DNA of 64,000 bases, from assembly GCF_000213975.1 (NCBI RefSeq), contig NZ_GL892076.1:697625-761624 (forward strand), in the 5' to 3' direction. Source of the stretch: Centipeda periodontii DSM 2778 (GTDB lineage: Bacteria; Bacillota; Negativicutes; Selenomonadales; Selenomonadaceae). The translations under genes and the position numbers were made by a program. This document shows, one piece after another, positions 1 through 64,000 of this stretch. A model generated the notes under the pieces. That model did no database searches. It saw nothing but the letters and a program-made list of their open reading frames with translations, and was not told the origin of the DNA. Every line of letters begins with the position of its first letter. Position 1 is the first letter of the stretch.

Positions 1-4
1 TCAC

Positions 5-80
5 TCCTCGATAGCTCAGTCGGTAGAGCGTCTGACTGTTAATCAGAATGTCACTGGTTCGAGTCCAGTTCGAGGAGCCA
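5..80 (+). tRNA. tRNA-Asn (GTT)
   Basis: Full cloverleaf with a TCCTCGA/TCGAGGA acceptor stem, anticodon loop CTGTTAA and encoded CCA. It is the first gene of a thirteen-tRNA run and may be preceded by others outside the window. Confidence 0.97.
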
Positions 81-116
81 TTTTTGCATTATAGCGGCGT
101 CGCCGCTTTGGATAGT

Positions 117-193
117 TGGGGTATCGCCAAGTCGGTTAAGGCACGGGACTTTGACTCCCGCATCCGTTGGTTCGAATCCAACTACCCCAGCCA
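117..193 (+). tRNA. tRNA-Gln (TTG)
   Basis: TGGGGTA/TACCCCA acceptor stem, anticodon loop CTTTGAC reading TTG, standard T-arm and encoded CCA. Confidence 0.97.
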
Positions 194-231
194 ATTTGTA
201 TCATTTTGGCGGGTACTGTGGCGCTGATAAA

Positions 232-307
232 GGTTCACTAGCTCAGTTGGTAGAGCATCTGACTTTTAATCAGAGGGTCCCGGGTTCGAGTCCCGGGTGA
301 GCCACCA
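232..307 (+). tRNA. tRNA-Lys (TTT)
   Basis: GGTTCAC/GTGAGCC acceptor stem (one G-U pair), anticodon loop CTTTTAA and encoded CCA. Confidence 0.97.
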
Positions 308-326
308 CTATTTCTTCACTTATCAT

Positions 327-402
<76 letters not shown>

Positions 403-406
403 TTAT

Positions 407-482
<76 letters not shown>

Positions 483-496
483 AGGTACACAAAAAC

Positions 497-573
497 GGCC
501 CGGTAGTTTAGTTGGTTAGAATGCCGCCCTGTCACGGCGGAGGTCAGGGGTTCAAGTCCCCTTCGGGTCGCCA
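497..573 (+). tRNA. tRNA-Asp (GTC)
   Basis: GGCCCGG/TCGGGTC acceptor stem with two G-U pairs, anticodon GTC in the loop CTGTCAC, and encoded CCA. Confidence 0.96.
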
Positions 574-581
574 TTTTTTAT

Positions 582-657
582 GCCTCGGTAGCTCAGTTGG
601 TAGAGCAGGGGACTGAAAATCCCCGTGTCAGTGGTTCGATTCCGCTCTGAGGCACCA
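582..657 (+). tRNA. tRNA-Phe (GAA)
   Basis: GCCTCGG/CTGAGGC acceptor stem, anticodon loop CTGAAAA and encoded CCA. Confidence 0.96.
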
Positions 658-705
658 CTTCGTATATCATTACAGCGTCTGCGGCATACGCCGCTTGTGC
701 ATGTT

Positions 706-781
706 GCTGGCGTAGCTCAATCGGTAGAGCAGCTGACTTGTAATCAGCAGGTTGGGGGTTCAAGTCCTCTCGCCAGCTCCA
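706..781 (+). tRNA. tRNA-Thr (TGT)
   Basis: GCTGGCG/CGCCAGC acceptor stem, anticodon loop CTTGTAA and encoded CCA. Only one base separates it from the next tRNA, so the two must be cut from one transcript. Confidence 0.97.
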
Positions 782-782
782 C

Positions 783-856
783 GCGGGTGTAGCTCAATGG
801 TAGAGCCCCAGCCTTCCAAGCTGGTCACGTGGGTTCGATTCCCATCACCCGCTCCA
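783..856 (+). tRNA. tRNA-Gly (TCC)
   Basis: GCGGGTG/CACCCGC acceptor stem, anticodon loop CTTCCAA and encoded CCA. Confidence 0.97.
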
Positions 857-867
857 TTTTGCATTTC

Positions 868-954
868 GCCGGGGTGGCGGAACAGGCAGACGCAGGGGAC
901 TTAAAATCCCCCGATCGAAAGATCGTACCGGTTCGATTCCGGTCCTCGGCACCA
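868..954 (+). tRNA. tRNA-Leu (TAA)
   Basis: Class II tRNA with a long variable arm (CGATC gaaa GATCG), GCCGGGG/CCTCGGC acceptor stem, anticodon loop CTTAAAA and encoded CCA. Confidence 0.96.
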
Positions 955-975
955 AATATCATACCCGATTGTCAC

Positions 976-1061
976 GCGGTCGTGGCGGAATTGGCAGACG
1001 CGCTACTTTGAGGGGGTAGTGTTCACAAGACGTGTGGGTTCAAGTCCCACCGACCGCACCA
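976..1061 (+). tRNA. tRNA-Leu (GAG), copy 1
   Basis: Class II tRNA with GCGGTCG/CGACCGC acceptor stem, anticodon loop TTGAGGG reading GAG, and encoded CCA. Its body is identical to the copy at 1190 apart from one compensated acceptor pair. Confidence 0.95.
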
Positions 1062-1087
1062 TTTTATCTCTCCAACAACATAGTCAC

Positions 1088-1173
1088 GCGGTCGTGGCGG
1101 AATGGCAGACGCGCTAGCTTCAGGCGCTAGTGATGGCAACATCGTGGAGGTTCAAGTCCTCTCGACCGCACCA
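1088..1173 (+). tRNA. tRNA-Leu (CAG)
   Basis: Class II tRNA with GCGGTCG/CGACCGC acceptor stem, anticodon loop TTCAGGC reading CAG, long variable arm and encoded CCA. Confidence 0.95.
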
Positions 1174-1189
1174 TTTAACTTTATAGCAT

Positions 1190-1275
1190 GCGGTTGTGGC
1201 GGAATTGGCAGACGCGCTACTTTGAGGGGGTAGTGTTCACAAGACGTGTGGGTTCAAGTCCCACCAACCGCACCA
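1190..1275 (+). tRNA. tRNA-Leu (GAG), copy 2
   Basis: Near-identical to the copy at 976. The acceptor stem is GCGGTTG/CAACCGC, so a C-G pair has become T-A on both sides. It is the last tRNA before a terminator. Confidence 0.95.
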
Positions 1276-1288
1276 TTTGAAATAGTGT

Positions 1289-1315
1289 CGCTGTAGGAAA
1301 TTACAGCGATTTTTT
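1289..1315 (+). terminator. Terminator of the tRNA array
   Basis: The 7-bp hairpin CGCTGTA / TACAGCG is followed by a run of T, 14 bases after the last tRNA. Confidence 0.9.
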
Positions 1316-1332
1316 GTTGCTGTTACTCATGC

Positions 1333-1361
1333 TTGCGATTTTATGGAGAATACGCTAGAAT
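1333..1361 (+). promoter_or_regulatory. Promoter of Rpn gene 1
   Basis: TTGCGA and TAGAAT are separated by exactly 17 bp. The segment TGGAGAATACG-TAGAAT recurs upstream of the second Rpn copy (12524-12553), which supports a conserved promoter. Confidence 0.7.
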
Positions 1362-1380
1362 AATTGCAGGAGGGGAGTTT

Positions 1381-2211
1381 ATGGCACTGGATACGGAAGA
1401 AGCACGTCGGGCATTGTACCGAGAAATCGTTCAGAGTTTAACATTGATGGATGATATCTTTATGACGGCGGTGTTTCAGAACAGTCTCCCCTGTGTCGAT
1501 CTGGTCTTGCAGATTATCTTGGAGAAGCCGAACCTTCGCACGACGAGTGTCGTTACGCAGGATACACTCAAAAATCTTCACGGTCATGATGTGCGGCTTG
1601 ACATTCACGCCTTTGCGGACGGGCAGGAATTCAACATCGAGATTCAGCGAGTGAAAAGGGGAGCAGAACCACGCAGGGCGCGTTATCACAGCAGCATGAT
1701 GGATGCGAATGCGCTGCCTGAAGGAATGGATTATAAGAAGCTGCCCGAATCGTATGTGATCTTTATCACGGAGGCAGATGTACTTGGGAAGGGGAAACCG
1801 CTCTATCTGATAGGACGAACGATTGAGGGGGATGGAGCGTCCTTTGGCGACGGCTCGCATATTGTCTATGTAAATGGTTCGATGGTCGATACGGAGACGC
1901 CTCTTGGGCGGCTGATGCACGATTTTCAGTGCGTGCAGCCCGAGGAGATGTACTATCCTGTTCTTGCAGAGCGGGCGGGAGTGTTTAAGAATACGGAGAA
2001 AGGAGAGATTTATATGAGCTCGAAGTGGGAACAGTTTGTTCAGGAGATCAGCAAAGAGGCGATGGAGCGCGGCATGGAGCGTGGCGCAGAAAATGCGTAT
2101 CTTTCTTCTATCCGAGCAATGATGGAAAAGCTGTCGGTTACGGCAGAGAAGGCAATGGATGTGCTTGCGATCCCCCAGTCGGAGTGGAGCAGGTATAAGG
2201 CGATGCTCTGA
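1381..2211 (+). CDS. Rpn-family PD-(D/E)XK nuclease ('transposase'), copy 1
   Basis: 276 residues. Members of this family (Rpn recombination-promoting nucleases, also called PDDEXK_2 transposases) are DNA endonucleases that raise RecA-independent recombination; most are not proven to transpose. The core runs from D74 (in RLDIHA) to E87-x-Q89 (in NIEIQ), matching the D...ExQ variant of the active site. The C-terminal third is a helical, charged tail containing ERGMERG. ATG at 1381 is chosen because AGGAGGGG lies just before it; an ATG-like start further upstream falls inside the promoter. It is about as long as its relative at 12590, and the two proteins differ at scattered positions only. The gene is monocistronic, with its own promoter and terminator. 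Confidence 0.9.
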   Translation: MALDTEEARRALYREIVQSLTLMDDIFMTAVFQNSLPCVDLVLQIILEKPNLRTTSVVTQDTLKNLHGHDVRLDIHAFADGQEFNIEIQRVKRGAEPRRARYHSSMMDANALPEGMDYKKLPESYVIFITEADVLGKGKPLYLIGRTIEGDGASFGDGSHIVYVNGSMVDTETPLGRLMHDFQCVQPEEMYYPVLAERAGVFKNTEKGEIYMSSKWEQFVQEISKEAMERGMERGAENAYLSSIRAMMEKLSVTAEKAMDVLAIPQSEWSRYKAML

Positions 2212-2220
2212 AATTTAAGA

Positions 2221-2258
2221 AAAGAACCCGTCGGCATGATTGTCGACGGGTTCTTTTG
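2221..2258 (+). terminator. Terminator after Rpn gene 1
   Basis: AAAGAACCCGTCG pairs with CGACGGGTTCTTT around a 10-base loop, giving a strong hairpin with a T-rich 3' side. Confidence 0.9.
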
Positions 2259-2289
2259 TGTCAAAACGCACGGAATTTTTCGCGCATAT

Positions 2290-2382
2290 ATGGTATTTTA
2301 TGATGTGTGTCGGCACGTAGCACCGTTTGCGATGCCGATGGCGTTTGAGGAACTGGAGGATATGGAGCGGTATGGCGATTGA
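2290..2382 (+). other. Small ORF overlapping the nitrogenase-like gene
   Basis: A 30-codon reading frame (ATG 2290, TGA 2380-2382) ends inside the start of the next gene in another frame. The peptide end (MAFEELEDMERYGD) is acidic and protein-like. There is no clear ribosome binding site, so it may be a translated leader, a gene relic or chance. Confidence 0.25.
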
Positions 2383-3679
2383 GGTAAAGCGCGCGGGGGT
2401 ACGGCGTGCGCAGTGCAGCTGCAGCATGCCCGCCGTCTGGTGGGCGCTCTCGTACGCACGGGGAGCACTGGTCATCTTTCACAGCCCGCGCTCCTGTGCG
2501 CATGTGGTGCGTGAAAAGGATGTCGGCAGCTTTCATCGACTGATCGGCGCGGGCACCTACGCGCCGCCGTCGCCCGTACCGCTGCTGACGAGCGGGATCG
2601 GTGAGGGCGATGCGGTGTTCGGCGCGGCGGAGCGGCTGCGTGCGTGCATCCGTTTTGCGGCGGAAAGATATCAGCCGCGTGCCGTCTTTGTCGCGGGTTC
2701 CTGTGTGAGCGGCATCATTGGGGACGATACGCGGGCTGCGGCGGAGGAGATGGAGGAGGAGTTGGGGCTGCCCGTCGTCGCCGTTCCTACGGGCGGCTTT
2801 TTGGACGATGAGTCCTTCGACGGCTACCTGTCGGTTGCGCGGGTGCTGATGGAGCGCTTTATGCAGCCGCCTGCGCGCGTGCGGCAGGGGACGGTGGTGT
2901 TTCTCGGGGACTACGGTGGGTTTTACAGTGCCTACGTGCAGGAGCTGAAGCGGCTGCTTGGCGGCCTCGGGCTGCAGCTGATGGGGCAGTTTCCCACCTA
3001 TACGCCGCTCGATGAGGTGCAGGCGGTGCCGGAGGCGGAACTCCTCGTCGTGCTCGGCAGTGCGATGTCAGATGAGAAACAGGCGCTGCTCATCGCGTTC
3101 GCGGAGGAGCTTCACACGCGCTTCGGTACGCCGTATTTCGCGGAGGCATTTGCGGGCGGCGCAGAGGAGACGGCACACTGGCTGCGCTGCATCGGCGCAC
3201 GCTGCCATCGGGAAGCGGCGGCGGAGGAGACGATTCGGCGTGAGGAGGCGGCGTTCGAGCGCAGTCTCGCGCGTGCGCGGGAGACGCTCGCGGGGCGGCG
3301 CACCGTGCTCGTTGTCGGGCGCGAACTGCACTGGCTGCAGCCCGAGATCCTCCTGCGCCTGATCGAAAGGGCGGGGGTACGCCTCTCCGGCATCATCCTC
3401 CTCGCGCTCTTTACCGAGGCGCAGCGCAGTGAGGTGGAGGACGGCCTTCGGGCGTGCAGCGATGTACCGATTCTCGCGGTGGAGGATCCCGCGAGTGAGG
3501 ATCTGCTGCGGTCGGCGGATTTCGTCTTTACGACACATGAGCTGGTGGACGTACAGCTGCGGCAGATCCTGCTCGGCAAGCTGCCTACGGTCGGCTGGGC
3601 GATGGAGCGGCAGCTCATCGAGGATATGGAGCACGTACTCTATCGGCATACAAGCAGGGGAGGGCTGATCTATGGATGA
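2372..3679 (+). CDS. Nitrogenase component 1-like protein (NifD/K superfamily), first of pair
   Basis: 435 residues. It belongs to the oxidoreductase/nitrogenase component 1 superfamily (nitrogenase, dark-operative reductases, NifE/N, F430 and methylthio-alkane enzymes); substrate unknown. Cys15/Cys17, Cys42 (in PRSCAH) and Cys111 (in GSCVSGIIGDD) sit where the superfamily binds the Fe-S cluster between subunits, and TSGIGEGDAVFG matches the usual block between them. The length is shorter than true NifD (about 480-500). ATG 2372 is chosen because the superfamily N-terminus begins right after it and GGAGGA lies upstream. The stop overlaps the next gene by 8 bases, so the two are translationally coupled and probably form a heterodimer. 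No NifH-like ATPase and no cofactor maturation genes lie in the window. Confidence 0.85.
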   Translation: MAIEVKRAGVRRAQCSCSMPAVWWALSYARGALVIFHSPRSCAHVVREKDVGSFHRLIGAGTYAPPSPVPLLTSGIGEGDAVFGAAERLRACIRFAAERYQPRAVFVAGSCVSGIIGDDTRAAAEEMEEELGLPVVAVPTGGFLDDESFDGYLSVARVLMERFMQPPARVRQGTVVFLGDYGGFYSAYVQELKRLLGGLGLQLMGQFPTYTPLDEVQAVPEAELLVVLGSAMSDEKQALLIAFAEELHTRFGTPYFAEAFAGGAEETAHWLRCIGARCHREAAAEETIRREEAAFERSLARARETLAGRRTVLVVGRELHWLQPEILLRLIERAGVRLSGIILLALFTEAQRSEVEDGLRACSDVPILAVEDPASEDLLRSADFVFTTHELVDVQLRQILLGKLPTVGWAMERQLIEDMEHVLYRHTSRGGLIYG

Positions 3680-4949
3680 GGGAATTCTCTCCTTTGACGA
3701 TATGTCCGTGTGGATGGAGAGCTGTGCGCTGACGGGCGCGGCGGCATTCTTCGCGGGGCTGCGCGGCTGCGCCGTCGTAGTCAACGGGCCGCTGTGGTGC
3801 TATCTCTTTACGCAGCGGCACATCGAGCAGACACAGAGCGATATCTCCCATCGCATGAAATGCACGCAGCTCGACAACGATGCGATTGTGTTCGGCGCGG
3901 AGGAGTATCTGCGCGAGGCGCTGCAGGCGCATATCGAGCATCCGCCCGCGCTGCTCGCCGTCATTAGCGGCAGTTCGGCAAGTCTGATCGGCGATGATGT
4001 CGGTGCGATTGCGCGCGCGGCGGGCGTAACCTGCCCCGTGGTCGCCATTGACAGCGGCGGACTGACCGGCAGCTTCGCGGACGGATGGCGGCACGCTTCC
4101 TGCGCGGCGCTTGCGGTGCTGCTCCGCGAGACGGCGGCGCCCGCGCGGCACGGAGTCAACCTCATCGGCATGACTGCGTCCTACTACAACGGCGAGAACG
4201 ATGCGCGGGAACTGGTACGCCTGCTGATGGGGGCAGGGTATGCGGTGCGCTGCGTATTCGGGTGTGACATGTCCCCGGAGGACATCGATGCACTGGCGCA
4301 GGCAGAGCTCAATATCGTCGTGCATGACGAGCTCGGGCTTGCGGCGGCAAAGTACATCGAGCAGCGCTGCGGCACGCCCTGCATCGCCCCTCTTCCGCCC
4401 TATGGGCGTGCGGGGACGCGGCGGTGGCTGGAGGCGGTCTTTGCCGCTCTGCCGCCCGCGCATGGGGAGACTGCTATGGCGGAGATCGAGGAGGCGGAGC
4501 GCAGAGACTTTCTGCGGATCAACGATCTCAAGAATACGTGGGGCGAGCTGCGCTTTGATACCGCACTCATCCGCGCACCGCGGTCGGCGGCGTGGGGGCT
4601 TGCCGAGGCGCTGCGTACGGAGTGGGCGGATGTCCGGCATCTCGCTGTTGCGGCGCAGGTGCGCGATGCTGCCGCAGTGCAGATCGTGGATGAGCGGCTG
4701 ACGGAAACGGATACGGTGCGGGCGCAGGAACTCCTCGCGGCGATGGAGCACGGACTGCTCATGGCGAGCAGCAGCGAGTCCGTGCTTGCCGATCCGTGCA
4801 GGATGCTCTACCTCCCCGTCGCCTATCCCGTTGTCGATCGCCTCTGGCTGTCGGATCAGCCGTTTATGGGGCTGCGCGGTGCGCGGCACATCGAGGACGC
4901 ACTCTGGAACGGGAGTATCCTGCGGCGTGAGATATCCGTCCGCGCATAG
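3672..4949 (+). CDS. Nitrogenase component 1-like protein (NifD/K superfamily), second of pair
   Basis: 425 residues, same superfamily as the preceding gene and the likely partner subunit. The first two cluster-ligand positions hold Cys18 and Cys43 (in NGPLWC), but the third, which is Cys in the partner (SGSCVSGIIGDD), reads Ser here (SGSSASLIGDD). This asymmetry resembles alpha/beta specialisation in the superfamily. DNDAIVFGAEEYL matches the block after the second Cys. The start codon lies inside the end of the upstream gene. A strong terminator follows, so the operon has only two genes. Which electron donor or substrate is used cannot be read from the sequence. Confidence 0.85.
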   Translation: MDEGILSFDDMSVWMESCALTGAAAFFAGLRGCAVVVNGPLWCYLFTQRHIEQTQSDISHRMKCTQLDNDAIVFGAEEYLREALQAHIEHPPALLAVISGSSASLIGDDVGAIARAAGVTCPVVAIDSGGLTGSFADGWRHASCAALAVLLRETAAPARHGVNLIGMTASYYNGENDARELVRLLMGAGYAVRCVFGCDMSPEDIDALAQAELNIVVHDELGLAAAKYIEQRCGTPCIAPLPPYGRAGTRRWLEAVFAALPPAHGETAMAEIEEAERRDFLRINDLKNTWGELRFDTALIRAPRSAAWGLAEALRTEWADVRHLAVAAQVRDAAAVQIVDERLTETDTVRAQELLAAMEHGLLMASSSESVLADPCRMLYLPVAYPVVDRLWLSDQPFMGLRGARHIEDALWNGSILRREISVRA

Positions 4950-4961
4950 GCTATTGGCGGC

Positions 4962-4999
4962 AAAAAGCTCCGAGCACGTACAGGTGCTCGGAGCTTTTT
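4962..4999 (+). terminator. Terminator of the nitrogenase-like operon
   Basis: AAAAAGCTCCGAGCAC pairs with GTGCTCGGAGCTTTTT around a 6-base loop. Confidence 0.93.
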
Positions 5000-5030
5000 C
5001 TGTGGGGAGGTAACATACCGCAATCCAATG

Positions 5031-5070
5031 CCTCCCACGCCGCAGCGGGGGAGGGGGACCGCGAGCGGTC
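5031..5070. repeat. Dispersed GC-rich palindromic repeat R1, fragment
   Basis: CCTCCCACGCCGCAGCGGGGGAGG hairpin (written here as one arm CCTCCC and the other GGGGGAGG) followed by GGACCGCGAGCGGT. The same blocks occur at 5181, 12065, 12287 and 36961. Confidence 0.75.
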
Positions 5071-5180
5071 AACGTCAGCCAATCACACATCGCTAACGCT
5101 CGTGTTCTTGGGACGTTTTCGCATACGACATGTTTCCCAATCAACTTCGTCCTACGGACTTGCTTCTTGGACAGGTCAGC
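5071..5180. other. Spacer between R1 repeats
   Basis: I see no gene, promoter or stable hairpin here. Confidence 0.4.
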
Positions 5181-5312
5181 AAGCGGTGGAAGGGGCGCCT
5201 GTGACTTGTATGACGTTCTTACGATAGGAGTCATGGATCGCCCAAGGCGCCCCTACCGTCACGCTGTCGCGTGCCACCTCCCCCATTGTGATGGGGGAGG
5301 CTTGGAGAGCGG
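5181..5312. repeat. Dispersed GC-rich palindromic repeat R1, long form
   Basis: Inverted arms GGAAGGGGCGCC and GGCGCCCC enclose about 50 bases, and a second hairpin CCTCCCCC / GGGGGAGG follows. It ends 4 bases before the stop codon of the autotransporter gene and could act as its transcription end. The long form recurs at 12065-12212, on the other side of that gene. Confidence 0.75.
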
Positions 5313-5315
5313 ACG

Positions 5316-8300
5316 TTAGAACTTCCAGTCAAATCCTGCTCTAAAGGTGACGCCGCGCTGTTTGCCTGCCCAGCCCTCGATGCTGAGGTCGGCGGAGGCG
5401 TTCTTGCCCATCTGTGTTTTCCAGCCGAGTTCGAGGCTGCCGGAGAAGCCCTTGAGTGTGGGCGCGGGTGTCGTGTAGGACAGCCCGCCGACGTGGACGG
5501 TGGCGCTTGTCTCGCCGCCGAATTCGTACTGCATGGAGGCGCCGAGGATGAGGGAGCCGCTGCCCTGCGGGATCATCCAGCGTGCGCCCGTGCGCAGGCG
5601 ATGGCTGTTGACGGCGTCGAACTCGTAGCGCTCACCCGTGGAGAGGGTTGCATCCGTGCCGTTCTGCCGCGTGTAGAAGTAGCGGACGTACAGCTCGCGC
5701 TCGTTGCCGCTCTGCTCCGTGACGCGCTGACCAAAGCCCAGATGTGCGCCGATGTAGTTCGTATCGGTGTCATAGGAGGTGGGACCGCCCGGCAGCTGCG
5801 CAGAGTAGTCCATCGAGGAGCGCCCGAAGCGCAGGCTGCCCTCGTAGAACGTGCCGTCCTTCTGCTCCTGCCGGATGAAGCCGCCGACGCCGACGTAGCG
5901 GACGGAGCCGTCGCCGTGCGCATCATTGACGTAGCTGTCGTAGGTGCCGCGTCCGTATTCGACGATGGGGCCGAAGAGGATGCGCTCATCGCCGCGCAGG
6001 ACTTCACGCGAGAAGCCAACGGCGAGGTTCATGCCCTTCATATCGACGTGGGAACCCGTCTCATGCCGCATGGAGGAGCCGCCGATGGCCGCAAATGGGG
6101 CAAAGCCCTCGGCTGCCGCCGCCTCGACGGATGCACTCGTCATGCCGCCGCCCGTCATGAGGTCTGCACCTGCGCCGAGGAAGGCTGCCGCTCCTGCCAT
6201 CGTCTCGACGACGGACTTGCGGTTGTCCTCTGCCTGCCGCTTGAGGTCATCGGGCGTCGGTGTCGGCGTTGGTGTAGGTGTAGGTGTAGGTGTAGGTGTA
6301 GGTGTAGGTGTAGGTGTAGGTGTAGGTGTAGGCGTTGGTGTAGGTGTTGGTGTAGGTGTCGGCGTTGGTGTTGGTGTCGGTGTTGGCGTTGGTGGTGGGG
6401 TTGGAGGTGTCGGTGGTGTTGGCGGCGGCGTTGGCGGTGTTGGGGGTTTCGGCGTTGGCTTATCGCCCTCGTCGATGGCGGAGCCGTCGGTCTTGACAAT
6501 CAGCTCCTTATTATCCTCGGTGATGCCGATCTTCGCCGTAGTGACATCCGAGACGCCCTTCCAGACGGTCATGGTGGTCGTGCCGTCCTTCTGGATCTGC
6601 GCTTTCTCTGTGTAGAGGAGGCGCAGGCGCTTCTCCGTCTCATCGCCGCGCAGATGCGCCGTGATGTCCGTGCCCGTGAGGTTGGTATTGCTCGTGGACG
6701 AGAGCCAGAGCATGGTGTCGTCCTTCGTCATGCCGGCGGGCAGCCAGAACTCGAGCTTTTGGAATCCATCGATGGAATCTGCCTTGATGCCCTTGGTCTC
6801 CTTGACGACGAGCGCGTTGCCTGCGATGTTCTTCGTCGCGCCCACTGCCTTGTGTCCATAGAGCTGCGCCGCAGAGAGGTTGGGCGTGCCCGTGATGACG
6901 ATGCGGTTATCCTTGACGGTTGCGACGGAGCCTGCATCACTGCCCGCGTTCGCTTCGCCGGCATAGATGCTCTCCTGATAGATGCCGCCGCTGATGTTCA
7001 CAGTGTTCGCGTTTGCCGTCGCCTGTGCCGGCGCGCCGTCTGCGGTGGCGTAGCCGCCGATGATCTCCGACGTAAATGTACCGTGTGCGAGGTTCAGCGT
7101 GTTCTCGTTTGCCGTCGCCGTCGCAGCCGCCCCATCCGCGTTGGCATTGGCCCTGCCGCCGCGGACCTGTCTCCACGGAGCAGCGGCGGAGAGGGTGACG
7201 GTATTCTTTGATGCCGACGCAGTAACGGGGGCATCCTTGCCGACCGCCCCTACTGTGCCGCCGTACACATCGCTTGCCGCCGTCAGCGTGCCGCCCTCGG
7301 CGGTGATGCTGTTGCTGTCTGCCGCAGCCGCTGCGCCCGCGCGCTCTGCCGTGCCATCGGCGACGCCGCCGATGAGCGCCTGCACTGTGCCGGAGGCGTT
7401 CTTCAGCAGCAGCACATTTTCATGTGCCGCAGCGGATGCGGTCTTCCCTGCCGCTTTCGTAATGACCACGGCATACCCCGTGTGGATGCGGGTGTCATCG
7501 AGCTTGGCATTGGTGAGCTTGACCGTGTTCTTCGTGAGGGCGGCGGTCGCTGCGCTCTTCGTTGAGATGAGTTCTGCCCAGCCGCCGTACAGCTTGTTCG
7601 CGAATGTACCGCCTGTGCCCGTGACGGCGTTCTCCGTGAGCGTTGCCGACGCATCGCCCGCATTGTTCACTCTCAGGGCGGCAAGTGCGCCGTAGGCATC
7701 CTTCACCGTGCCGTCCGTGCTCGTGACCGTGTTCTTTGCTATATGCGCCGTGAACGATGCGCCGTCCTCGGAGGAGGTTTCCTGTGAGAGATAGACGCCA
7801 TAGGCGCTGCTTGTCACCACGCCCTTTGCCTCGATGGTGGCGGCGTTCTCGGTCGCCGTGTATGTCGTCGCGCCGCCAAAGGCGTTCGTCGCCGTCATGT
7901 TCACGCCGCTCATGCTCTCCGCCGTGCCCTCCACGAGCCGCGCCGTGTTCCCTGTCGCCGTGAGCGCGGTATCGCCCGCCGCCGTGGCGCCAGGATCCCG
8001 CCGATAGTTGATGTATGCACCGTGGATGCTTTCCACGGCATTCGCCTTCGTCACGGTCGCTGCGTTTCTCTCGGCGATTACCGCCGCTGTGCCGTCTGTC
8101 TGGCGGACAGAGGTGTCTATGCCATAGACACCCTCGAGCTTCGTGCCGCTCCCCTCGGCGCTGTTCTCCCGGAATGTCGCCGTGAGATCCGCCGACGCGT
8201 TCGTATACATCTCCGCATAGCTGCCCGCAAGATTCGCGATCTCCTTGCCCGCCGCGCTCGCACGGTTCTTCTCTGCGAGGATCTCCGTCTTGCCGGCGTT

Positions 8301-11300
8301 CGCGTTTTGCGCGAGGATATGGCTGCCGTAGATTTTGTCCGCGCTGAGATCCGCCCCGCGCGCCGTGATCATGTTCTCCTCGGCGGTGAGCTTCAGATTC
8401 CCCGCTGCATTCCGCGCCTCGATGCTGCTGCCGGCGAGGGCTGCCGAGGTGCTGCTCTCGACATCCGTGAGCGCGGCACTGTTCTTTGCTGCAGTCAGTT
8501 CTGCCGCGCCGAACGCCTTGCCCAGACGCAAAATGCCGCCGTAGGCGCTGCCCGTCTTGCCGTTCGTGAGCGTCAGCGTATTCTCCGTGAGCGACCCCGT
8601 GACGGTACGCGTCGTCGCTGCCGTCTGCGCCAATGTGCCATAGGCGCCATCTACCTCTGCAGTGCTGCCATGTGTGCCAAGCACCTTGTTCTGCGTGACG
8701 GTGAGGCTGACATCGCCCGTCGTGCTCTGCGCCGAGGCGTAGCCGCCGTAGCTCTCCCCGTTCGTGACGGCAGCAGCGGCGAGGTTCAGCGTGTTGTCGG
8801 TGGTGACGGCGGCTGCCGTACCCGGCGTGCCGGAACCCGCACTATTTGTGCCTGCATAGGAATTGCCGCCGTAGAGCTGCCCCAGGAACGTGCCCGCATC
8901 TGCCGTGACTGTATTCCCCTCTGTCCGTGCGGTCGCCGCCGCATTCACGGCAGTGGCATAGGCATCCGCACCGTAGACCGCCTGCCACGGAGCAGCTGCG
9001 GAGAGGGTGACGGTGTTCTCCGTCGCCGCCGCTGTGACGGGGGCGTCCTGGCCGACCGCCTCTGTTTTTCCGCCGTAGACCTTGTTCGCCGCCGTCAGCG
9101 TGCCGCCCTCGAGGGTGACGCTGTTTTTGTCTGCGGCAGCCGTCGCACCACCAAGGTCTGCCTCGATATAGGCGTTGCCGCCGATGAGATTATTCGCTGT
9201 GCCGGAGGCGTTCTTTAGCTGCAGCACGTTTTCATTGGACGCAGCGGATGCGGTCTTCCCTGCCGCCCTTGTACGGGCAACGGCATGGCCCGCGCGGATG
9301 TGGGCGTCATCGAGCGCGGCATTCGTGAGATCGACCGTGTTCTTCGTGAGGGTGGCGGTCGCCGTGCCCGTCTTTGCGAAGACGTCTGCCACACCGCCCC
9401 GCACATCGCCCGCAAATGTGCCGCCCGTGCCCGTGACGGCGTTCTCCGTGAGTGTCGCCTGTACGTCCCCTGCATGGTCCGCGTGGAGCGTCACAGCGGC
9501 ACCCATCGCGTTCTTTACCGTGCCGCCCGTATTCGCGACCGTGTTCTTTGCGGCGGTCGCAGTGAACGACGCGCCGTCCGCAGTGTTGTTTTGCTGCTCG
9601 ATCTCTGCGCCCGCGACTCTGTCTGTCACCACACCCGCTGCCGCGACGGTGACGGCGTTCTCGGTCGCCGTGTATGCCGCTGCACCGCCAAAGGCATTGT
9701 TGATGCGGATCTCGGCACCAAACAGTTTGGACAGCTTGCCCTCGTTGAGGTCTGCCTTGTTGCTCCTGGCGATGAGTGTCGTATCTCCCGCCGCCGTCGC
9801 AGCGCCGTCGCGCTCATAGACGAGCGTTGCCCCCGTGAAGCTGCCGCCGTCGTCGGTCAGCTTCGTCAGGGTGATGGTGTTGCCCTCTGCGGTCACCTCT
9901 CCCGCGCCGTCTTTCTGCTCTGTCTTGGCAAACGCACCATACGCATGGTACGAAGTTCCGCTCTGCACCTCTGCCGTATTCCCCGTGAGCTTTACCGTGA
10001 GGGCGGCATTCTCGAATGAAATGATGTCGGCATAGCCGCCGGCAAGGGTATCGGCCTTTTTGCCCCGCATGAGGGCGCGGTTCGCCGTCACCGTGGCCTC
10101 TGTCGTGCCCGCATTGCTGTTCCGCAGCTGGACGTGGCTGCCATACATCTCATTGGCCTTGAGCGCCGCGCCATCTGCCGTGACCGTATTCTCCTCCGCA
10201 CGGATCTGCAGACTGCCCTTCGCATCGTGCGCCTCTATGTAGGAGCCGCGGAATGCGACATTGCTATCGCTCTCGCTCGCGGCGTTGGTGAGGACGACAC
10301 TGTTCTTGGCGGCGTGCAGATCTGCCGCGCCGGCCGCCCTGCTCAGAAGCAGCCGACTGCCGTACACCTGGTACGCCTTGCCGCCCGTGAGCGTGACCGT
10401 ATTCTCGACAGCGGATGCCGTGATCGCCTGCCCTCCTGCCGCCGCAAGCTGTTCGAGCTTGCCATCGGCGCCGTGTACCACCGACGTAGCGCTCGTGAGC
10501 GTCCCGTCGATGCTGTTCTTCTCCGTCGTCAGGCTGAGCTTGCCCGTCTCACTGCTTACGGATGCATCGCCGCCCGTGATGTAGACGGTCGTACCATCCG
10601 TCGGAAATGCCGCCGCACCGGCGAGATGCAGCTTGTTCTCGGAAGCGGTCGTCGTCGCCGTTCCCGCCTTTGTCGTCGCATTCCCCCAGCCGGCCAAAAC
10701 GTTCCTCTGGAACGTGCCCCCGTTCGCCCATAGCTCGTTGCCGCGCGCCGTCGCCGTGGCAGTACCGGTCGCGTCTTCGGTAATCGCCGATGTCTTGCCG
10801 CCGTAGACGGTCTCCTTGAAGGTGCCGCCCGCGATGGTGAGCTGATTCGCATTTGCCGCAGTGGTGACAGCAGCGGCTTTCTCTGTCCTGAGGGTGTTGT
10901 ATCCGCCTGCACTCACATACTTGAACGTGCCGGAGCCCGCCTCTATCTTGACGATGTTCCCGTTCGTCTCAGCCGTGTTCAGCGAAACGCGCGTGGCGCC
11001 TGCCTGCTGCTCTCCATAGGCATAGCCACCGTAGAATTTGTCTGCGCCCGCCTTTGCGGTCAGGTGGTTCTCATTTGCCTGCAGGGAGATGGAGGTCTTG
11101 GTCGGGCGCGCGTACACATATCCGCCGTAGATTTCCGTGACAGTATCGCCCGTGGTGAAGGTGAGGCTGTTGCGCAGTGCCTTCGCCTCGCTGCGTGCAT
11201 CCGTTTCTGTTATGACCTTGCCGCCGTAGAGCTTCGTCTGTGCGGTAAAGCTGCCGCCCGTGACGGACGCAATGCTGTCCGTCACCGCTGCCGTGCTGTT

Positions 11301-11963
11301 GATGTCCAGCGCCTCTGTATAGGCTGCGCCGCCCGCAACGGTGATGTCGCCGCCCTCGGGCACGTCGTAGGTGCCGCCCTCGATGGTCACCTTGCTGTGC
11401 TCGACCTCTGCCACTGCCCGCGTCGCGCCACCGCCGGAGCCCTCCTTGGACATGGCGAGACCGCCGATGATGCCCCACTGCGCCTCAGGGGTGGTGGCGT
11501 CGAGCTTGAATGTGCAGTTCTTGATGGCGACCTCCGCGCCGGAGATCTTTGCGGTGCCGCCATGCTCCAGCCATGCGTATGCGCCGGTGGCGCTGCCGAT
11601 CGTGCCGCTGTTCACGGTCGCCTTGCCGCCCGCATTTGTACCCGTGAACTGGATCGTGCCGTCGACCAGGCTGACCTTCCTCCACGCACCTGTGACGGGC
11701 GTGGGGCGGTGATGGCCGCCCGCGAGATAGTAGATCTCGGGCGATGCCCCGCCGCCGTCCGTGCCGACGGTGATGGTCGCCGCCGTGCCGTCCGTGCTGC
11801 CCGCGATGCCTTGGGACGCCACGGTATCCGTCGTGACCGTGCTGCTGACCATGGGATCGGCAAGGGCGTACGGCATGCCGCCGAGCGTGAATGCACCCGC
11901 CGCGAGTGCGGCGAGGATGCGCGGGGTGAGGGATTTGGATTTGTGGGTGTGGTGTCGTTTCAT
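5316..11963 (-). CDS. Giant autotransporter (type V secretion) with Thr-Pro repeat hinge
   Basis: 2,215 residues. Start at 11963: ATG preceded by AGAAAGGAG and followed by a long signal peptide (basic MKRHHTHKSK, hydrophobic core, cleavage likely after PYALA, residue 35). Residues about 40-1830 are a passenger of short degenerate repeats with the motif ENxVTLTGGT...GG, typical of a beta-helix. Residues about 1833-1903 are a Pro/Thr-rich hinge. Residues about 1945-2215 form the beta-barrel and end in aromatic Trp-Lys-Phe, the usual outer-membrane insertion signal. Residues about 524-992 and 1131-1596 are copies of one another. The surface-exposed adhesin role is inferred from architecture only. 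It stands alone, flanked by R1 repeats. Confidence 0.9.
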   Translation of the reverse strand: MKRHHTHKSKSLTPRILAALAAGAFTLGGMPYALADPMVSSTVTTDTVASQGIAGSTDGTAATITVGTDGGGASPEIYYLAGGHHRPTPVTGAWRKVSLVDGTIQFTGTNAGGKATVNSGTIGSATGAYAWLEHGGTAKISGAEVAIKNCTFKLDATTPEAQWGIIGGLAMSKEGSGGGATRAVAEVEHSKVTIEGGTYDVPEGGDITVAGGAAYTEALDINSTAAVTDSIASVTGGSFTAQTKLYGGKVITETDARSEAKALRNSLTFTTGDTVTEIYGGYVYARPTKTSISLQANENHLTAKAGADKFYGGYAYGEQQAGATRVSLNTAETNGNIVKIEAGSGTFKYVSAGGYNTLRTEKAAAVTTAANANQLTIAGGTFKETVYGGKTSAITEDATGTATATARGNELWANGGTFQRNVLAGWGNATTKAGTATTTASENKLHLAGAAAFPTDGTTVYITGGDASVSSETGKLSLTTEKNSIDGTLTSATSVVHGADGKLEQLAAAGGQAITASAVENTVTLTGGKAYQVYGSRLLLSRAAGAADLHAAKNSVVLTNAASESDSNVAFRGSYIEAHDAKGSLQIRAEENTVTADGAALKANEMYGSHVQLRNSNAGTTEATVTANRALMRGKKADTLAGGYADIISFENAALTVKLTGNTAEVQSGTSYHAYGAFAKTEQKDGAGEVTAEGNTITLTKLTDDGGSFTGATLVYERDGAATAAGDTTLIARSNKADLNEGKLSKLFGAEIRINNAFGGAAAYTATENAVTVAAAGVVTDRVAGAEIEQQNNTADGASFTATAAKNTVANTGGTVKNAMGAAVTLHADHAGDVQATLTENAVTGTGGTFAGDVRGGVADVFAKTGTATATLTKNTVDLTNAALDDAHIRAGHAVARTRAAGKTASAASNENVLQLKNASGTANNLIGGNAYIEADLGGATAAADKNSVTLEGGTLTAANKVYGGKTEAVGQDAPVTAAATENTVTLSAAAPWQAVYGADAYATAVNAAATARTEGNTVTADAGTFLGQLYGGNSYAGTNSAGSGTPGTAAAVTTDNTLNLAAAAVTNGESYGGYASAQSTTGDVSLTVTQNKVLGTHGSTAEVDGAYGTLAQTAATTRTVTGSLTENTLTLTNGKTGSAYGGILRLGKAFGAAELTAAKNSAALTDVESSTSAALAGSSIEARNAAGNLKLTAEENMITARGADLSADKIYGSHILAQNANAGKTEILAEKNRASAAGKEIANLAGSYAEMYTNASADLTATFRENSAEGSGTKLEGVYGIDTSVRQTDGTAAVIAERNAATVTKANAVESIHGAYINYRRDPGATAAGDTALTATGNTARLVEGTAESMSGVNMTATNAFGGATTYTATENAATIEAKGVVTSSAYGVYLSQETSSEDGASFTAHIAKNTVTSTDGTVKDAYGALAALRVNNAGDASATLTENAVTGTGGTFANKLYGGWAELISTKSAATAALTKNTVKLTNAKLDDTRIHTGYAVVITKAAGKTASAAAHENVLLLKNASGTVQALIGGVADGTAERAGAAAAADSNSITAEGGTLTAASDVYGGTVGAVGKDAPVTASASKNTVTLSAAAPWRQVRGGRANANADGAAATATANENTLNLAHGTFTSEIIGGYATADGAPAQATANANTVNISGGIYQESIYAGEANAGSDAGSVATVKDNRIVITGTPNLSAAQLYGHKAVGATKNIAGNALVVKETKGIKADSIDGFQKLEFWLPAGMTKDDTMLWLSSTSNTNLTGTDITAHLRGDETEKRLRLLYTEKAQIQKDGTTTMTVWKGVSDVTTAKIGITEDNKELIVKTDGSAIDEGDKPTPKPPTPPTPPPTPPTPPTPPPTPTPTPTPTPTPTPTPTPTPTPTPTPTPTPTPTPTPTPTPTPTPTPDDLKRQAEDNRKSVVETMAGAAAFLGAGADLMTGGGMTSASVEAAAAEGFAPFAAIGGSSMRHETGSHVDMKGMNLAVGFSREVLRGDERILFGPIVEYGRGTYDSYVNDAHGDGSVRYVGVGGFIRQEQKDGTFYEGSLRFGRSSMDYSAQLPGGPTSYDTDTNYIGAHLGFGQRVTEQSGNERELYVRYFYTRQNGTDATLSTGERYEFDAVNSHRLRTGARWMIPQGSGSLILGASMQYEFGGETSATVHVGGLSYTTPAPTLKGFSGSLELGWKTQMGKNASADLSIEGWAGKQRGVTFRAGFDWKF
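6253..6465 (-). repeat. Hexanucleotide microsatellite encoding Thr-Pro repeats
   Basis: Ten perfect GGTGTA units (plus strand) at 6271-6330 are surrounded by degenerate units such as GGTGTT, GGCGTT and GGTGTC. They encode alternating Pro and Thr. Because the unit is 6 bases, copy changes keep the frame and alter only hinge length. Confidence 0.9.
7174..10390 (-). repeat. Diverged tandem duplication inside the autotransporter
   Basis: The block at 7174-8570 matches the block at 8986-10390 with an offset of about 1,812-1,821 bases. Landmarks that recur in order are CACGGAGCAGC-GCGGAGAGGG, the AAGKTAS-A peptide, NAFGGA-TYTATENA and ENT-TLT-GK. Divergence is large, so the duplication is old. Confidence 0.8.
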
Positions 11964-11989
11964 GGGGGTGACTCCTTTCTGGATGCGTT

Positions 11990-12031
11990 CTATTTGTAGG
12001 GAGGTGCTTCCTTGTGGCGATGTTGTTTCAT
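11990..12031 (-). CDS. 13-codon leader ORF duplicating the autotransporter start
   Basis: ATG (12031) has the same ribosome binding site, AAAGGAGTCAC, as the autotransporter, and the first codons are nearly the same (MKQHRHK against MKRHHTHK). It stops at TAG, 26 bases before the real start. It looks like a tandem duplication of the translation initiation region. It could be translated and tune expression of the downstream gene, but that is inference. Confidence 0.5.
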   Translation of the reverse strand: MKQHRHKEAPPYK

Positions 12032-12064
12032 GATGTGACTCCTTTCGTGGGTGAATCCGATTGA

Positions 12065-12212
12065 TGGGAGGGGGACCGCGAAGCGGTGGAAGGGGCGCCT
12101 GTGGCTTGAGTGACTCTCTGTCGATAGAGATGCCTAGATCGCTCATGGCGCCCCCACCGGCTCGCCGTGCTCGCCACCTCCCCCGCTGTGGCAGGGGAGG
12201 CTAAGATAGCGG
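12065..12212. repeat. Dispersed GC-rich palindromic repeat R1, long form
   Basis: Order of parts: GGGAGGGGGACCGCGAAGCGGT, GGAAGGGGCGCC, about 50 bases, GGCGCCCC, then a CCTCCCCC / CAGGGGAGG hairpin. It matches 5181-5312 on the far side of the autotransporter gene. Confidence 0.75.
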
Positions 12213-12286
12213 GATGGGGTAGTGCGTGTTCAAGCGTCTCATCGCGACGAGGAGGGGGAAGAGCGTGGAATTTGCCGTTCCCCCAA

Positions 12287-12340
12287 GCCTCCCCCGCCGA
12301 TGCGGGGGAGGGGGACCGCAAAGCGGTGGAAGGGGCGCTT
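12287..12340. repeat. Dispersed GC-rich palindromic repeat R1, short form
   Basis: Hairpin CCTCCCCCGCC / GCGGGGGAGG, then GGACCGCAAAGCGGT and GGAAGGGGCGC. It corresponds to the left half of the long form. Confidence 0.75.
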
Positions 12341-12523
12341 TGAACGCCGCAGGCAGAGGCTCCAATTATAAATACACACTGCACTAATAATACTGTAGCA
12401 CATTTCAGAAAAATGCGCACTGTAGTAAATGACAGGTGTCAAACGTCCTAATTTTCCGGAAAGTCCAGTATTTTCAAGGGGAGAGGGGATTTTGGGGGTG
12501 AAAAATTTTTTTGGAGAATTTTG

Positions 12524-12553
12524 TTGGCGATCCCGTGGAGAATACGATAGAAT
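12524..12553 (+). promoter_or_regulatory. Promoter of Rpn gene 2
   Basis: TTGGCG and TAGAAT are 18 bp apart. The -10 region is shared with the Rpn gene 1 promoter. Confidence 0.6.
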
Positions 12554-12589
12554 GATGACAGGAGGGATTCGATACTTGATACAGAAGAT

Positions 12590-13387
12590 GTGCGGCGTGC
12601 GCGCTACCGGGAAATCATTCAGAGCCTTACGCTGATGGACGATATATTTATGACGGCGGTGTTTCAGGACAGCCTCCCGTGCGTCGATTTGGTCTTGCAG
12701 ATCATCTTGGAGAAGCCGAATCTCAGGGCGACGCGCGTCGTCACGCAGGACACGCTGAAGAACCTGCACGGGCATGACCTGCGGCTTGACATTCACGCGT
12801 TTGCGGACGGGCAGGAGTTCAATATTGAGATCCAGCGTGCAAAGAAGGGCGCAGAACCGCGCAGAGCACGCTACCACAGCAGTATGATGGACGCGAATGC
12901 GCTGCCCGAGGGGGCGGACTATGCGAAGCTGCCGGAGTCGTATGTGATCTTCATTACGGAGACGGATGTACTCGGAATGGGGCAGCCGCTCTATGTGATT
13001 GAGCGTGTGATTCGGGGCGGCGGCGGACGCTTTGATGACGGCGCGCATATCATCTATGTGAATGGGGCGATGGCGGATACGACTACGCCGCTCGGGCGGC
13101 TGATGCACGATTTTCGGTGTGTACGGTCCGAGGAGATGTACTATGAGGTGCTTGCAAAGCAGGCGGGAGCGTTTAAGAAGCATGAGAGAGGAGAGGTTCG
13201 CATGAATGCGGCATTGGAGAAGCTGATAGAGGAAGTCAGTGAGGAAAAAGTGGAACGTGCCAGAGAGACGGAGCGCCTTTCGTCTATTCGCCGTATGATG
13301 GAAAAATTGTCAGTCACCGCCGAAAAGGCGATGGACGTGCTTGCCATTCCACAGTCGGAGTGGGGACGGTACAAGGCGATGCTTTGA
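12590..13387 (+). CDS. Rpn-family PD-(D/E)XK nuclease, copy 2 (start codon degraded)
   Basis: 265 residues from GTG 12590. It is a close paralogue of the gene at 1381 and keeps the same D...ExQ core (RLDIHA then NIEIQ) and the C-terminal AMDVLAIPQSEW block. The codon aligned with the ATG of copy 1 reads ATA (12572), followed by a 3-base deletion, although GGAGGG (12561-12566) stands at the correct distance. GTG 12590 is the first conventional start but lies 23 bases beyond that site. The protein may be made weakly from ATA or GTG, or the gene may be on its way to decay. An imperfect hairpin (GGAAAGGGC / GCCCCTTTGTGTCC) after the stop may terminate transcription. Confidence 0.75.
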   Translation: MRRARYREIIQSLTLMDDIFMTAVFQDSLPCVDLVLQIILEKPNLRATRVVTQDTLKNLHGHDLRLDIHAFADGQEFNIEIQRAKKGAEPRRARYHSSMMDANALPEGADYAKLPESYVIFITETDVLGMGQPLYVIERVIRGGGGRFDDGAHIIYVNGAMADTTTPLGRLMHDFRCVRSEEMYYEVLAKQAGAFKKHERGEVRMNAALEKLIEEVSEEKVERARETERLSSIRRMMEKLSVTAEKAMDVLAIPQSEWGRYKAML

Positions 13388-13470
13388 GCAGAGTTTGACA
13401 GGAAAGGGCTGTTGCACGAACGCCCCTTTGTGTCCTGAAAAATGGTTAATGTTTCCGTAGGTGAGATTGT

Positions 13471-13512
13471 AAAAAACCCCCGCACGTCGAAAATGTCCGA
13501 TGTGCGGGGGTT
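13471..13512 (-). terminator. Terminator of the LPP20-like gene
   Basis: AACCCCCGCAC pairs with GTGCGGGGGTT. On the minus strand a run of six T follows, so it serves the gene at 13580. Confidence 0.9.
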
Positions 13513-13579
13513 ATGCTGTGCGTGGCGCATAATACTTGTGAAGTTTGTGATGAAAGTCACGCTTTGCAGTTGTTTTTCC

Positions 13580-14674
13580 TCAGCGCAGGAATACGACGTT
13601 CGTCGCATCGAGGAAGCCGCTCGCGCTGTTCTCGAGGAGGAGTCGGTTCGCGTCCGCTGCCGAGAGGACGGGGTTCGCATTGCCATCGACACTGACGGCA
13701 CGGAGGCGCAGCGGGTTCGTGCCCGCGCGTGTCGCATCCGCCTCGCTGCGTGCATAGGATGCCATACCGTTCTGGACGACCTTGTCACTGTCGAGGTTCT
13801 TGTAGCCGTAGATGGGGCGGCCGTTCTCCGCCTTGATGACGGGACTCATGACGGGGCGCAGACCAAGGCCCGTGCAGTCGATGATGACGCCCGTATAGCC
13901 GCCGACTGCGCGGCCTGTGGGGACGAGGTCAGCAGGAGGCGTGGTGGGAGCAGGTGTCACAGGCGCCGGTGCAACAGGTGCAGCGGGCGTCGTCGGGGTC
14001 GGATGTGTCGGACGGAGCGGTGCAGGCTCGACCGCAGGCGCAGCGGGCGTCGCGGGACGAATGGGTGCAGGGATTACCGCAGGTGTGGAGGGCGTGGTCG
14101 GACGGAGTGGTGTGGGCGCCGCTGTCTTGCCGGTATCCTTGCCCCAGTCTGCCTTGCGGTTGCTGCGGTCATAGGTGCCGTTGCCCGTTGTGTCATAGTT
14201 CTGGGGTTTGTAGGGCATGTAGACGCTTTCCGGCATCGTCCACGGCTCGGGCGTTTTGTTCGGCGCAAAAATCGTGCTCGCGAGCGAGCCGGCGCCATAG
14301 ACGGGCAGTTCGAGGGTCACGGTATAGGAGCCGTCGCGCTGCTGTTTTTCCTCGACAATCGCCGCGCCCTTGATGAGCGCGCTCACCTGTGTGCGGACAG
14401 TCATGTTCGCGAGCATCAGGTTCTCTACGGTGGTCACGGCATCGACTCTCACGCCGCTTGTCTGCTCGGCAAGCTGGCGGTAGGCGTCGCTGATCGCAGC
14501 GCGGCGGGCAAGTGCCTCCGCCTGTGTTCCGCTCGTGCCGGCGGGCGCGATGCCAAGCCCCTCGACATGAATTGTGCCGCCGTCCCACGCCGCAACCGCC
14601 TCGGTCGTGCCGGTCGTGAAGACGGCAAGCGCGAGCACGAGTACGGCAAGCGCAATCGATTTTACAACGTGCAT
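13580..14674 (-). CDS. Secreted LPP20-like protein with Pro-rich linker
   Basis: 364 residues. A Sec signal peptide covers about residues 1-28 (cleavage near EAVAA). Residues about 35-145 (QAEALARRAAISDAYRQLAE and the following beta strands) look like the LPP20 lipoprotein/FlgT-N-type domain, though no lipobox Cys is present, so the mature protein should be periplasmic or surface-attached. Residues about 195-265 are a linker of Pro, Ala and Thr. The last 100 residues (GYTGVIIDCTGLGLRP...) recur in LPP20-type proteins. A ribosome binding site AAGGAGGAA precedes ATG. It is transcribed away from the gene at 14885 and ends at its own terminator. Function unknown. Confidence 0.75.
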   Translation of the reverse strand: MHVVKSIALAVLVLALAVFTTGTTEAVAAWDGGTIHVEGLGIAPAGTSGTQAEALARRAAISDAYRQLAEQTSGVRVDAVTTVENLMLANMTVRTQVSALIKGAAIVEEKQQRDGSYTVTLELPVYGAGSLASTIFAPNKTPEPWTMPESVYMPYKPQNYDTTGNGTYDRSNRKADWGKDTGKTAAPTPLRPTTPSTPAVIPAPIRPATPAAPAVEPAPLRPTHPTPTTPAAPVAPAPVTPAPTTPPADLVPTGRAVGGYTGVIIDCTGLGLRPVMSPVIKAENGRPIYGYKNLDSDKVVQNGMASYARSEADATRAGTNPLRLRAVSVDGNANPVLSAADANRLLLENSASGFLDATNVVFLR

Positions 14675-14795
14675 AGATATTCCTCCTTGAAGTCTAAGAT
14701 TCTTCTTAATCGAAATATCGCAAATAAAGAATAGAGAATCATGAGAAAAAGGTTAGTATTCGATGAGAGGGACAGGGAAAACGACATTCAAAGAG

Positions 14796-14824
14796 TTGCA
14801 AATAAGAATTACTTATACTATAAT
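14796..14824 (+). promoter_or_regulatory. Promoter of the DUF4198 gene
   Basis: TTGCAA and TATAAT are separated by 17 bp. The spacer is A/T-rich (AATAAGAATTACTTA) and nearly palindromic, which may be an operator, perhaps for a metal-dependent regulator. Confidence 0.75.
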
Positions 14825-14884
14825 GTGGAGGAGTGGCGTGGGTATCCCGCGCATCCGTTTTGTTTTCTGATGGGAGGATATTCG

Positions 14885-15607
14885 ATGAAGAAAAAACTTT
14901 TGGCGGCAGCGCTCGGCGCGGCGATGGGGCTTGGGATGTATGCAGCTCCGGCAGATGCACACGGTGTCTTCTTTGCGAACCGCGTCGACACGAAGGCGCT
15001 CGTGCTCGGCGAAGGTCCCTTGGACAACGCCTATGATCCGGCGTGTGTGCAGCGCATCGATGCCTATGATGTGAATTTCCAGCCGACGACGGTGGAGCGC
15101 GTGGATGGCGAGAAGAATGTTATGATCGTGCCGGGCGATGATCTCGGCGTGACGGCGACGTTCTTCGACTACGGCTATTTTGCCAAGACGACGGACGGCA
15201 AGGTCATCCCGACGCGCGACTACTCGAACATCGAGAATCTCGTGTCCGTGACCTATGCCTACAAGTACAATGTCCACTACTGGAGCCCGTCGGTAACGCC
15301 TGCGGGGCTCTACAATGTGCCGATCCAGATCGTGCCGGCGGTGAACCCGCTGACACTGCGCCGCGGTGACACGCTCCGTCTGCGCATCTACAAGGACGGT
15401 CAGCCGTACGCGAACGCGCCCGTGATCGCGGATGTGCTCGGCGATCTCACGACCGAGACGCAGGCGGATGCGAACGGCTATGTAAACGTGCGCGTTGCGA
15501 ACAACGGGCTCAATGTCATCGGCGTGGAGGTCGGCTTCCCGACGGATGATGCGAACGTGACGAAGAAGATCTTCAGCTCCCTCTCGTTCATCATTCCGGC
15601 GGAGTAA
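14885..15607 (+). CDS. Periplasmic DUF4198 protein
   Basis: 240 residues with a signal peptide cleaved after residue about 25 (PADA, then HGVFF). After cleavage the mature protein begins with His, as in periplasmic DUF4198/NikM-like proteins, where the N-terminal amine and His may bind a metal ion. The rest is beta-rich, with a C-terminal Ig-like domain (residues about 160-240, LRLRIYKDGQPYANAPV). GGGAGG precedes ATG 14885. DUF4198 proteins are often found near metal (Ni, Co, Fe) uptake genes; none is adjacent here. The gene has its own promoter and terminator. A role in metal handling is inference. Confidence 0.8.
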   Translation: MKKKLLAAALGAAMGLGMYAAPADAHGVFFANRVDTKALVLGEGPLDNAYDPACVQRIDAYDVNFQPTTVERVDGEKNVMIVPGDDLGVTATFFDYGYFAKTTDGKVIPTRDYSNIENLVSVTYAYKYNVHYWSPSVTPAGLYNVPIQIVPAVNPLTLRRGDTLRLRIYKDGQPYANAPVIADVLGDLTTETQADANGYVNVRVANNGLNVIGVEVGFPTDDANVTKKIFSSLSFIIPAE

Positions 15608-15626
15608 TTTCGTATCGACATACAAG

Positions 15627-15658
15627 AAAGGCGCAGCTGCGTGACGGCTGCGCTTTTT
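15627..15658 (+). terminator. Terminator of the DUF4198 gene
   Basis: GCGCAGC pairs with GCTGCGC and is followed by TTTTT. Confidence 0.9.
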
Positions 15659-15701
15659 GCGTGCGGCTTTTGTGGCTTCATAGTAAAGCGATAACACAAA
15701 T

Positions 15702-15753
15702 GGGACGAAAAAATCTACGCCAATCTGAGGGCCTATTTTATCAGCGATTCCTA
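15702..15753 (+). repeat. Fragment of the miniature element (right end)
   Basis: The last 52 bases of the element described at 26330 (GGACGAAAAAATCTACGCC ... TTTATCAGCGATTCCTA). Its final CTA is, on the minus strand, the TAG stop of the HicB gene. Confidence 0.85.
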
Positions 15754-16146
15754 TACACCAATGCCGCACTCTTTACGGATTGCATTTTGCAGGAGTTTCG
15801 AGAAGTTGATGTTGCGCTCGCGTGCAAGGGTGTCCATCCAGCCGGGCAGGGTGACGTTCTTGCGCACGGTGCGCGTATCATTCATCTGACGTACGGGGAG
15901 TGTATCTGTCCGCACGAGAGCAACGGAGGCTCCGCTCGGCACATGGAGTGCAGCGGGGACAGATGGTGCGGGGATTGCCGCGTGTTCTGCCTCAAGATGC
16001 CAGAGTGCGAGGGCAAGGGCGTCCTCTGCGTTCTCGAATGCCTCCTCAATCGTTGCACCGTCCGTATAGCAGTTCGGCAGATCGGGAAAGTCAACGAGAA
16101 TGCCGTCCTCCTCCTCGGTAAAGATGGCGGGATAGATGTATTTCAT
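15751..16146 (-). CDS. hicB: HicB-family antitoxin, without HicA
   Basis: 131 residues. Residues 1-60 (MKYIYPAIFTEEEDGILVDFPDLP ... DGATIEEAFENAEDAL, quoted in parts) are the partial RNase H-like HicB domain, and residues about 95-130 (NVTLPGWMDTLARERNINFSKLLQNAI) are a ribbon-helix-helix-type DNA-binding end. AAGGAGGA precedes ATG 16146. HicB normally neutralises and represses the mRNA interferase HicA, but no HicA-like dsRBD protein is next to it; the upstream partner at 16187 is unrelated. The stop codon TAG is supplied by a fragment of the miniature element. It could be an orphan regulator. Confidence 0.85.
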   Translation of the reverse strand: MKYIYPAIFTEEEDGILVDFPDLPNCYTDGATIEEAFENAEDALALALWHLEAEHAAIPAPSVPAALHVPSGASVALVRTDTLPVRQMNDTRTVRKNVTLPGWMDTLARERNINFSKLLQNAIRKECGIGV

Positions 16147-16170
16147 GGAGAATCCTCCTTTACGACCTTC

Positions 16171-16189
16171 GTTTTATCAGCGATTCCTA
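16171..16189 (+). repeat. Terminal repeat fragment of the miniature element
   Basis: GTTTTATCAGCGATTCCTA is the bare element end. Read on the minus strand it begins with the TAG stop of the gene at 16187. Confidence 0.75.
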
Positions 16190-16447
16190 CACTATATGAT
16201 ACTTCTTCCACGGGATCTGGTTGAGCCGCAAGCCGCTCAAGAAGTCGACAATGTCCTTGCGTCCGTAGTATTGAGGCTTGCCGTCCGAGGTCAGGCTCAT
16301 GAGGATGATCGGCATGCCGGGGAAGAAGCGCATGAGGGCGCGTCTGGTCTGTGTGGATTTGATGGTGTAGCGCGTGACCTCGGGCGCGACGTGGATGATG
16401 GCGAAGGTGACGCCCTGCTCGATGATGACGGCTCCCTCGATGGTCAT
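16187..16447 (-). CDS. Small protein of unknown function upstream of hicB
   Basis: 86 residues; I do not recognise the family. The middle is basic (STQTRRALMRFF) and hydrophobic strands dominate (AVIIEQGVTFAIIHV, PIILMSL). AAAGGAG precedes ATG 16447, and a longer frame starting at 16486 has no ribosome binding site. It lies 40 bases upstream of hicB in the same direction and shares its promoter. The TAG stop comes from a bare terminal repeat of the miniature element, so the original C-terminus may have been different. It does not show the HicA fold. Confidence 0.7.
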   Translation of the reverse strand: MTIEGAVIIEQGVTFAIIHVAPEVTRYTIKSTQTRRALMRFFPGMPIILMSLTSDGKPQYYGRKDIVDFLSGLRLNQIPWKKYHIV

Positions 16448-16529
16448 GTGTGCGCTCCTTTCGGCTGTGTTTGCTGTGCTGGTCATGATGCGCCTGCGAT
16501 TCGACAGGTGCGTCCGCTATATTTCGCCC

Positions 16530-16558
16530 ATTGTAGCAAAGCGCATCGCACATTACAA
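16530..16558 (-). promoter_or_regulatory. Promoter of the small gene and hicB
   Basis: On the minus strand TTGTAA (16553-16558) and TACAAT (16530-16535) are separated by 17 bp. Confidence 0.75.
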
Positions 16559-16689
16559 TATTAAATTGAAAAGAACTATTAAAACAAGGTTGCATAAAAG
16601 CCGGGAAGTCCGTATAATAGCGATAAGGGTTATAAATCGCCATAGGCGGCGAATATAGCCAAAACTTATGATATTGACGGAAAATTCCA

Positions 16690-16852
16690 AGGAATTGCTG
16701 ATAAAATGAAGTCCGTCGTATTGGTGCAGATTTTTTGTCCTGCCAAGGAGACAAACCGGACGCATAGCAAGAGCTATGTGGAGGATTTGTCGACATAGGC
16801 AGGGCGAAAAAGATGTGCTAAGACGGCGTGGCTGAATTTATCAGTGCTTCCC
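16690..16852 (-). mobile_element. Miniature inverted-repeat element, full copy 1
   Basis: Ends AGGAATTGCTGATAAA and TTTATCAGTGCTTCC are inverted repeats. The interior (CATAGC...GCTATG palindrome, GGACGAAA-type block) matches the other copies in reverse orientation. No coding capacity. Confidence 0.85.
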
Positions 16853-17085
16853 CGAAATACGATCCACAAATGGATACGGTTGTGGAAGGGGATTTGTCTT
16901 TTGCGTCGAATGTCGTAAGTGTATGGGAAGCACTGTGACGAATGCCGTTTTATCAGTGATTCCTTCTGATATTCAACGAAGATGGCGGGCGGCGTATGGC
17001 TCTGCATTCCAAAGGCGGGATGTGGGGGCAGTTTTCTTGCGTTTTTGCGGAAATACTTGCGTTGCGGGGCTGTCGGAGGAGGAAT
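16853..17085. other. Region before the ATP synthase operon
   Basis: Holds a mini-derivative of the repeat at 16926 and GGAGGAGGAAT before atpI. The operon promoter should lie here, but I cannot point to a convincing -35/-10 pair. Confidence 0.4.
16926..16964. repeat. Deleted mini-derivative of the miniature element
   Basis: Two terminal repeats, GGAAGCACTG and TTTTATCAGTGATTCC, lie only about 13 bases apart, so almost the whole interior is missing. Confidence 0.6.
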
Positions 17086-17469
17086 ATGAGGCAGGTTTTA
17101 TCGGCGTATCGGAGGCAGATTGTCCTCTCGCTCCTGACGGCGGCGTTTCTCGGCGGCGGCACGCTTCTCCTCATGGGGGAGTCGCGGCTCGTGGGTGCTC
17201 TGCTTGCGGGCGCGGGGGCGGCGGCTCTGTACTTTGCACAGCTGGCGCAGCGCATCATGCGTGCGGCGCGGCTGGGGGCGGCGGGCACGTCGCAGGTGCA
17301 GGTGGGGCTCGTGCTGATGCTCGTGCTGATCGGTGCTGTCCTCTGGGCGGCGACGACGGCGGGCGTGCACTATTTCTTTGCGGCGGTGGGGGGCTTTCTC
17401 CTGATGCACGCGATCATGATGGTGCAGCTGATTGTGCGGACGATACGCGCCGATAGACGGAACCGCTGA
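17086..17469 (+). CDS. atpI: ATP synthase protein I
   Basis: 127 residues with four predicted membrane helices (about 14-32, 36-58, 69-88, 92-115). Position directly upstream of atpB, size and topology match AtpI, which helps assemble the c-ring and is thought to handle Mg2+. GGAGGAGGAAT precedes ATG 17086; the longer frame from 16996 has no such site. The sequence itself is poorly conserved in this family, so the call rests mostly on context. Confidence 0.8.
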   Translation: MRQVLSAYRRQIVLSLLTAAFLGGGTLLLMGESRLVGALLAGAGAAALYFAQLAQRIMRAARLGAAGTSQVQVGLVLMLVLIGAVLWAATTAGVHYFFAAVGGFLLMHAIMMVQLIVRTIRADRRNR

Positions 17470-17520
17470 TGGCGGTTTCGGGATGTAAGGTGGGGGGTTC
17501 CCCCGAGGGAGGTAGAGGTT

Positions 17521-18524
<1,004 letters not shown>

Positions 18525-18563
18525 TTGAGATACAGCATGGATTTTGCAAAGGGGGCATAGGAA

Positions 18564-19088
18564 TTGAGTGAAATTACGCAAGGGCTGATTGATCTCAACG
18601 GGACGCTGCCTGTCCAAATCATCAACTTCCTGATTCTCGTTGCACTCCTGCGTGCGGTGGCGTACAAGCCGATCGTCCGCATGATGGATGAGCGTAGGGC
18701 AAAGATCGCCGAGAGCATCGAAAAGGCGGACGCAGATGCGGCTGCTGCCGAGGCGACGCTGAACGAGTACAAGGCACAGCTTGCCGCCGCGCGCACGAAG
18801 GCACAGGAGATCGTCGATCAGGCGGAAAAGCGTGCCGGCGAGGAGCGCGAGGCGAGCATTCAGGCGACGAAGCGTGAGATCGAACAGATGAAGAAGGCGG
18901 CCGAGGTCCAGATGGAGCGCGAGCGCGCCCATGCGGTCGAGCAGCTGAAGGCAGAGGTTGTCGCCCTGTCGCTCGCGGCGGCGGGCAAAATCATCCAAAA
19001 GAATCTGAACGAGAAGGACAACGATGCCATCATCGGCGAGTTTATCGCGAAACTCGACGCGAAAAAGATTGGTGATGCGCCATGCTGA
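18564..19088 (+). CDS. atpF: F0F1 ATP synthase subunit b
   Basis: 174 residues. One N-terminal membrane helix (about 14-34) is followed by a long charged coiled coil (about 45-150) that forms the peripheral stalk. The start is TTG 18564, behind GGGGGCATAGGAA; no ATG exists at the N-terminus. It ends CCATGCTGA, so its stop overlaps the start of atpH, which suggests coupled translation of stalk and delta subunit. Confidence 0.95.
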   Translation: MSEITQGLIDLNGTLPVQIINFLILVALLRAVAYKPIVRMMDERRAKIAESIEKADADAAAAEATLNEYKAQLAAARTKAQEIVDQAEKRAGEEREASIQATKREIEQMKKAAEVQMERERAHAVEQLKAEVVALSLAAAGKIIQKNLNEKDNDAIIGEFIAKLDAKKIGDAPC

Positions 19089-19621
19089 ACATGGAACTTG
19101 CTCGCAAGTACGCACGCGCGATCTTTGAACTTGCCTGCGAGGATGACGCGCTCGTGGAGTACGGCGAAGATCTGGCGAAGGTGCAGCAGCTCTATCATGA
19201 CTGCCCGGAGCTGAAGGCGTATCTCTGCAACCCGAACATCCAGCCGGAGGACAAGAAGTCCCTCCTGCGTGAGGTGTTTGAGGGCGGTGTGCGCGAGACG
19301 GTGCTGAACTTCCTCCTGCTGCTCATCGACAAGCGGCGCATGATGGTGTTCGACGCGATCAGCTCCATCTTTGGACAGCTCTCGAACGAGAAGCTCGGCA
19401 TCGCCGTGGCGGATGTCACGACGGTGGACGCGCTCAGCCCGGAGCAGTTGAAGGGACTGACGGCGAAGCTCGAGAGCGTTACGGGCAAGCAGGTAACTCT
19501 ACGCGAACACCGCGATCCCTCGCTCATCGGCGGCGTGGTGGTGCGCATCGGCGACCGCCGCATCGACGGCAGCATCAAGGGGCGTCTCGCAGCAATGACG
19601 GCAGAGTTAATGGCGAACTAG
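19082..19621 (+). CDS. atpH: F0F1 ATP synthase subunit delta
   Basis: 179 residues, within the family range. It joins the peripheral stalk to the F1 head. The N-terminal helical domain opens with MELARKYARAIFELA, and the C-terminal part has the conserved RDPSLIGGVVVRIGDRRIDGS pattern. ATG overlaps the atpF stop. Confidence 0.96.
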   Translation: MLNMELARKYARAIFELACEDDALVEYGEDLAKVQQLYHDCPELKAYLCNPNIQPEDKKSLLREVFEGGVRETVLNFLLLLIDKRRMMVFDAISSIFGQLSNEKLGIAVADVTTVDALSPEQLKGLTAKLESVTGKQVTLREHRDPSLIGGVVVRIGDRRIDGSIKGRLAAMTAELMAN

Positions 19622-19638
19622 CGGGGTGACAGCGAAAT

Positions 19639-21156
19639 ATGAAAATGAATCCGGAAGAAATTACTTCCATAATCAAGGAACGGATCAAGAACTATGATGT
19701 CGATCTGAACGTCAACGATGTCGGCACGGTTCTTGAGGTCGGCGACGGTATTGCCCATATCTACGGGCTGGACAAGGCGATGGCGGGCGAGCTGCTGGAC
19801 TTCGGCAATGACGTCTACGGTCTTGTCCTGAACCTTGAGCAGGAGAGCGTCGGCGCGGTTCTGCTCGGCGGCGATACCCTCATCAAGGAAGGCGACACCG
19901 TGAAGCGCACGGGGCGCATCATGCAGGTGCCCGTCGGCGAGGCGATGATCGGCCGCGTCGTGGACGCGCTCGGACGCCCCATCGACGGCAAGGGGCCCAT
20001 TGACACAAAGGAATTCCGTCCGGTCGAGTCGCCGGCGCCCGGTATCGCGGACCGCAAGAGCGTCCATGAGCCGCTGCAGACGGGTCTGAAGGCAATCGAC
20101 GCGCTCGTCCCGATCGGCCGCGGTCAGCGCGAGCTGATCATCGGCGACCGCGGCACGGGCAAGACGGCAATCGCCGTCGATACGATTCTGAACCAGAAGG
20201 GACAGAACTGTATCTGCGTCTACGTCGCCATCGGTCAGAAGGCATCGACCGTCGCGCGCGTTGTCAAGACGCTTGAGGACGGCGGCGCGATGGAGTACAC
20301 GATCGTTGTTGCGGCGACGGCCGCGGACAGCGCGCCGCTGCAGTACCTCGCACCGTATGCGGGCGTTGCGATGGCGGAGTACTTCATGTATAAGGGCGGT
20401 CATGCGCTCTGCGTCTATGACGATCTCTCGAAGCACGCGGCTGCGTACCGCGCGATGTCGCTGCTGCTGCGCCGTCCGCCCGGACGCGAGGCATACCCGG
20501 GCGACGTGTTCTACTTACACTCCCGCCTCCTCGAGCGCGCGGCGAAGCTCTCCGATGCACTCGGCGCAGGCTCCATCACGGCACTGCCGATCATTGAGAC
20601 GCTCGCGGGCGACCTCTCGGCGTACATCCCGACGAACGTCATTTCGATCACGGACGGTCAGATCATGCTGGACACCGACTCGTTCTACTCGGGCATCCGC
20701 CCGGCGATCAGCGTCGGTCTCTCGGTCTCCCGTGTCGGCGGCTCCGCGCAGATCAAGGCGATGAAGCAGGTCGCGGGCACGATGCGTCTGGATCTCGCTC
20801 AGTACCGCGAGCTGGCGGCATTTGCCCAGTTCGGCTCCGATCTCGACAAGGCGACGAAGGCGCAGCTCGACCGCGGCGCACGCATGGTCGAGACGCTCAA
20901 GCAGGCGCAGTACAGCCCGCTCTCCGTTGCCGAGCAGGTGCTTGTCATCTTCACGGCGGTGCGCGGACACCTCACGGACATCCCCGTAGGCAAGGTTGTC
21001 ACGTTCCACACGGACTTCCTCAAGTTCATGCGTGCCTCGCATCCGGAGATCGCGTCGGCGATCACGTCGCAGCAGAAGCTCGACGATGCGCTTGAGGCGG
21101 ACATCACGAAGGCGATTGCGGAGTTCAAGGACACCATCTCCTACAAAGAAGCGTAA
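19639..21156 (+). CDS. atpA: F0F1 ATP synthase subunit alpha
   Basis: 505 residues, normal length. Non-catalytic nucleotide-binding subunit of F1. Walker A GDRGTGKT is at 169-176, and the [14 protein letters not shown] block carries the Arg finger that reaches the catalytic site on beta. The N-terminal beta barrel (residues 25-95) and C-terminal helical domain are intact. It is 17 bases after atpH. Confidence 0.98.
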
Positions 21157-21173
21157 AGGAGAGGTGACTGTAT

Positions 21174-22025
21174 ATGGCAAATTTACAGGACATCCGTCGG
21201 CGCATCCGCAGCGTCAAGAGCATCCAGCAGATCACGAACGCCATGGACATGGTTGCGACCTCGCGCCTGCGCCGTGCCAAGGAGGCGGCGAACAGCAACC
21301 GTCCCTACGCCGAGAAGACCGCTGCGGTCATTCGGAGCGTGGCGGCTGCGGCGAGCGGCATTTCGCATCCGCTGCTTGAGCAGCACGCGGGCGGCAAGCG
21401 CCTGATCCTCGTCATGGCGGCGGACAAAGGTCTCGCGGGTGCGTATTCCAGCAATGCTCTCAAGACGGCGATGACGCTCGTCGAGGACAAGGCGAACACG
21501 CAGATCGTCGCAGTCGGACGCAAGTCGCGCGATTTCTTCAAGAACCGCGGCTTTGACATCGTGCACGAGCGCGTCGGCATCAGCGAGCGCCCGAAGGCAA
21601 CCCACGCACAGAAACTTGCGCGGACGCTTATCGATGCGTTTGAGGCGGGCGGCGTACAGGAAGTCTACATGGTCTATACGCGCTTTGTCTCGGCGATTAC
21701 CTGCGTCCCCGAGATTGTAAAGCTCCTTCCTTTCGAGGCAGAGGAGGGCGGCGCAGCGCACGCGCAGGCACAGTACATCTATGAACCGAATGCCGAGGAG
21801 GTGCTCGGGGCACTGCTGCCGCAGTACCTGTTCACCACCATCTATGCGGCGCTCCTCCAGTCGGCGGCGAGCGAACTGAGTTCACGCATGAACGCAATGA
21901 GCAACGCGACCGACAACGCAGGCGAACTCATCGGGAAGCTCGACCTCTACTACAACAAGGTACGTCAGGCGGGCATCACGAACGAGATCAACGAGATTGT
22001 CGGCGGCGCCGAGGCACTCAAGTGA
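21174..22025 (+). CDS. atpG: F0F1 ATP synthase subunit gamma
   Basis: 283 residues. Central rotor shaft. The N-terminal helix MANLQDIRRRIRSVKSIQQI and the C-terminal helix ASELSSRMNAMSNATDNAGE are the conserved halves of the coiled coil that turns inside F1. AAAGGAGAGGTGA precedes ATG. Confidence 0.97.
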   Translation: MANLQDIRRRIRSVKSIQQITNAMDMVATSRLRRAKEAANSNRPYAEKTAAVIRSVAAAASGISHPLLEQHAGGKRLILVMAADKGLAGAYSSNALKTAMTLVEDKANTQIVAVGRKSRDFFKNRGFDIVHERVGISERPKATHAQKLARTLIDAFEAGGVQEVYMVYTRFVSAITCVPEIVKLLPFEAEEGGAAHAQAQYIYEPNAEEVLGALLPQYLFTTIYAALLQSAASELSSRMNAMSNATDNAGELIGKLDLYYNKVRQAGITNEINEIVGGAEALK

Positions 22026-22055
22026 CATCCATGCACCGTGCGTACATGGAGGTAA

Positions 22056-23480
<1,425 letters not shown>

Positions 23481-23483
23481 CGG

Positions 23484-23918
23484 ATGGCGACCATCAAGCT
23501 GGAGATCGTATCTCCCGACCGCATGGTCTACGCCGCCGATATCGACATGCTCATCGCCCGCTCCACGGGCGGCGAGATCGGCATCCTGCCGAAGCACATC
23601 CCCCTCGTCACGGGACTTCAGCCGCATGCCATGAAGATTCATGTCGACGCCAAGGAACAGCTTATCGCTGTGGCGGGCGGCTTCATGGAGGTCACACCCG
23701 AGAAGATCACCGTTCTCGCAACCGCTGCGGAAGAGCCGATCGAGATCGACGTCCTCCGCGCACAGCGCGCCTACGAGCGCGCACAGGAGCGTCTGCAGCT
23801 CCTGCACGAGAGCCCCGATACACAGGATGGCATCATCGACGAACAGCGTGCCATCCTCGCCCTCAAGCGTGCTGCAGCGCGTTTGCAGACGGCAAAGGCT
23901 CCGACACCCGGAGCGTAA
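23484..23918 (+). CDS. atpC: F0F1 ATP synthase subunit epsilon
   Basis: 144 residues. N-terminal beta sandwich (KLEIVSPDRMVY, GEIGILPKHIPLVTGL) and a C-terminal helical hairpin (about 90-135) that can act as an inhibitory latch. It follows atpD by 3 bases and closes the operon before a strong terminator. Confidence 0.96.
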   Translation: MATIKLEIVSPDRMVYAADIDMLIARSTGGEIGILPKHIPLVTGLQPHAMKIHVDAKEQLIAVAGGFMEVTPEKITVLATAAEEPIEIDVLRAQRAYERAQERLQLLHESPDTQDGIIDEQRAILALKRAAARLQTAKAPTPGA

Positions 23919-23929
23919 GAGGTATATGG

Positions 23930-23962
23930 AAACGCCCCAACCGCATCGGTTGGGGCGTTTTT
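23930..23962 (+). terminator. Terminator of the atp operon
   Basis: AAACGCCCCAACCG pairs with CGGTTGGGGCGTTTTT around a 3-base loop. Confidence 0.95.
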
Positions 23963-23973
23963 ATGCTGTTTTG

Positions 23974-24222
23974 TCAGACGACAGTCGGGGCTGGTACAGA
24001 ATCGTCATAGAGCTCGTGCGGAGCAATGTCTCTGCCGTTTTTCCATTCGACTGTAAAGTCGTTGACAAAGACCTGTCGAAACTGCTCGACGTTTTTGAGC
24101 GGGGTAAAAAAGGGGAGGTCCAAATAGGGCTTTACATCGAAGTGCCGGTGCTCCCCGTTGGAGAAAGTCACGCTCAGGATATAATTACTTAGGGGCTTTA
24201 CAGCGATAGGGTGGATTCGCAT
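23974..24222 (-). CDS. DUF2442 protein
   Basis: 82 residues. Matches the short DUF2442 family (SVTFSNGEHRHFDVKPYL ... DFTVEWKNGRDIAPHELYD, in parts). ATG 24222 is preceded by GGAGGTAC; an earlier Met at 24252 has no ribosome binding site. It follows a DUF4160 gene by 13 bases, a pairing common in bacteria and suspected, not proven, to be toxin-antitoxin-like. Confidence 0.85.
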   Translation of the reverse strand: MRIHPIAVKPLSNYILSVTFSNGEHRHFDVKPYLDLPFFTPLKNVEQFRQVFVNDFTVEWKNGRDIAPHELYDDSVPAPTVV

Positions 24223-24235
24223 AATGTACCTCCGA

Positions 24236-24502
24236 TCAGCGAAGTGGATCAATGCGGAACGGGAGCTGCCCCTCGAGCATCAGATCGTAGTTCGCGCGCA
24301 GCTCGTCCTCATGCATCATTGTCCACGCGACGAGCATTGCTTGTTTCTTACGTGGGAGACTGCCCTCAAGCACGTTGCCCTCGAAATCGACGACAATGCT
24401 GTGCTCGGCGTAATACGCGTGGAGGTGAGGGACGCTGTGACGTTCGTTTCGCTCGACATAAATATAGATTTTGATTCCGTCAAACATACAGATAATCGGC
24501 AT
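24236..24502 (-). CDS. DUF4160 protein
   Basis: 88 residues. Hallmarks of DUF4160: PIICMFDGIKIYIYV, then HSVPHLHAYYAEH with several His, then the DFEGNVLEGSLPRKKQ strand and helix. The start at 24502 is chosen over 24571 because the family begins at MP(I/T)I and AAGGTG lies upstream. Partner of the DUF2442 gene; biochemical role unknown. Confidence 0.85.
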   Translation of the reverse strand: MPIICMFDGIKIYIYVERNERHSVPHLHAYYAEHSIVVDFEGNVLEGSLPRKKQAMLVAWTMMHEDELRANYDLMLEGQLPFRIDPLR

Positions 24503-24632
24503 GGTGAACACCTTCTTCATACGGACGAACAGACATATCGTATAATAAAAGTATAAGCGGTCTCCCCGCATCGGTCAATAGAGCGCGTGAAAAGTTATCG
24601 ATTCATCCGTCGAATTATCAAATAAACTATGG

Positions 24633-24638
24633 TATAAT
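24633..24638 (+). promoter_or_regulatory. -10 box of the Phd/ParE operon
   Basis: Perfect TATAAT in an A/T-rich stretch 28 bases before the antitoxin gene. No good -35 is visible, as expected if the operon is autoregulated or weak. Confidence 0.55.
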
Positions 24639-24665
24639 TATCCCATTGCAGAAAGGCGGTGCATC

Positions 24666-24926
24666 ATGCCACAGATTATTCCCATCAAGGATCTCAAGGA
24701 TACCGCGCGCATCTCGGAGATGTGTCACGCGAGTAACGAACCGATCTACGTCACGAAGAACGGCTACGGCGATATGGTCTTTATGAGCATGGAGACGTAT
24801 GAAAATATGCAGGAGCGGGGACATATCTACCGCGAGATTGCTCGTGCCGAGGAGGATATCGAGGCAGGGCGCGTACATGACGCGCAGGAGGCGCTTGCCC
24901 GCACGAGACTGAAATATGCGCTATAG
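24666..24926 (+). CDS. Phd/YefM-family antitoxin
   Basis: 86 residues. The N-terminal half (IIPIKDLKDTARISEMCH, PIYVTKNGYGDMVFMSMETYE) is the Phd/YefM DNA-binding fold; the charged C-terminal helix (about 55-80) would wrap the toxin. AGAAAGGCGG precedes ATG. It overlaps the toxin gene by 11 bases, the normal antitoxin-first order. Confidence 0.92.
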   Translation: MPQIIPIKDLKDTARISEMCHASNEPIYVTKNGYGDMVFMSMETYENMQERGHIYREIARAEEDIEAGRVHDAQEALARTRLKYAL

Positions 24927-25227
24927 ACTTATTGTTCCTGTGCATGTGGATGCGCAGATTGACGCGTGCATTGCGTACATCGTGCAGACACTATGCAATC
25001 CCAATGCGGCGCGTAGCATCTTGGATGATCTTGCAGCCGTCTACGAGCGATTGGAACATCTGCCGGAAGCCTTTCCGCTATGCCGTGATACCTGCCTTCG
25101 CGCAAAGGAATATCGGAAGGTTACCCTCCCGCATCACAACTATCTTCTTATTTATCGCATTGAGGAAACCATCGTCTACATTGTCGGATTCTTTCATATG
25201 CGTGAAAATTATCGGGACAAGTTATAA
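24916..25227 (+). CDS. ParE/RelE-family toxin
   Basis: 103 residues. Fold signs: N-terminal helices (VDAQIDACIAYIVQTL, AARSILDDLAAVYERLEHLPE) and the C-terminal strands RKVTLPHHNYLLIYRIEE and IVYIVGFFHMRENYRDKL. The ending YIVGFFHMRENYRDKL is typical of ParE-like toxins. Targets in the family are DNA gyrase or ribosome-bound mRNA; which applies cannot be read here. Confidence 0.9.
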   Translation: MRYRLIVPVHVDAQIDACIAYIVQTLCNPNAARSILDDLAAVYERLEHLPEAFPLCRDTCLRAKEYRKVTLPHHNYLLIYRIEETIVYIVGFFHMRENYRDKL

Positions 25228-25257
25228 TTCAATATCATATACAGAAAGGAGGCGCCT

Positions 25258-26280
25258 ATGAATCTCGGAAGCTACCGCACGTCCATCATCCTCGCCGTGA
25301 CATTCACGATACTGCTCTCGACGTTTTGGTTCTATCAGGATTTTGCATTTATCGTCTTCCTCTCGCTGCTCCTGCAGCTCCTCCTAAAGCCTGTCGTGGA
25401 TTTTATGGAGGTGCGGCGGATGCCGCGCGCGGTCGCGTCGGCAATCGCCATCATTGCGTTCATCCTCGTGCTCGCCGCACTCGCGAGCATCATCTCACGT
25501 TCCGTCCTCCCGTCCTTTCAGCGGTTCGTGGCGGAACTGCCGACCATCGGTCAGAGTCTGCAGCAGCTTCCCGTTCTTTCGGACACGGATTTTGTTCAAA
25601 ACGAATTCGTGAACATCCTCGACCGTCTGCGCAGCGTCGGCGCGGACCTGCTGCGTGCCTCACTCTCCTTCATCCTCGTCGCATTCGGGAAGGTCATCGA
25701 CTTTGTCATCATCATTTTCGTATCGTTCTATCTGCTGAAGGACGGCGCGGATATCAAACTCTGGCTGACGGGACTCTTTCCGCATAATTCCCGTGCGCGC
25801 GTCCTCCGCCTCTTCGATACGCTCCTCATCGCACTGCGCGTCTACATCTGCAGTCAGCTCGTTATGTGCTTTATCACAGGGCTGGTCGTATTCGCCTACT
25901 TCAAACTGATGGGGCTGCCGTATGCCTCCGTCTTTGCCCTGCTCTCCGGCATCAGCGAGTTCATCCCCGTGCTTGGACCCACCGTAGCCTCGGCGCTCGG
26001 CATCATCATGACCGCCTCGGCGGCGCGGGAGCTGACCGTGCAGACCGCGCTCTTTTACGTTGCGCTCACGCAGGTGAATCACAACGTCGTCTATCCCGCC
26101 CTCGTCGGCAAGAGCCTCCACCTCCACCCCGTCGCAGTTATTCTCGGCGTCGTCTTCGGCGGAGAAGTCCTCGGCGCGGCGGGGATGTTCCTCGCCGTCC
26201 CCTTCATCGTCATCATCAAGATCGTCATCACGGACATCTATCGCGACCGGCAGGAGATGAAGGACGGGGAAACCATGTAA
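25258..26280 (+). CDS. AI-2E/PerM-family transporter
   Basis: 340 residues with seven to eight membrane helices and a large soluble loop (about residues 85-145). The C-terminal half carries the family signature FSGISEFIPVLGPTVAS-like block (LLSGISEFIPVLGPTVAS) and NHNVVYPALVGKSLHLHP. Known members export autoinducer-2 or act as Na+/H+ antiporters; most are uncharacterised. AAAGGAGGCGCC precedes ATG. It lies 30 bases after the ParE gene but looks unrelated to it. Confidence 0.92.
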   Translation: MNLGSYRTSIILAVTFTILLSTFWFYQDFAFIVFLSLLLQLLLKPVVDFMEVRRMPRAVASAIAIIAFILVLAALASIISRSVLPSFQRFVAELPTIGQSLQQLPVLSDTDFVQNEFVNILDRLRSVGADLLRASLSFILVAFGKVIDFVIIIFVSFYLLKDGADIKLWLTGLFPHNSRARVLRLFDTLLIALRVYICSQLVMCFITGLVVFAYFKLMGLPYASVFALLSGISEFIPVLGPTVASALGIIMTASAARELTVQTALFYVALTQVNHNVVYPALVGKSLHLHPVAVILGVVFGGEVLGAAGMFLAVPFIVIIKIVITDIYRDRQEMKDGETM

Positions 26281-26283
26281 AAG

Positions 26284-26322
26284 AAAAATCGCCTCGGCAC
26301 AGTGCGTGCTGGGGCGATTTTT
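26284..26322 (+). terminator. Terminator of the PerM-type gene
   Basis: AAAAATCGCC pairs with GGCGATTTTT around a 19-base loop containing a smaller hairpin (GGCAC/GTGC). Confidence 0.88.
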
Positions 26323-26329
26323 AGGTGTC

Positions 26330-26496
26330 TAGGGAATCACTGATAAATTCAGCACCGCCATCTTAGCACATCTTTTTTGCCCGCTTTTCGTTAGCAAATC
26401 CTCCACATAGCTTTGGCTATGCGTCCGGTTTGCTGCCTCAATCGGACGAAAAATCTGCGCCAATCTGACGGACTTCATTTTATCAGTGATTCCCTA
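26330..26496 (+). mobile_element. Miniature inverted-repeat element, full copy 2 (reference copy)
   Basis: 167 bases bounded by TAGGGAATCACTGATAAA and its exact reverse complement TTTATCAGTGATTCCCTA. The interior has a palindrome CACATAGC...GCTATGCG. There is no ORF. The TA at each edge may be a duplicated target, as for Tc1/mariner/IS630-type elements; no transposase for it is in the window. Confidence 0.9.
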
Positions 26497-26541
26497 GGGA
26501 AAAAAGGATCGACACATACGGAAATTTTCCTAAAAAAGCGC

Positions 26542-26570
26542 TTGCCATACGCGGGGGGGGGGGGTATAAT
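26542..26570 (+). promoter_or_regulatory. Promoter with poly-G spacer (phase-variable candidate)
   Basis: TTGCCA (26542-26547) and a perfect TATAAT (26565-26570) are 17 bp apart. Twelve consecutive G (26553-26564) fill the end of the spacer. Slippage at such a tract changes the spacing away from 17 and would switch promoter strength. It drives the five-gene operon that starts 45 bases later. Confidence 0.85.
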
Positions 26571-26614
26571 ATTTTTTAAGGATTTTTAAGGAAATGGTAA
26601 GATGGAGGAGTTTT

Positions 26615-27595
26615 ATGGGACTGGGAAAACGTGTCGAACCGCGCGCGGAGATGTCATCGACAGACGTCAAAAGCAATACAGCGGAGAAAGCATCGGATAC
26701 CTTTGTACCGGAGGAGCCAAAGTATACCTTTGACGATATGATCCTGCCGGAGCATGTGCGCGAACAGATCCTCAATGCTGCGGACTACGCCGAGAACAGT
26801 AAGGTTGTGTTCGAGGACTGGGGGCTTGAGCGCACGCACAAGTATTCCAAGCGCATCGGCATCAATCTCTATGGCGAGCCGGGAACGGGGAAAACAATGG
26901 CGGCACACGCCATCGCAAAGCATCTCGGGCGCAAGATCATCATTGTCAACTATGCGGACGTCGAGTCGAAATATGTCGGTGAAACACCGAAGAACATTCG
27001 CAAGGTGTTCGAGGCGGGCAAGGAGACGGGGAGCATCATCTTCTTTGATGAGGCGGATGCCATCCTCAGTCGCCGCGTCACGAATATGAACAATGCGACG
27101 GATGTCAGTGTCAATCAGACGCGCTCCGTTATGCTCATGGCAATGAACGAGTATCAGGACTTTATCATCTTTGCGACGAATTTTATCTCGAACTTTGATC
27201 CTGCCTTTATGCGGCGCATCTCCATGCACGTGAAGTTTGAGCTGCCCGACGAGGAATGCCGTCGTCAAATATGGGCGAAGTACATCCCCGCCGAACTGCC
27301 GCAGACCCTTGATATTTCGGAAATTGCGGCGAAGTATGACGGGCTGACGGGGAGCGATATATCGAACGCAATCCTCAACGCAGCATTTCGTGCCGCACGA
27401 AAACGGGAGACGAGCGTCCCGTCGGAGTATTTCTATGCGGCGGTCGAGGACATCCTGCACAGCAAGGAGGCGAACCGGGAGCGCGAGCCAAAGACCACGG
27501 TGCGTCCTGTTTCAGAGGCGTACGTCAAAGAACAGCTCGCAAAGGGGAAAGTCGAGAATCCGTCCAAGATGATGGGGGAAGGAGCCTTTTTATGA
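26615..27595 (+). CDS. AAA ATPase of the poly-G operon
   Basis: 326 residues. Classic AAA domain: Walker A GEPGTGKT (87-94), pore-loop-like KYVGET (119-124), Walker B IIFFDEAD (141-148), sensor 1 in FATN (186-189) and an RR finger (200-201), then the helical lid with DGLTGSDISNAI. The N-terminal 35 residues are acidic and disordered-looking. There is no membrane helix and no protease domain, so it resembles Vps4/spastin-type remodelling ATPases more than FtsH. The C-terminus (296-311, VRPVSEAYVKEQLAKG) nearly repeats the end of the next protein. TGGAGGAG precedes ATG 26615. Its stop overlaps the next start (ATGA). Substrate unknown. Confidence 0.93.
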   Translation: MGLGKRVEPRAEMSSTDVKSNTAEKASDTFVPEEPKYTFDDMILPEHVREQILNAADYAENSKVVFEDWGLERTHKYSKRIGINLYGEPGTGKTMAAHAIAKHLGRKIIIVNYADVESKYVGETPKNIRKVFEAGKETGSIIFFDEADAILSRRVTNMNNATDVSVNQTRSVMLMAMNEYQDFIIFATNFISNFDPAFMRRISMHVKFELPDEECRRQIWAKYIPAELPQTLDISEIAAKYDGLTGSDISNAILNAAFRAARKRETSVPSEYFYAAVEDILHSKEANREREPKTTVRPVSEAYVKEQLAKGKVENPSKMMGEGAFL

Positions 27596-27828
27596 TACCG
27601 GCAATCGCCGCAGGAGTGGCAATGTTGACAGGCGGAACCACAGTGGGAGCGGCAGCAGGAGCTGCAGCCGCAGGAGCAGCCGCCGTAGCGGGCGGGATTG
27701 CCGTCAAAAAGGCAATGAGCGGAGGGAATGAGAAGGACAAAAAGGATGATTCGGAAACGCAGGTGCGTTATGTTTCGGAGGACTATGTCAAAAAACAGCT
27801 TGCAAAAGGAACGATGAGCAAATTGTAA
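27592..27828 (+). CDS. 78-residue Gly/Ala-rich membrane-associated protein
   Basis: Family not recognised. Residues 1-40 are small and hydrophobic, full of Gly and Ala (AAAGAAAAGAAAVAGGIAV), and could insert in or curve a membrane. Residues 41-57 are charged (NEKDKKDD). Residues 58-73 (VRYVSEDYVKKQLAKG) copy the C-terminal peptide of the AAA ATPase with few changes. Translation is coupled to the ATPase through the ATGA overlap. I infer a partner or substrate adaptor of the ATPase. Confidence 0.75.
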   Translation: MIPAIAAGVAMLTGGTTVGAAAGAAAAGAAAVAGGIAVKKAMSGGNEKDKKDDSETQVRYVSEDYVKKQLAKGTMSKL

Positions 27829-27879
27829 CGCGCTCATTTGATTGCGTTTTTTTGATGAATACATGAAGGAGAGAAGTGT

Positions 27880-28257
27880 ATGATTCCGGCATTGATTGCA
27901 GCAGGGCTTCTGCTTGGTGGCGTTGCGTTGGTCGCAAATTGGGATGATATCGTCGATTGGGTACGCGACTTTGTACCCCGCTTTAAGAAGGCATGGGCGC
28001 GTATCAGTCCTCATCTTCCGTATGAGATGCAGTTTTTGGGTGATTTGATTGTCAAAGCCGGCGAGCATCTTATCAGCATCATGAATAAAGTTTACTATCA
28101 GGAAGAAAGTGGGCAGTGGGTGGAAGAAACCACAAGAAGAAATATTTCTGAAAATCAAGTTCCCCCTCATATCCGTGAAAAAATCCTGAGACAAAAGCAA
28201 CAGACGGGAGAAGCAGCCGAGATCAGTCAGGAGCTGGAACTCGAAATGGCTGGTTAA
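27880..28257 (+). CDS. 125-residue protein with N-terminal membrane segment
   Basis: Family not recognised. Like the 78-residue protein it opens with MIPA, and residues 1-20 (MIPALIAAGLLLGGVALVAN) form a hydrophobic segment. An amphipathic part follows (WDDIVDWVRDFVPRFKKAW). Residues 72-101 carry YY-x5-GxW, TTR and REK in the same order as the next protein, suggesting a shared domain. The ISENQV piece also resembles the VSEDYV motif of the two upstream proteins. AAGGAGAGAAG precedes ATG. Base composition is more A/T-rich than in the ATPase gene. Confidence 0.75.
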   Translation: MIPALIAAGLLLGGVALVANWDDIVDWVRDFVPRFKKAWARISPHLPYEMQFLGDLIVKAGEHLISIMNKVYYQEESGQWVEETTRRNISENQVPPHIREKILRQKQQTGEAAEISQELELEMAG

Positions 28258-28278
28258 CTGAGAGACGGAGGAATCAAG

Positions 28279-28926
28279 ATGGTATCTCGTGAACTTGATG
28301 GGGTGGATCGTGCTCTTCTGAAGGTGAAGGAAACAATCGATGGACTCTGTAAGCTCTTTGGAAGCATTACCAATTTTCACCGAGAAATGGATATTGATGA
28401 AGCTGCCAAATTCTATACGGAGAGACTTGATTCGTATATGGCTTCTGCTAAGCAGAGAGCACAGGATTCACTGATCGCAGGACAGCTTACCTTTCAATAT
28501 GTTGATGAAAACGTGTTTTTAATTAAACTTGAACTTTACTATCCTACTAGTGATGGTAAATGGATGCAGGAGTCCTCACAAACAACGCGGCAGTTGAAAT
28601 ACCTCAAACCCGCCGCAGCACAGGAACTGCGCGAAAAGAAGGAAATCTCGTTTGAGATCGACCCGCCCGAGGAGACGCCAGAAGGGACTGTAGCTGGAAA
28701 ACCTGTGACACAGAACTCGTCTGCCGAGGTCGGTGAAGTGTCTGCCCCTACAAAAACTGCGCCACCTGCGGCACAGAGTACACCTGCCATGACAGCGGAA
28801 GTGTCTGCCCCCTCCGCAGACCCCGCCGCACCCGCTACGCTTGCGTCCGCGCAGGAGTCCGCCATAGCGCCTCCTGTAGGTGAGGATGCACAACCCGCTC
28901 CTGCTTCTACCGACGAAGCAAAATAA
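28279..28926 (+). CDS. 215-residue protein with Pro/Ala-rich tail
   Basis: Family not recognised. Residues 1-65 are helical and charged. Residues 66-125 are beta-rich and share the YY-x5-GxW (87-95), TTR (102-104) and REK (118-120) block with the preceding protein. Residues about 130-215 are a low-complexity tail of Pro, Ala, Ser and Thr, likely disordered. There is no signal peptide. ACGGAGGAATC precedes ATG. Its TAA overlaps the start of the next gene by one base, so the YkgJ-like gene belongs to the same operon. Confidence 0.75.
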   Translation: MVSRELDGVDRALLKVKETIDGLCKLFGSITNFHREMDIDEAAKFYTERLDSYMASAKQRAQDSLIAGQLTFQYVDENVFLIKLELYYPTSDGKWMQESSQTTRQLKYLKPAAAQELREKKEISFEIDPPEETPEGTVAGKPVTQNSSAEVGEVSAPTKTAPPAAQSTPAMTAEVSAPSADPAAPATLASAQESAIAPPVGEDAQPAPASTDEAK

Positions 28927-29177
28927 TGTTCCCGTGTCAGCAATGCGGTGCGTGTTGCCGTGCAGTCGGACAGTCGCCCCTTGGCAAAGACCTTGCGGAT
29001 GCAGACGGCGTGTGCAAATATCTGAACCGTACGACGAATCTCTGCACCATCTACGCCGAGCGTCCAGCGATCTGCCGCGTCGATGACTACTATGACGCGC
29101 ACTGTCGCGGCGTGATGTCGCGCGTAGCATACTATGAAGAGAATCTACGCTGTTGTGAAAGACTGCGCGGGAAATGA
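28926..29177 (+). CDS. YkgJ-family Cys-cluster protein
   Basis: 83 residues. The pattern MFPCQQCGACCRAVGQ, then C in DGVCKYL, LCTIYAERPAICR and a late CC pair matches the CxxCGxCC ... C ... C...RPxxCR signature of the YkgJ/UPF0153 zinc- or iron-cluster proteins. The substrate is unknown for the family. ATG overlaps the previous stop (TAATG). It is the last gene before a bidirectional terminator. Confidence 0.9.
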   Translation: MFPCQQCGACCRAVGQSPLGKDLADADGVCKYLNRTTNLCTIYAERPAICRVDDYYDAHCRGVMSRVAYYEENLRCCERLRGK

Positions 29178-29199
29178 AACAAGAGAAAATGTCATACAA

Positions 29200-29229
29200 A
29201 AAACGCCGTACCAATCGGTACGGCGTTTT
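29200..29229. terminator. Bidirectional terminator (poly-G operon and dps)
   Basis: AAAACGCCGTACC pairs with GGTACGGCGTTTT around a 4-base loop; A and T runs flank both sides, so it can stop both converging genes. Confidence 0.93.
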
Positions 29230-29264
29230 CGTGTATATGGGAAGCAAGGAAGAATGGACTGTAA

Positions 29265-29705
29265 TTACGCAAGCATGGAGCGGAGGAACCAGATCTGCTT
29301 TGCGTAGTTGGTGATGTGATCCTCCATGAGGTTGGCGATGCCGAAGACATCGTCCTTATCAGCGAGGGCACGGATCGATGCCGCCTGGTCGCGGAGGAGT
29401 TCGAGGTCAGCGAGCGTCAGCTGGAGTGCCTTCTTCTGATCAACCTTCTCATCGGCGAGCTCCTTGATCGTCGCGATCGCGAGGTAGCCCTTGAGGCTCG
29501 CGACCGGCTGCTCACCGCAGATCTTGAGGATCTCGGCGCTCTCATCAAGCACGTCCGCGAATGCGTCGTAGAGTGACTCAAGATACTCGTGTACCGCCTT
29601 GAACTGCGAGCCGACGACGTTCCAGTGGAGATTGTGCAGCTTGATGTAGCCGACGCCGATGTTGGCGATGTATCCGTTGAGTGCGTTTGTGATTTCCTTG
29701 TTCAT
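29265..29705 (-). CDS. dps: Dps-family ferritin (DNA protection during starvation)
   Basis: 146 residues. Ferritin-like four-helix protein that oxidises and stores iron and protects DNA from peroxide. Ferroxidase ligands keep the Dps spacing: H27 (in HNLHWNV), H39, D54 and E58. ATG 29705 is chosen because AAAGGGGAA precedes it and the family begins there; the longer frame to 29804 crosses the promoter. It has a consensus promoter with a PerR/Fur-like palindrome next to the -35. It converges on the poly-G operon. Confidence 0.95.
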   Translation of the reverse strand: MNKEITNALNGYIANIGVGYIKLHNLHWNVVGSQFKAVHEYLESLYDAFADVLDESAEILKICGEQPVASLKGYLAIATIKELADEKVDQKKALQLTLADLELLRDQAASIRALADKDDVFGIANLMEDHITNYAKQIWFLRSMLA

Positions 29706-29775
29706 AGTAATTCCCCTTTCGTTTTGTTGTTCCGCAGATGCCGTGGCATCTGTTTCATATCTCATTACGTCTGCA

Positions 29776-29804
29776 ATTATAGCGCAGGCATCGCTACTTG
29801 TCAA
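29776..29804 (-). promoter_or_regulatory. Consensus promoter of dps
   Basis: Minus strand TTGACA (29799-29804), 17 bp, TATAAT (29776-29781): a perfect consensus, as expected for a gene held down by a repressor. Confidence 0.92.
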
Positions 29805-29820
29805 TAGTAATTATTAAATA
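29805..29820. promoter_or_regulatory. PerR/Fur-like box at dps
   Basis: TAGTAATTATTAAAT abuts the -35 box and matches about 10 of the 14 defined positions of the PerR consensus TTATAATnATTATAA. Regulation by peroxide stress is inferred from the site and the gene. Confidence 0.5.
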
Positions 29821-29852
29821 ATGCAAAACCTGAATCTCAATGAAAGTTTTCC

Positions 29853-29880
29853 TTGACAAATCCGATGTTTTGTATATAGT
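29853..29880 (+). promoter_or_regulatory. Promoter of metY
   Basis: TTGACA (29853-29858) and TATAGT (29875-29880) are 16 bp apart. Confidence 0.8.
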
Positions 29881-29897
29881 TCATAGCTATAAACTAT
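29876..29897. promoter_or_regulatory. Palindromic operator candidate at metY
   Basis: ATAGTT-CATAGCTATA-AACTAT is a 22-base palindrome with one mismatched pair. It overlaps the -10 box and the expected transcription start, the position of a repressor site. The regulator is unknown. Confidence 0.55.
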
Positions 29898-29928
29898 GTG
29901 TTTTCGGAAATGGAAAAGGGGACTTACC

Positions 29929-31218
29929 ATGAGCGAGAAAAAATACCATTTTGAAACCCTGCAGGTACGCGTTGGACAGGAGCAGGCGGATCCCGTGACG
30001 GATGCGCGTGCCGTGCCGATCTACCAGACGACGTCCTATGTATTCCACAATGCGCAGCACGCCGCCGACCGCTTCGCACTCAAGGATCCGGGCAATATCT
30101 ACGGGCGGCTCATGAACCCCACGCAGGATGTGTTCGAGAAGCGCATCGCGGCGCTTGAGGGCGGTGCGGCGGCACTCGCGTTCGCCTCGGGGGCGGCGGC
30201 GATCACGGCGACGTTCCAAGGGCTTGCCCATGCGGGCGATCACATCGTCGCGCAGCAGACCATCTATGGCGGCTCGTACAACCTCCTCGCGCATACGGTG
30301 AAGGAGTGGGGCATCGACGTGACCTTCGTCGATCCGAAGGCGGGCGCACAGGGCTTCGCGGAGGCGATCCGCCCGAATACGAAGTGCGTCTTCATCGAGA
30401 CCGTCGGCAACCCGAACGCCGACCTCATCGACATCGAGGCGGTCGCTGCGGCAGCGCACGCGCAGGGCGTGCCCGTCGTCATCGACAACACCTTTGCAAC
30501 GCCGTACCTCCTGCGCCCGATCGAGCATGGCGCGGACATCGTTGTGCACTCGGCGACCAAGTTCCTCGGTGGACACGGCGCGAGCCTCGGCGGCGTGATC
30601 GTCGACGGCGGTACGTTCGACTGGAAGGCGTCGGGACGCTTCCCGCACCTTACCGACCCGAACCCGAGCTATCACGGCGTGAGTTTTGTCGATGCGCTCG
30701 GCTCCGTCGCATTCGTCGTCTATCTTCGTGCACTCATCCTGCGCGACACGGGCGCGGCAATCGCACCACAGAGCGCGTTTTACTTCATTCACGGGCTTGA
30801 GACACTGTCGTTGCGCGTCGAGCGTCACGTCGAGAACGCGCTGAAGATCGTGGACTTCCTCGCGAAGCACCCGAAGGTCGCGAAGGTCAACCATCCCTCC
30901 CTGCCCAACCATCCTGACCACGAAATCTACAAGCGGTACTTCCCGCACGGCGGCATCTCCATCTTTACCTTTGATATCGTGGGCGGGCGTGAGGCGGCGT
31001 TCCGCTTTATCGACAAGCTGACACTCTTCTCCCTCCTCGCAAACGTCGCGGACGTGAAGTCCCTCGTCATTCACCCCGCGACCACCACACACTCCCAGAT
31101 GAACGAGGCGGAGCTTGCCGCCTCCGGCATCGGCGAGGGGACAGTGCGCCTCTCCATCGGCATTGAGCACATCGATGACCTGATTGCGGATCTTGAGGAG
31201 GCACTCGCCGAGGTGTGA
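29929..31218 (+). CDS. metY: O-acetylhomoserine aminocarboxypropyltransferase (sulfhydrylase)
   Basis: 429 residues. PLP enzyme that makes homocysteine from O-acetylhomoserine and sulfide (methionine synthesis). The PLP Lys is K211 in VHSATKFLGGHG. FETLQVRVGQ at the N-terminus, YGRLMNPTQ and SLVIHPATTTHSQM at the C-terminal side match the OAH sulfhydrylase branch of the Cys/Met PLP family. ATG 29929 follows AAAAGGGGAC; the longer frame from 29896 begins inside the operator. The gene is monocistronic with a strong, probably repressed promoter. Confidence 0.95.
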   Translation: MSEKKYHFETLQVRVGQEQADPVTDARAVPIYQTTSYVFHNAQHAADRFALKDPGNIYGRLMNPTQDVFEKRIAALEGGAAALAFASGAAAITATFQGLAHAGDHIVAQQTIYGGSYNLLAHTVKEWGIDVTFVDPKAGAQGFAEAIRPNTKCVFIETVGNPNADLIDIEAVAAAAHAQGVPVVIDNTFATPYLLRPIEHGADIVVHSATKFLGGHGASLGGVIVDGGTFDWKASGRFPHLTDPNPSYHGVSFVDALGSVAFVVYLRALILRDTGAAIAPQSAFYFIHGLETLSLRVERHVENALKIVDFLAKHPKVAKVNHPSLPNHPDHEIYKRYFPHGGISIFTFDIVGGREAAFRFIDKLTLFSLLANVADVKSLVIHPATTTHSQMNEAELAASGIGEGTVRLSIGIEHIDDLIADLEEALAEV

Positions 31219-31268
31219 GGATGTTGTGAGCAGTGATGCATGAGTCACCTCACTTTCGAAAAAAGCCC

Positions 31269-31298
31269 TTGCCAATGCGCTCCCTACTGTGCTATAAT
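31269..31298 (+). promoter_or_regulatory. Promoter of tRNA-Ser
   Basis: TTGCCA (31269-31274) and a perfect TATAAT (31293-31298) are 18 bp apart, 22 bases before the tRNA. Confidence 0.88.
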
Positions 31299-31320
31299 GC
31301 GTCATGTCGCATAAGCGCAT

Positions 31321-31409
31321 GGAGAGGTGTCCGAGTGGTCGAAGGTGCTTGACTCGAAATCAAGTGTGGTGATGAGCCACCGTGGGTTCGAATCCCACCC
31401 TCTCTGCCA
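31321..31409 (+). tRNA. tRNA-Ser (CGA)
   Basis: Class II tRNA with GGAGAGG/CCTCTCT acceptor stem (one G-U pair), anticodon loop CTCGAAA reading CGA, long variable arm and encoded CCA. Confidence 0.95.
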
Positions 31410-31418
31410 TTGAAAAAT

Positions 31419-31450
31419 AAGGCTTCGTGGAGATTTCCACGAAGCCTTTT
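31419..31450 (+). terminator. Terminator of tRNA-Ser
   Basis: AAGGCTTCGTGG pairs with CCACGAAGCCTTTT around a 6-base loop. Confidence 0.93.
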
Positions 31451-31807
31451 CTGCACGCATTTTTTGGTGAAAAATACGATTTTGGGCACATTTTGGGCAC
31501 ACGAGATTTTGAAAGTGGATTTTATGGTGCTCGAAATGAGGGGAGCTGACATAGAAAACGAGGATGCCGTGCCGCATCCTCGCATTCGTTTGTGCATCAC
31601 TTTTGAACTCTTGGAAGGGACTGTTTGATTTCCTTCTCAGCGGACAAAAAGCTCTCTTTTGTCCCTTGTCCGATGCCTTTTTTGCAGAATACCCGTGTTT
31701 GTGGTGGTATCCATACCCTGTTATTTGCATGGACAGGCGGGACGAGGGGACAATACTCTGCTGGACAGTGCATCACTTTTCGGAGAAACGTGATGCACCT
31801 TTCTCCG
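31451..31807. other. Gene-free stretch behind tRNA-Ser
   Basis: I see no supported gene. Two hairpins stand out: CGAGGATGC / GCATCCTCG (31559-31582) and GTGCATCAC / GTGATGCAC (31769-31798). The second lies 10 bases beyond the stop of the minus-strand Rpn gene but has no T run. TTTTGGGCACATTTTGGGCAC at about 31480 is a short direct repeat. Confidence 0.4.
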
Positions 31808-32647
31808 TTATAGGAGTGCCAGGTACTTTGGCTGATCGGACTTGGCAATCTTCAGCGCGTCCATCGCAGCCTCGGCGGTGATGCCTAGGCTTGAAATGAG
31901 GTTCTTGATGCTTTTTATACGTTCTGTTTCTGCACCGCGAATTTCACCACGAACCTCGCCGCGAACTTCGCCAATAGCAATACCGTCGTTGTAGATTTCT
32001 TCCATTACCTTGCACATAGCGGCAACCCCCTTTTCATCTTCTTTGAAAAAGCGTACGCGTTCGGCGAGCACGTCGCTGTACATATCGTTCGGATCACTGC
32101 AAAAGAAGTCGTGCATGAGACGCCCCAGCGGGCTTTCGCTCTGGCATTCCCCGTTGACGTAGAGAATATGCGTGCCGTCGTTAAATACCTCCTCGGTGTC
32201 CTCGAATGTTCTCCGCACCTTGTAGAGCGGTTTTCCTCGCTTCCATATGTCATGCTCGGTGATAAAGATGACGTAGGTCTCCGGCAGGTCGGGGAAGAGC
32301 GTTCCCTTGCTGACCTCGCGAGAATCAATCATGCTGCTGTTGAATCTCGCACGACGGGGAATTGCACCCTCGTCGCTGCGCTGAATCTCCACATCGTAGA
32401 TGTTCTCGCCATCCGTCGCGAGTGCGTCAAATCGTACGGAACGACCATAGAGGTTCGGCACACTCTGCTGCGTGATGACCTCCGTCACGCGCAGACGATC
32501 ATTTTCCATGACGGCACGGAGCACGACCTCCATGCAGGGGATATTCCCATCAAAGCAGCTGTTAAAGAACGTGTCATCCATCAACCGAAGCTGTTTGATC
32601 TTCTCAAGGTATCGAATTTTCTTTTGTTCGAGTTCGATGATAATCAC
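31808..32647 (-). CDS. Rpn-family PD-(D/E)XK nuclease, third gene
   Basis: About 279 residues, more distant from the copies at 1381 and 12590 but with the same layout: LMDDTFFNSCF N-terminal block, RFDALATDGENIYDVEIQ core (D ... E-x-Q), YVIFITE, PLGRLMHDF and a charged tail with GEVRGEVRGEIRGAE. The beginning is unclear. GTG 32647 overlaps its own ribosome binding site GAGGTG; the codons at the right distance behind that site are ATT and ATC. It lies next to an IS element in an accessory patch. Confidence 0.85.
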   Translation of the reverse strand: MIIIELEQKKIRYLEKIKQLRLMDDTFFNSCFDGNIPCMEVVLRAVMENDRLRVTEVITQQSVPNLYGRSVRFDALATDGENIYDVEIQRSDEGAIPRRARFNSSMIDSREVSKGTLFPDLPETYVIFITEHDIWKRGKPLYKVRRTFEDTEEVFNDGTHILYVNGECQSESPLGRLMHDFFCSDPNDMYSDVLAERVRFFKEDEKGVAAMCKVMEEIYNDGIAIGEVRGEVRGEIRGAETERIKSIKNLISSLGITAEAAMDALKIAKSDQPKYLALL

Positions 32648-32804
32648 CTCAAATCAAATGATCTACCTATATTTTATAGGGATTTCCTCTTTTTTGCAAG
32701 ATTGTCATTTCTCTTGCGTGCCAAAAATGATGTTGTATAAATAAAGTTGACAACTTCTTCGCAAGGATTTTAGATAAAGTCAAAGAGGAGAAGGAGCGGT
32801 CAAA

Positions 32805-33118
32805 ATGGCAGCAAACAGGCAATACGATCACGAATTTAAGGTGCAGGCAATCAAGCTGGCGCAGGAAATCGGTCAAGCGAAAGCCGCCAAAGAGCTAGGA
32901 ATTTCCAAGAACACGAGTATACATGGACATGCGCACACCGGCTTGGATATTTGGATCTTGGGTGCGGCACGCAAACACCGCAGAGTGCCCTGAGCTTGCA
33001 CGAGGAGCTCGTACAGCTGCGCGCCCAGATCAAGGCACAGGATAAGGAAATTCGACGTCTGAAGAAAGAGAATGACTTTCTGGAAGAAGCAAGCGTTTTT
33101 TCGCCGCGAGCCGTCTGA
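32805..33118 (+). pseudogene. IS3-family transposase orfA, frameshifted
   Basis: N-terminal part RQYDHEFKVQAIKLAQEIG is the helix-turn-helix of IS3 OrfA. Near 32917 one base is missing: frame 1 ends at 32993, but from TAT 32918 the next frame continues with SLHEELVQLRAQIKAQDKE, the leucine-zipper part, to TGA 33116. A complete OrfA of about 104 residues is restored by one inserted base. The element is therefore probably unable to move by itself. Confidence 0.85.
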
Positions 33119-34046
33119 AGTCAACAAAAACGAACGTATGAAGTTTATTGCGTTCAAGACAGCAGACGGCGCACACAAAGGGAATATCAGTTTTTATTGC
33201 AGACTGCTCCATGTCACAAGACAGGGATTTTATCAGTATCTGGTAAGCAAAGACCGCCCATGGAAATATCAGGAACTTGCCGATGCCATGATGCAGATCC
33301 ATGCAACGGATGAATGCAACGATACCTACGGAAGAATCCGCATGTATCAGGCACTCAAGAGCAAGCAGCCAGAAGGCATCCATGTTCCGAGTGAACGCAC
33401 CGTTTACCGCATCATGGAAGAGATCGGCTTAAGTCATCGTCCCAATCATAAGCCGAACGGTATCACAAAAGCAGATCGGCAGGCACAGATGTCGGAGGAT
33501 CTCCTGCACCGTGATTTTCATGCCGACACACCGCTTTCCAAGTGTGTCACTGACATGACAGAGATTCCTGCGTGTGATGGAAAACTCTATGTTTCAGCAC
33601 TCTTTGACTGCTATGACGCCGGCGTGCTCGGACTTTCTATGGATACGCATATGAAGGCTTCTCTGTGTGTGCAGATGCTTGATAACGCCATGATTTCCTA
33701 CCCAATGCTCAGGGGAGCAATCCTGCACTCGGATCGCGGCAGCCAGTACACGAGTCAGCTGTATCGGGAGGCAATCAAAAACTATGGAATCCGTCAAAGC
33801 ATGAACAGTGCCGGTGGACGCTGTCATGATAACGCGCGTTGTGAGAGTTTGTGGGCACGTATGAAGTCGGAGCTTCTCTACGGACGCTATGACACAAAGA
33901 AAATGACAACCGAAGAATTGAAGGTTCTTGTTTGGCGATACTTCATGAGCTATTGGAACAACCGCCGAATTTGTTCAACAAACGGTGGGCTTCCTCCGAT
34001 GGTGAAGCGGCGACAGTTCTATGACTCTATTGCCGCAACCACTTAA
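33072..34046 (+). CDS. IS3-family transposase orfB (DDE integrase)
   Basis: 324 residues from the first Met in frame; normally made as OrfAB by -1 frameshifting on GTTTTTT at about 33095. The rve core is complete: first Asp in VTDMTEIPACDGKLY, second in HSDRGSQYTS, Glu in NARCESLWARMK. The upstream HTH_21 part (RIRMYQALK, PSERTVYRIMEEIGL) is also present. Because orfA has a frameshift, a normal OrfAB fusion cannot form. Confidence 0.92.
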   Translation: MTFWKKQAFFRREPSEVNKNERMKFIAFKTADGAHKGNISFYCRLLHVTRQGFYQYLVSKDRPWKYQELADAMMQIHATDECNDTYGRIRMYQALKSKQPEGIHVPSERTVYRIMEEIGLSHRPNHKPNGITKADRQAQMSEDLLHRDFHADTPLSKCVTDMTEIPACDGKLYVSALFDCYDAGVLGLSMDTHMKASLCVQMLDNAMISYPMLRGAILHSDRGSQYTSQLYREAIKNYGIRQSMNSAGGRCHDNARCESLWARMKSELLYGRYDTKKMTTEELKVLVWRYFMSYWNNRRICSTNGGLPPMVKRRQFYDSIAATT

Positions 34047-34078
34047 ACGTTCGTTCCCTTGTGAGAAATTTGTCAACT

Positions 34079-34270
34079 GTTCTTGACAATATCAGTCCAA
34101 TCGGAACGCTTCTGCGTTACCGTGCCGCGCTTTATTTCCTCGTACAAGGTGGAGCGGGCGATGCCAAGGTCTTTGGCGATTTTCACCTTGGGACACCGAG
34201 ACGCAGCATCGCTTCGATCTGCCCGCGCTGATAGGCGTTTAAGTGTTTGAATGTGCGGCGTTTTGTGGTA
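34079..34270 (-). pseudogene. IS30-family transposase N-terminal fragment
   Basis: The N-terminal HTH of an IS30 transposase is readable in two frames: KHLNAYQRGQIEAMLRLGVP, then after a one-base slip near 34190 KVKIAKDLGIARSTLYEEIK and RGTVTQ. The frame runs into the right end of the IS3 element and stops there. The rest of the transposase is missing. Confidence 0.8.
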
Positions 34271-34441
34271 GAATGAAGGTGGGGTATACAGAACCTCCTG
34301 GTGGTGTTTGTGCAAAGATATTTTACCAGATTGATTCTGTATGTTCTACTTTTTTATGTGTCCGATTTCATTTTACAATGAACCATTTGAAATTCAAAGT
34401 TGAGGGAGAGGCTGGGTTGAAATGTGCCTCCGTAGGATGTA
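34271..34441. other. A/T-rich remnant upstream of the IS30 fragment
   Basis: Probably the old left end of the IS30 element. No ORF with a ribosome binding site is seen. Confidence 0.35.
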
Positions 34442-34606
34442 TAGGAAGCGCTGATAAATTCAGCGCCATCACCTTGACGCATCTTTTTTGCCCGCTTTTC
34501 GTCGGCAAATCCTCCACAGAGCACCACTCTGCGTCCGGTTTGCCTCCTCAATCGGACGAAAAAATCTACGCCAATCTGACGGACTTCATTTTATCAGCGA
34601 TTCCTA
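34442..34606 (+). mobile_element. Miniature inverted-repeat element, full copy 3
   Basis: 165 bases from TAGGAAGCGCTGATAAA to TTTATCAGCGATTCCTA, with TA at both edges; interior as in the copy at 26330. Confidence 0.9.
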
Positions 34607-34776
34607 TAATCCTTGTGTAAAATTTGTTTCTGCATACTCATATTTTACGCTAGAAGCTGGTGTTTGAAAACACCGGCTTCTGTGTTTTTTGCACAAAATT
34701 GAGGCTGCTGCACGTTCGTTTTGTGCAACGGCCCCACAACAACCGCGAGAGGAGGTGAGTGGATGGCAAAAGAAAA
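34607..34776. other. Hairpin-rich gene-free stretch
   Basis: AGAAGC-GGTGTT / AACACC-GCTTCT (34651-34681) followed by a T run looks like an orphan terminator. A 55-base block at 34682-34736 is repeated at 35688-35743. Confidence 0.5.
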
Positions 34777-34778
34777 GC

Positions 34779-34800
34779 CCCTGCACGAGCAGGGGGCTAG
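34779..34800 (-). terminator. Terminator of the RelBE-type operon
   Basis: AGCCCCTGC / GCAGGGGGCT hairpin around a 4-base loop; on the minus strand TTTTCTTTT follows. It overlaps the stop codon of the toxin gene. Confidence 0.85.
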
Positions 34801-35063
34801 TCATAAACATCACGGCGATGCCCGACGGTCACAATCAAGATCACAACAATATCGTCTTGAATGTCGGCAATAAGGCGGTAGTCGCCGATTCGGTAACGCC
34901 ACTGACCACTGCGATTAGCGGTCAGACCTTTACCATGAAGGCGCGGGTTGTCGCATCCTTCAAGATTACGTCGAATCCAAGTGACTATCATTGCGTACAC
35001 GTGGCGGTCAAGTTTCTTCAGAGCTTTTTTCGCTTGTGCACTGAAAACGACACGATAGTTCAC
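34797..35063 (-). CDS. RelE/ParE-family toxin
   Basis: 88 residues. RelE fold: YRVVFSAQAKKALKKLDRHV at the N-terminus, GQWRYRIGDYRLIADIQDD in the core and IVTVGHRRDVY at the C-terminus, a typical mRNA interferase ending. The start is GTG 35063, whose GTGA overlaps the TGA of the antitoxin gene, so the two are coupled. In the family, the toxin cleaves mRNA on the ribosome until neutralised. Confidence 0.92.
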   Translation of the reverse strand: MNYRVVFSAQAKKALKKLDRHVYAMIVTWIRRNLEGCDNPRLHGKGLTANRSGQWRYRIGDYRLIADIQDDIVVILIVTVGHRRDVYD

Positions 35064-35281
35064 GAAAGCCCAAGCTCCTTCTCTACTTCTTCCAGTGTGT
35101 AGGTCACGGGATTTGCGCGGAACGCTTTCATCGCTTCCTCGTATGCCTGCCGATCAAGCTCGTCTTCCATTCGTTCGCGCATGGAGAGTGTGGCAAAGTC
35201 GGACAGGGACATACCGGAACGAGCGGCGTGCTTCTTGAAAAGGCGGGCGTCGCGTTGGTTTAGATGTATGGCGACGGTCAT
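35060..35281 (-). CDS. RelB/RHH-type antitoxin
   Basis: 73 residues. N-terminal ribbon-helix-helix (TVAIHLNQRDARLFKKHAARSG, in parts, then SLSDFATLSMRERMEDEL) for operator binding, followed by an acidic helix (RANPVTYTLEEVEKELGLS) for the toxin. AAAGGAGCTGAT precedes ATG 35281. First gene of the pair. Confidence 0.9.
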   Translation of the reverse strand: MTVAIHLNQRDARLFKKHAARSGMSLSDFATLSMRERMEDELDRQAYEEAMKAFRANPVTYTLEEVEKELGLS

Positions 35282-35313
35282 AGCAGATCAGCTCCTTTCT
35301 ATGGTGGTTATCG

Positions 35314-35430
35314 TCATTTATTGACCTCCGGGTTATCAGTTCTGCCGACGAGGTAGTCAAGCGATACGTCGAGGTAGTCCGCAAGGGCGATAATGTTTTT
35401 GAACGCAGGTTCACGGTTTCCGTCCCTTTA
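35314..35430 (-). pseudogene. C-terminal fragment of an XRE-family regulator
   Basis: An open frame of 38 codons ends with REPAFKNIIALADYLDVSLD followed by YLVGRTDNPEVNK, the standard C-terminus of small XRE repressors. The HTH part and start codon are gone; an in-frame TAA precedes it. It lies directly upstream of the antitoxin gene. Confidence 0.75.
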
Positions 35431-35441
35431 TGGGGGGATCG

Positions 35442-35464
35442 TATGCTAGCAAAATTATAGCATA
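35442..35464. promoter_or_regulatory. Inverted repeat before the small RHH gene
   Basis: TATGCTA and TAGCATA are perfect 7-base arms, 9 bases apart, ending 20 bases before ATG 35484. The likely use is an autoregulatory operator. Confidence 0.5.
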
Positions 35465-35483
35465 AAGCTAACAGGAGGGCTAC

Positions 35484-35627
35484 ATGAGAGTATCAGTTTT
35501 CTTACGAGTTTCACCGGAGCTAAAGCGATGGTTGGAGCAGGATGCAAAGCGGCGCGGGCTGATGCTCACGGGGCTTATCATGGCTCTCTTCAGTGAGTAC
35601 CGCGAGCAGAAGGACAGGACGGCTTGA
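35484..35627 (+). CDS. 47-residue RHH-like small protein
   Basis: MRVSVFLRVSPELKRWLEQD followed by AKRRGLMLTGLIMALFSEYR looks like an Arc/MetJ-type ribbon-helix-helix monomer (strand VSVFLRV, helices PELKRWLEQDAKRRG and LTGLIMALFSEY). AACAGGAGGG precedes ATG. It is a free-standing gene amid mobile debris, probably a plasmid- or element-borne regulator. Confidence 0.65.
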   Translation: MRVSVFLRVSPELKRWLEQDAKRRGLMLTGLIMALFSEYREQKDRTA

Positions 35628-35661
35628 CATACTCCCCACAGCGAAAGCCGGGGGATTCTTG
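35625..35661 (+). repeat. Possible IS200/IS605-type end
   Basis: TGACATACTCCCCACAGCG then AAAGCCGGGGGATTCTTGA folds as a short CCCC/GGGG hairpin and resembles the ends of IS1341/IS605-like elements. No TnpA or TnpB gene remains. Confidence 0.4.
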
Positions 35662-35687
35662 ATGTACACTTCAAGTGCAACGATTTC

Positions 35688-35743
35688 GTGTTTTTTGCAC
35701 AAAATTTGAGGCTGTTGCACGTTTGTTTCGTGCAACAGCCCCA
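35688..35743. repeat. Copy of a hairpin block also at 34682-34736
   Basis: GTGTTTTTTGCACAAAAT, then GGCTGTTGCACG / CGTGCAACAGCC (35710-35740). The other copy, 1 kb away, is about 85-90% alike by eye. Confidence 0.65.
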
Positions 35744-35778
35744 CTGTCAAGCGTTTGCGGGCGATTTTGTGGGAATGA

Positions 35779-35823
35779 AAAAGGTTGCTGTACGAAGCGG
35801 GAGCGTTTCGTACAGCAACCTTT
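35779..35823 (-). terminator. Terminator of serC
   Basis: AAAGGTTGCTGTACGAA pairs with TTCGTACAGCAACCTTT; on the minus strand TTTTTC follows. Confidence 0.93.
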
Positions 35824-35840
35824 ATAGGGATTACAAACTG

Positions 35841-36926
35841 TCAGTGCTTCTTGCGGAAGTCTGCCATAAACGCCGCAAGTTTCTCGACTCCTGCGAGGGG
35901 CATGGCGTTGTAGATGGAGGCACGCATGCCGCCGACGCTGCGGTGTCCCTTGATGCCGCTGAGTCCGAGCTCTTTTGCCTGCGCGACGAAGTCCGCCTCA
36001 AGAGATTCGCTCGCGAGGCGGAAGGTGACGTTCATGCGCGAGCGGCTGTCCTTCTCTGCGTGTCCGCGATAGAAGCCGCCCGATGAGTCGATGGCGTCGT
36101 AGAGGAGGGCGGCTTTCTTCGCATTCGCCTCGCCCATGGCGGCAAGTCCGCCGTGTTTCTTGATCCAGCGGACGGTCTTGCCGACCATATAGATGGCGAA
36201 GACGGGTGGGGTGTTGTAGAGGGAGTCGTTCTTTAGGAAGGTCGCATAACGAAACATGGTCGGGAGTTCGGCGGGGGTGTTTTCGAGCAGTTCCTTCTTT
36301 GCGACGTTGAGGACGACGCCCGCAGGTCCGAGGTTCTTCTGCACGCCCGCATAGATGAAGTCGTAGGAGGAAAAGTCCCACGGGCGCGAGAGGATGTCGG
36401 AGGACATATCGGCAAAGAGCTTCACGCCGCCTGTCTCGGGGGTGTAGTGGTACTCCGTGCCGTAGATGGTGTTGTTGAGGCAGATGTGGAGGTAGGCGGC
36501 ACTGGGCGCAATGTTCAGCTCGTCCTGCCGCGGGACGCGGACATAGTTCTCCTCCTTGGTCGAGGCGGCAACGGTGCCGACGCCGAGCTTCACGGCTTCC
36601 TCGTATGCCTTTTGCGCAAATGAGCCGGAGAGGGCATAGCTGCCGGGGTGGGACTCTGTGGCGAAGTTCAGCGGGATGAGTGCGAAGGTCTGGCTTGCGC
36701 CGCCGGTGGTGAAGACGACATCGTAGTCCGCACCGAGTCCCATGAGTTCGAGAATGTCTGCCTTTGCCTGTGCGTGGACTTCGTCGTAGGCGGGGGCGCG
36801 GTGACTGATCTCGAGGATGGACATGCCCGTGCCGTTAAAGTTCAGCAGCTCGCTCTGTACCTCTTTCAGTACGTCCTCGGGCAGGACGGCGGGGCCGGGG
36901 TTGAAGTTATAAATGCGTTCGTTCAT
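35841..36926 (-). CDS. serC: Phosphoserine aminotransferase
   Basis: 361 residues, normal length. PLP enzyme that converts 3-phosphohydroxypyruvate to 3-phosphoserine (serine synthesis). NFNPGPAVLPEDVL at the N-terminus, TTGGASQTFALIP, PLP Lys K197 in YAGVQKNLGPAG, and HRSVGGMRASIYNAMPL near the C-terminus are diagnostic. AGGGAGAAATACC precedes ATG. No serA or serB is adjacent. Confidence 0.98.
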   Translation of the reverse strand: MNERIYNFNPGPAVLPEDVLKEVQSELLNFNGTGMSILEISHRAPAYDEVHAQAKADILELMGLGADYDVVFTTGGASQTFALIPLNFATESHPGSYALSGSFAQKAYEEAVKLGVGTVAASTKEENYVRVPRQDELNIAPSAAYLHICLNNTIYGTEYHYTPETGGVKLFADMSSDILSRPWDFSSYDFIYAGVQKNLGPAGVVLNVAKKELLENTPAELPTMFRYATFLKNDSLYNTPPVFAIYMVGKTVRWIKKHGGLAAMGEANAKKAALLYDAIDSSGGFYRGHAEKDSRSRMNVTFRLASESLEADFVAQAKELGLSGIKGHRSVGGMRASIYNAMPLAGVEKLAAFMADFRKKH

Positions 36927-36960
36927 GGTATTTCTCCCTCTATGTTTTGTGATTCCTATG

Positions 36961-37020
36961 AGGCGCCCCTTCCGTCACGCTGACGCGTGCCACCTCCCTC
37001 GTTTCGACGGGGGAGGCTCA
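36961..37020. repeat. Dispersed GC-rich palindromic repeat R1, right half
   Basis: GGCGCCCCTTCCGTCACGC, TGACGCGTGCCACCTCCC and CGACGGGGGAGGCT match the right half of the copy at 5181-5312. Confidence 0.7.
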
Positions 37021-37051
37021 GGGGATCGGAAACGGGATGGAGCGTGTCCTC

Positions 37052-38371
37052 TTAGCTTTCCCCATCTGAATGCTCTGTTCGCGTCATACGGATTTGGGCG
37101 ACGCGCGCGCGGTCCATGCGCAGCACCTCGAAGATGTAGTCGTCCCATGTGCAGATTTCGCCGACCTTGGGGATGCGGCCGATCTGCGCGGTGACGAAGC
37201 CGCCGAGCGTGTGAAAGTGGTCGTGATCCTCGTCGGGCAGTTCGTCAATGCCGAACTCCTCTTTGAACTCGTCGATGGGGAAGAGACCGTCAAAGACCCA
37301 GCTTGTCGTTTCCTCCGCACCCATGCGTGTGCTCGCGGGCGCGTCCTCGTCCGCGCTGCCGATGATCTCCTCCATGATGTCGCCCATCGTTATGAAGCCG
37401 ACGACGCCGCCGTACTCGTCGAGGACGACCGCCTCGTGGATGGCGCCCGTGCGGAATTTCTCGAGGACACGCAGCCCCTCCATTGTGCGCGGGACGAAGA
37501 GGGGCCTCCGGATGTAGTCCGCGAGGTCAATTTCCGTGCCGTCGAGTGCTGCGTCGAGAAGTTCCTTTGCGTAGACGACGCCGCGAAAATCGTCAAGGTT
37601 CTCGTAGGCGACGGGGAACACCTCGTGCGCCGCCGCGCGAATAACGCGCAGCTGCTCGGCGCGCGTCTCGGCGAGGTCGATCCACGCGATCTGTGTACGC
37701 GGGGTCATGAGGGCAGAGGCGGTCTGGTCGCTCATGTGGAAGATGCGGTCGACCATGTCCTGCTCCGCCTTTTCAAAGGTGCCGTCCTCCGTGCCCTGTT
37801 CCATGAGATCCTTGACGGCGTCCTCCGTTGCGGGGGTGCGATTCTCGGGATTGAGTCCGAAGAGCAGCAGGAGACCGCGCGAGACGGAGACAAGTGCTGC
37901 GCTCGGTAGCGCTGTGAGGCGCGTGAGCAGGTGGATCGTGCGGTGACTGCGCATGAGGATGGCCTCGGGATCCTGTAGGGCGATCTGCTTGGGCAGGAAG
38001 TCTCCGAAGAGCAGGTTCAGCGCGGTCATCACGAGAATGCTGAGGACGAGCGCGGCAGCAAAGACCTCCATGCCGGGAAGGAGCTTCGCGAGAAAACGCC
38101 CGAAGGTCGGCGCGACGAGGAGTCCAATGCCGAGTCCCATCAGGAGGCTCGTGCAGGTGACGCCCGCCTGTGCCATGGCAAGGGGCGGTGCGGAATGCTC
38201 GAGCAGGGCGAGCGCCTGCGCGGCATCGCTGTCGCCGTCATCCGCGAGGCGTTCGAGGCGTCCGCGGTGGGACTCGGTGAGCGCTGTCTCGATCTGTGCG
38301 AAGTAGGCGTTCGCGGAGAGGCAAACGATAAGCAGGGTGAGTGCAAGAAGATCGGATAGGGAACTGTCCAA
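37052..38371 (-). CDS. CNNM/CorC-type membrane protein with CBS pair
   Basis: 439 residues. N-terminal CNNM (DUF21) membrane domain, residues about 1-200 with four hydrophobic segments; tandem CBS domains about 205-330 (MTPRTQIAWID, VVLDEYGGVVGFITMGDIMEEI); C-terminal CorC_HlyC transporter-associated domain about 345-430 (FDGLFPIDEF, HTLGGFV, GRIPKVGE). The family exports Mg2+ or Co2+ and is often misnamed hemolysin. It is a single gene, on the same strand as serC and the YdjC gene. Confidence 0.92.
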   Translation of the reverse strand: MDSSLSDLLALTLLIVCLSANAYFAQIETALTESHRGRLERLADDGDSDAAQALALLEHSAPPLAMAQAGVTCTSLLMGLGIGLLVAPTFGRFLAKLLPGMEVFAAALVLSILVMTALNLLFGDFLPKQIALQDPEAILMRSHRTIHLLTRLTALPSAALVSVSRGLLLLFGLNPENRTPATEDAVKDLMEQGTEDGTFEKAEQDMVDRIFHMSDQTASALMTPRTQIAWIDLAETRAEQLRVIRAAAHEVFPVAYENLDDFRGVVYAKELLDAALDGTEIDLADYIRRPLFVPRTMEGLRVLEKFRTGAIHEAVVLDEYGGVVGFITMGDIMEEIIGSADEDAPASTRMGAEETTSWVFDGLFPIDEFKEEFGIDELPDEDHDHFHTLGGFVTAQIGRIPKVGEICTWDDYIFEVLRMDRARVAQIRMTRTEHSDGES

Positions 38372-38456
38372 GGGTGTATGCAGCTCCTTTCAATAGATGG
38401 ATATGGATTGTATTGTAGCACAGACGCAGTGAAATGTCATGGATACATGCACGTGC

Positions 38457-39302
38457 TCACTCCGCGAACACGTGAAAATTGACAATCTCCGCGCCCGACG
38501 CAGCGAGTGCATCCTGCACGGCAGGCGCGCAGACGGCGGCGAACTCTGCCTCAAAGTCGTGCTCCCAGAGGCAGTCACGGATCAGCACGGCATTGTCTGT
38601 GCCGGGGTGGAGCATGACCTCTGTTGTGCCGTCCTTGAGCTGTGCTGCGATCTTCGTGAGCGCGCGCGTATCGACCGCCTCGCCCGCGACAATGCCCGCA
38701 AAGTGATCGGGCGTGCGGATGCCGCGCCGCCGCGCCTTTGTCGCTGCACGGCGCGCGAGTACGGCAAGCCCCGTGCGTCCGATGAGCTGCCCAACGCCGC
38801 CGAAGTTCCCCGCGAAGAGCGGCGCGCGCGGTGCGCGCATGGCAGGAATTTTTGCCGCGCGGCAGAGGTCGAGCACAATGTCGATGATGTGCGGCAGGAC
38901 GTGCATATGCTGGTGGCTGTCCGCGTGCGTCGGGTGAATCCCCGCCGCCTCCACGCGCCGCAGCTGCGCCGCCAGCTCCGCGCGCACTTCATCAAGGCTT
39001 ACCCTGCCGCGCAGGAGGCGCATGGCAAACGCCGTATGGTCGTCGACAAATACGCCCGTCTCCGTCACGAGCGACGGAATCGCTGCGGGCGGCAGCACGG
39101 GATTCCCGTTTACGAGTGTCAGGTGGATGCCGACGCCGAGTGCGGGCGTGCGCGCGGCAAGCGCCGCCGCGTCGTCGAACACCGCGCCGCCCGGCATGAG
39201 CGTCGCCGAGCGCAGCACCCCGTCCGCCACACAGCGCTCCACTGCTCGGTTGATGAGCTCATGCCGTCCGAAATCGTCCGCATTCAGAATGATTTGCTTC
39301 AA
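38457..39302 (-). CDS. YdjC/ChbG-family carbohydrate deacetylase
   Basis: 281 residues. Metal-dependent deacetylase of the ChbG/HpnK group: NADDFG (7-12), H60 in GIHLTL and ADSHQHMH (127-134) supply the Asp/His metal ligands. Members deacetylate chitooligosaccharides or hopanoid-linked glucosamine; substrate here unknown. Start is TTG 39302 behind AAAGGAAAACAAC. The promoter is at 39337-39365. Confidence 0.9.
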   Translation of the reverse strand: MKQIILNADDFGRHELINRAVERCVADGVLRSATLMPGGAVFDDAAALAARTPALGVGIHLTLVNGNPVLPPAAIPSLVTETGVFVDDHTAFAMRLLRGRVSLDEVRAELAAQLRRVEAAGIHPTHADSHQHMHVLPHIIDIVLDLCRAAKIPAMRAPRAPLFAGNFGGVGQLIGRTGLAVLARRAATKARRRGIRTPDHFAGIVAGEAVDTRALTKIAAQLKDGTTEVMLHPGTDNAVLIRDCLWEHDFEAEFAAVCAPAVQDALAASGAEIVNFHVFAE

Positions 39303-39336
39303 GTTGTTTTCCTTTGTGTTTTCAGGATTTTATCGT

Positions 39337-39365
39337 ATAATACATTACCATCATATTTTCGACAA
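39337..39365 (-). promoter_or_regulatory. Promoter of the YdjC gene
   Basis: Minus strand TTGTCG (39360-39365) and TATTAT (39337-39342), 17 bp apart. Confidence 0.65.
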
Positions 39366-39450
39366 AAAATATGAAATCACCTTTTCTATATAGGACTTTT
39401 ATAGTAAAATAGGCTAGAAAATTTCTGTATTTCTTCCAAAGGAGTATTGC

Positions 39451-40239
39451 ATGATCGTTGAAATCATCAGCGTGGGCACGGAACTGCTCATGGGAAGCAT
39501 TGTGAACACGAATGCGCAGCACATCGCGCGCAAACTGGCGCATATGGGACTGGACGCGTACTATCAGACTGTTGTGGGGGACAATCCGGAGCGCCTGCGC
39601 GCCGCGCTCGACATCGCATACACGCGCGCGGACTGCGTCATCACGACGGGCGGACTCGGGCCGACGAAGGACGATCTGACGAAGGAGATGCTGATTTCCT
39701 ACTTCGGCTGCACGCCCGTGGAGGATCCCGAGACGCTGCGCCGTCTGGAGGAACGCGCAGCAAAGCGCGGCATCCCGCTCAGCGCGAGTATGCGCAAACA
39801 GGCGACTGTGCCCTCGGGTGCGCTCGTCCTGCAGAATGACAACGGCACGGCACCCGGCGTCATCATTGAGAAGGATGGCCGCGCGTGCATCATGCTCCCC
39901 GGTCCGCCGAAGGAGATGAAGCCGATGTTCGATACGGCGTGCAAGGTCTTTTTGCGCGGTAAGAGCGATAAGGTTTTTGTTTCCATGAATATCAAGCTCT
40001 ATTCGATGGCGGAGAAGGGGCTGCCCGTCGGCGAGTCGCCCGTCGCCGACCGCCTTGGCACACTCGTCGATGGGGAGAATCCCTCCGTTGCGACGTATGC
40101 GAAGGAGGACGGCTGTCTCGTGCGCGTCACGGCAGCAGCACCGACACGTGCAGAGGCGCAGGAACTCCTTGCGCCAACCCTTGCCGCCGCGCGGGAGGCA
40201 ATCGGGGAAGAGTATATCAAACATGTGGAAGAGGACTAA
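39451..40239 (+). CDS. CinA-like protein, N-terminal domain only
   Basis: 262 residues against about 410 for full CinA. The MoaB-like nucleotide-binding domain (SVGTELLMGSIVNTNAQ, TTGGLGPTKDDLTKE, LPGPPKEM) is complete, and the C-terminal NMN amidase domain is missing, so the likely activity is ADP-ribose pyrophosphatase or an unknown one. AAAGGAG precedes ATG. The TAA is followed directly by the ATG of the next gene. Confidence 0.9.
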   Translation: MIVEIISVGTELLMGSIVNTNAQHIARKLAHMGLDAYYQTVVGDNPERLRAALDIAYTRADCVITTGGLGPTKDDLTKEMLISYFGCTPVEDPETLRRLEERAAKRGIPLSASMRKQATVPSGALVLQNDNGTAPGVIIEKDGRACIMLPGPPKEMKPMFDTACKVFLRGKSDKVFVSMNIKLYSMAEKGLPVGESPVADRLGTLVDGENPSVATYAKEDGCLVRVTAAAPTRAEAQELLAPTLAAAREAIGEEYIKHVEED

Positions 40240-41601
40240 ATGCGACTTGGGATATTCGGGCGGAGCGTGGGGATGCTCCTTGCTGCCTGCACCATGCTCA
40301 CAATCCTGCCCGCGGAGGCGGCTGTAAAAAATCTGCCGCGTCACACGGCACAGGCGAGAGGGGAGGCGGAGCGCGCCATGCAGGAAATCACGGAGCAGGT
40401 GGAGCGTGAGCACGCGCAGATGGTGTCCCAAGAGGAGCGCATATCGTCTGTACTTCTGCATTGGCAGCCCTATCCTGCGGCGGTACGCTACGCGGTGCAG
40501 CTTACGGAGAGCATGCCGGACGGTACAATGCGGGTGCGGGAGACGATGGATCGTGTCTATACGACGGGGCTGCATCTGCCGCTTGCAGGATATGGAACGG
40601 CCGATCATCTCTATTGGAGCGTGCGGCCGCTCGACTACGACGGAGCCCCGCTCACCGCGTGGTCGGTGCCGCGCCCCGTACGCGGAGAGAAAGCGGATCC
40701 AACGGCGCCCGTGCTGACAACGGAGTATGCAGATATGGCGTATGCGCCGCTTTACCCCGTCTACTCATGGATCCCGCTTGCGGGGCAGACCGTGCACGAG
40801 GTCGAGGTCTACCGCCGTGAGGGCACGTATGATCGCTATATCCATACACTGCGCGCGGGCGAGTACGATGTCTATGACGATGAGCCGTTTACCGTACCGG
40901 GCACCTACGTCTATCATGTGCGTGCCGTGACAGCGGCGGGCAAGCCGCTGTCGAACTGGTCGAACTACGGCACGTTTACCGTAGCTGACCGTACACCGAT
41001 TGCAGCGCTCGGGGACAGCATCACCCACGGCGGCGGGGCGATCACCGTACCGCCCTCGTATCGGCTCTACGATTGGGAAACGTACTGCACCGTTCCCATC
41101 AAAAATCTCGGGCACAGCGGTGACACGACGGCGGAACTGCTCGCGCGCTTTGAGCGCGACGTGCTGCCCTTTTCCCCGCGCGTCCTCCTCATCATGGGCG
41201 GCGTCAACGACTACCGCAGCGGCATTTTCGGCGCGGAGAGCGTGCGCAACCTTGCCGCCCTGCGCGACAAATGCAAAATGTACGGCATCACGCCGATCTT
41301 TTTGACGGTGACGCCCATCCGCCCCGCGATGATGACCGCGCGCATGACCATCACAACGCCGCCGGCCGACTGGTGGGCGCATCGTGACTACATCAACCAC
41401 TGGGTTGTGCAGCAGGAGTACAGCCTCGACGTTTCGACCGTGCTCTCGGATGAGAACGGAGAGCTCGAGGCGGGGTATACCACCGACGGACTGCACCCCG
41501 ATCTCGCAGGTAAGAAATACATCGGCGAGCGTGTGGATGCCTATCTGCGCACGCATTTCGCCTACGCCTCGGGCGAGGCGGCAAAGCGCGTGCAGAAGTG
41601 A
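40240..41601 (+). CDS. Secreted SGNH/GDSL hydrolase with fibronectin-like N-terminus
   Basis: 453 residues. Signal peptide about 1-27 (cleavage near PAEA). Residues about 60-245 are two beta-rich, Fn3-like modules (YAVQLTESMPDGTMR, YHVRAVTAAGKPLSNWS). The SGNH domain follows: nucleophile S260 in GDSITHG, GHSGDTT, MGGVNDYR with the oxyanion Asn, and D416/H419 in DGLHPD. It is an esterase or deacylase outside the cytoplasm; substrate unknown. The start abuts the stop of the CinA-like gene, so the two are co-translated. Confidence 0.92.
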   Translation: MRLGIFGRSVGMLLAACTMLTILPAEAAVKNLPRHTAQARGEAERAMQEITEQVEREHAQMVSQEERISSVLLHWQPYPAAVRYAVQLTESMPDGTMRVRETMDRVYTTGLHLPLAGYGTADHLYWSVRPLDYDGAPLTAWSVPRPVRGEKADPTAPVLTTEYADMAYAPLYPVYSWIPLAGQTVHEVEVYRREGTYDRYIHTLRAGEYDVYDDEPFTVPGTYVYHVRAVTAAGKPLSNWSNYGTFTVADRTPIAALGDSITHGGGAITVPPSYRLYDWETYCTVPIKNLGHSGDTTAELLARFERDVLPFSPRVLLIMGGVNDYRSGIFGAESVRNLAALRDKCKMYGITPIFLTVTPIRPAMMTARMTITTPPADWWAHRDYINHWVVQQEYSLDVSTVLSDENGELEAGYTTDGLHPDLAGKKYIGERVDAYLRTHFAYASGEAAKRVQK

Positions 41602-41642
41602 AAAGTTTCATACACGGACACTATAACAGAGGAGGGAAATCC

Positions 41643-42329
41643 ATGACACGCAGTCTGCGCCTTGTCGTTGTCGTGCTCGTGATTGCCGCGCTGATCGGCG
41701 GCGCATACACGGGCTACTGCCGGTATCGCGACCGCACACCCGAGGCGGCACTCATGCAGATCGCGCGCGCGGTGACGACCGAGGATCGGAAGCTCTTTGA
41801 TGAATACGTCGATGAGGATGCTGTGCTCACCGCGATGCACGAGGACGCGAGCGCGCTCCTCGCGGACAACATCGCGGCACTCCACGAGCGGCACCCGTAC
41901 GACTGGTTCTTCCGTCACGATACCGCATTTATGCGCAGCTATATGGCGGAGCACCGTGCGGAGTACATCGGTACGGCACGCATGGCACTGGACTACTACT
42001 TCGACGCAGAGCGCGTGCCCGTGACGAAGGAGGAGGGGAATGCACGCTGGGGGTCCGATGAGATGCGTGCATTTGCCGCGCACTATACGGCAAGCATGGG
42101 GTCCGCCGTGACCGAGGGCGACCGCGCGCACGCTATCTGCATTGTGCGCGGCGATGAGAGTGACTACGGTCGGCTCCTGCCGGAGGCGTCCGTCACGATG
42201 GAGCTCGCGCGTCAGACGGACGGGCGCTGGAAGCTCGTGCGCATCTCCACCGATACTGCGCGCACGAACGGCTTCTATGCCATTGTCGACGCGGCGGAGC
42301 GGTATTGGGAACTGCAAGGTTGGGACTAG
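41643..42329 (+). CDS. Membrane-anchored protein of unknown function
   Basis: 228 residues. One N-terminal membrane helix (about 5-24, LVVVVLVIAALIGGAY) with the rest outside. Residues about 33-50 (PEAALMQIARAVTTEDRKLF) and the C-terminal strands RWKLVRIS suggest a DUF4878/NTF2-like fold, but this is weak. AGGAGGG precedes ATG 41643. It follows the SGNH gene by 41 bases and is probably in the same operon. The TAG stop lies in a fragment of the miniature element, so the original end may be lost. Confidence 0.75.
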   Translation: MTRSLRLVVVVLVIAALIGGAYTGYCRYRDRTPEAALMQIARAVTTEDRKLFDEYVDEDAVLTAMHEDASALLADNIAALHERHPYDWFFRHDTAFMRSYMAEHRAEYIGTARMALDYYFDAERVPVTKEEGNARWGSDEMRAFAAHYTASMGSAVTEGDRAHAICIVRGDESDYGRLLPEASVTMELARQTDGRWKLVRISTDTARTNGFYAIVDAAERYWELQGWD

Positions 42330-42445
42330 GGAATCGCTGATAAAATAGACCTTCCGATTGGCGTAGGTTTTTCATCCGATTGAGGAGGCAAACCCTCTGC
42401 ATAGGTTCTGTTGTGCGTCCGATTTATTTCCTTGGCAGGACAATG
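42327..42445 (-). repeat. Degenerate copy of the miniature element
   Basis: TAGGGAATCGCTGATAAAAT starts it; the interior (CCGATTGAGGAGGCAAACC) matches reverse-oriented copies, but the right terminal repeat is missing. The first three bases are the stop codon of the gene before it. Confidence 0.75.
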
Positions 42446-42478
42446 GGGATTTCATTCAACGAAAAAGGAGAGCAGCGC

Positions 42479-42976
42479 ATGAAGTACGAACTGACGAAAG
42501 AGTATTTGACCGGCATTGAAATGATTGACGAAGAGCATGGAAGGCTCTTCGAGATTGCGAACGAGTGCTATGATCTCGTGATGGACGACACGGCGATCGA
42601 CCGCTTTGACAACATCGTGGCGCTCCTCGAGGAGCTGCGCACGTATGCGGCGACACATTTTGCCCACGAGGAAGAGTACATGGAGCGCATTCAGTATGAG
42701 CGGCGCTTCAGCGAGCGCTATCAGCATCTGCGTTTCATCCAGAAACTCAGCGAGATCAATCTGGATGAGATCGATGAGAACCAGCAGGAATATCTGCGCG
42801 GCATTCTTGACTTCCTCACGCGCTGGCTCTATGGTCACATCAAGGTCATGGACTGCCGCATTCCGAAGGAAGAGGTCGCGGCGCAATCGGAGAAGCCGGA
42901 GAAGAAGACGAAAAAACCCGACAAGGCGACGAAGGGCAAGCAGGAGACGAAAGTCAAGAAGAGCAAGAAAAAATAG
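42479..42976 (+). CDS. Bacteriohemerythrin with Lys-rich tail
   Basis: 165 residues. Four-helix di-iron O2-binding protein. Ligands visible: H20, H60, E64 (HFAHE), H83, H120, D125. The position that is His79 in the neighbouring paralogue is Glu79 here, so one of the five His ligands is replaced. Residues 130-165 form a tail of Lys, Glu and Pro (KKTKKPDKATKGKQETK). AAAAAGGAG precedes ATG. Tandem paralogue at 43054. The function could be O2 sensing, delivery or storage. Confidence 0.9.
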   Translation: MKYELTKEYLTGIEMIDEEHGRLFEIANECYDLVMDDTAIDRFDNIVALLEELRTYAATHFAHEEEYMERIQYERRFSERYQHLRFIQKLSEINLDEIDENQQEYLRGILDFLTRWLYGHIKVMDCRIPKEEVAAQSEKPEKKTKKPDKATKGKQETKVKKSKKK

Positions 42977-43053
42977 GAGAAGAAGCATGCGCCCGGTCCA
43001 ATGAGGGCTGTATTGACGGAGGCAGCGGCGCTGGAAAGCGAGAAAGATGCACC

Positions 43054-43461
43054 ATGAAATACGTGTTTACCGATGATTATCTGACGGGGATCGCGTCTGT
43101 AGACGCGCAGCACAGCAAGCTCTTCGATCTGACGAACGAGTGCTATGAGCTTGTGATGGAGAGTGCGGCGGACGATAAGTACGACAAGATCGTTGCGATC
43201 TTGGAGGAGCTCGCTGACTATGCCGCCACGCATTTTGCACACGAAGAGGCGTATGCGGAGCGTGTGGGCGATCCGCATCGGTTCAGCCATCGTGCACTGC
43301 ACTTGCGCTTTATGAAGAAGGTTGGTGAGATCGATCTTGAGAAGGTCGATGAGAACCAGCAGGAATATCTGCTGAACATCCTCGACTTTCTCGCGCGCTG
43401 GCTCTTCGATCACATCAAGGGGCGGGATTGCAAACTGCCGCACCCAAACGCCGTACAGTAG
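43054..43461 (+). CDS. Bacteriohemerythrin
   Basis: 135 residues, the family norm. Complete ligand set: H20, H60, E64, H79, H83, H120, D125. It is closely related to the protein at 42479 (shared YLTGI...D, NECYELVM, HFAHEE, DENQQEYL) without its Lys-rich tail. It is 77 bases downstream and ends at a terminator. Confidence 0.93.
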   Translation: MKYVFTDDYLTGIASVDAQHSKLFDLTNECYELVMESAADDKYDKIVAILEELADYAATHFAHEEAYAERVGDPHRFSHRALHLRFMKKVGEIDLEKVDENQQEYLLNILDFLARWLFDHIKGRDCKLPHPNAVQ

Positions 43462-43466
43462 GCGCA

Positions 43467-43504
43467 CAAAAACACCCCGCAATGAGCAGTTGCGGGGTGT
43501 TTTT
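43467..43504 (+). terminator. Terminator of the hemerythrin operon
   Basis: AAAACACCCCGCAA pairs with TTGCGGGGTGTTTTT around a 7-base loop. Confidence 0.94.
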
Positions 43505-43509
43505 GCTGT

Positions 43510-43709
43510 GTATTATATTTTAGGAGAGCTCTGGAAACCATATCCGTTTCGCGGGTTATGGTCTCAAACGAAAGCCTGTAGATAATATAGCATATAAGAG
43601 AATGAAATTCAATAGCATAGAAGGAAAAAGATGGTATATTAATTTTATATCGCTGAAATAAAAAAATGTTATTTTTGCATAAAAAATGAAAAAATAGGAG
43701 AAAAGAACT
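43510..43709 (+). other. A/T-rich leader region with possible RNA structure
   Basis: ACCATA / TATGGT (about 43539-43563) encloses CCG-TTTCG-CGG, followed by CAAACGAAAGCCTG; the rest to 43709 is A/T-rich. It has some likeness to GEMM-type riboswitch joints, but the second half of that fold is missing. No gene is seen. Confidence 0.3.
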
Positions 43710-43808
43710 ATGTTCAAGGCAGGTGTTTTTTCCTATAATAAATATGGGACAAAGGAAATGTCTCAAGATCGGTCGTGTGCAGCTGCACATGATCAAAAAT
43801 ACTCATAA
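43710..43808 (+). CDS. 32-residue small ORF
   Basis: MFKAGVFSYNKYGTKE followed by MSQDRSCAAAHDQKYS; no known family. AGGAG lies 8 bases before ATG, and the gap to the next start is 18 bases, so it could be translated as the first gene of the operon. It has one Cys and no signal peptide. Confidence 0.4.
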   Translation: MFKAGVFSYNKYGTKEMSQDRSCAAAHDQKYS

Positions 43809-43826
43809 GGAAATGAGGTGGCTGTA

Positions 43827-44162
43827 ATGGCAGTCATATCACTTGCATCGGTGCTGGACAATCCGGCAAGACGGATCCCGGTCAATGCAATGGTGCGTGC
43901 GGCGGCGGCATATCCCGCGAAGGACGACGAGCTCCTTGAGGGAATGCGTGCACAGCGGCTCGCCTATCGCGAGGAGATCAGGCAGTTGCACCGCATGGAC
44001 AGTGAAGCGTACGAGGTTGACATCCGGGCACTTGCACGTTCGCTGCGCACGTTGGAAGAGGATATCCACGTGGACGCAACGCGTGAGTTGTTTGGAGATC
44101 CGTACGTGGTCGAGCTGCAGGGCATGCGTCCTGCGACCGATGCCGAAGCGGCATCGGCGTAG
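43827..44162 (+). CDS. Protein of unknown function, 111 residues
   Basis: Family not recognised. Apart from a short N-terminal stretch it is helical and charged (DELLEGMRAQRLAYREEIRQ, then ALARSLRTLEEDIHVDATRE), probably coiled coil. GAGGTGG precedes ATG 43827; GTG 43818 is an alternative that overlaps that site. It ends at a strong terminator. Confidence 0.65.
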   Translation: MAVISLASVLDNPARRIPVNAMVRAAAAYPAKDDELLEGMRAQRLAYREEIRQLHRMDSEAYEVDIRALARSLRTLEEDIHVDATRELFGDPYVVELQGMRPATDAEAASA

Positions 44163-44213
44163 TCCTTCTCATTCGGAGGGAATCGATCTGGAAAATTGCA
44201 TAGAACTGCAAGC

Positions 44214-44270
44214 AAAAACCGCAGGAATCTGAGTCGGTGTAATATCCGATCAGATTCTTGCGGTTTTTTG
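44214..44270 (+). terminator. Terminator of the 111-residue gene
   Basis: AAAACCGCAGGAATCTGA pairs with TCAGATTCTTGCGGTTTTTT-like arm around an 18-base loop, one bulge. Confidence 0.88.
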
Positions 44271-44369
44271 TGTGAAATGATGTGGAGAGAATGCATTGCG
44301 ATTCTCTCCGCTGTGCACGCGATCCCTTGTGAAACGCTGTCTTCGCGAGAGCACGTACCACAGAAGCTG

Positions 44370-47300
44370 TCAGCGTTTGATCTGCTCCAGGATGAACGGA
44401 TCCTTGATCTTGCCGTCCTCTGCAAAGAGGATGATCTTCGACACGATCTCCGCCGTCTTCGGATCCTCGTCGAGGAACGGCAGGAAGAGCCGCCCGCGAT
44501 GCTGGCTGTGGACGGGCAGCACGTTTATCATCGCGCCCGCCTTCTGCTGCACGACACCGCTGCCGAGGTGGACGGTGTAGTCGCCGCGCTTGCCGTGGAT
44601 GTGTGCGTGCGAACCTTCGAGCCGTACGTTCGTGAGATGAAAGAGCGGGAGGCTGTACTGCACGATGGCGCGGCGCATCTCGACGGTCGAGTGGCTTGCC
44701 TCGGGATCGACGCCGCCGACGTGCGCGACGGAGACGACGAGATCGACATCGCGCATGACCTCAGTAAAGATAAGGTCGGGCACATCATCAATGAGCAGTT
44801 TCTTGAATGTCTTGCGGTCGAAGAAGTCCACCCATTCGAGCGTGGGCGCCTCGATGTCGGCTGGGGAAAACCAGTCGGCAAGCGCGTAGATGCGCGCGAT
44901 GATGTTCGCCTTGTAGTAGACACGCTGCAAGCCCTCCGTGCCATCGACGACCCAGCGGCGCGTCTTGAGGAGCGCGACGGTCTTCGCGGGCTGGATCTGG
45001 TGCCCCGCATAGCGACGGCTCGTCTCCTTGCCGTGCTCGTCCGCCGTCTTGACATAGAGCTCGCGGAACACCTGCTTGAACGGCTGCTGGATGCCCTTTT
45101 CAAAGAGATACTTCTGATATGCCGCCCATGTGTCGCTCTCATAGAGATCGAGCGCGTGGGCGATTTTCAGCTCCGCGTCGACCGCAACCTCGGTGTGCGT
45201 GCCGTCGGGGGCAACGAGTGCACCGTCCTCGTAAAAGCCGAGTGCCGTGTCCGATTTGAAGACGAGTACACGCAAGAGAGGAGCGATGACGGGGTTGTGC
45301 TCCATGACGTTTGCGATCTCGCGGGCGAGGAGCGGCGTGCCGTCCTCCATCATCTCTTCGAGCATCTTCCGCGCACGGCGGTACTGCTCCCGCAGGTTCT
45401 TCTCCGCTTCCTTCAGCTCGAGAACGTCGGCGTTCTTTTTGAGCTTTGCGGGGATGGATTTCAGCGGTTTTCCGCCCTTGGTGCAGGAGAGGGAGACGGC
45501 GCCGTCCTCTGCGACGGAGAGCCACAGCTCGACCCCATCGACATCCTTCGGGGTGAAATGGGCGGCGTGCGCCTTAATGAGCTCTGTCTCTGCCGTCCAT
45601 ACGAGGCGTGTCACATCGTCAAAACCGCAGGCACGCGCGAGGTTCGAGAGGGCGATCTCGACCGCCTTGCTCTCGCTCGCGCGCCGCTGTGCACCGAACT
45701 GACGGCTCTCCTTGAGGAAGTTTTGCAGGAATACGTAGCGTGCGAGCATGTCCTTCTCGCGTGCGCGTTTCAGCGGGATCAGCCCGCAACACAGGACGAG
45801 ATCTTTGTTGCGCTTTGCCGCGATTTCCTTCTCCACGTCCGCAAGTTTCATCACGCCGCGCACGGCGTCGGCGAATTTGCGCGCCCGCGCATGTTTCGCG
45901 CCGTCGGAGATGTATTTCGCACTCTCGTAGAGGAGGTCGAAATGCGCCTTGCCGAGTTCTTTGTATGCTGCGTTGAACCAGTCGATGTCGAACGCGCCCT
46001 CCTTCAGATCCTCGATGGGGATGGGCGTGTACTTTGCGATCATGCTCTCGCGATCCTTCGGGATGTCGCTCATGTGCGCTTGGAAGTAATAGCAGCCGCT
46101 CGCCATGCCGCGCCAGCCGAGGTGCGCCTCGATGAGCGGAATCCACTGCGGCGCGTACATTGCAACTTCGACAAGACGCTGCTCCGTGATGCCCGTCCCT
46201 GCAAGCGCCGCCTTCAGGTCTGCCGCCGTCTCGTCCGCACGCGGATACGAGACTTTCAGCAAATGACTCAGCGTCGATGCCTTTGCCTCGTTCGTCCCGT
46301 AGTACCAGCTGCCACGGTCGAGTTTCAGCGCACCGAGCGCCTGTAGGATGCGCACGAGCGTCGGGATGCCCTCGACGCGGAGGATGCTGCGCACGGCGGC
46401 GGAGTGGCGTGCGGGCGTGTCGCCGCGCCGCAGTTCTGCCGTGACGATGCAGTCGATGACCCGCTGCCCCTCCTCTTTGACAAAGGAAAGCACGTCCTCT
46501 GTCTGCGCCCCTCTAAATTCGGGATCACTTGGGTTTGGCAGTTTGCCGCTGCGATAGCGTTCGAGTACCTGCACGCGATTCGTTTCCACTGCTTTTTGTT
46601 TGCGTGCAGCATCCTCGCTCATCCCGTCCGCCTGCGTGCCGAGGAGCATCTTGTAGAATGCGTCCTTCTTCACCATGCCGAGGATCTGCGCCTGTGCGTG
46701 CTCGATCATGCCGACAAGCCCCGCCTCCGGCTCCTGCTCCGTACGGAGAAGATGCGCCTCGGTGCGCTCCGTCATGCGCAGCCGCAGGGCGTAGGACTGG
46801 GTGAACTCCGCCGCACCCTGATAGAGCCGCGCACCGTGCAGGGCGGTCTGCATGAGCGCAGTATGGTGCATGATCTGGCGCGTGTTCCCTGTGCGCCACT
46901 GATTCTTGTACTCCACGAGAAAGAGTTTTTCATCAAAGCCGTCGTAGGCGCGGCTCATGAGGAGCAGCCCTGCGGCAAAGACGAACGGGCGGTTCTCCTC
47001 GGCGTGCGTTTCATAGAGCACGCGGATGACGTTTTTCCCCGTCTGCCGTCCGACGTACCCCTCGCCGAAGTAACTCAGCTTCTGCGCGGCGAGGGCGGCG
47101 GGGAACGCCGTCCAGTCCCGCTCAGTCATGCGCGTCAGACCCTCGGTAAAGAATGCGTCCTCCGCCTTCGGCATACCGATTGCAATGGCGAGCTGATAGA
47201 GCGTGGGGAAGTCCACGATTTCCTGCGCGTAAAACTCCTCCCAGACGTCGGCGAGCGGATAGCGCCCGATATGCTCGGGTGCGTCCTTCGCGTGCTTTGC

Positions 47301-49538
47301 GTCTGCGCGTTCGTAAAAGCCCGCCGCAAGCGTCGTCTCCTCTCTGCCGATCCAGCGTGCCTTGTACTCGTAGTCCTCGTGCTTCGCATAGAGCGCGTTC
47401 AGCTTCGTGACGATGGCAAGCAGTTCCTCGTCCGTGCGCGGAAATATGTCTTTGAGCGTGAGCGTGTTGACGACGCGGACGCTATTTGTCTCAGGATCAA
47501 AGCCGCCCGCCGCGCGCTCTTCCTGTGCGCCCGTGAGACGGTTCAGCAGACGGCGGATGCCGCCCGCTTTCTCCGCATACTGAATCTCGATGGTAAAGTC
47601 CGGCGTGTATGCCGCATCGTACAGTTCCTGCTCCTGTGCATCCGCCATCGTATTGCTCGACAGCTCGTCGATCAGCACCTGTTCGTCCGAGGTGGGCGAC
47701 TTGATCCCGTGCGCGAGGGAGAGCAGCTCCTCCGGTGTGAGGCGCCCGTCCGCTTTGCAGCGCAGGAGGAGGTCAAGCGCGCCGAGACGCTTCATCACGT
47801 CCTTCTGTGCGAGGAGATCTGCCATCGTCGCGCACAGCGGCGTATCCTCCTGCGTGTAGAGGAGGTCGAGCACCGTACGGCGCATCGCTGCATTTTTCAG
47901 CCGCAGCAGGGCGGCGATCTCTGCGCGATGGCGCGGCACGAAGTCGGTGCCTGCCTCCTCTGCCGCTGCCGCTGTGGGATTTTTGCGGATGATCTCTGCC
48001 GCCGTCTCGGGGGCTTGGCGCAGGAGGTCGATGAGCGCCTTCTCCTGCACGGCACTCAGCGGCGCTTTGAGCAGAAGCGGCGCAGCCCGCTGTCCCGTGT
48101 AGCAGGCGGGGAGGATGGGCGCGACGCGATCCGTCAGCGCAGTGCCGGCACAGAGGGCGGCGAGCACCATCGCATTGGACAGCGCTTCCTTTGTCAGCGT
48201 CACATCGTACCACGGGAAGATGCATGCAGGGTACTTCTCCTCCGTGTGCTTCATCCGTGCGCGGGCGCGTTCACAGAGGCCGAAGAAACGCGTGGCCTCC
48301 TCTGCGTCTGCGAAATACGTCGTTGCATCGAACTGCTTGACGAAGTCGTCGAGCCCCCGCAGGATGTAGAAATCGCCCGTCACATAGGACAGATAGCAGG
48401 CGATTTTCTTCATGTCCGCCGCACTGAGCTCCGCATCTGTGATGCCAAGGAGCACGCGCTTTGCAATGCGCCGCTCGTATGCGCCGTCCTGCAGGGCGTG
48501 CAGGAAGTATGAGACGAGCAGAACGGAGTGCGGCCGCCCCTCCGCGATGATCGCCTCCATGCCGGCGATGAGTTCCGTGAGGTCGTGCACGCCCTTGCTC
48601 CACAGACCGACCATCGCCTCGACATTGTCCTCACTGCGAAGGAGTGTGTCCGCCTCCGCAGGGTCGCGCAGCACGCGCATCATGAGCGCGAGGAGCTTCT
48701 TGTCCACGCGCTCGCTGTCCGTGCCGATGCCGATGGTCGTCGCGATGGCGCGTCGTATGGACGAGAAGCGGATGAGGTTGTGCTCCTCGATCAGCCCCAT
48801 CATGTAGACGAAGTGTTCCTGCCGCCCGCAGTCCATCGTCTCGCAGATCGCCTGCCGCAGTCCCTCCTGTAATTTGCCCGCGAGCAGGAGCTTGCCGACA
48901 AGTTCCACGAGTTCGGTACTCTGTGACTTGAAGATGGCGCGGAAAATATCGTAGGTGAGGACATTCGTGTTGTTCTCACTGAGGAGCATATCGCGGATGA
49001 TGGCGACGGTCTCCGCATCCCCACGGTCGATCCATACGGCGATCTGCTCGGGCGGGAGGAAGCTGCTGCCGTACCTCTCCACATCGTACTCCCTGCGTAG
49101 GAGCTGCAGGAAGTTCTTCCCTAAGGCGTACTCGCGCACAAGCTGCTCGACCAGATTCCAAATGCGACTGACGTGCTGATGGTAGTCGCGCGAGCGGACG
49201 AGACGACGATAGTAGCGGTTCGTATAGGGATAGGCGGCGAGGTTGTGCGCCATAGCGACGAGATCCCTGCGCAGCTCCGCGCCCATCATGAGATCAAAGG
49301 CGGGATACAGCGCGGGCGGCAGCACGTCATCGTCCACCGTGCAGACCTTGCCCTTCTTGTTGCGGCGAAAGTTTGCCACGCCGATGTCCCAGTCGTAGTC
49401 AGGCTCTCCCTTCTCGTCCGTACGGAAAAAAAGGAAATTGAGCAGCTTTTGGCTCTGCGGGTTCAGCGCATCAAACCCTGCCTTCAGCCGCTCGATATAG
49501 CGTGTCATTTCCTCGTCGCGCAGATAGTAGCTGATCAT
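44370..49538 (-). CDS. Giant DUF5724/DUF4132 protein
   Basis: 1,722 residues. The N-terminal two thirds are helical, repeat-like (DUF5724), and the C-terminal third (about 1,450-1,720; RRWVVDGTEGLQRVYYKANI and MRDVDLVVSVAHVGG in parts) is DUF4132, found in MolR-like and conflict-system proteins. There are no signal peptide and no membrane helices. ATG 49538 follows AGGAGGAATACG, and the upstream Met at 49568 has none. It is downstream of a small gene (10 bases apart). DUF4132 proteins often sit in MoxR/vWA-type gene sets; no AAA or vWA gene is next to it here. Function unknown. Confidence 0.88.
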   Translation of the reverse strand: MISYYLRDEEMTRYIERLKAGFDALNPQSQKLLNFLFFRTDEKGEPDYDWDIGVANFRRNKKGKVCTVDDDVLPPALYPAFDLMMGAELRRDLVAMAHNLAAYPYTNRYYRRLVRSRDYHQHVSRIWNLVEQLVREYALGKNFLQLLRREYDVERYGSSFLPPEQIAVWIDRGDAETVAIIRDMLLSENNTNVLTYDIFRAIFKSQSTELVELVGKLLLAGKLQEGLRQAICETMDCGRQEHFVYMMGLIEEHNLIRFSSIRRAIATTIGIGTDSERVDKKLLALMMRVLRDPAEADTLLRSEDNVEAMVGLWSKGVHDLTELIAGMEAIIAEGRPHSVLLVSYFLHALQDGAYERRIAKRVLLGITDAELSAADMKKIACYLSYVTGDFYILRGLDDFVKQFDATTYFADAEEATRFFGLCERARARMKHTEEKYPACIFPWYDVTLTKEALSNAMVLAALCAGTALTDRVAPILPACYTGQRAAPLLLKAPLSAVQEKALIDLLRQAPETAAEIIRKNPTAAAAEEAGTDFVPRHRAEIAALLRLKNAAMRRTVLDLLYTQEDTPLCATMADLLAQKDVMKRLGALDLLLRCKADGRLTPEELLSLAHGIKSPTSDEQVLIDELSSNTMADAQEQELYDAAYTPDFTIEIQYAEKAGGIRRLLNRLTGAQEERAAGGFDPETNSVRVVNTLTLKDIFPRTDEELLAIVTKLNALYAKHEDYEYKARWIGREETTLAAGFYERADAKHAKDAPEHIGRYPLADVWEEFYAQEIVDFPTLYQLAIAIGMPKAEDAFFTEGLTRMTERDWTAFPAALAAQKLSYFGEGYVGRQTGKNVIRVLYETHAEENRPFVFAAGLLLMSRAYDGFDEKLFLVEYKNQWRTGNTRQIMHHTALMQTALHGARLYQGAAEFTQSYALRLRMTERTEAHLLRTEQEPEAGLVGMIEHAQAQILGMVKKDAFYKMLLGTQADGMSEDAARKQKAVETNRVQVLERYRSGKLPNPSDPEFRGAQTEDVLSFVKEEGQRVIDCIVTAELRRGDTPARHSAAVRSILRVEGIPTLVRILQALGALKLDRGSWYYGTNEAKASTLSHLLKVSYPRADETAADLKAALAGTGITEQRLVEVAMYAPQWIPLIEAHLGWRGMASGCYYFQAHMSDIPKDRESMIAKYTPIPIEDLKEGAFDIDWFNAAYKELGKAHFDLLYESAKYISDGAKHARARKFADAVRGVMKLADVEKEIAAKRNKDLVLCCGLIPLKRAREKDMLARYVFLQNFLKESRQFGAQRRASESKAVEIALSNLARACGFDDVTRLVWTAETELIKAHAAHFTPKDVDGVELWLSVAEDGAVSLSCTKGGKPLKSIPAKLKKNADVLELKEAEKNLREQYRRARKMLEEMMEDGTPLLAREIANVMEHNPVIAPLLRVLVFKSDTALGFYEDGALVAPDGTHTEVAVDAELKIAHALDLYESDTWAAYQKYLFEKGIQQPFKQVFRELYVKTADEHGKETSRRYAGHQIQPAKTVALLKTRRWVVDGTEGLQRVYYKANIIARIYALADWFSPADIEAPTLEWVDFFDRKTFKKLLIDDVPDLIFTEVMRDVDLVVSVAHVGGVDPEASHSTVEMRRAIVQYSLPLFHLTNVRLEGSHAHIHGKRGDYTVHLGSGVVQQKAGAMINVLPVHSQHRGRLFLPFLDEDPKTAEIVSKIILFAEDGKIKDPFILEQIKR

Positions 49539-49548
49539 CGTATTCCTC

Positions 49549-49971
49549 CTACCACATACGTCCTGCAAGCATCGTCAGGCGGACAAAGGTGATCTCGTCG
49601 TTTTCATGGAGCGTGACGGGCGTGTCGCAGGTCTCGCCCGCCTCCTCTCCGTTGATGAAAATCCGATAGATGCCATCCTCGAACGACTGACGCGCGTTCT
49701 CGATCGCCGCCGTCGTGTCCTGCACCTGCCCGTTGTAGTCTGTGCCGAACCCGATCTTGCCGACTGTGGCGGCATCCGCGACCTCCTCGTTCGTCAGATA
49801 GAGGAGCGCCGTCTCGCCCGCCGTCGCCCGTTCGTTGAACCGCGCGACCTCCACCGTGACGAACGCCGCAATCAGCTCGCCGACATCACGCACCTCCCCA
49901 ATCTCGTAGGGGCGCGTCTCAATCGCATTCCTGCGCTTGCCGATGCGCTTTACGTTTACCTGTACCTGCAT
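49549..49971 (-). CDS. 140-residue partner of the DUF4132 gene
   Basis: Family not recognised. Two parts: residues about 1-75 (MQVQVNVKRIGKRRNAIETR ... LIAAFVTVEVARFNERATAG) and a C-terminal beta-rich part (GIYRIFINGEEAGE ... HENDEITFVRLTMLAGRMW) that resembles a beta-grasp ending. AGGAAGCAGCG precedes ATG 49971. It is the first gene of a two-gene operon with the giant protein. Confidence 0.75.
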   Translation of the reverse strand: MQVQVNVKRIGKRRNAIETRPYEIGEVRDVGELIAAFVTVEVARFNERATAGETALLYLTNEEVADAATVGKIGFGTDYNGQVQDTTAAIENARQSFEDGIYRIFINGEEAGETCDTPVTLHENDEITFVRLTMLAGRMW

Positions 49972-49984
49972 ACGCTGCTTCCTT

Positions 49985-51796
49985 TCATTTTGCCGCTGCA
50001 CTGTCCTCATCCGCTAATCGCATAGTGCCGTGAAGTGTTGTGGCATTTTCTTTTGTCATGTGATACTCCTGCGATGCCAAATCGTGCTGCAAATCCGTGC
50101 GTGGCATTCCATCGATCCCCAAAATATCAATCATCACATTGTAGAGCAGGTCGTTTGTCCAATACTCCTGTGCACGCGACTTTAACTGCGCAAATGTCTG
50201 TGGGCGTTCCACCTGAAAATCCTCACTGAACCACATCATGAGCGGTATGCGTGCCATCGGCCATGTAAATTTGCTCGCCTCATGTCCCAGGTTTCGGTCG
50301 GCGTCATCACCGTGATCGGAGAAATAGATCATCCCCTTGAAGTTTGGCAGTGCATGAACGCGCTCGTAAATTTGGGAAAGAATATAGTCGTTGTAGCGTA
50401 CGGAATCATCGTATTCATCCACCGTAGTGCCACGCCCCGAAAAATATGGATTGGGGTAGCGATCCCGATAGGTTCCATGACAGCCCATCAGATGAATGAT
50501 AATCAAGGTGTTTTTCGCACATTGCGTTGGGATCTGCGGGAGCAGGATATCATCATAATGATCCGTATCCGTGCCGACGCCAGAGCGTCCGTTCATCCAT
50601 GCCTGATGCTGTGCCGTGCTCCCAATCTCCGCGACGGGCGTATCCCACGCGCTAAATTTTCTCTGATTGCTGATCCAGTACGTCTCATAGCCGGCCGCGT
50701 TTGCCGCTTCGAGAAGGGAGTAAGCATTTTTTAGCTCCATCTCATTGTATTGATTTTTTTCGCTGAGTGCATATGTCAGCACGGGAACAGTATGGGTATG
50801 ATTGGAGTACGCATTGAAAAAGGTGATGTTTTCATTGTTTTCGCGTTGCCCTTGCAACCACGGTGTCGTCTCTCTGTCATATCCATAGACCTGCATATGA
50901 TTTCGGGTTTCGGATTCGCCGATCACAAGGACAAACACCCCGCCCGAGGAGGTGATGTTTAACCCCTGAAGCTCTTTCAACCGTTCTTCCCGCATCGTGC
51001 GTGCTTCTCTATAGGAATGATAGTCCTGAAGAGCACTCTGCACTTCCACGGCAATGCGAACAGGAAGGTACACCCCCAAATCGCGATTCACAGAGAATAT
51101 TCCGACGATCATAAACACTATCCAAAGAAAACACCAGCATCGACTGGGCATCTCCATATTCATATGCAGGGTGGTGCGCAGTATTTTTACAACACCGATA
51201 AGCGTGGCAAACAGTGCCGACAGACCGCAAAGCCAAAGGAAAATATTTTGGTTTTTCAGATATGCCGCTGATTCGCTGAGATTGGTTTGAAACAGTGTCA
51301 GCACGATGGCGGAGGACAGGACATAGCCGCCGCTTATGACCCAATACCCCCACACCAGAAGAGGCATGAGTGTCGGCACGGTCAATGCTGCATAAGATAA
51401 TCCAGAGACGAATCGCCGGAGCGGTTTCGCGTTGGTGCTACGCGCGGCTCTATAGATCCACGTCCAAAAAAGAAACCATGATGTGCCAAACAGATACGCG
51501 GAGGCAATTTCTCCACCACCGACATTCATTCCGACAAAAAAAGGCAGATACCCCACACTCACGAAGATGGCGACGTAAATCATGAGCATAAGGATATATC
51601 GTTTTGCATATGCTACCATTGGCAGCATGAGTGCTGCCCAGATTCCGAGGTGCAGAAGTCGTCCCCATTCCGTAATTCCTTTGTAGATATCCGGAAGGAC
51701 GATCATCTGAAGAATTGCGCCCAGTGAAACAACAATGAGAACTGGAGTTAGATATAACATCCAGTTGAGACGATGACTTCCCGTCTGTTTTAACAT
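49985..51796 (-). CDS. EptA/CptA-like phosphoethanolamine transferase
   Basis: About 603 residues. N-terminal membrane domain (five or more helices, residues 12-300) and a C-terminal alkaline-phosphatase-fold domain in the periplasm: VIGESETRNHMQVYGY with the nucleophile position, NAYSNHTHTVPVLTYALS, HLMGCHGTYRDRYP and SDHGDD for metals. Such enzymes add phosphoethanolamine to lipid A or core sugars, which fits a diderm cell and may reduce cationic peptide binding. Start uncertain: ATG 51796 has GGAG 12 bases upstream; ATG 51808 and 51817 are also in frame. It is more A/T-rich than its neighbours, a hint of transfer. It ends 13 bases before the 140-residue gene and may be cotranscribed. Confidence 0.88.
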   Translation of the reverse strand: MLKQTGSHRLNWMLYLTPVLIVVSLGAILQMIVLPDIYKGITEWGRLLHLGIWAALMLPMVAYAKRYILMLMIYVAIFVSVGYLPFFVGMNVGGGEIASAYLFGTSWFLFWTWIYRAARSTNAKPLRRFVSGLSYAALTVPTLMPLLVWGYWVISGGYVLSSAIVLTLFQTNLSESAAYLKNQNIFLWLCGLSALFATLIGVVKILRTTLHMNMEMPSRCWCFLWIVFMIVGIFSVNRDLGVYLPVRIAVEVQSALQDYHSYREARTMREERLKELQGLNITSSGGVFVLVIGESETRNHMQVYGYDRETTPWLQGQRENNENITFFNAYSNHTHTVPVLTYALSEKNQYNEMELKNAYSLLEAANAAGYETYWISNQRKFSAWDTPVAEIGSTAQHQAWMNGRSGVGTDTDHYDDILLPQIPTQCAKNTLIIIHLMGCHGTYRDRYPNPYFSGRGTTVDEYDDSVRYNDYILSQIYERVHALPNFKGMIYFSDHGDDADRNLGHEASKFTWPMARIPLMMWFSEDFQVERPQTFAQLKSRAQEYWTNDLLYNVMIDILGIDGMPRTDLQHDLASQEYHMTKENATTLHGTMRLADEDSAAAK

Positions 51797-51893
51797 TGTT
51801 TTCCGCATCTCCTTCATAAGTTGTGGCTTTCTGAGATTTCTTTTACTTTGATAAATATTATATTTTCTGCAAGGATTTCGGTCAAGTAATCTA

Positions 51894-51972
51894 CAGGAAT
51901 CACTGATAAAATATAAGTCTTTTTCATCCGAACGAGGAGATAAAACAGCTATAGAATGTACCGTGGAGGATT
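51894..51972 (-). repeat. Left half of a miniature element, cut by another copy
   Basis: AGGAATCACTGATAAAAT starts a reverse-oriented copy that runs to GTGGAGGATT and ends where the full copy at 51973 begins. Confidence 0.75.
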
Positions 51973-52139
51973 TAGGAAGCACTGATAAATTCAACCACGC
52001 CATCTTGACGCATCTTTTTTGCCCGAACTTTGTCGGCAAATCCTCCACATAGCCCTTGCTATGCGTCCGGTTTGCCTCCTTGTTCGGACGAAAAAATCTA
52101 CGTCAATCTGACGGACTTCATTTTATCAGCGATTCCTTA
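51973..52139 (+). mobile_element. Miniature inverted-repeat element, full copy 4
   Basis: 167 bases, TAGGAAGCACTGATAAA to TTTATCAGCGATTCCTTA. It appears inserted at a TA inside an older copy (51894-51972). Confidence 0.88.
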
Positions 52140-52219
52140 TTGCGTGCTTCTCCTTGCCAAAAGTCCAATAGTAAAACTTAATCGCAAGAATAGTTTTCAA
52201 TTATAAAATTTTACAAAGC

Positions 52220-52235
52220 TGTGATATTGCTCACA
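52220..52235. promoter_or_regulatory. Crp/Fnr-family operator upstream of narG
   Basis: TGTGATATTGCTCACA is a perfect TGTGA-N6-TCACA palindrome. Its centre is 41.5 bases before the start predicted from a -10 TAAAAT at 52257-52262, the class II activator position. An Fnr- or Crp-like protein is inferred to activate narGHJI. Confidence 0.75.
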
Positions 52236-52256
52236 TCCACGCATATACCAATATAG

Positions 52257-52262
52257 TAAAAT
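52257..52262 (+). promoter_or_regulatory. Likely -10 box of narG
   Basis: TAAAAT with no -35, as usual for class II activated promoters. TATAGT at 52252 is an alternative. Confidence 0.5.
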
Positions 52263-52318
52263 TATATCGTGTATATAGTTCTTTTTCATGGAAAAGAAAT
52301 TCATGGAGGGGTGAAGGC

Positions 52319-55300
52319 GTGAGCAGTATCTTCAAAAAGTTCAAGTATCTGATTCCTACGTCGGAGCTTGCGGGCGGTCATGCAGAGATGCATGAAGGCG
52401 GGCGTGCATGGGAGAACATGTACCGCGACCGCTGGTCGTTCGACAAGACCGTCCGCACGACGCACGGGGTCAACTGCACGGGTTCGTGCAGCTGGAACGT
52501 CCACGTCAAGAACGGGATTGTGGCGTGGGAGAATCAGGCGACGGACTATCCCGAGACGGCGCCGGACATGCCGGACTTCGAGCCGCGCGGCTGCCCGCGC
52601 GGGACGACGTTCTCGTGGTATCTCTACAGTCCGCACCGCGTAAAGTACCCGTATATGCGCGGGGAACTCGCGGCTCTTTGGCGTGAGGCGCGTGCGGCAC
52701 ATCCGAACGCGTACGAGGCATGGAAGAGCATCGCCTCCGACCCCGCAAAGAAGAAGCAGTACAAGCAGGCGCGCGGCATGGGCGGCTTTGTGCGCTCGAA
52801 CTGGCAGGAGGTCAGCGAGCTGATTGCCGCCTCCGTGCTCTATACGGCGTACACCTACGGCTCGGACCGCATCTTCGGCTTTTCCGTCATCCCCGCGATG
52901 TCGATGCTGAGCTATGCGGCGGGCATCCGCTTCATGCAGCTGATGGGCGGTGTCGGCCTTTCGTTCTACGATTGGTACGCCGACCTGCCGCCCGCGAGCC
53001 CACAGATCTGGGGCGAGCAGACGGATGTGCCCGAGTCGAGCGACTGGTACAATGCAGGCTACCTCATCACATGGGGCTCGAACGTACCGCTCACGCGCAC
53101 ACCGGACGCGCACTTTATGGCGGAGGTGCGCTACAAGGGCACAAAGGTCGTTTCGATTGCGCCCGACTACGCCGAGTCCTCGATGTTCGCGGACACGTGG
53201 ATCTCGCTCAAGGTCGGCAGCGACTCCGCAATGGCGATGGCGATGGGGCACGTCATTCTCAAAGAATACTATGTTGACAAGACAACGCCGTTTTTCCTTG
53301 AGTACACGCGGAAGTATACGGACTTCCCGTTCCTCGTGCGCATCGAGAAGAAAGAGGACGGCACTTACATCCCCGGGCGTATGCTTTCTGCGCGTGACAT
53401 GGGACGCGATGAAAAGCATTCCGACTTCCGTTACTACGTCGTGGACGATAAGACGGGCGAGATCGTCATTCCGAACGGCACGCTCGGCGAGCGTTGGTCG
53501 ACGCAGGAGAAGTGGAACATCCGCGAGGAGAACCGCGATACGGGCGCGGAGATCTGCCCGCGTCTCTCCGTCTGGGATGACAAGACGGGGACGGTTGAGG
53601 TGCAGCTGCCGTACTTCGGCAACGACCGCAGGGAGCGCACGCTGACGCGCGCTCTGCCCGTGCGCACGGTCAAGACGGCGGCGGGCGAGGTGCTCGTGAC
53701 GACGGTCTACGATCTCACGCTCGCGAACTATGCGATCGATCGCGGCATCGGCGGCGAGAGCGCAGGCTCGTACGAGGACGACACGCCGTACACGCCCGCA
53801 TGGCAGGAGAAGTACACGGGCATTTCGCCCGATCTCGTTATCAAGACGGCGCGCGAGATTGCGGACAACGCCATCAAGACGAACGGTCGCACCATGATTA
53901 TCATGGGTGGCGGCATCAACCACTGGTTCCACGCGGATGCGGTCTACCGCACGATCATCAACCTCCTGCTCTTCACGGGCTGCGAGGGACGTAACGGTGG
54001 CGGCTGGGCGCACTACGTCGGACAGGAGAAACTGCGCCCGAATGAGGGCTGGGCGCGCATCATGAGCGGATCGGACTGGCAGGGTCCGCCGAAGCTGCTC
54101 AACTCGACCTCGTTCTACTACTTTGCGACCGACCAGTGGCGCAGCGACGAGATCCAGACGGATGCACTGACGGCGGCGAATGAAAACGCACGCTATAGCC
54201 ACGCGGCGGACTATGCCGTCATGGCGGCGCGCCTCGGCTGGGCACCGTCCTATCCGACGTTCAACCGCGGCTCGAACGACCTCGCAGCGGATGCAAAGGC
54301 GGCGGGCTTCGAGGGCGCGGACGGCATCAAGGAGTACATCGTCAAGAGTCTGAAGGACAAGAGCCTGAAGTTCGCATGGGAAGACCCCGATGCACCCGAG
54401 AACTTCCCGCGCAACCTCTTTGTCTGGCGGTGCAACCTGCTCGGCTCGTCCGCGAAGGGCAACGATTACTTCCTGAAATACCTCCTCGGCACGGAGAACA
54501 GTATCTTCCAGGAGGAGGACTGTGCGACGCACCCGCAGGAGGTCAAGTGGCGCGAGAAGGAGGAGCTCATGCAGCCGGGCGGTGCGCTTGAGGGCAAGCT
54601 CGACCTCCTCGTCTCGCTCGATTTCCGCATGGCGGGCAACGCGCTCTACTCCGATATCGTGTTGCCGACGGCGACGTGGTACGAGAAAACGGATCTTTCC
54701 TCGACGGATATGCACCCGTTCGTCCACCCCTTCCAGCCGGCGGTCGATCCGCTCTGGGAGTCGCGTACGGACTGGGATATCTACCGTACACTGGCACAGG
54801 CGGTGTCTGAGGTCGCAAAGGACGCAAAGCTCACGCCGTACACGAACATCGCCGCGACTCCGCTCGGGCATGACAGCGAGGCGGAGTTGGCACAGCCGGA
54901 CGGCGTGGTGCGCGACTGGAGCAAGGGCGAGTGCGAGCCAATCCCCGGCAAGACCATGCCGAACATCGCCTCGAACACGATTGACTACACGAAGCTCTAC
55001 GAGAAGTGGATTGCGCTCGGTCCGAATGCGGGCGGCAAGACGGCAAGCCACGGCAATACATGGGACTCGGCGGAGGACTACGAGGAGATCCGTCAGCGCA
55101 ACGGCATCATCACCAACAAGGACTATGTGTCCTACGGCTGTCCCTCGATTTACGAGGCGCGGCAGGCATGTGATGCCGTGCTCGGGATGTCCCCGACGAC
55201 CTGCGGACGCACGGCAGTGCGCGCATGGGAGGCGGTCGAGAAGCGTACGGGTCTCTCTGACCTCGTGAAGCTTGCGAAGGATCGCGAGGAGGATCGTTTT

Positions 55301-56014
55301 ACCTTTGACCAAGTGGCGATACAGCCACGGGAGACGATCACCGCGCCGACCTTTACGGGCAGCAATCAGAACCGCCGCTACACGCCGTTTACGAACAACG
55401 TGGAGGAACTCATTCCGTTCCGCACGCTCACGGGGCGGCAGCATTTCTACATGGATCACGAGGTCATGCGCGAGTTTGGCGAGGCACAGGCGGTCTACCG
55501 CCCGATCCTCGACTTCCGTCCGATGAACAAGTCGCTCAACGGCACGCAGAAGGAGATCACGCTGAAGTACCTCACGCCGCACAACAAGTGGAGTACGCAC
55601 AGCATGTACTTCGACGCGCAGCAGATGCTCACGATGTTCCGCGGCGGACAGAGCGTCTGGATGAGCGAGAAGGACGCGGCGGAGATCGGCGTGAAGGACA
55701 ACGACTGGATCGAACTCTACAACCGCAACGGTGTGGTCGCCTCGCGCGTCGTCGTCTCGCCGCGCCTCCCGCAGGGCAGTGTCTTTATGCACCACGCGCA
55801 GGACCGCCACATCAACGTGCCGGGCTCGAAGATCTCGGGCACGCGCGCGGGTACGCACAACACGCCCACGCACATCCACATCAAGCCCACCCACCTCATC
55901 GGCGGCTACGGGCAGCTCAGCTACGGTTTCAACTACTACGGCCCGACGGGCAATCAGCGCGACTCGTACGTTGTCGTGCGGCGCATGGAGGAGGTAGATT
56001 GGCTTGAAGATTAA
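52319..56014 (+). CDS. narG: Respiratory nitrate reductase, alpha subunit
   Basis: 1,231 residues, normal length. Catalytic Mo-bisMGD subunit that reduces nitrate to nitrite at the inner side of the membrane. The FS0 cluster ligands H49, C53, C57 and C92 (H-x3-C-x3-C) and the likely Mo ligand D242 in ESSDWYN are present. There is no Tat signal, as in bacterial NarG. The start is GTG 52319 behind GGAGGGGTGAAGG. The stop overlaps narH. Regulated by a Crp/Fnr-type site at 52220. Confidence 0.97.
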   Translation: MSSIFKKFKYLIPTSELAGGHAEMHEGGRAWENMYRDRWSFDKTVRTTHGVNCTGSCSWNVHVKNGIVAWENQATDYPETAPDMPDFEPRGCPRGTTFSWYLYSPHRVKYPYMRGELAALWREARAAHPNAYEAWKSIASDPAKKKQYKQARGMGGFVRSNWQEVSELIAASVLYTAYTYGSDRIFGFSVIPAMSMLSYAAGIRFMQLMGGVGLSFYDWYADLPPASPQIWGEQTDVPESSDWYNAGYLITWGSNVPLTRTPDAHFMAEVRYKGTKVVSIAPDYAESSMFADTWISLKVGSDSAMAMAMGHVILKEYYVDKTTPFFLEYTRKYTDFPFLVRIEKKEDGTYIPGRMLSARDMGRDEKHSDFRYYVVDDKTGEIVIPNGTLGERWSTQEKWNIREENRDTGAEICPRLSVWDDKTGTVEVQLPYFGNDRRERTLTRALPVRTVKTAAGEVLVTTVYDLTLANYAIDRGIGGESAGSYEDDTPYTPAWQEKYTGISPDLVIKTAREIADNAIKTNGRTMIIMGGGINHWFHADAVYRTIINLLLFTGCEGRNGGGWAHYVGQEKLRPNEGWARIMSGSDWQGPPKLLNSTSFYYFATDQWRSDEIQTDALTAANENARYSHAADYAVMAARLGWAPSYPTFNRGSNDLAADAKAAGFEGADGIKEYIVKSLKDKSLKFAWEDPDAPENFPRNLFVWRCNLLGSSAKGNDYFLKYLLGTENSIFQEEDCATHPQEVKWREKEELMQPGGALEGKLDLLVSLDFRMAGNALYSDIVLPTATWYEKTDLSSTDMHPFVHPFQPAVDPLWESRTDWDIYRTLAQAVSEVAKDAKLTPYTNIAATPLGHDSEAELAQPDGVVRDWSKGECEPIPGKTMPNIASNTIDYTKLYEKWIALGPNAGGKTASHGNTWDSAEDYEEIRQRNGIITNKDYVSYGCPSIYEARQACDAVLGMSPTTCGRTAVRAWEAVEKRTGLSDLVKLAKDREEDRFTFDQVAIQPRETITAPTFTGSNQNRRYTPFTNNVEELIPFRTLTGRQHFYMDHEVMREFGEAQAVYRPILDFRPMNKSLNGTQKEITLKYLTPHNKWSTHSMYFDAQQMLTMFRGGQSVWMSEKDAAEIGVKDNDWIELYNRNGVVASRVVVSPRLPQGSVFMHHAQDRHINVPGSKISGTRAGTHNTPTHIHIKPTHLIGGYGQLSYGFNYYGPTGNQRDSYVVVRRMEEVDWLED

Positions 56015-57425
56015 AGCACAGATTGCGATGGTCATGAATCTCGACAAGTGCATTGGCTGTCACACGTGCTCCATCCTGTGCAAGAACGTCTGGACGAACC
56101 GGCGCGGCGCGGAGTATATGTATTTCAACAACGTCGAGACGAAGCCCGGCATCGGCTATCCGAAGCAGTGGGAGAATCAGGAGAAGTGGAAGGGCGGCTG
56201 GGAACTGCGTGACGGTGTGCTCGGACTCAAGACGGGCGGCATGATGACGCGCATGGCGAAACTGTTCTACCACCCGCAGCAGCCCGAGATGGACGACTAC
56301 TACGAGCCGTGGACGTACGACTACGAGACGCTGATTCACACGAAGCGGCGCAATCATCAGCCGGTGGCGCGCCCGCGCTCGCTCATCACGCAGAAGCGCA
56401 TGGAGATCAAGTGGGGACCGAACTGGGAGGACGACCTCGCCGACGGACAGTCCGCACGCAAGGACTACAATCTCGCGAAGATGGGGCAGGAGATCACACT
56501 TGAGTTCCACGACATCTTCATGAAGCATCTGCCGCGTCTTTGCAACCACTGCCTGAACCCCGCGTGCGTCGCGGCGTGCCCCTCGGGCGCGATCTACAAG
56601 CGCGACGAGGACGGCGTGGTGCTCATCTCGCAGGACGGCTGCCGCGGCTGGCGGCACTGCGTTCCGTCGTGTCCCTATAAAAAAATCTACTACAACTGGG
56701 AGACGAACAAGGCGGAGAAGTGCACGTTCTGCTTCCCGCGCCTTGAGAACGGTCTGCCGACCGTGTGCAGCGACGGCTGCGTCGGGCGCATGCGCTATAT
56801 CGGCGTATTGCTTTACGATGCAGATAAAGTGAAGGCGGCGGCATCGACGCCCGATCCGAAGGACATCTACAAGGCGTATCTCGGTGCGCTCTGCGATCCA
56901 AACGATCCGAAGACGATCGCGGCGGCAAAGGAGGCGGGCATCCCCGACCGCTGGATGCGCGCGGCGCAGAACTCGCCCGCGCACAAGCTGATCGCCGAGT
57001 GGCAGCTCGCGTTCCCGCTTCATCCGGAGTACCGCACGCTGCCGAACGTCTGGTATGTACCACCCCTCAGCCCGATTGCACGGCGCGTCGAGGAGAAGGT
57101 GTTCTTCCCGGGGGCGGCGGAGATGCGCATTCCTGTCGCCTACCTTGCACAGCTGCTGACGGCGGGCGATGAGGCGGCGATCGAGCGAGTGCTCCATGTG
57201 CTGCTCGAACTGCGTGCCGTCATGCGCACGAAGCAGACGGGCGAGCCGCTGCCGGAGCATTTGACGCACGATGTTGAAACGTATGAGGCGATGTATCGCC
57301 TCCTCGGACTTGCGAAGCGCCGCGAGCGCTTTAATATCCCTGCGGGAATGCAGGATGTGACGCATGAGAAGCTGCGCGAGCTGCAGGGCTCGGTCGGCTA
57401 TGCGTGCCCCGGGGGGTGCTGCTGA
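56004..57425 (+). CDS. narH: Respiratory nitrate reductase, beta subunit
   Basis: 473 residues. Fe-S subunit carrying electrons from NarI to NarG. Four Cys groups are visible: C16/C19/C22/C26 (CIGCHTCSILC), CNHCLNPACVAACP, CRGWRHCVPSCPYKK, with Trp in place of one Cys as expected for the 3Fe-4S cluster, and CTFC...CSDGC. The start is TTG 56004, overlapping the end of narG by 11 bases, with GGAGG upstream. Last residues CPGGCC overlap narJ. Confidence 0.96.
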   Translation: MKIKAQIAMVMNLDKCIGCHTCSILCKNVWTNRRGAEYMYFNNVETKPGIGYPKQWENQEKWKGGWELRDGVLGLKTGGMMTRMAKLFYHPQQPEMDDYYEPWTYDYETLIHTKRRNHQPVARPRSLITQKRMEIKWGPNWEDDLADGQSARKDYNLAKMGQEITLEFHDIFMKHLPRLCNHCLNPACVAACPSGAIYKRDEDGVVLISQDGCRGWRHCVPSCPYKKIYYNWETNKAEKCTFCFPRLENGLPTVCSDGCVGRMRYIGVLLYDADKVKAAASTPDPKDIYKAYLGALCDPNDPKTIAAAKEAGIPDRWMRAAQNSPAHKLIAEWQLAFPLHPEYRTLPNVWYVPPLSPIARRVEEKVFFPGAAEMRIPVAYLAQLLTAGDEAAIERVLHVLLELRAVMRTKQTGEPLPEHLTHDVETYEAMYRLLGLAKRRERFNIPAGMQDVTHEKLRELQGSVGYACPGGCC

Positions 57426-57952
57426 TGGAAACGAACCGCATTCAGACGCCGCTCCTCCTCACCTCCTATCTGTTCGAGTACCCCTCGGCGGATTGGTGGG
57501 AGGGCGTGCCCACGCACGCTGCCGCCGTTGTGGATGTTGAGCGCCCGCAGTCGCGCGAGGTGTTCGAGGAGTTCTTCGGCTACATCGGCGAGACGGAGCG
57601 GCAGGAGTTCGAGGACGCGTATGTGCGTGCCTTTGACTTCTCGCAGAACACGAACCTCTACCTCACAACGCACAACCGCACGGATTTCGGCAAGCAGTCC
57701 GAGGAGATGCTGCGCTACAAGCAGCTCTTCCTCGATGCGGGCTATGACCTCGAACGCGAACTGCCGGACTATCTGCCCGCACTCCTCGAGCTTGCGGCGG
57801 CAGTGCCCGAGCGCACGTCGCTACACATTCTGCATGAGATTCAGCCGAAACTGGAGCTGCTGCGTGACCGCCTGATCGAGGCGAAGCTGCCCTATGCGTT
57901 TCTCCTCGATGTCGTGCTCACGGAGGCATCCGCGCTCGAAGGGAGGACTGCA
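57425..57952 (+). CDS. narJ: Nitrate reductase assembly chaperone
   Basis: About 176 residues (TGA ends at 57955). Helical TorD/NarJ-family chaperone that holds NarG until the Mo cofactor is inserted. Pattern LTSYLFEYPSADW, FEDAYVRAFDFSQNTNLYLT and GQ-poor middle FGKQSEEMLRYKQLF is typical. ATG overlaps the narH stop (TGATG), so the genes are coupled. Confidence 0.92.
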
Positions 57953-58620
57953 TGATGAAACAATTTGCTTGGGGCGTCCTGCCCTACATCGCGTTCACGT
58001 TCCTCATCGTGGGGACGATCGTGCGCTACACCGTCTTTGAGCGGAACTGGACGACGAAATCCAGTCAGTTCCTCTCCAAGAGCGATCTGAAGATCGCGGG
58101 GCCGATGTTCCACCTCGGTCTTCTCATGGCATTCGGCGGTCACGTCATCGGCGTGCTCATCCCGAAATTTGTCACCGAGGCGGCAGGGATCAATGAGCAC
58201 CTCTACCACATGATCGCGCTCGGCGGCGGTGCGCCCGCAGGTCTGCTCTTCTTCGGGGGCTTCATCCTGCTCCTCATCCGCCGTTTTGGCAAGGACAGGA
58301 TGGCGGTCAACACGTCCACAATGGACAAGTGGCTCTACCTGTTTTTGTTCCTTGCAATCTTCTCTGGCTGTGCGTCCACGACGCTGAACGCCGTGCAGGG
58401 CGGATTTGACTACCGCGAGACGATTTCGCCGTGGTTCCGCTCCGTCTTGATGTTCAGCCCCGAGATTGGCTACATGGAAAACGTGCCGCTCATGTTCCGT
58501 ATCCACATGTTCTCGTGGATGGCGGTCGCGTTCCTCTTCCCGTTCACGCGCCTCGTCCACTGCCTCAGTGCACCGTTTGAGTACCTCGTGCGCAGCCCGA
58601 TCATCTATCGGAAGAAATAA
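57952..58620 (+). CDS. narI: Respiratory nitrate reductase, gamma subunit
   Basis: 222 residues, five membrane helices. Diheme cytochrome b that takes electrons from quinol. The four heme His are H54, H64, H185 and H203, with spacing 10 and 18 as in characterised NarI. ATG overlaps the narJ end by 4 bases. Last gene before a terminator; no nitrate transporter, moa genes or two-component system follow. Confidence 0.96.
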   Translation: MMKQFAWGVLPYIAFTFLIVGTIVRYTVFERNWTTKSSQFLSKSDLKIAGPMFHLGLLMAFGGHVIGVLIPKFVTEAAGINEHLYHMIALGGGAPAGLLFFGGFILLLIRRFGKDRMAVNTSTMDKWLYLFLFLAIFSGCASTTLNAVQGGFDYRETISPWFRSVLMFSPEIGYMENVPLMFRIHMFSWMAVAFLFPFTRLVHCLSAPFEYLVRSPIIYRKK

Positions 58621-58634
58621 GGATATATTTGGAA

Positions 58635-58661
58635 GCCGTCCCTTGCGGGGGACGGTTTTTC
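58635..58661 (+). terminator. Terminator of narGHJI
   Basis: GCCGTCCC pairs with GGGGACGGT around a short loop and is followed by TTTTC. Confidence 0.9.
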
Positions 58662-58690
58662 TTGTGTCAGGGGAGAAAAAAAGATACAAT
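58662..58690 (+). promoter_or_regulatory. Promoter of Rpn gene 4
   Basis: TTGTGT and TACAAT, 17 bp apart, directly behind the nar terminator. Confidence 0.65.
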
Positions 58691-58721
58691 AGAAAGAAAA
58701 TAGGGGAGAAAGGAGAACACT

Positions 58722-59642
58722 ATGGCACTGAGTTTTGAGGAACGTGCGAACCGTGCTTGGGAAGAACTGTCGATTCAGGACAATTTCATTTTCCTGCGCG
58801 TGATGCAGAATAAAGACCTGTGCAAGCGTCTGATCGAGCGCATCCTTCACATCAAGATTCGTGACCTGTCGTACCCGCACACGGAAAAGACGATTGACCT
58901 GCGGCTTGACAGTAAGGCTGTCCGCCTCGATGTGTATGTCGAGGACGAGGCGGGGACGGTCTACAACATCGAGATGCAGACTGCAAAGGGGGCAGACGGA
59001 GCACTTGCGAAGCGTACGCGCTACTATCAGGCGATGATCGACATGGATCTCATCGGGAAGGGGGTTTATTACGATCAGCTGCGGCAGACGTACATCATCT
59101 TTGTCTGTACGTTTGATCTGTTCGGCTTGGAGCAGCGCATCTATACGTTTCGGAATACCTGCGTCGAACTGCCGGAGTTGGAGCTCGGCGATGGAGCAAC
59201 GAAGATTTTTCTCAATGCAAAGGGACTGAAAGGTTCTGTCGATGCAGACATTGAGGGCTTCCTGCGCTATGTAAATGGCAAGGTAGTGCAGGGGCAATTT
59301 GCGGAAGCTCTGGCAAAAGAAGTCGAGCGGGTGAAGATACAGAAGGAAGCGAGGCGGGAGTACATGACACTCTATATGCAATACCAACAATATCATAGGG
59401 ATGGGCTGGAAGAAGGACGCCGTGAAGGACGCCGTGAAGGACGCCGTGAAGGACTGCGTGAGGGACTGCGTGAGGGACTGCGTGAGGGACGCCGTGAAGG
59501 TGTGCTCGATATGGCACGCTCCCTGCTCGCGCTGAACGTCCCCATTGATGTGATTGAGCAGTCGAGCGGAATGACACGTGCGGAGATCTTGGCACTGCAG
59601 GAGACGGCTCCCGAGCAGGGCGAAACGGATCGTGTGATTTGA
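58722..59642 (+). CDS. Rpn-family PD-(D/E)XK nuclease, fourth gene
   Basis: 306 residues, the longest of the four. Core: VRLDVYVEDEAGTVYNIEMQ with Asp and E-x-Q; then YYQAMIDMDLI and TYIIFVCTFDLFG as in other PDDEXK_2 proteins. Residues about 226-256 are seven tandem EGRR/EGLR tetrapeptides coded by a 12-base repeat (59411-59500). The end (SLLALNVPIDVIEQSSGMT) is the usual C-terminal helix-turn pair of this family. GAAAGGAG precedes ATG. Confidence 0.9.
   Translation: MALSFEERANRAWEELSIQDNFIFLRVMQNKDLCKRLIERILHIKIRDLSYPHTEKTIDLRLDSKAVRLDVYVEDEAGTVYNIEMQTAKGADGALAKRTRYYQAMIDMDLIGKGVYYDQLRQTYIIFVCTFDLFGLEQRIYTFRNTCVELPELELGDGATKIFLNAKGLKGSVDADIEGFLRYVNGKVVQGQFAEALAKEVERVKIQKEARREYMTLYMQYQQYHRDGLEEGRREGRREGRREGLREGLREGLREGRREGVLDMARSLLALNVPIDVIEQSSGMTRAEILALQETAPEQGETDRVI
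59411..59500 (+). repeat. 12-base tandem repeat in Rpn gene 4
   Basis: GAAGGACGCCGT-type unit repeated about seven times with two variants (CGCCGT and CTGCGT). The period is a multiple of 3, so copy changes keep the frame. Confidence 0.85.
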
Positions 59643-59663
59643 CCAATCCGCAAGAATTTTTTA

Positions 59664-59828
59664 TAGGAACCACTGATAAAATGAAGTCCGTCAGATTGGT
59701 GCAGATTTTTTCGTCCGATTGAGGCAGCAAACCGGACGCATAGCCAAAGCTATGTGGAGGATTTGCTAACGAAAAGCGGACAAAAAAGATGTGCTAAGAT
59801 GGCGGTGCTGAATTTATCAGTGGTTCCA
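59664..59828 (-). mobile_element. Miniature inverted-repeat element, full copy 5
   Basis: TATAGGAACCACTGATAAAA to TTTATCAGTGGTTCCA, with compensating changes in the two ends (CCAC / GTGG). Reverse orientation relative to the copy at 26330. Confidence 0.9.
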
Positions 59829-59847
59829 CAATCAGGGAAGAGAAAGG

Positions 59848-60885
<1,038 letters not shown>

Positions 60886-61069
60886 ATCGAACAGCAGAGC
60901 ATGAGGAGGTTCATGTTCTGCTTTTTGTACGAAAACGAGGCTTATATTATCAGGAGACCTGAAACAATTTTCTTCTGTTTGAAATGCCGAGGAAGGCGCT
61001 GCTTGCGTATGCGCGGTGGGACTGCATGATGATCTCGACGGCACAAAGAAGGAGAGGGGATGTGCGGCA
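60886..61069. other. Spacer before the UvrA-like gene
   Basis: AGCAGAGCATGAGGAGGTTC / ATGTTCTGCTTTTTG (60894-60926) can fold as a hairpin with a T run and may be the old terminator of the GH1 gene. No gene seen. Confidence 0.4.
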
Positions 61070-63559
61070 ATGGAAAAGCAGCCGATGGCGATCGAAGTCC
61101 GCGGGGCGCGTGTTCACAATTTGAAAAATATATCTGTCGATATTCCGCTTCATAAGATTGTGGGTATTGCGGGTGTCTCCGGCTCGGGAAAGTCCTCGCT
61201 CGCACTGGGCGTGCTCTACGCTGAGGGTTCGCGCCGCTATCTCGAGGCGTTGTCGACGTATACGAGGCGGCGCATGACACAGGCAGAGAAGGCATGCGTC
61301 GATGAGGTGCGCTACATCCCTGCGGCGCTTGCACTGCATCAGCGCCCCGGCGTGCCCGGGATGCGCAGTACGTTCGGCACGTCTACGGAGCTGCTGAACG
61401 TCGTACGTCTGATGTTTTCGCGTCTGGCGAGCCATCGCTGCCCGAACGGTCACTATGCAGCGCCGACGCGCAAGGTGGCGGCGGAACAGGAGATCGTCTG
61501 CCCGACGTGCGGCGTACATTTCTATGCACCGGGTGCGGAGGAACTCGCGTTCAACAGCGGCGGTGCCTGTGAGGCGTGCGGAGGTACCGGCGTTGTCCGC
61601 GTCGTTGACGAATCGACGCTCGTGCCCGACGACTCCCTCTCGATCGACGATGGGGCAGTACTGCCGTGGCAGACGCTCATGTGGTCTCTGATGAAGGAGA
61701 TCGCGCAGAAACTCGGCGTGCGGACGGATGTGCCGTTTCGCGAACTGACTGCGCAGGAAAAGGAGATCGTCTTTCACGGACCTCCCGACAAGGTGCATCT
61801 GGTCTATCAGATCCAAAAGACCGGTGCGGCGGGGGAGATGGACTTCACCTACTTCAATGCAATTTATACCGTAGAAAATGCGCTCGCGAAGGTCAAGGAT
61901 GAAAAGGGAATGAAGCGTGTGGAAAAATTCCTGCGCCAAGAAATCTGTCCGGCCTGTCACGGCACACGCCTCTCGGATGCCGCACGTGCGCCGCGCCTCG
62001 CCGAGCGCTCTCTGCCGGATGTCTGCAGGATGACGCTGACGGAACTTGCGGCATGGATCGCAGATGTTCCAAAGGCTATGCCGCGGGATATGATTCCGAT
62101 GGCGGAAAGCATCTGTGAGAGTTTCCGGCATACGGCGGCGCGCCTCATGGAGCTTGGACTCGGCTACCTCACGCTCGACCGCGCGGCCTCGACGCTCTCG
62201 ACGGGGGAGCGGCAGCGTATGCAGCTCGCGCGTGCCGTGCGCAATCGGACAACGGGCGTGCTCTACGTTCTTGACGAGCCGTCCATCGGACTCCATCCCT
62301 CGAACATTGACGGACTGCTGAACGTCATGCGGGAGCTTATGTCCGACGGGAACTCCATCGTCCTCGTCGATCACGATGTGCAGATTCTGCGCAGCGCAGA
62401 TCATTTCATCGAGCTCGGGCCGGAGGCGGGCGCAGGCGGCGGTACGATCATCGCGCAGGGAACACTTGCAGAGATGAAAAAAAGTGCGAACTCACGCATC
62501 GGTGGTTTTCTTGACGGCAGGAAAAAGGTGCAGGTTCATACACCTGCGGCGGCCGAGGACATGTTCAAGCATGGGCGGATTGTGCTCAAGACAGAGCAGA
62601 TTCATACGGTGAAGCCGCTCTCCGCCGTGTTTCCGCAGGGACGGCTGAGTGTTGTGACCGGTGTTTCTGGCTCGGGCAAGACGACGCTCATTCTGGAAAG
62701 CCTGATTCCGGCACTGGAAGCACAGATCGGCAGGACATCGCTGCCCGCGCATGTCCAGTCGATTGCCGCCGACGGTGTGCGGCAGGTGCGGTTGATCGAC
62801 GCTGTACCGATTGGCGCCAACGTGCGCTCGACCGTTGCTACCTACGCGAACGTGCACGATGAGCTGCGAAAACTTTATGCGCGCACGCCGGCAGCAAAGG
62901 AGAAGGGGTATAAGGCCGGGGATTTTTCCTATAATACGGGAAAACTTCGCTGTCCGACCTGCGACGGAACCGGCTCGATCAGCCTCGATGTCCAATTTCT
63001 GCCCGACGTCACGATCGACTGCCCCGACTGCGGCGGCTCTCGATACCGCAAGGAAGCTGGCGAGATTCTTCGTGTGCCGCGCAAGGGGAAGCAGCCGTGC
63101 TCGCTCCCCGCGTTGATGTCCCTGAGCGTTGACGAAGCACTGGCGGTTTGCTGTGATTTGAAAACGGTGCAGCGGCGCCTTCAGATCCTGCACGATCTCG
63201 GACTCGGATATCTGACGCTCGGTGAGGCGACGCCCGGGCTCTCGGGCGGCGAGGCGCAGCGTCTGAAGCTCGCGAGCGATATGGGCAGGGGGCAGGAGGG
63301 CTCTGTATTCGTCTTCGATGAGCCGACAATCGGTCTGCATCCGCTCGATGTAGAGACGCTGCTCGGTGTGTTCCAAACGCTCATGGCGAGCGGTGCGACC
63401 GTCATCGTCATCGAGCATGACCTCGACGTTATACGCAATGCCGACTACATTCTCGACATGGGACCCGGCGGCGGCGAAGAGGGCGGCAGGATCGTTGCCT
63501 GCGGTACGCATGCGGATATCCGGAAGGAACCCAAAAGTGTCACGGGACGGTATCTTTGA
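61070..63559 (+). CDS. UvrA-like ABC ATPase (UvrA2 type)
   Basis: 829 residues against about 940 for UvrA. Two ABC modules: Walker A GVSGSGKS (35-42) and GVSGSGKT (about 531-538); signatures LSTGERQ (about 374) and LSGGEAQ (about 723); Walker B YVLDEPSIGL and VFDEPTIGL. Two Cys-rich zinc modules are present (CPTCGVHF...CEACGGTG and CPTCDGTG...CPDCGGSR). The shorter first module suggests loss of the UvrB-binding domain, as in UvrA2 proteins linked to drug tolerance. ATG 61070 fits the family start; AGGGG lies 10 bases before it. Confidence 0.9.
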   Translation: MEKQPMAIEVRGARVHNLKNISVDIPLHKIVGIAGVSGSGKSSLALGVLYAEGSRRYLEALSTYTRRRMTQAEKACVDEVRYIPAALALHQRPGVPGMRSTFGTSTELLNVVRLMFSRLASHRCPNGHYAAPTRKVAAEQEIVCPTCGVHFYAPGAEELAFNSGGACEACGGTGVVRVVDESTLVPDDSLSIDDGAVLPWQTLMWSLMKEIAQKLGVRTDVPFRELTAQEKEIVFHGPPDKVHLVYQIQKTGAAGEMDFTYFNAIYTVENALAKVKDEKGMKRVEKFLRQEICPACHGTRLSDAARAPRLAERSLPDVCRMTLTELAAWIADVPKAMPRDMIPMAESICESFRHTAARLMELGLGYLTLDRAASTLSTGERQRMQLARAVRNRTTGVLYVLDEPSIGLHPSNIDGLLNVMRELMSDGNSIVLVDHDVQILRSADHFIELGPEAGAGGGTIIAQGTLAEMKKSANSRIGGFLDGRKKVQVHTPAAAEDMFKHGRIVLKTEQIHTVKPLSAVFPQGRLSVVTGVSGSGKTTLILESLIPALEAQIGRTSLPAHVQSIAADGVRQVRLIDAVPIGANVRSTVATYANVHDELRKLYARTPAAKEKGYKAGDFSYNTGKLRCPTCDGTGSISLDVQFLPDVTIDCPDCGGSRYRKEAGEILRVPRKGKQPCSLPALMSLSVDEALAVCCDLKTVQRRLQILHDLGLGYLTLGEATPGLSGGEAQRLKLASDMGRGQEGSVFVFDEPTIGLHPLDVETLLGVFQTLMASGATVIVIEHDLDVIRNADYILDMGPGGGEEGGRIVACGTHADIRKEPKSVTGRYL

Positions 63560-63586
63560 GCCGTTCTGTCGAAGGAGATGATTTGT

Positions 63587-64000
63587 TTGATTTTGGATAA
63601 GCTAAAAGATTTTTTTGATTTGCGCGGCGACACTGCTTCGGTACAGGAAATTACAGAACGGGTCAATGCCGGCGTGCGATTTCGGGGGACGAATCTCAGT
63701 GTCCTGATATTGGCGATCTTTATTGCCTCCATCGGTCTCAATATGAACAGCACGGCGGTCATTATCGGCGCGATGCTGATCTCTCCGCTGATGGGGTCGA
63801 TCCTTGGGATTGGCTATGGCCTTGCCCGTTACGACAGCACATATATCCGTTCCAGTGCAGGAAGCCTGTTCGCCCAGGTGATCATTTCGGTTGCTGCATC
63901 GACGTTTTATTTTTCCCTCACACCGATCGATGCCCCTTCGTCGGAACTGCTTGCACGAACATCGCCGACCATCTGGGACGTTTTGATCGCGGTCTTTGGC
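63587..64000 (+). CDS. DUF389 membrane protein, 5' part
   Basis: First 138 codons; the gene runs off the window. TTG 63587 is the only start with a good site (AAGGAG, 9 bases upstream). VNAGVRFRGTNLSVLILAIF, SIGLNMNSTAVIIGAMLISPLMG and GIGYGLARYD match the DUF389/TIGR00341 family, whose members are multi-span membrane proteins of unknown transport function. Three hydrophobic segments are visible so far. Confidence 0.85.
   Translation, partial: MILDKLKDFFDLRGDTASVQEITERVNAGVRFRGTNLSVLILAIFIASIGLNMNSTAVIIGAMLISPLMGSILGIGYGLARYDSTYIRSSAGSLFAQVIISVAASTFYFSLTPIDAPSSELLARTSPTIWDVLIAVFG

Follow-up and report, generated by a model that had tools for sequence, protein, structure and literature searches.

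A twelve-G tract in the promoter spacer of a mobile AAA+ operon of Centipeda periodontii: a probable phase-variable promoter and its counterparts in Selenomonadaceae

The operon, its promoter and its insertion site

In the window, that is, the whole stretch of 64,000 nucleotides from Centipeda periodontii DSM 2778 analysed here, five close genes (g1 to g5, 26615-29177) face a promoter whose spacer ends in a run of twelve G (Table 1). The sequence-only reading had described TTGCCA and a perfect TATAAT placed 17 bp apart, with 12 G closing the spacer, and direct reading of the letters agrees with it exactly: the layout at 26542-26570 is TTGCCA-TACGC-G12-TATAAT, and the spacer (26548-26564, 17 nt) consists of TACGC and G12. 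Hexamer pairs scoring at least 11/12 at a spacing of 16-18 are found at five sites in the window; the hexamers are ordinary by themselves, and the unusual part is the G tract inside one pair. No homopolymer in the 64-kb window other than G12 reaches 8 bases, and in the whole genome (2.76 Mb, 8 contigs) only two further G/C tracts reach 9, both being of exactly 9 bp. The string G12-TATAAT, with up to two mismatches allowed, is matched once in the window and never in 100 dinucleotide shuffles. The textbook optimum for the spacing of -35 and -10 boxes is 17 bp, and by such rules the present allele should be a strong one.

Table 1. Features of the operon and of its upstream flank (positions in the window)
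Position	Strand	Feature	Basis
26284..26322	.	terminator-like hairpin, 17-nt arms, flanking A/T runs	inverted repeat, sequence
26329..26498	+	copy of a ~165-bp interspersed repeat, MITE-like	~49 scored copies in genome
26542..26547	+	-35 box TTGCCA	sequence
26553..26564	+	G12 tract, final 12 bases of the 17-bp spacer, proposed slippage site	sequence; G8-G15 or T13 here in orthologous promoters
26565..26570	+	-10 box TATAAT	sequence
26604..26609	+	Shine-Dalgarno GGAGGA of the ATPase gene	sequence
26615..27595	+	g1, AAA+ ATPase, 326 aa, Cdc48/PAN-like AAA domain with lid	Pfam AAA 4.9e-30, AAA_lid_3
27592..27828	+	g2, 78 aa, glycine/alanine-rich small protein	sequence
27880..28257	+	g3, 125 aa, small, hydrophobic N-terminal helix	module core, 57 loci
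28279..28926	+	g4, 215 aa, helical N-terminus, small beta sheet with conserved GG, P/A-rich tail	module core, 52 loci
28926..29177	+	g5, 83 aa, CxxCxxCC protein, putative Zn/Fe-binding	Pfam CxxCxxCC 1.2e-06
29203..29226	.	hairpin followed by TTTT, likely operon terminator	sequence

The ATPase encoded by g1 matches Cdc48/p97 chains in PDB and ends in the motif VRPVSEAYVKEQLAKG, which is repeated in g2 as VRYVSEDYVKKQLAKG. The element common to both, V(R)xVSExYVKxQLAKG, is encoded at 27547-27595 in the ATPase gene and at 27760-27828 in g2, and may possibly be a docking tag. No Pfam family scores above its cut-off for g2, and there is no Pfam match for g3 or g4. AlphaFold2 models have a mean pLDDT of 71 for g3 and a pLDDT of about 90 for the core of g4, and neither fold has a PDB match better than E 0.001; the top matches, beta-barrel fluorescent proteins and helix bundles, were treated as noise. 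A Pepco domain in g4 is no more than a lead, since the window protein itself has no match and the 20 bits scored by one relative fall short of the cut-off of 27.

What kind of element is this operon? An ATPase gene followed by homologues of g3 and g4 is defined here as the AAA+/g3/g4 module, and the operon is of this kind. Among 113 non-redundant ATPase loci, the g3 cluster is present in 57, often in more than one copy per locus, and the g4 cluster in 52, while homologues of g5 accompany the module in 18. The module is found in both Bacillota and Pseudomonadota (Selenomonadaceae, Lachnospiraceae, Oscillospiraceae, Sporomusa, Moraxella, Ignatzschineria), including plasmids of Moraxella osloensis and Comamonas, and the ATPase occurs in only three of the 14 genomes of the window's genus. 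The ATPase also matches phrog_3757 (9e-65), and a record of a Moraxella catarrhalis phage carries the ATPase at its end. A phage origin of the operon was rejected, and the operon is called mobile rather than viral, because only two phage records hold a homologue of the ATPase.

The site points in the same direction. The operon is inserted at a site (26280-29265) between a gene for an AI-2E-family transporter and dps; the insert is absent from three relatives, in which these two genes are about 100-220 bp apart, and at the same site one relative has genes for a helix-turn-helix protein, a vWA-like protein and a PP2C-like protein, and others have a transporter. Thus, the site is variable and the operon a mobile or accessory insert in it, an accessory AAA+ module consisting of the ATPase and small membrane-linked proteins. 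The upstream hairpin insulates it from the transporter gene. Between this hairpin and the promoter lies a copy of an interspersed repeat, which looks like a non-coding MITE or a similar element and matches all 14 genomes of the genus, with tens of copies in most; some 45 bp separate the copy from the -35 box, and it is outside the switch itself. Elsewhere in the window, ten perfect copies of GGTGTA (6271-6330) lie within a longer degenerate repeat of Thr/Pro type, probably a linker of a surface protein encoded on the minus strand. This repeat would vary in length and not between on and off, because hexamers preserve the frame.

Repeats in front of orthologous operons and across the family

The 350 bp upstream of each of about 100 ATPase orthologues were read, and in eleven, including the window, the directly upstream promoter has a homopolymer in its spacer (Table 2). 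In the ten promoters from elsewhere this homopolymer is G8-G15 in nine and T13 in one; with the window included, the spacers are of 15-22 bp.

Table 2. Homopolymer tracts and spacer lengths in promoters of the operon
Locus	Tract	Spacer (bp)
window	G12	17
L042	G9	15
L111	G9	19
L112 and L148 (two copies in one genome)	G15	22
L117	G11	18
L120	G9	16
L122	G10	20
L129	G8	16
L145	G9	19
L107	T13	19

All eleven tract-bearing copies carry g3/g4 genes. Among non-redundant copies from Selenomonadaceae, a spacer homopolymer is present in 10 of 34 module-bearing ATPase loci versus none of 45 module-less ones (Fisher p 9e-5), L042 being the eleventh on top of these ten. The remaining 24 of the 34 module copies have no tract, and many of them lack a promoter of their own at that place because another gene is located directly upstream. 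G/C tracts of at least 8 number 12 in the 27 kb upstream of the ATPase, a count that includes four of a divergent gene and leaves out T13, versus 3 in the remaining 344 kb of the same loci (Poisson p 5e-17), which corresponds to a density about 50 times that elsewhere in these loci. Poly-G upstream of L159, L162, L169 and L170 is part of a divergent gene and was not taken as an ATPase promoter tract. If presence of the tract is mapped on the ATPase tree, eight changes are needed, at least four of them forced by well-supported branches; thus, the tract arose or was lost repeatedly, and each change may be a gain or a loss. Tetranucleotide and pentanucleotide repeats near L056 and L041 are upstream or elsewhere and were left uncounted. 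The former includes 24 copies of CAAG at the start of a contig (L056, 1-96), upstream of a termite-gut homologue, and might be another contingency repeat.

In Moraxella, a repeat is found in the coding part of the orthologous gene. The ATPase gene of Moraxella lacunata (L047, 4901-5007) has 11 copies of AGCAGTC right after the ATG, an array that occurs once in that genome. With 10 or 13 copies the sole ATG is in frame, and 320 aa are open; with 11 or 12 it is out of frame. A 97%-identical relative in the same genus also has 11 copies, out of frame with the only ATG (L047; L248); with both genomes at 11, no length polymorphism of AGCAGTC was seen between the two. A third Moraxella contig starts within a CAACCAG repeat at the same place, and other Moraxellaceae copies of the ATPase have no repeat. 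The heptamer is likely to be a convergent route to repeat control of the orthologous ATPase.

Is the design confined to this operon? Of 189 Selenomonadaceae genomes, 40 contain the pattern G8-N0-6-TATAAT, and most of these belong to one rumen-associated genus. Extended by a -35 box (TTGACA-N0-16-G8-N0-6-TANNNT), the pattern gives 106 distinct sites in 51 of the 189, while the reversed pattern, used as a control, gives no site in the same genomes. Spacers of the 106 sites range over 11-29 bp, or 12-27 bp where the -10 box is good; among the 89 sites of the latter kind, a spacer of 19 is the commonest (36/89), and 16-18 accounts for 25/89. The prevalence of 19 means either that assemblies mostly show the low state or that the optimum is shifted for spacers with a G tract. 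Tracts are of 8-16 G, mostly 9. One genome has four promoters of the form TTGACAAAGCTTC-G8/G9/G9/G10-TGATATACT, in which the context is near-constant and the number of G is unequal, and in another TTGACACT is followed by G9 to G15. One poly-C promoter, that of an RTX-like gene, shows C11 in one genome and C8 in two others, and the flanking bases displayed are alike. Genes located behind poly-G promoters include those for glycosyltransferases, RTX-like repeat proteins, a lipoprotein-like DUF5105 protein, a clostripain-family protein, a radical SAM protein and a ZorA homologue, and this set is the usual catalogue of contingency genes. Among the 14 genomes of the window's own genus, only the window genome has a poly-G/TATAAT promoter, and therefore the habit is imported or isolated there.

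Slippage at the tract and its alternatives

How would such a tract act on the operon? Since the length of the G-run at this place differs among relatives, random switching of the operon up and down by slippage is very probable, and G12 would be where slippage occurs in a transcriptional contingency switch for g1-g5. Slippage during replication would add G to the tract or remove it and would shift the spacing between the -35 and -10 boxes by one base per step. Cells of one clone would then transcribe g1-g5 at unequal strength, strongly with the 17-bp allele, and weakly or not at all once the spacing departs from it by two bases or more. That G12 slips reversibly, that this affects transcription and which state the clone is in are inferences. 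The sequence-only reading had proposed a phase switch with the present clone ON. The proposal of a switch is strengthened by G8-G15 or T13 in the corresponding position of orthologous promoters, by similar promoters with unequal tract length, and by the enrichment over background together with the empty reverse control; the ON state is a prediction from the textbook optimum of 17 bp, against which stands the commonest spacer of 19 in the family.

It is to be noted that G12 was counted in one assembly of one strain, and that a homopolymer of 12 bases can be miscounted. The tract might then be an artefact of sequencing or assembly, truly shorter or interrupted, as homopolymers of this length are prone to error and contigs of relatives even break at such tracts (L216). 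Against this stand runs of G8-G16 in the same promoter context across 51 independently assembled genomes, and miscounting by one or two bases would leave the tract in place, so that we regard an artefact as extremely improbable. Another possibility is that the G tract is a structural or protein-binding element, such as a site for a G-rich regulator or a G-quadruplex, and not a device to set spacer length. Such an element would suit the nearly constant preference for G over C on the coding strand and a tract that mostly abuts the -10 box, but it hardly fits the T13 at the same place in an orthologous promoter (L107), the divergent RTX-type genes with C8/C11 spacers, or tract lengths ranging over 8-16, and we consider it very unlikely.

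A third alternative is that G12 is a neutral or decaying homopolymer, prone to slippage and unselected, while promoter strength is fixed at 17 bp. Uniqueness of this promoter type to the window genome within its genus is in favour of this idea, as is the one tract length (G12) seen at the window locus. However, a neutral tract would not be expected to recur in front of one operon at a constant position with 50-fold local enrichment and nothing in the reverse control, nor to stand out in a genome that otherwise has two G/C tracts of 9 only; on balance, it seems an unlikely account. Slippage that switches the operon is thus the reading preferred here.

Known systems, possible use and meaning

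Most known cases of phase variation through the promoter spacer are from Neisseria and a few further Pseudomonadota. In porA of Neisseria meningitidis, poly-G lies between the -10 and -35 boxes and variants of 11G, 10G and 9G alter expression (PMC3639595). The window promoter is similar in having poly-G inside the spacer and different in its phylum and its target, an outer-membrane protein gene there versus an AAA+ accessory operon here, known from its sequence alone. In fetA (frpB) of Neisseria gonorrhoeae, the spacer holds poly-C, with C10-C14 between strains, and expression shifts with the spacing (PMC5320596); again a homopolymer lies between -10 and -35, but it is C and not G on the coding strand, and the control is a graded one of a siderophore receptor. 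As in promoters of the porA/fetA type, a homopolymer of at least about 8 bases lies between the two boxes in the window (G12 in a 17-bp spacer). Differences in length are seen between species at the orthologous promoter and among similar promoters within a genome, the window species being represented by one strain. The kind of switch is already known; what appears new is its probable occurrence in Selenomonadaceae, on an operon that could not be matched to any described system. In the literature searched, which left most subscription journals uncovered, no report was found of phase variation in Selenomonadaceae or of the AAA+ module.

Then, what might such an operon be for? PADLOC models of IetA match the g1 ATPase (3.4e-37), but its score on the NCBIfam model IteA is 122.6 bits against a cut-off of 510, and no operon protein matches a model of the serine protease IetS. 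Membership in IetAS was rejected on these two grounds. Zorya offers another comparison: in one relative (L216), a ZorA homologue (7e-41; complement of 3-1460) directly follows G9-TATAAT at the contig end, like the ATPase operon of the window behind its poly-G promoter, although the -35 region is beyond the contig end and the gene content is different. Therefore, this promoter design appears to serve a known defence gene in the family as well, and the Zorya system concerned is a candidate for phase variation. A defence-island context was considered and rejected as weak: five of 107 neighbour proteins match PADLOC models of Ser/Thr kinases (PD-T4-6, MkoA, Stk2), and they are plain kinases in Pfam too. 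A role in conflict, such as phage defence, would be the most likely use, and we would give it an even chance. It is suggested by the patchy, plasmid- and phage-borne distribution, by the IetA-like scores under the cut-off, by the use of the same promoter design in Zorya, and by the proposed switching of the operon itself.

Taken with the data on orthologous promoters and on tracts across the family, the finding is more than a single curious tract. A wider picture can be drawn tentatively, somewhat short of an even chance: Selenomonadaceae, chiefly the rumen-associated genus, may use poly-G spacers, most commonly of 19 bp, as a lineage-wide contingency system, and a mobile, undescribed AAA+ conflict module may have come independently under repeat control there (poly-G, poly-T) and in Moraxella (a coding heptamer), as switching a costly defence pays. 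If this is true, promoter-spacer phase variation extends to the diderm Firmicutes of mouth and rumen and to more than 100 promoters, with the switch placed in front of RTX-like proteins, glycosyltransferases, a Zorya component and a mobile AAA+ operon. The repeated appearance of simple repeats in control of the same operon strongly hints at an expression that is sometimes useful and sometimes costly, for which tract length in sequencing reads would be an easy read-out, and such alternation of benefit and cost is as expected of systems for defence or conflict.
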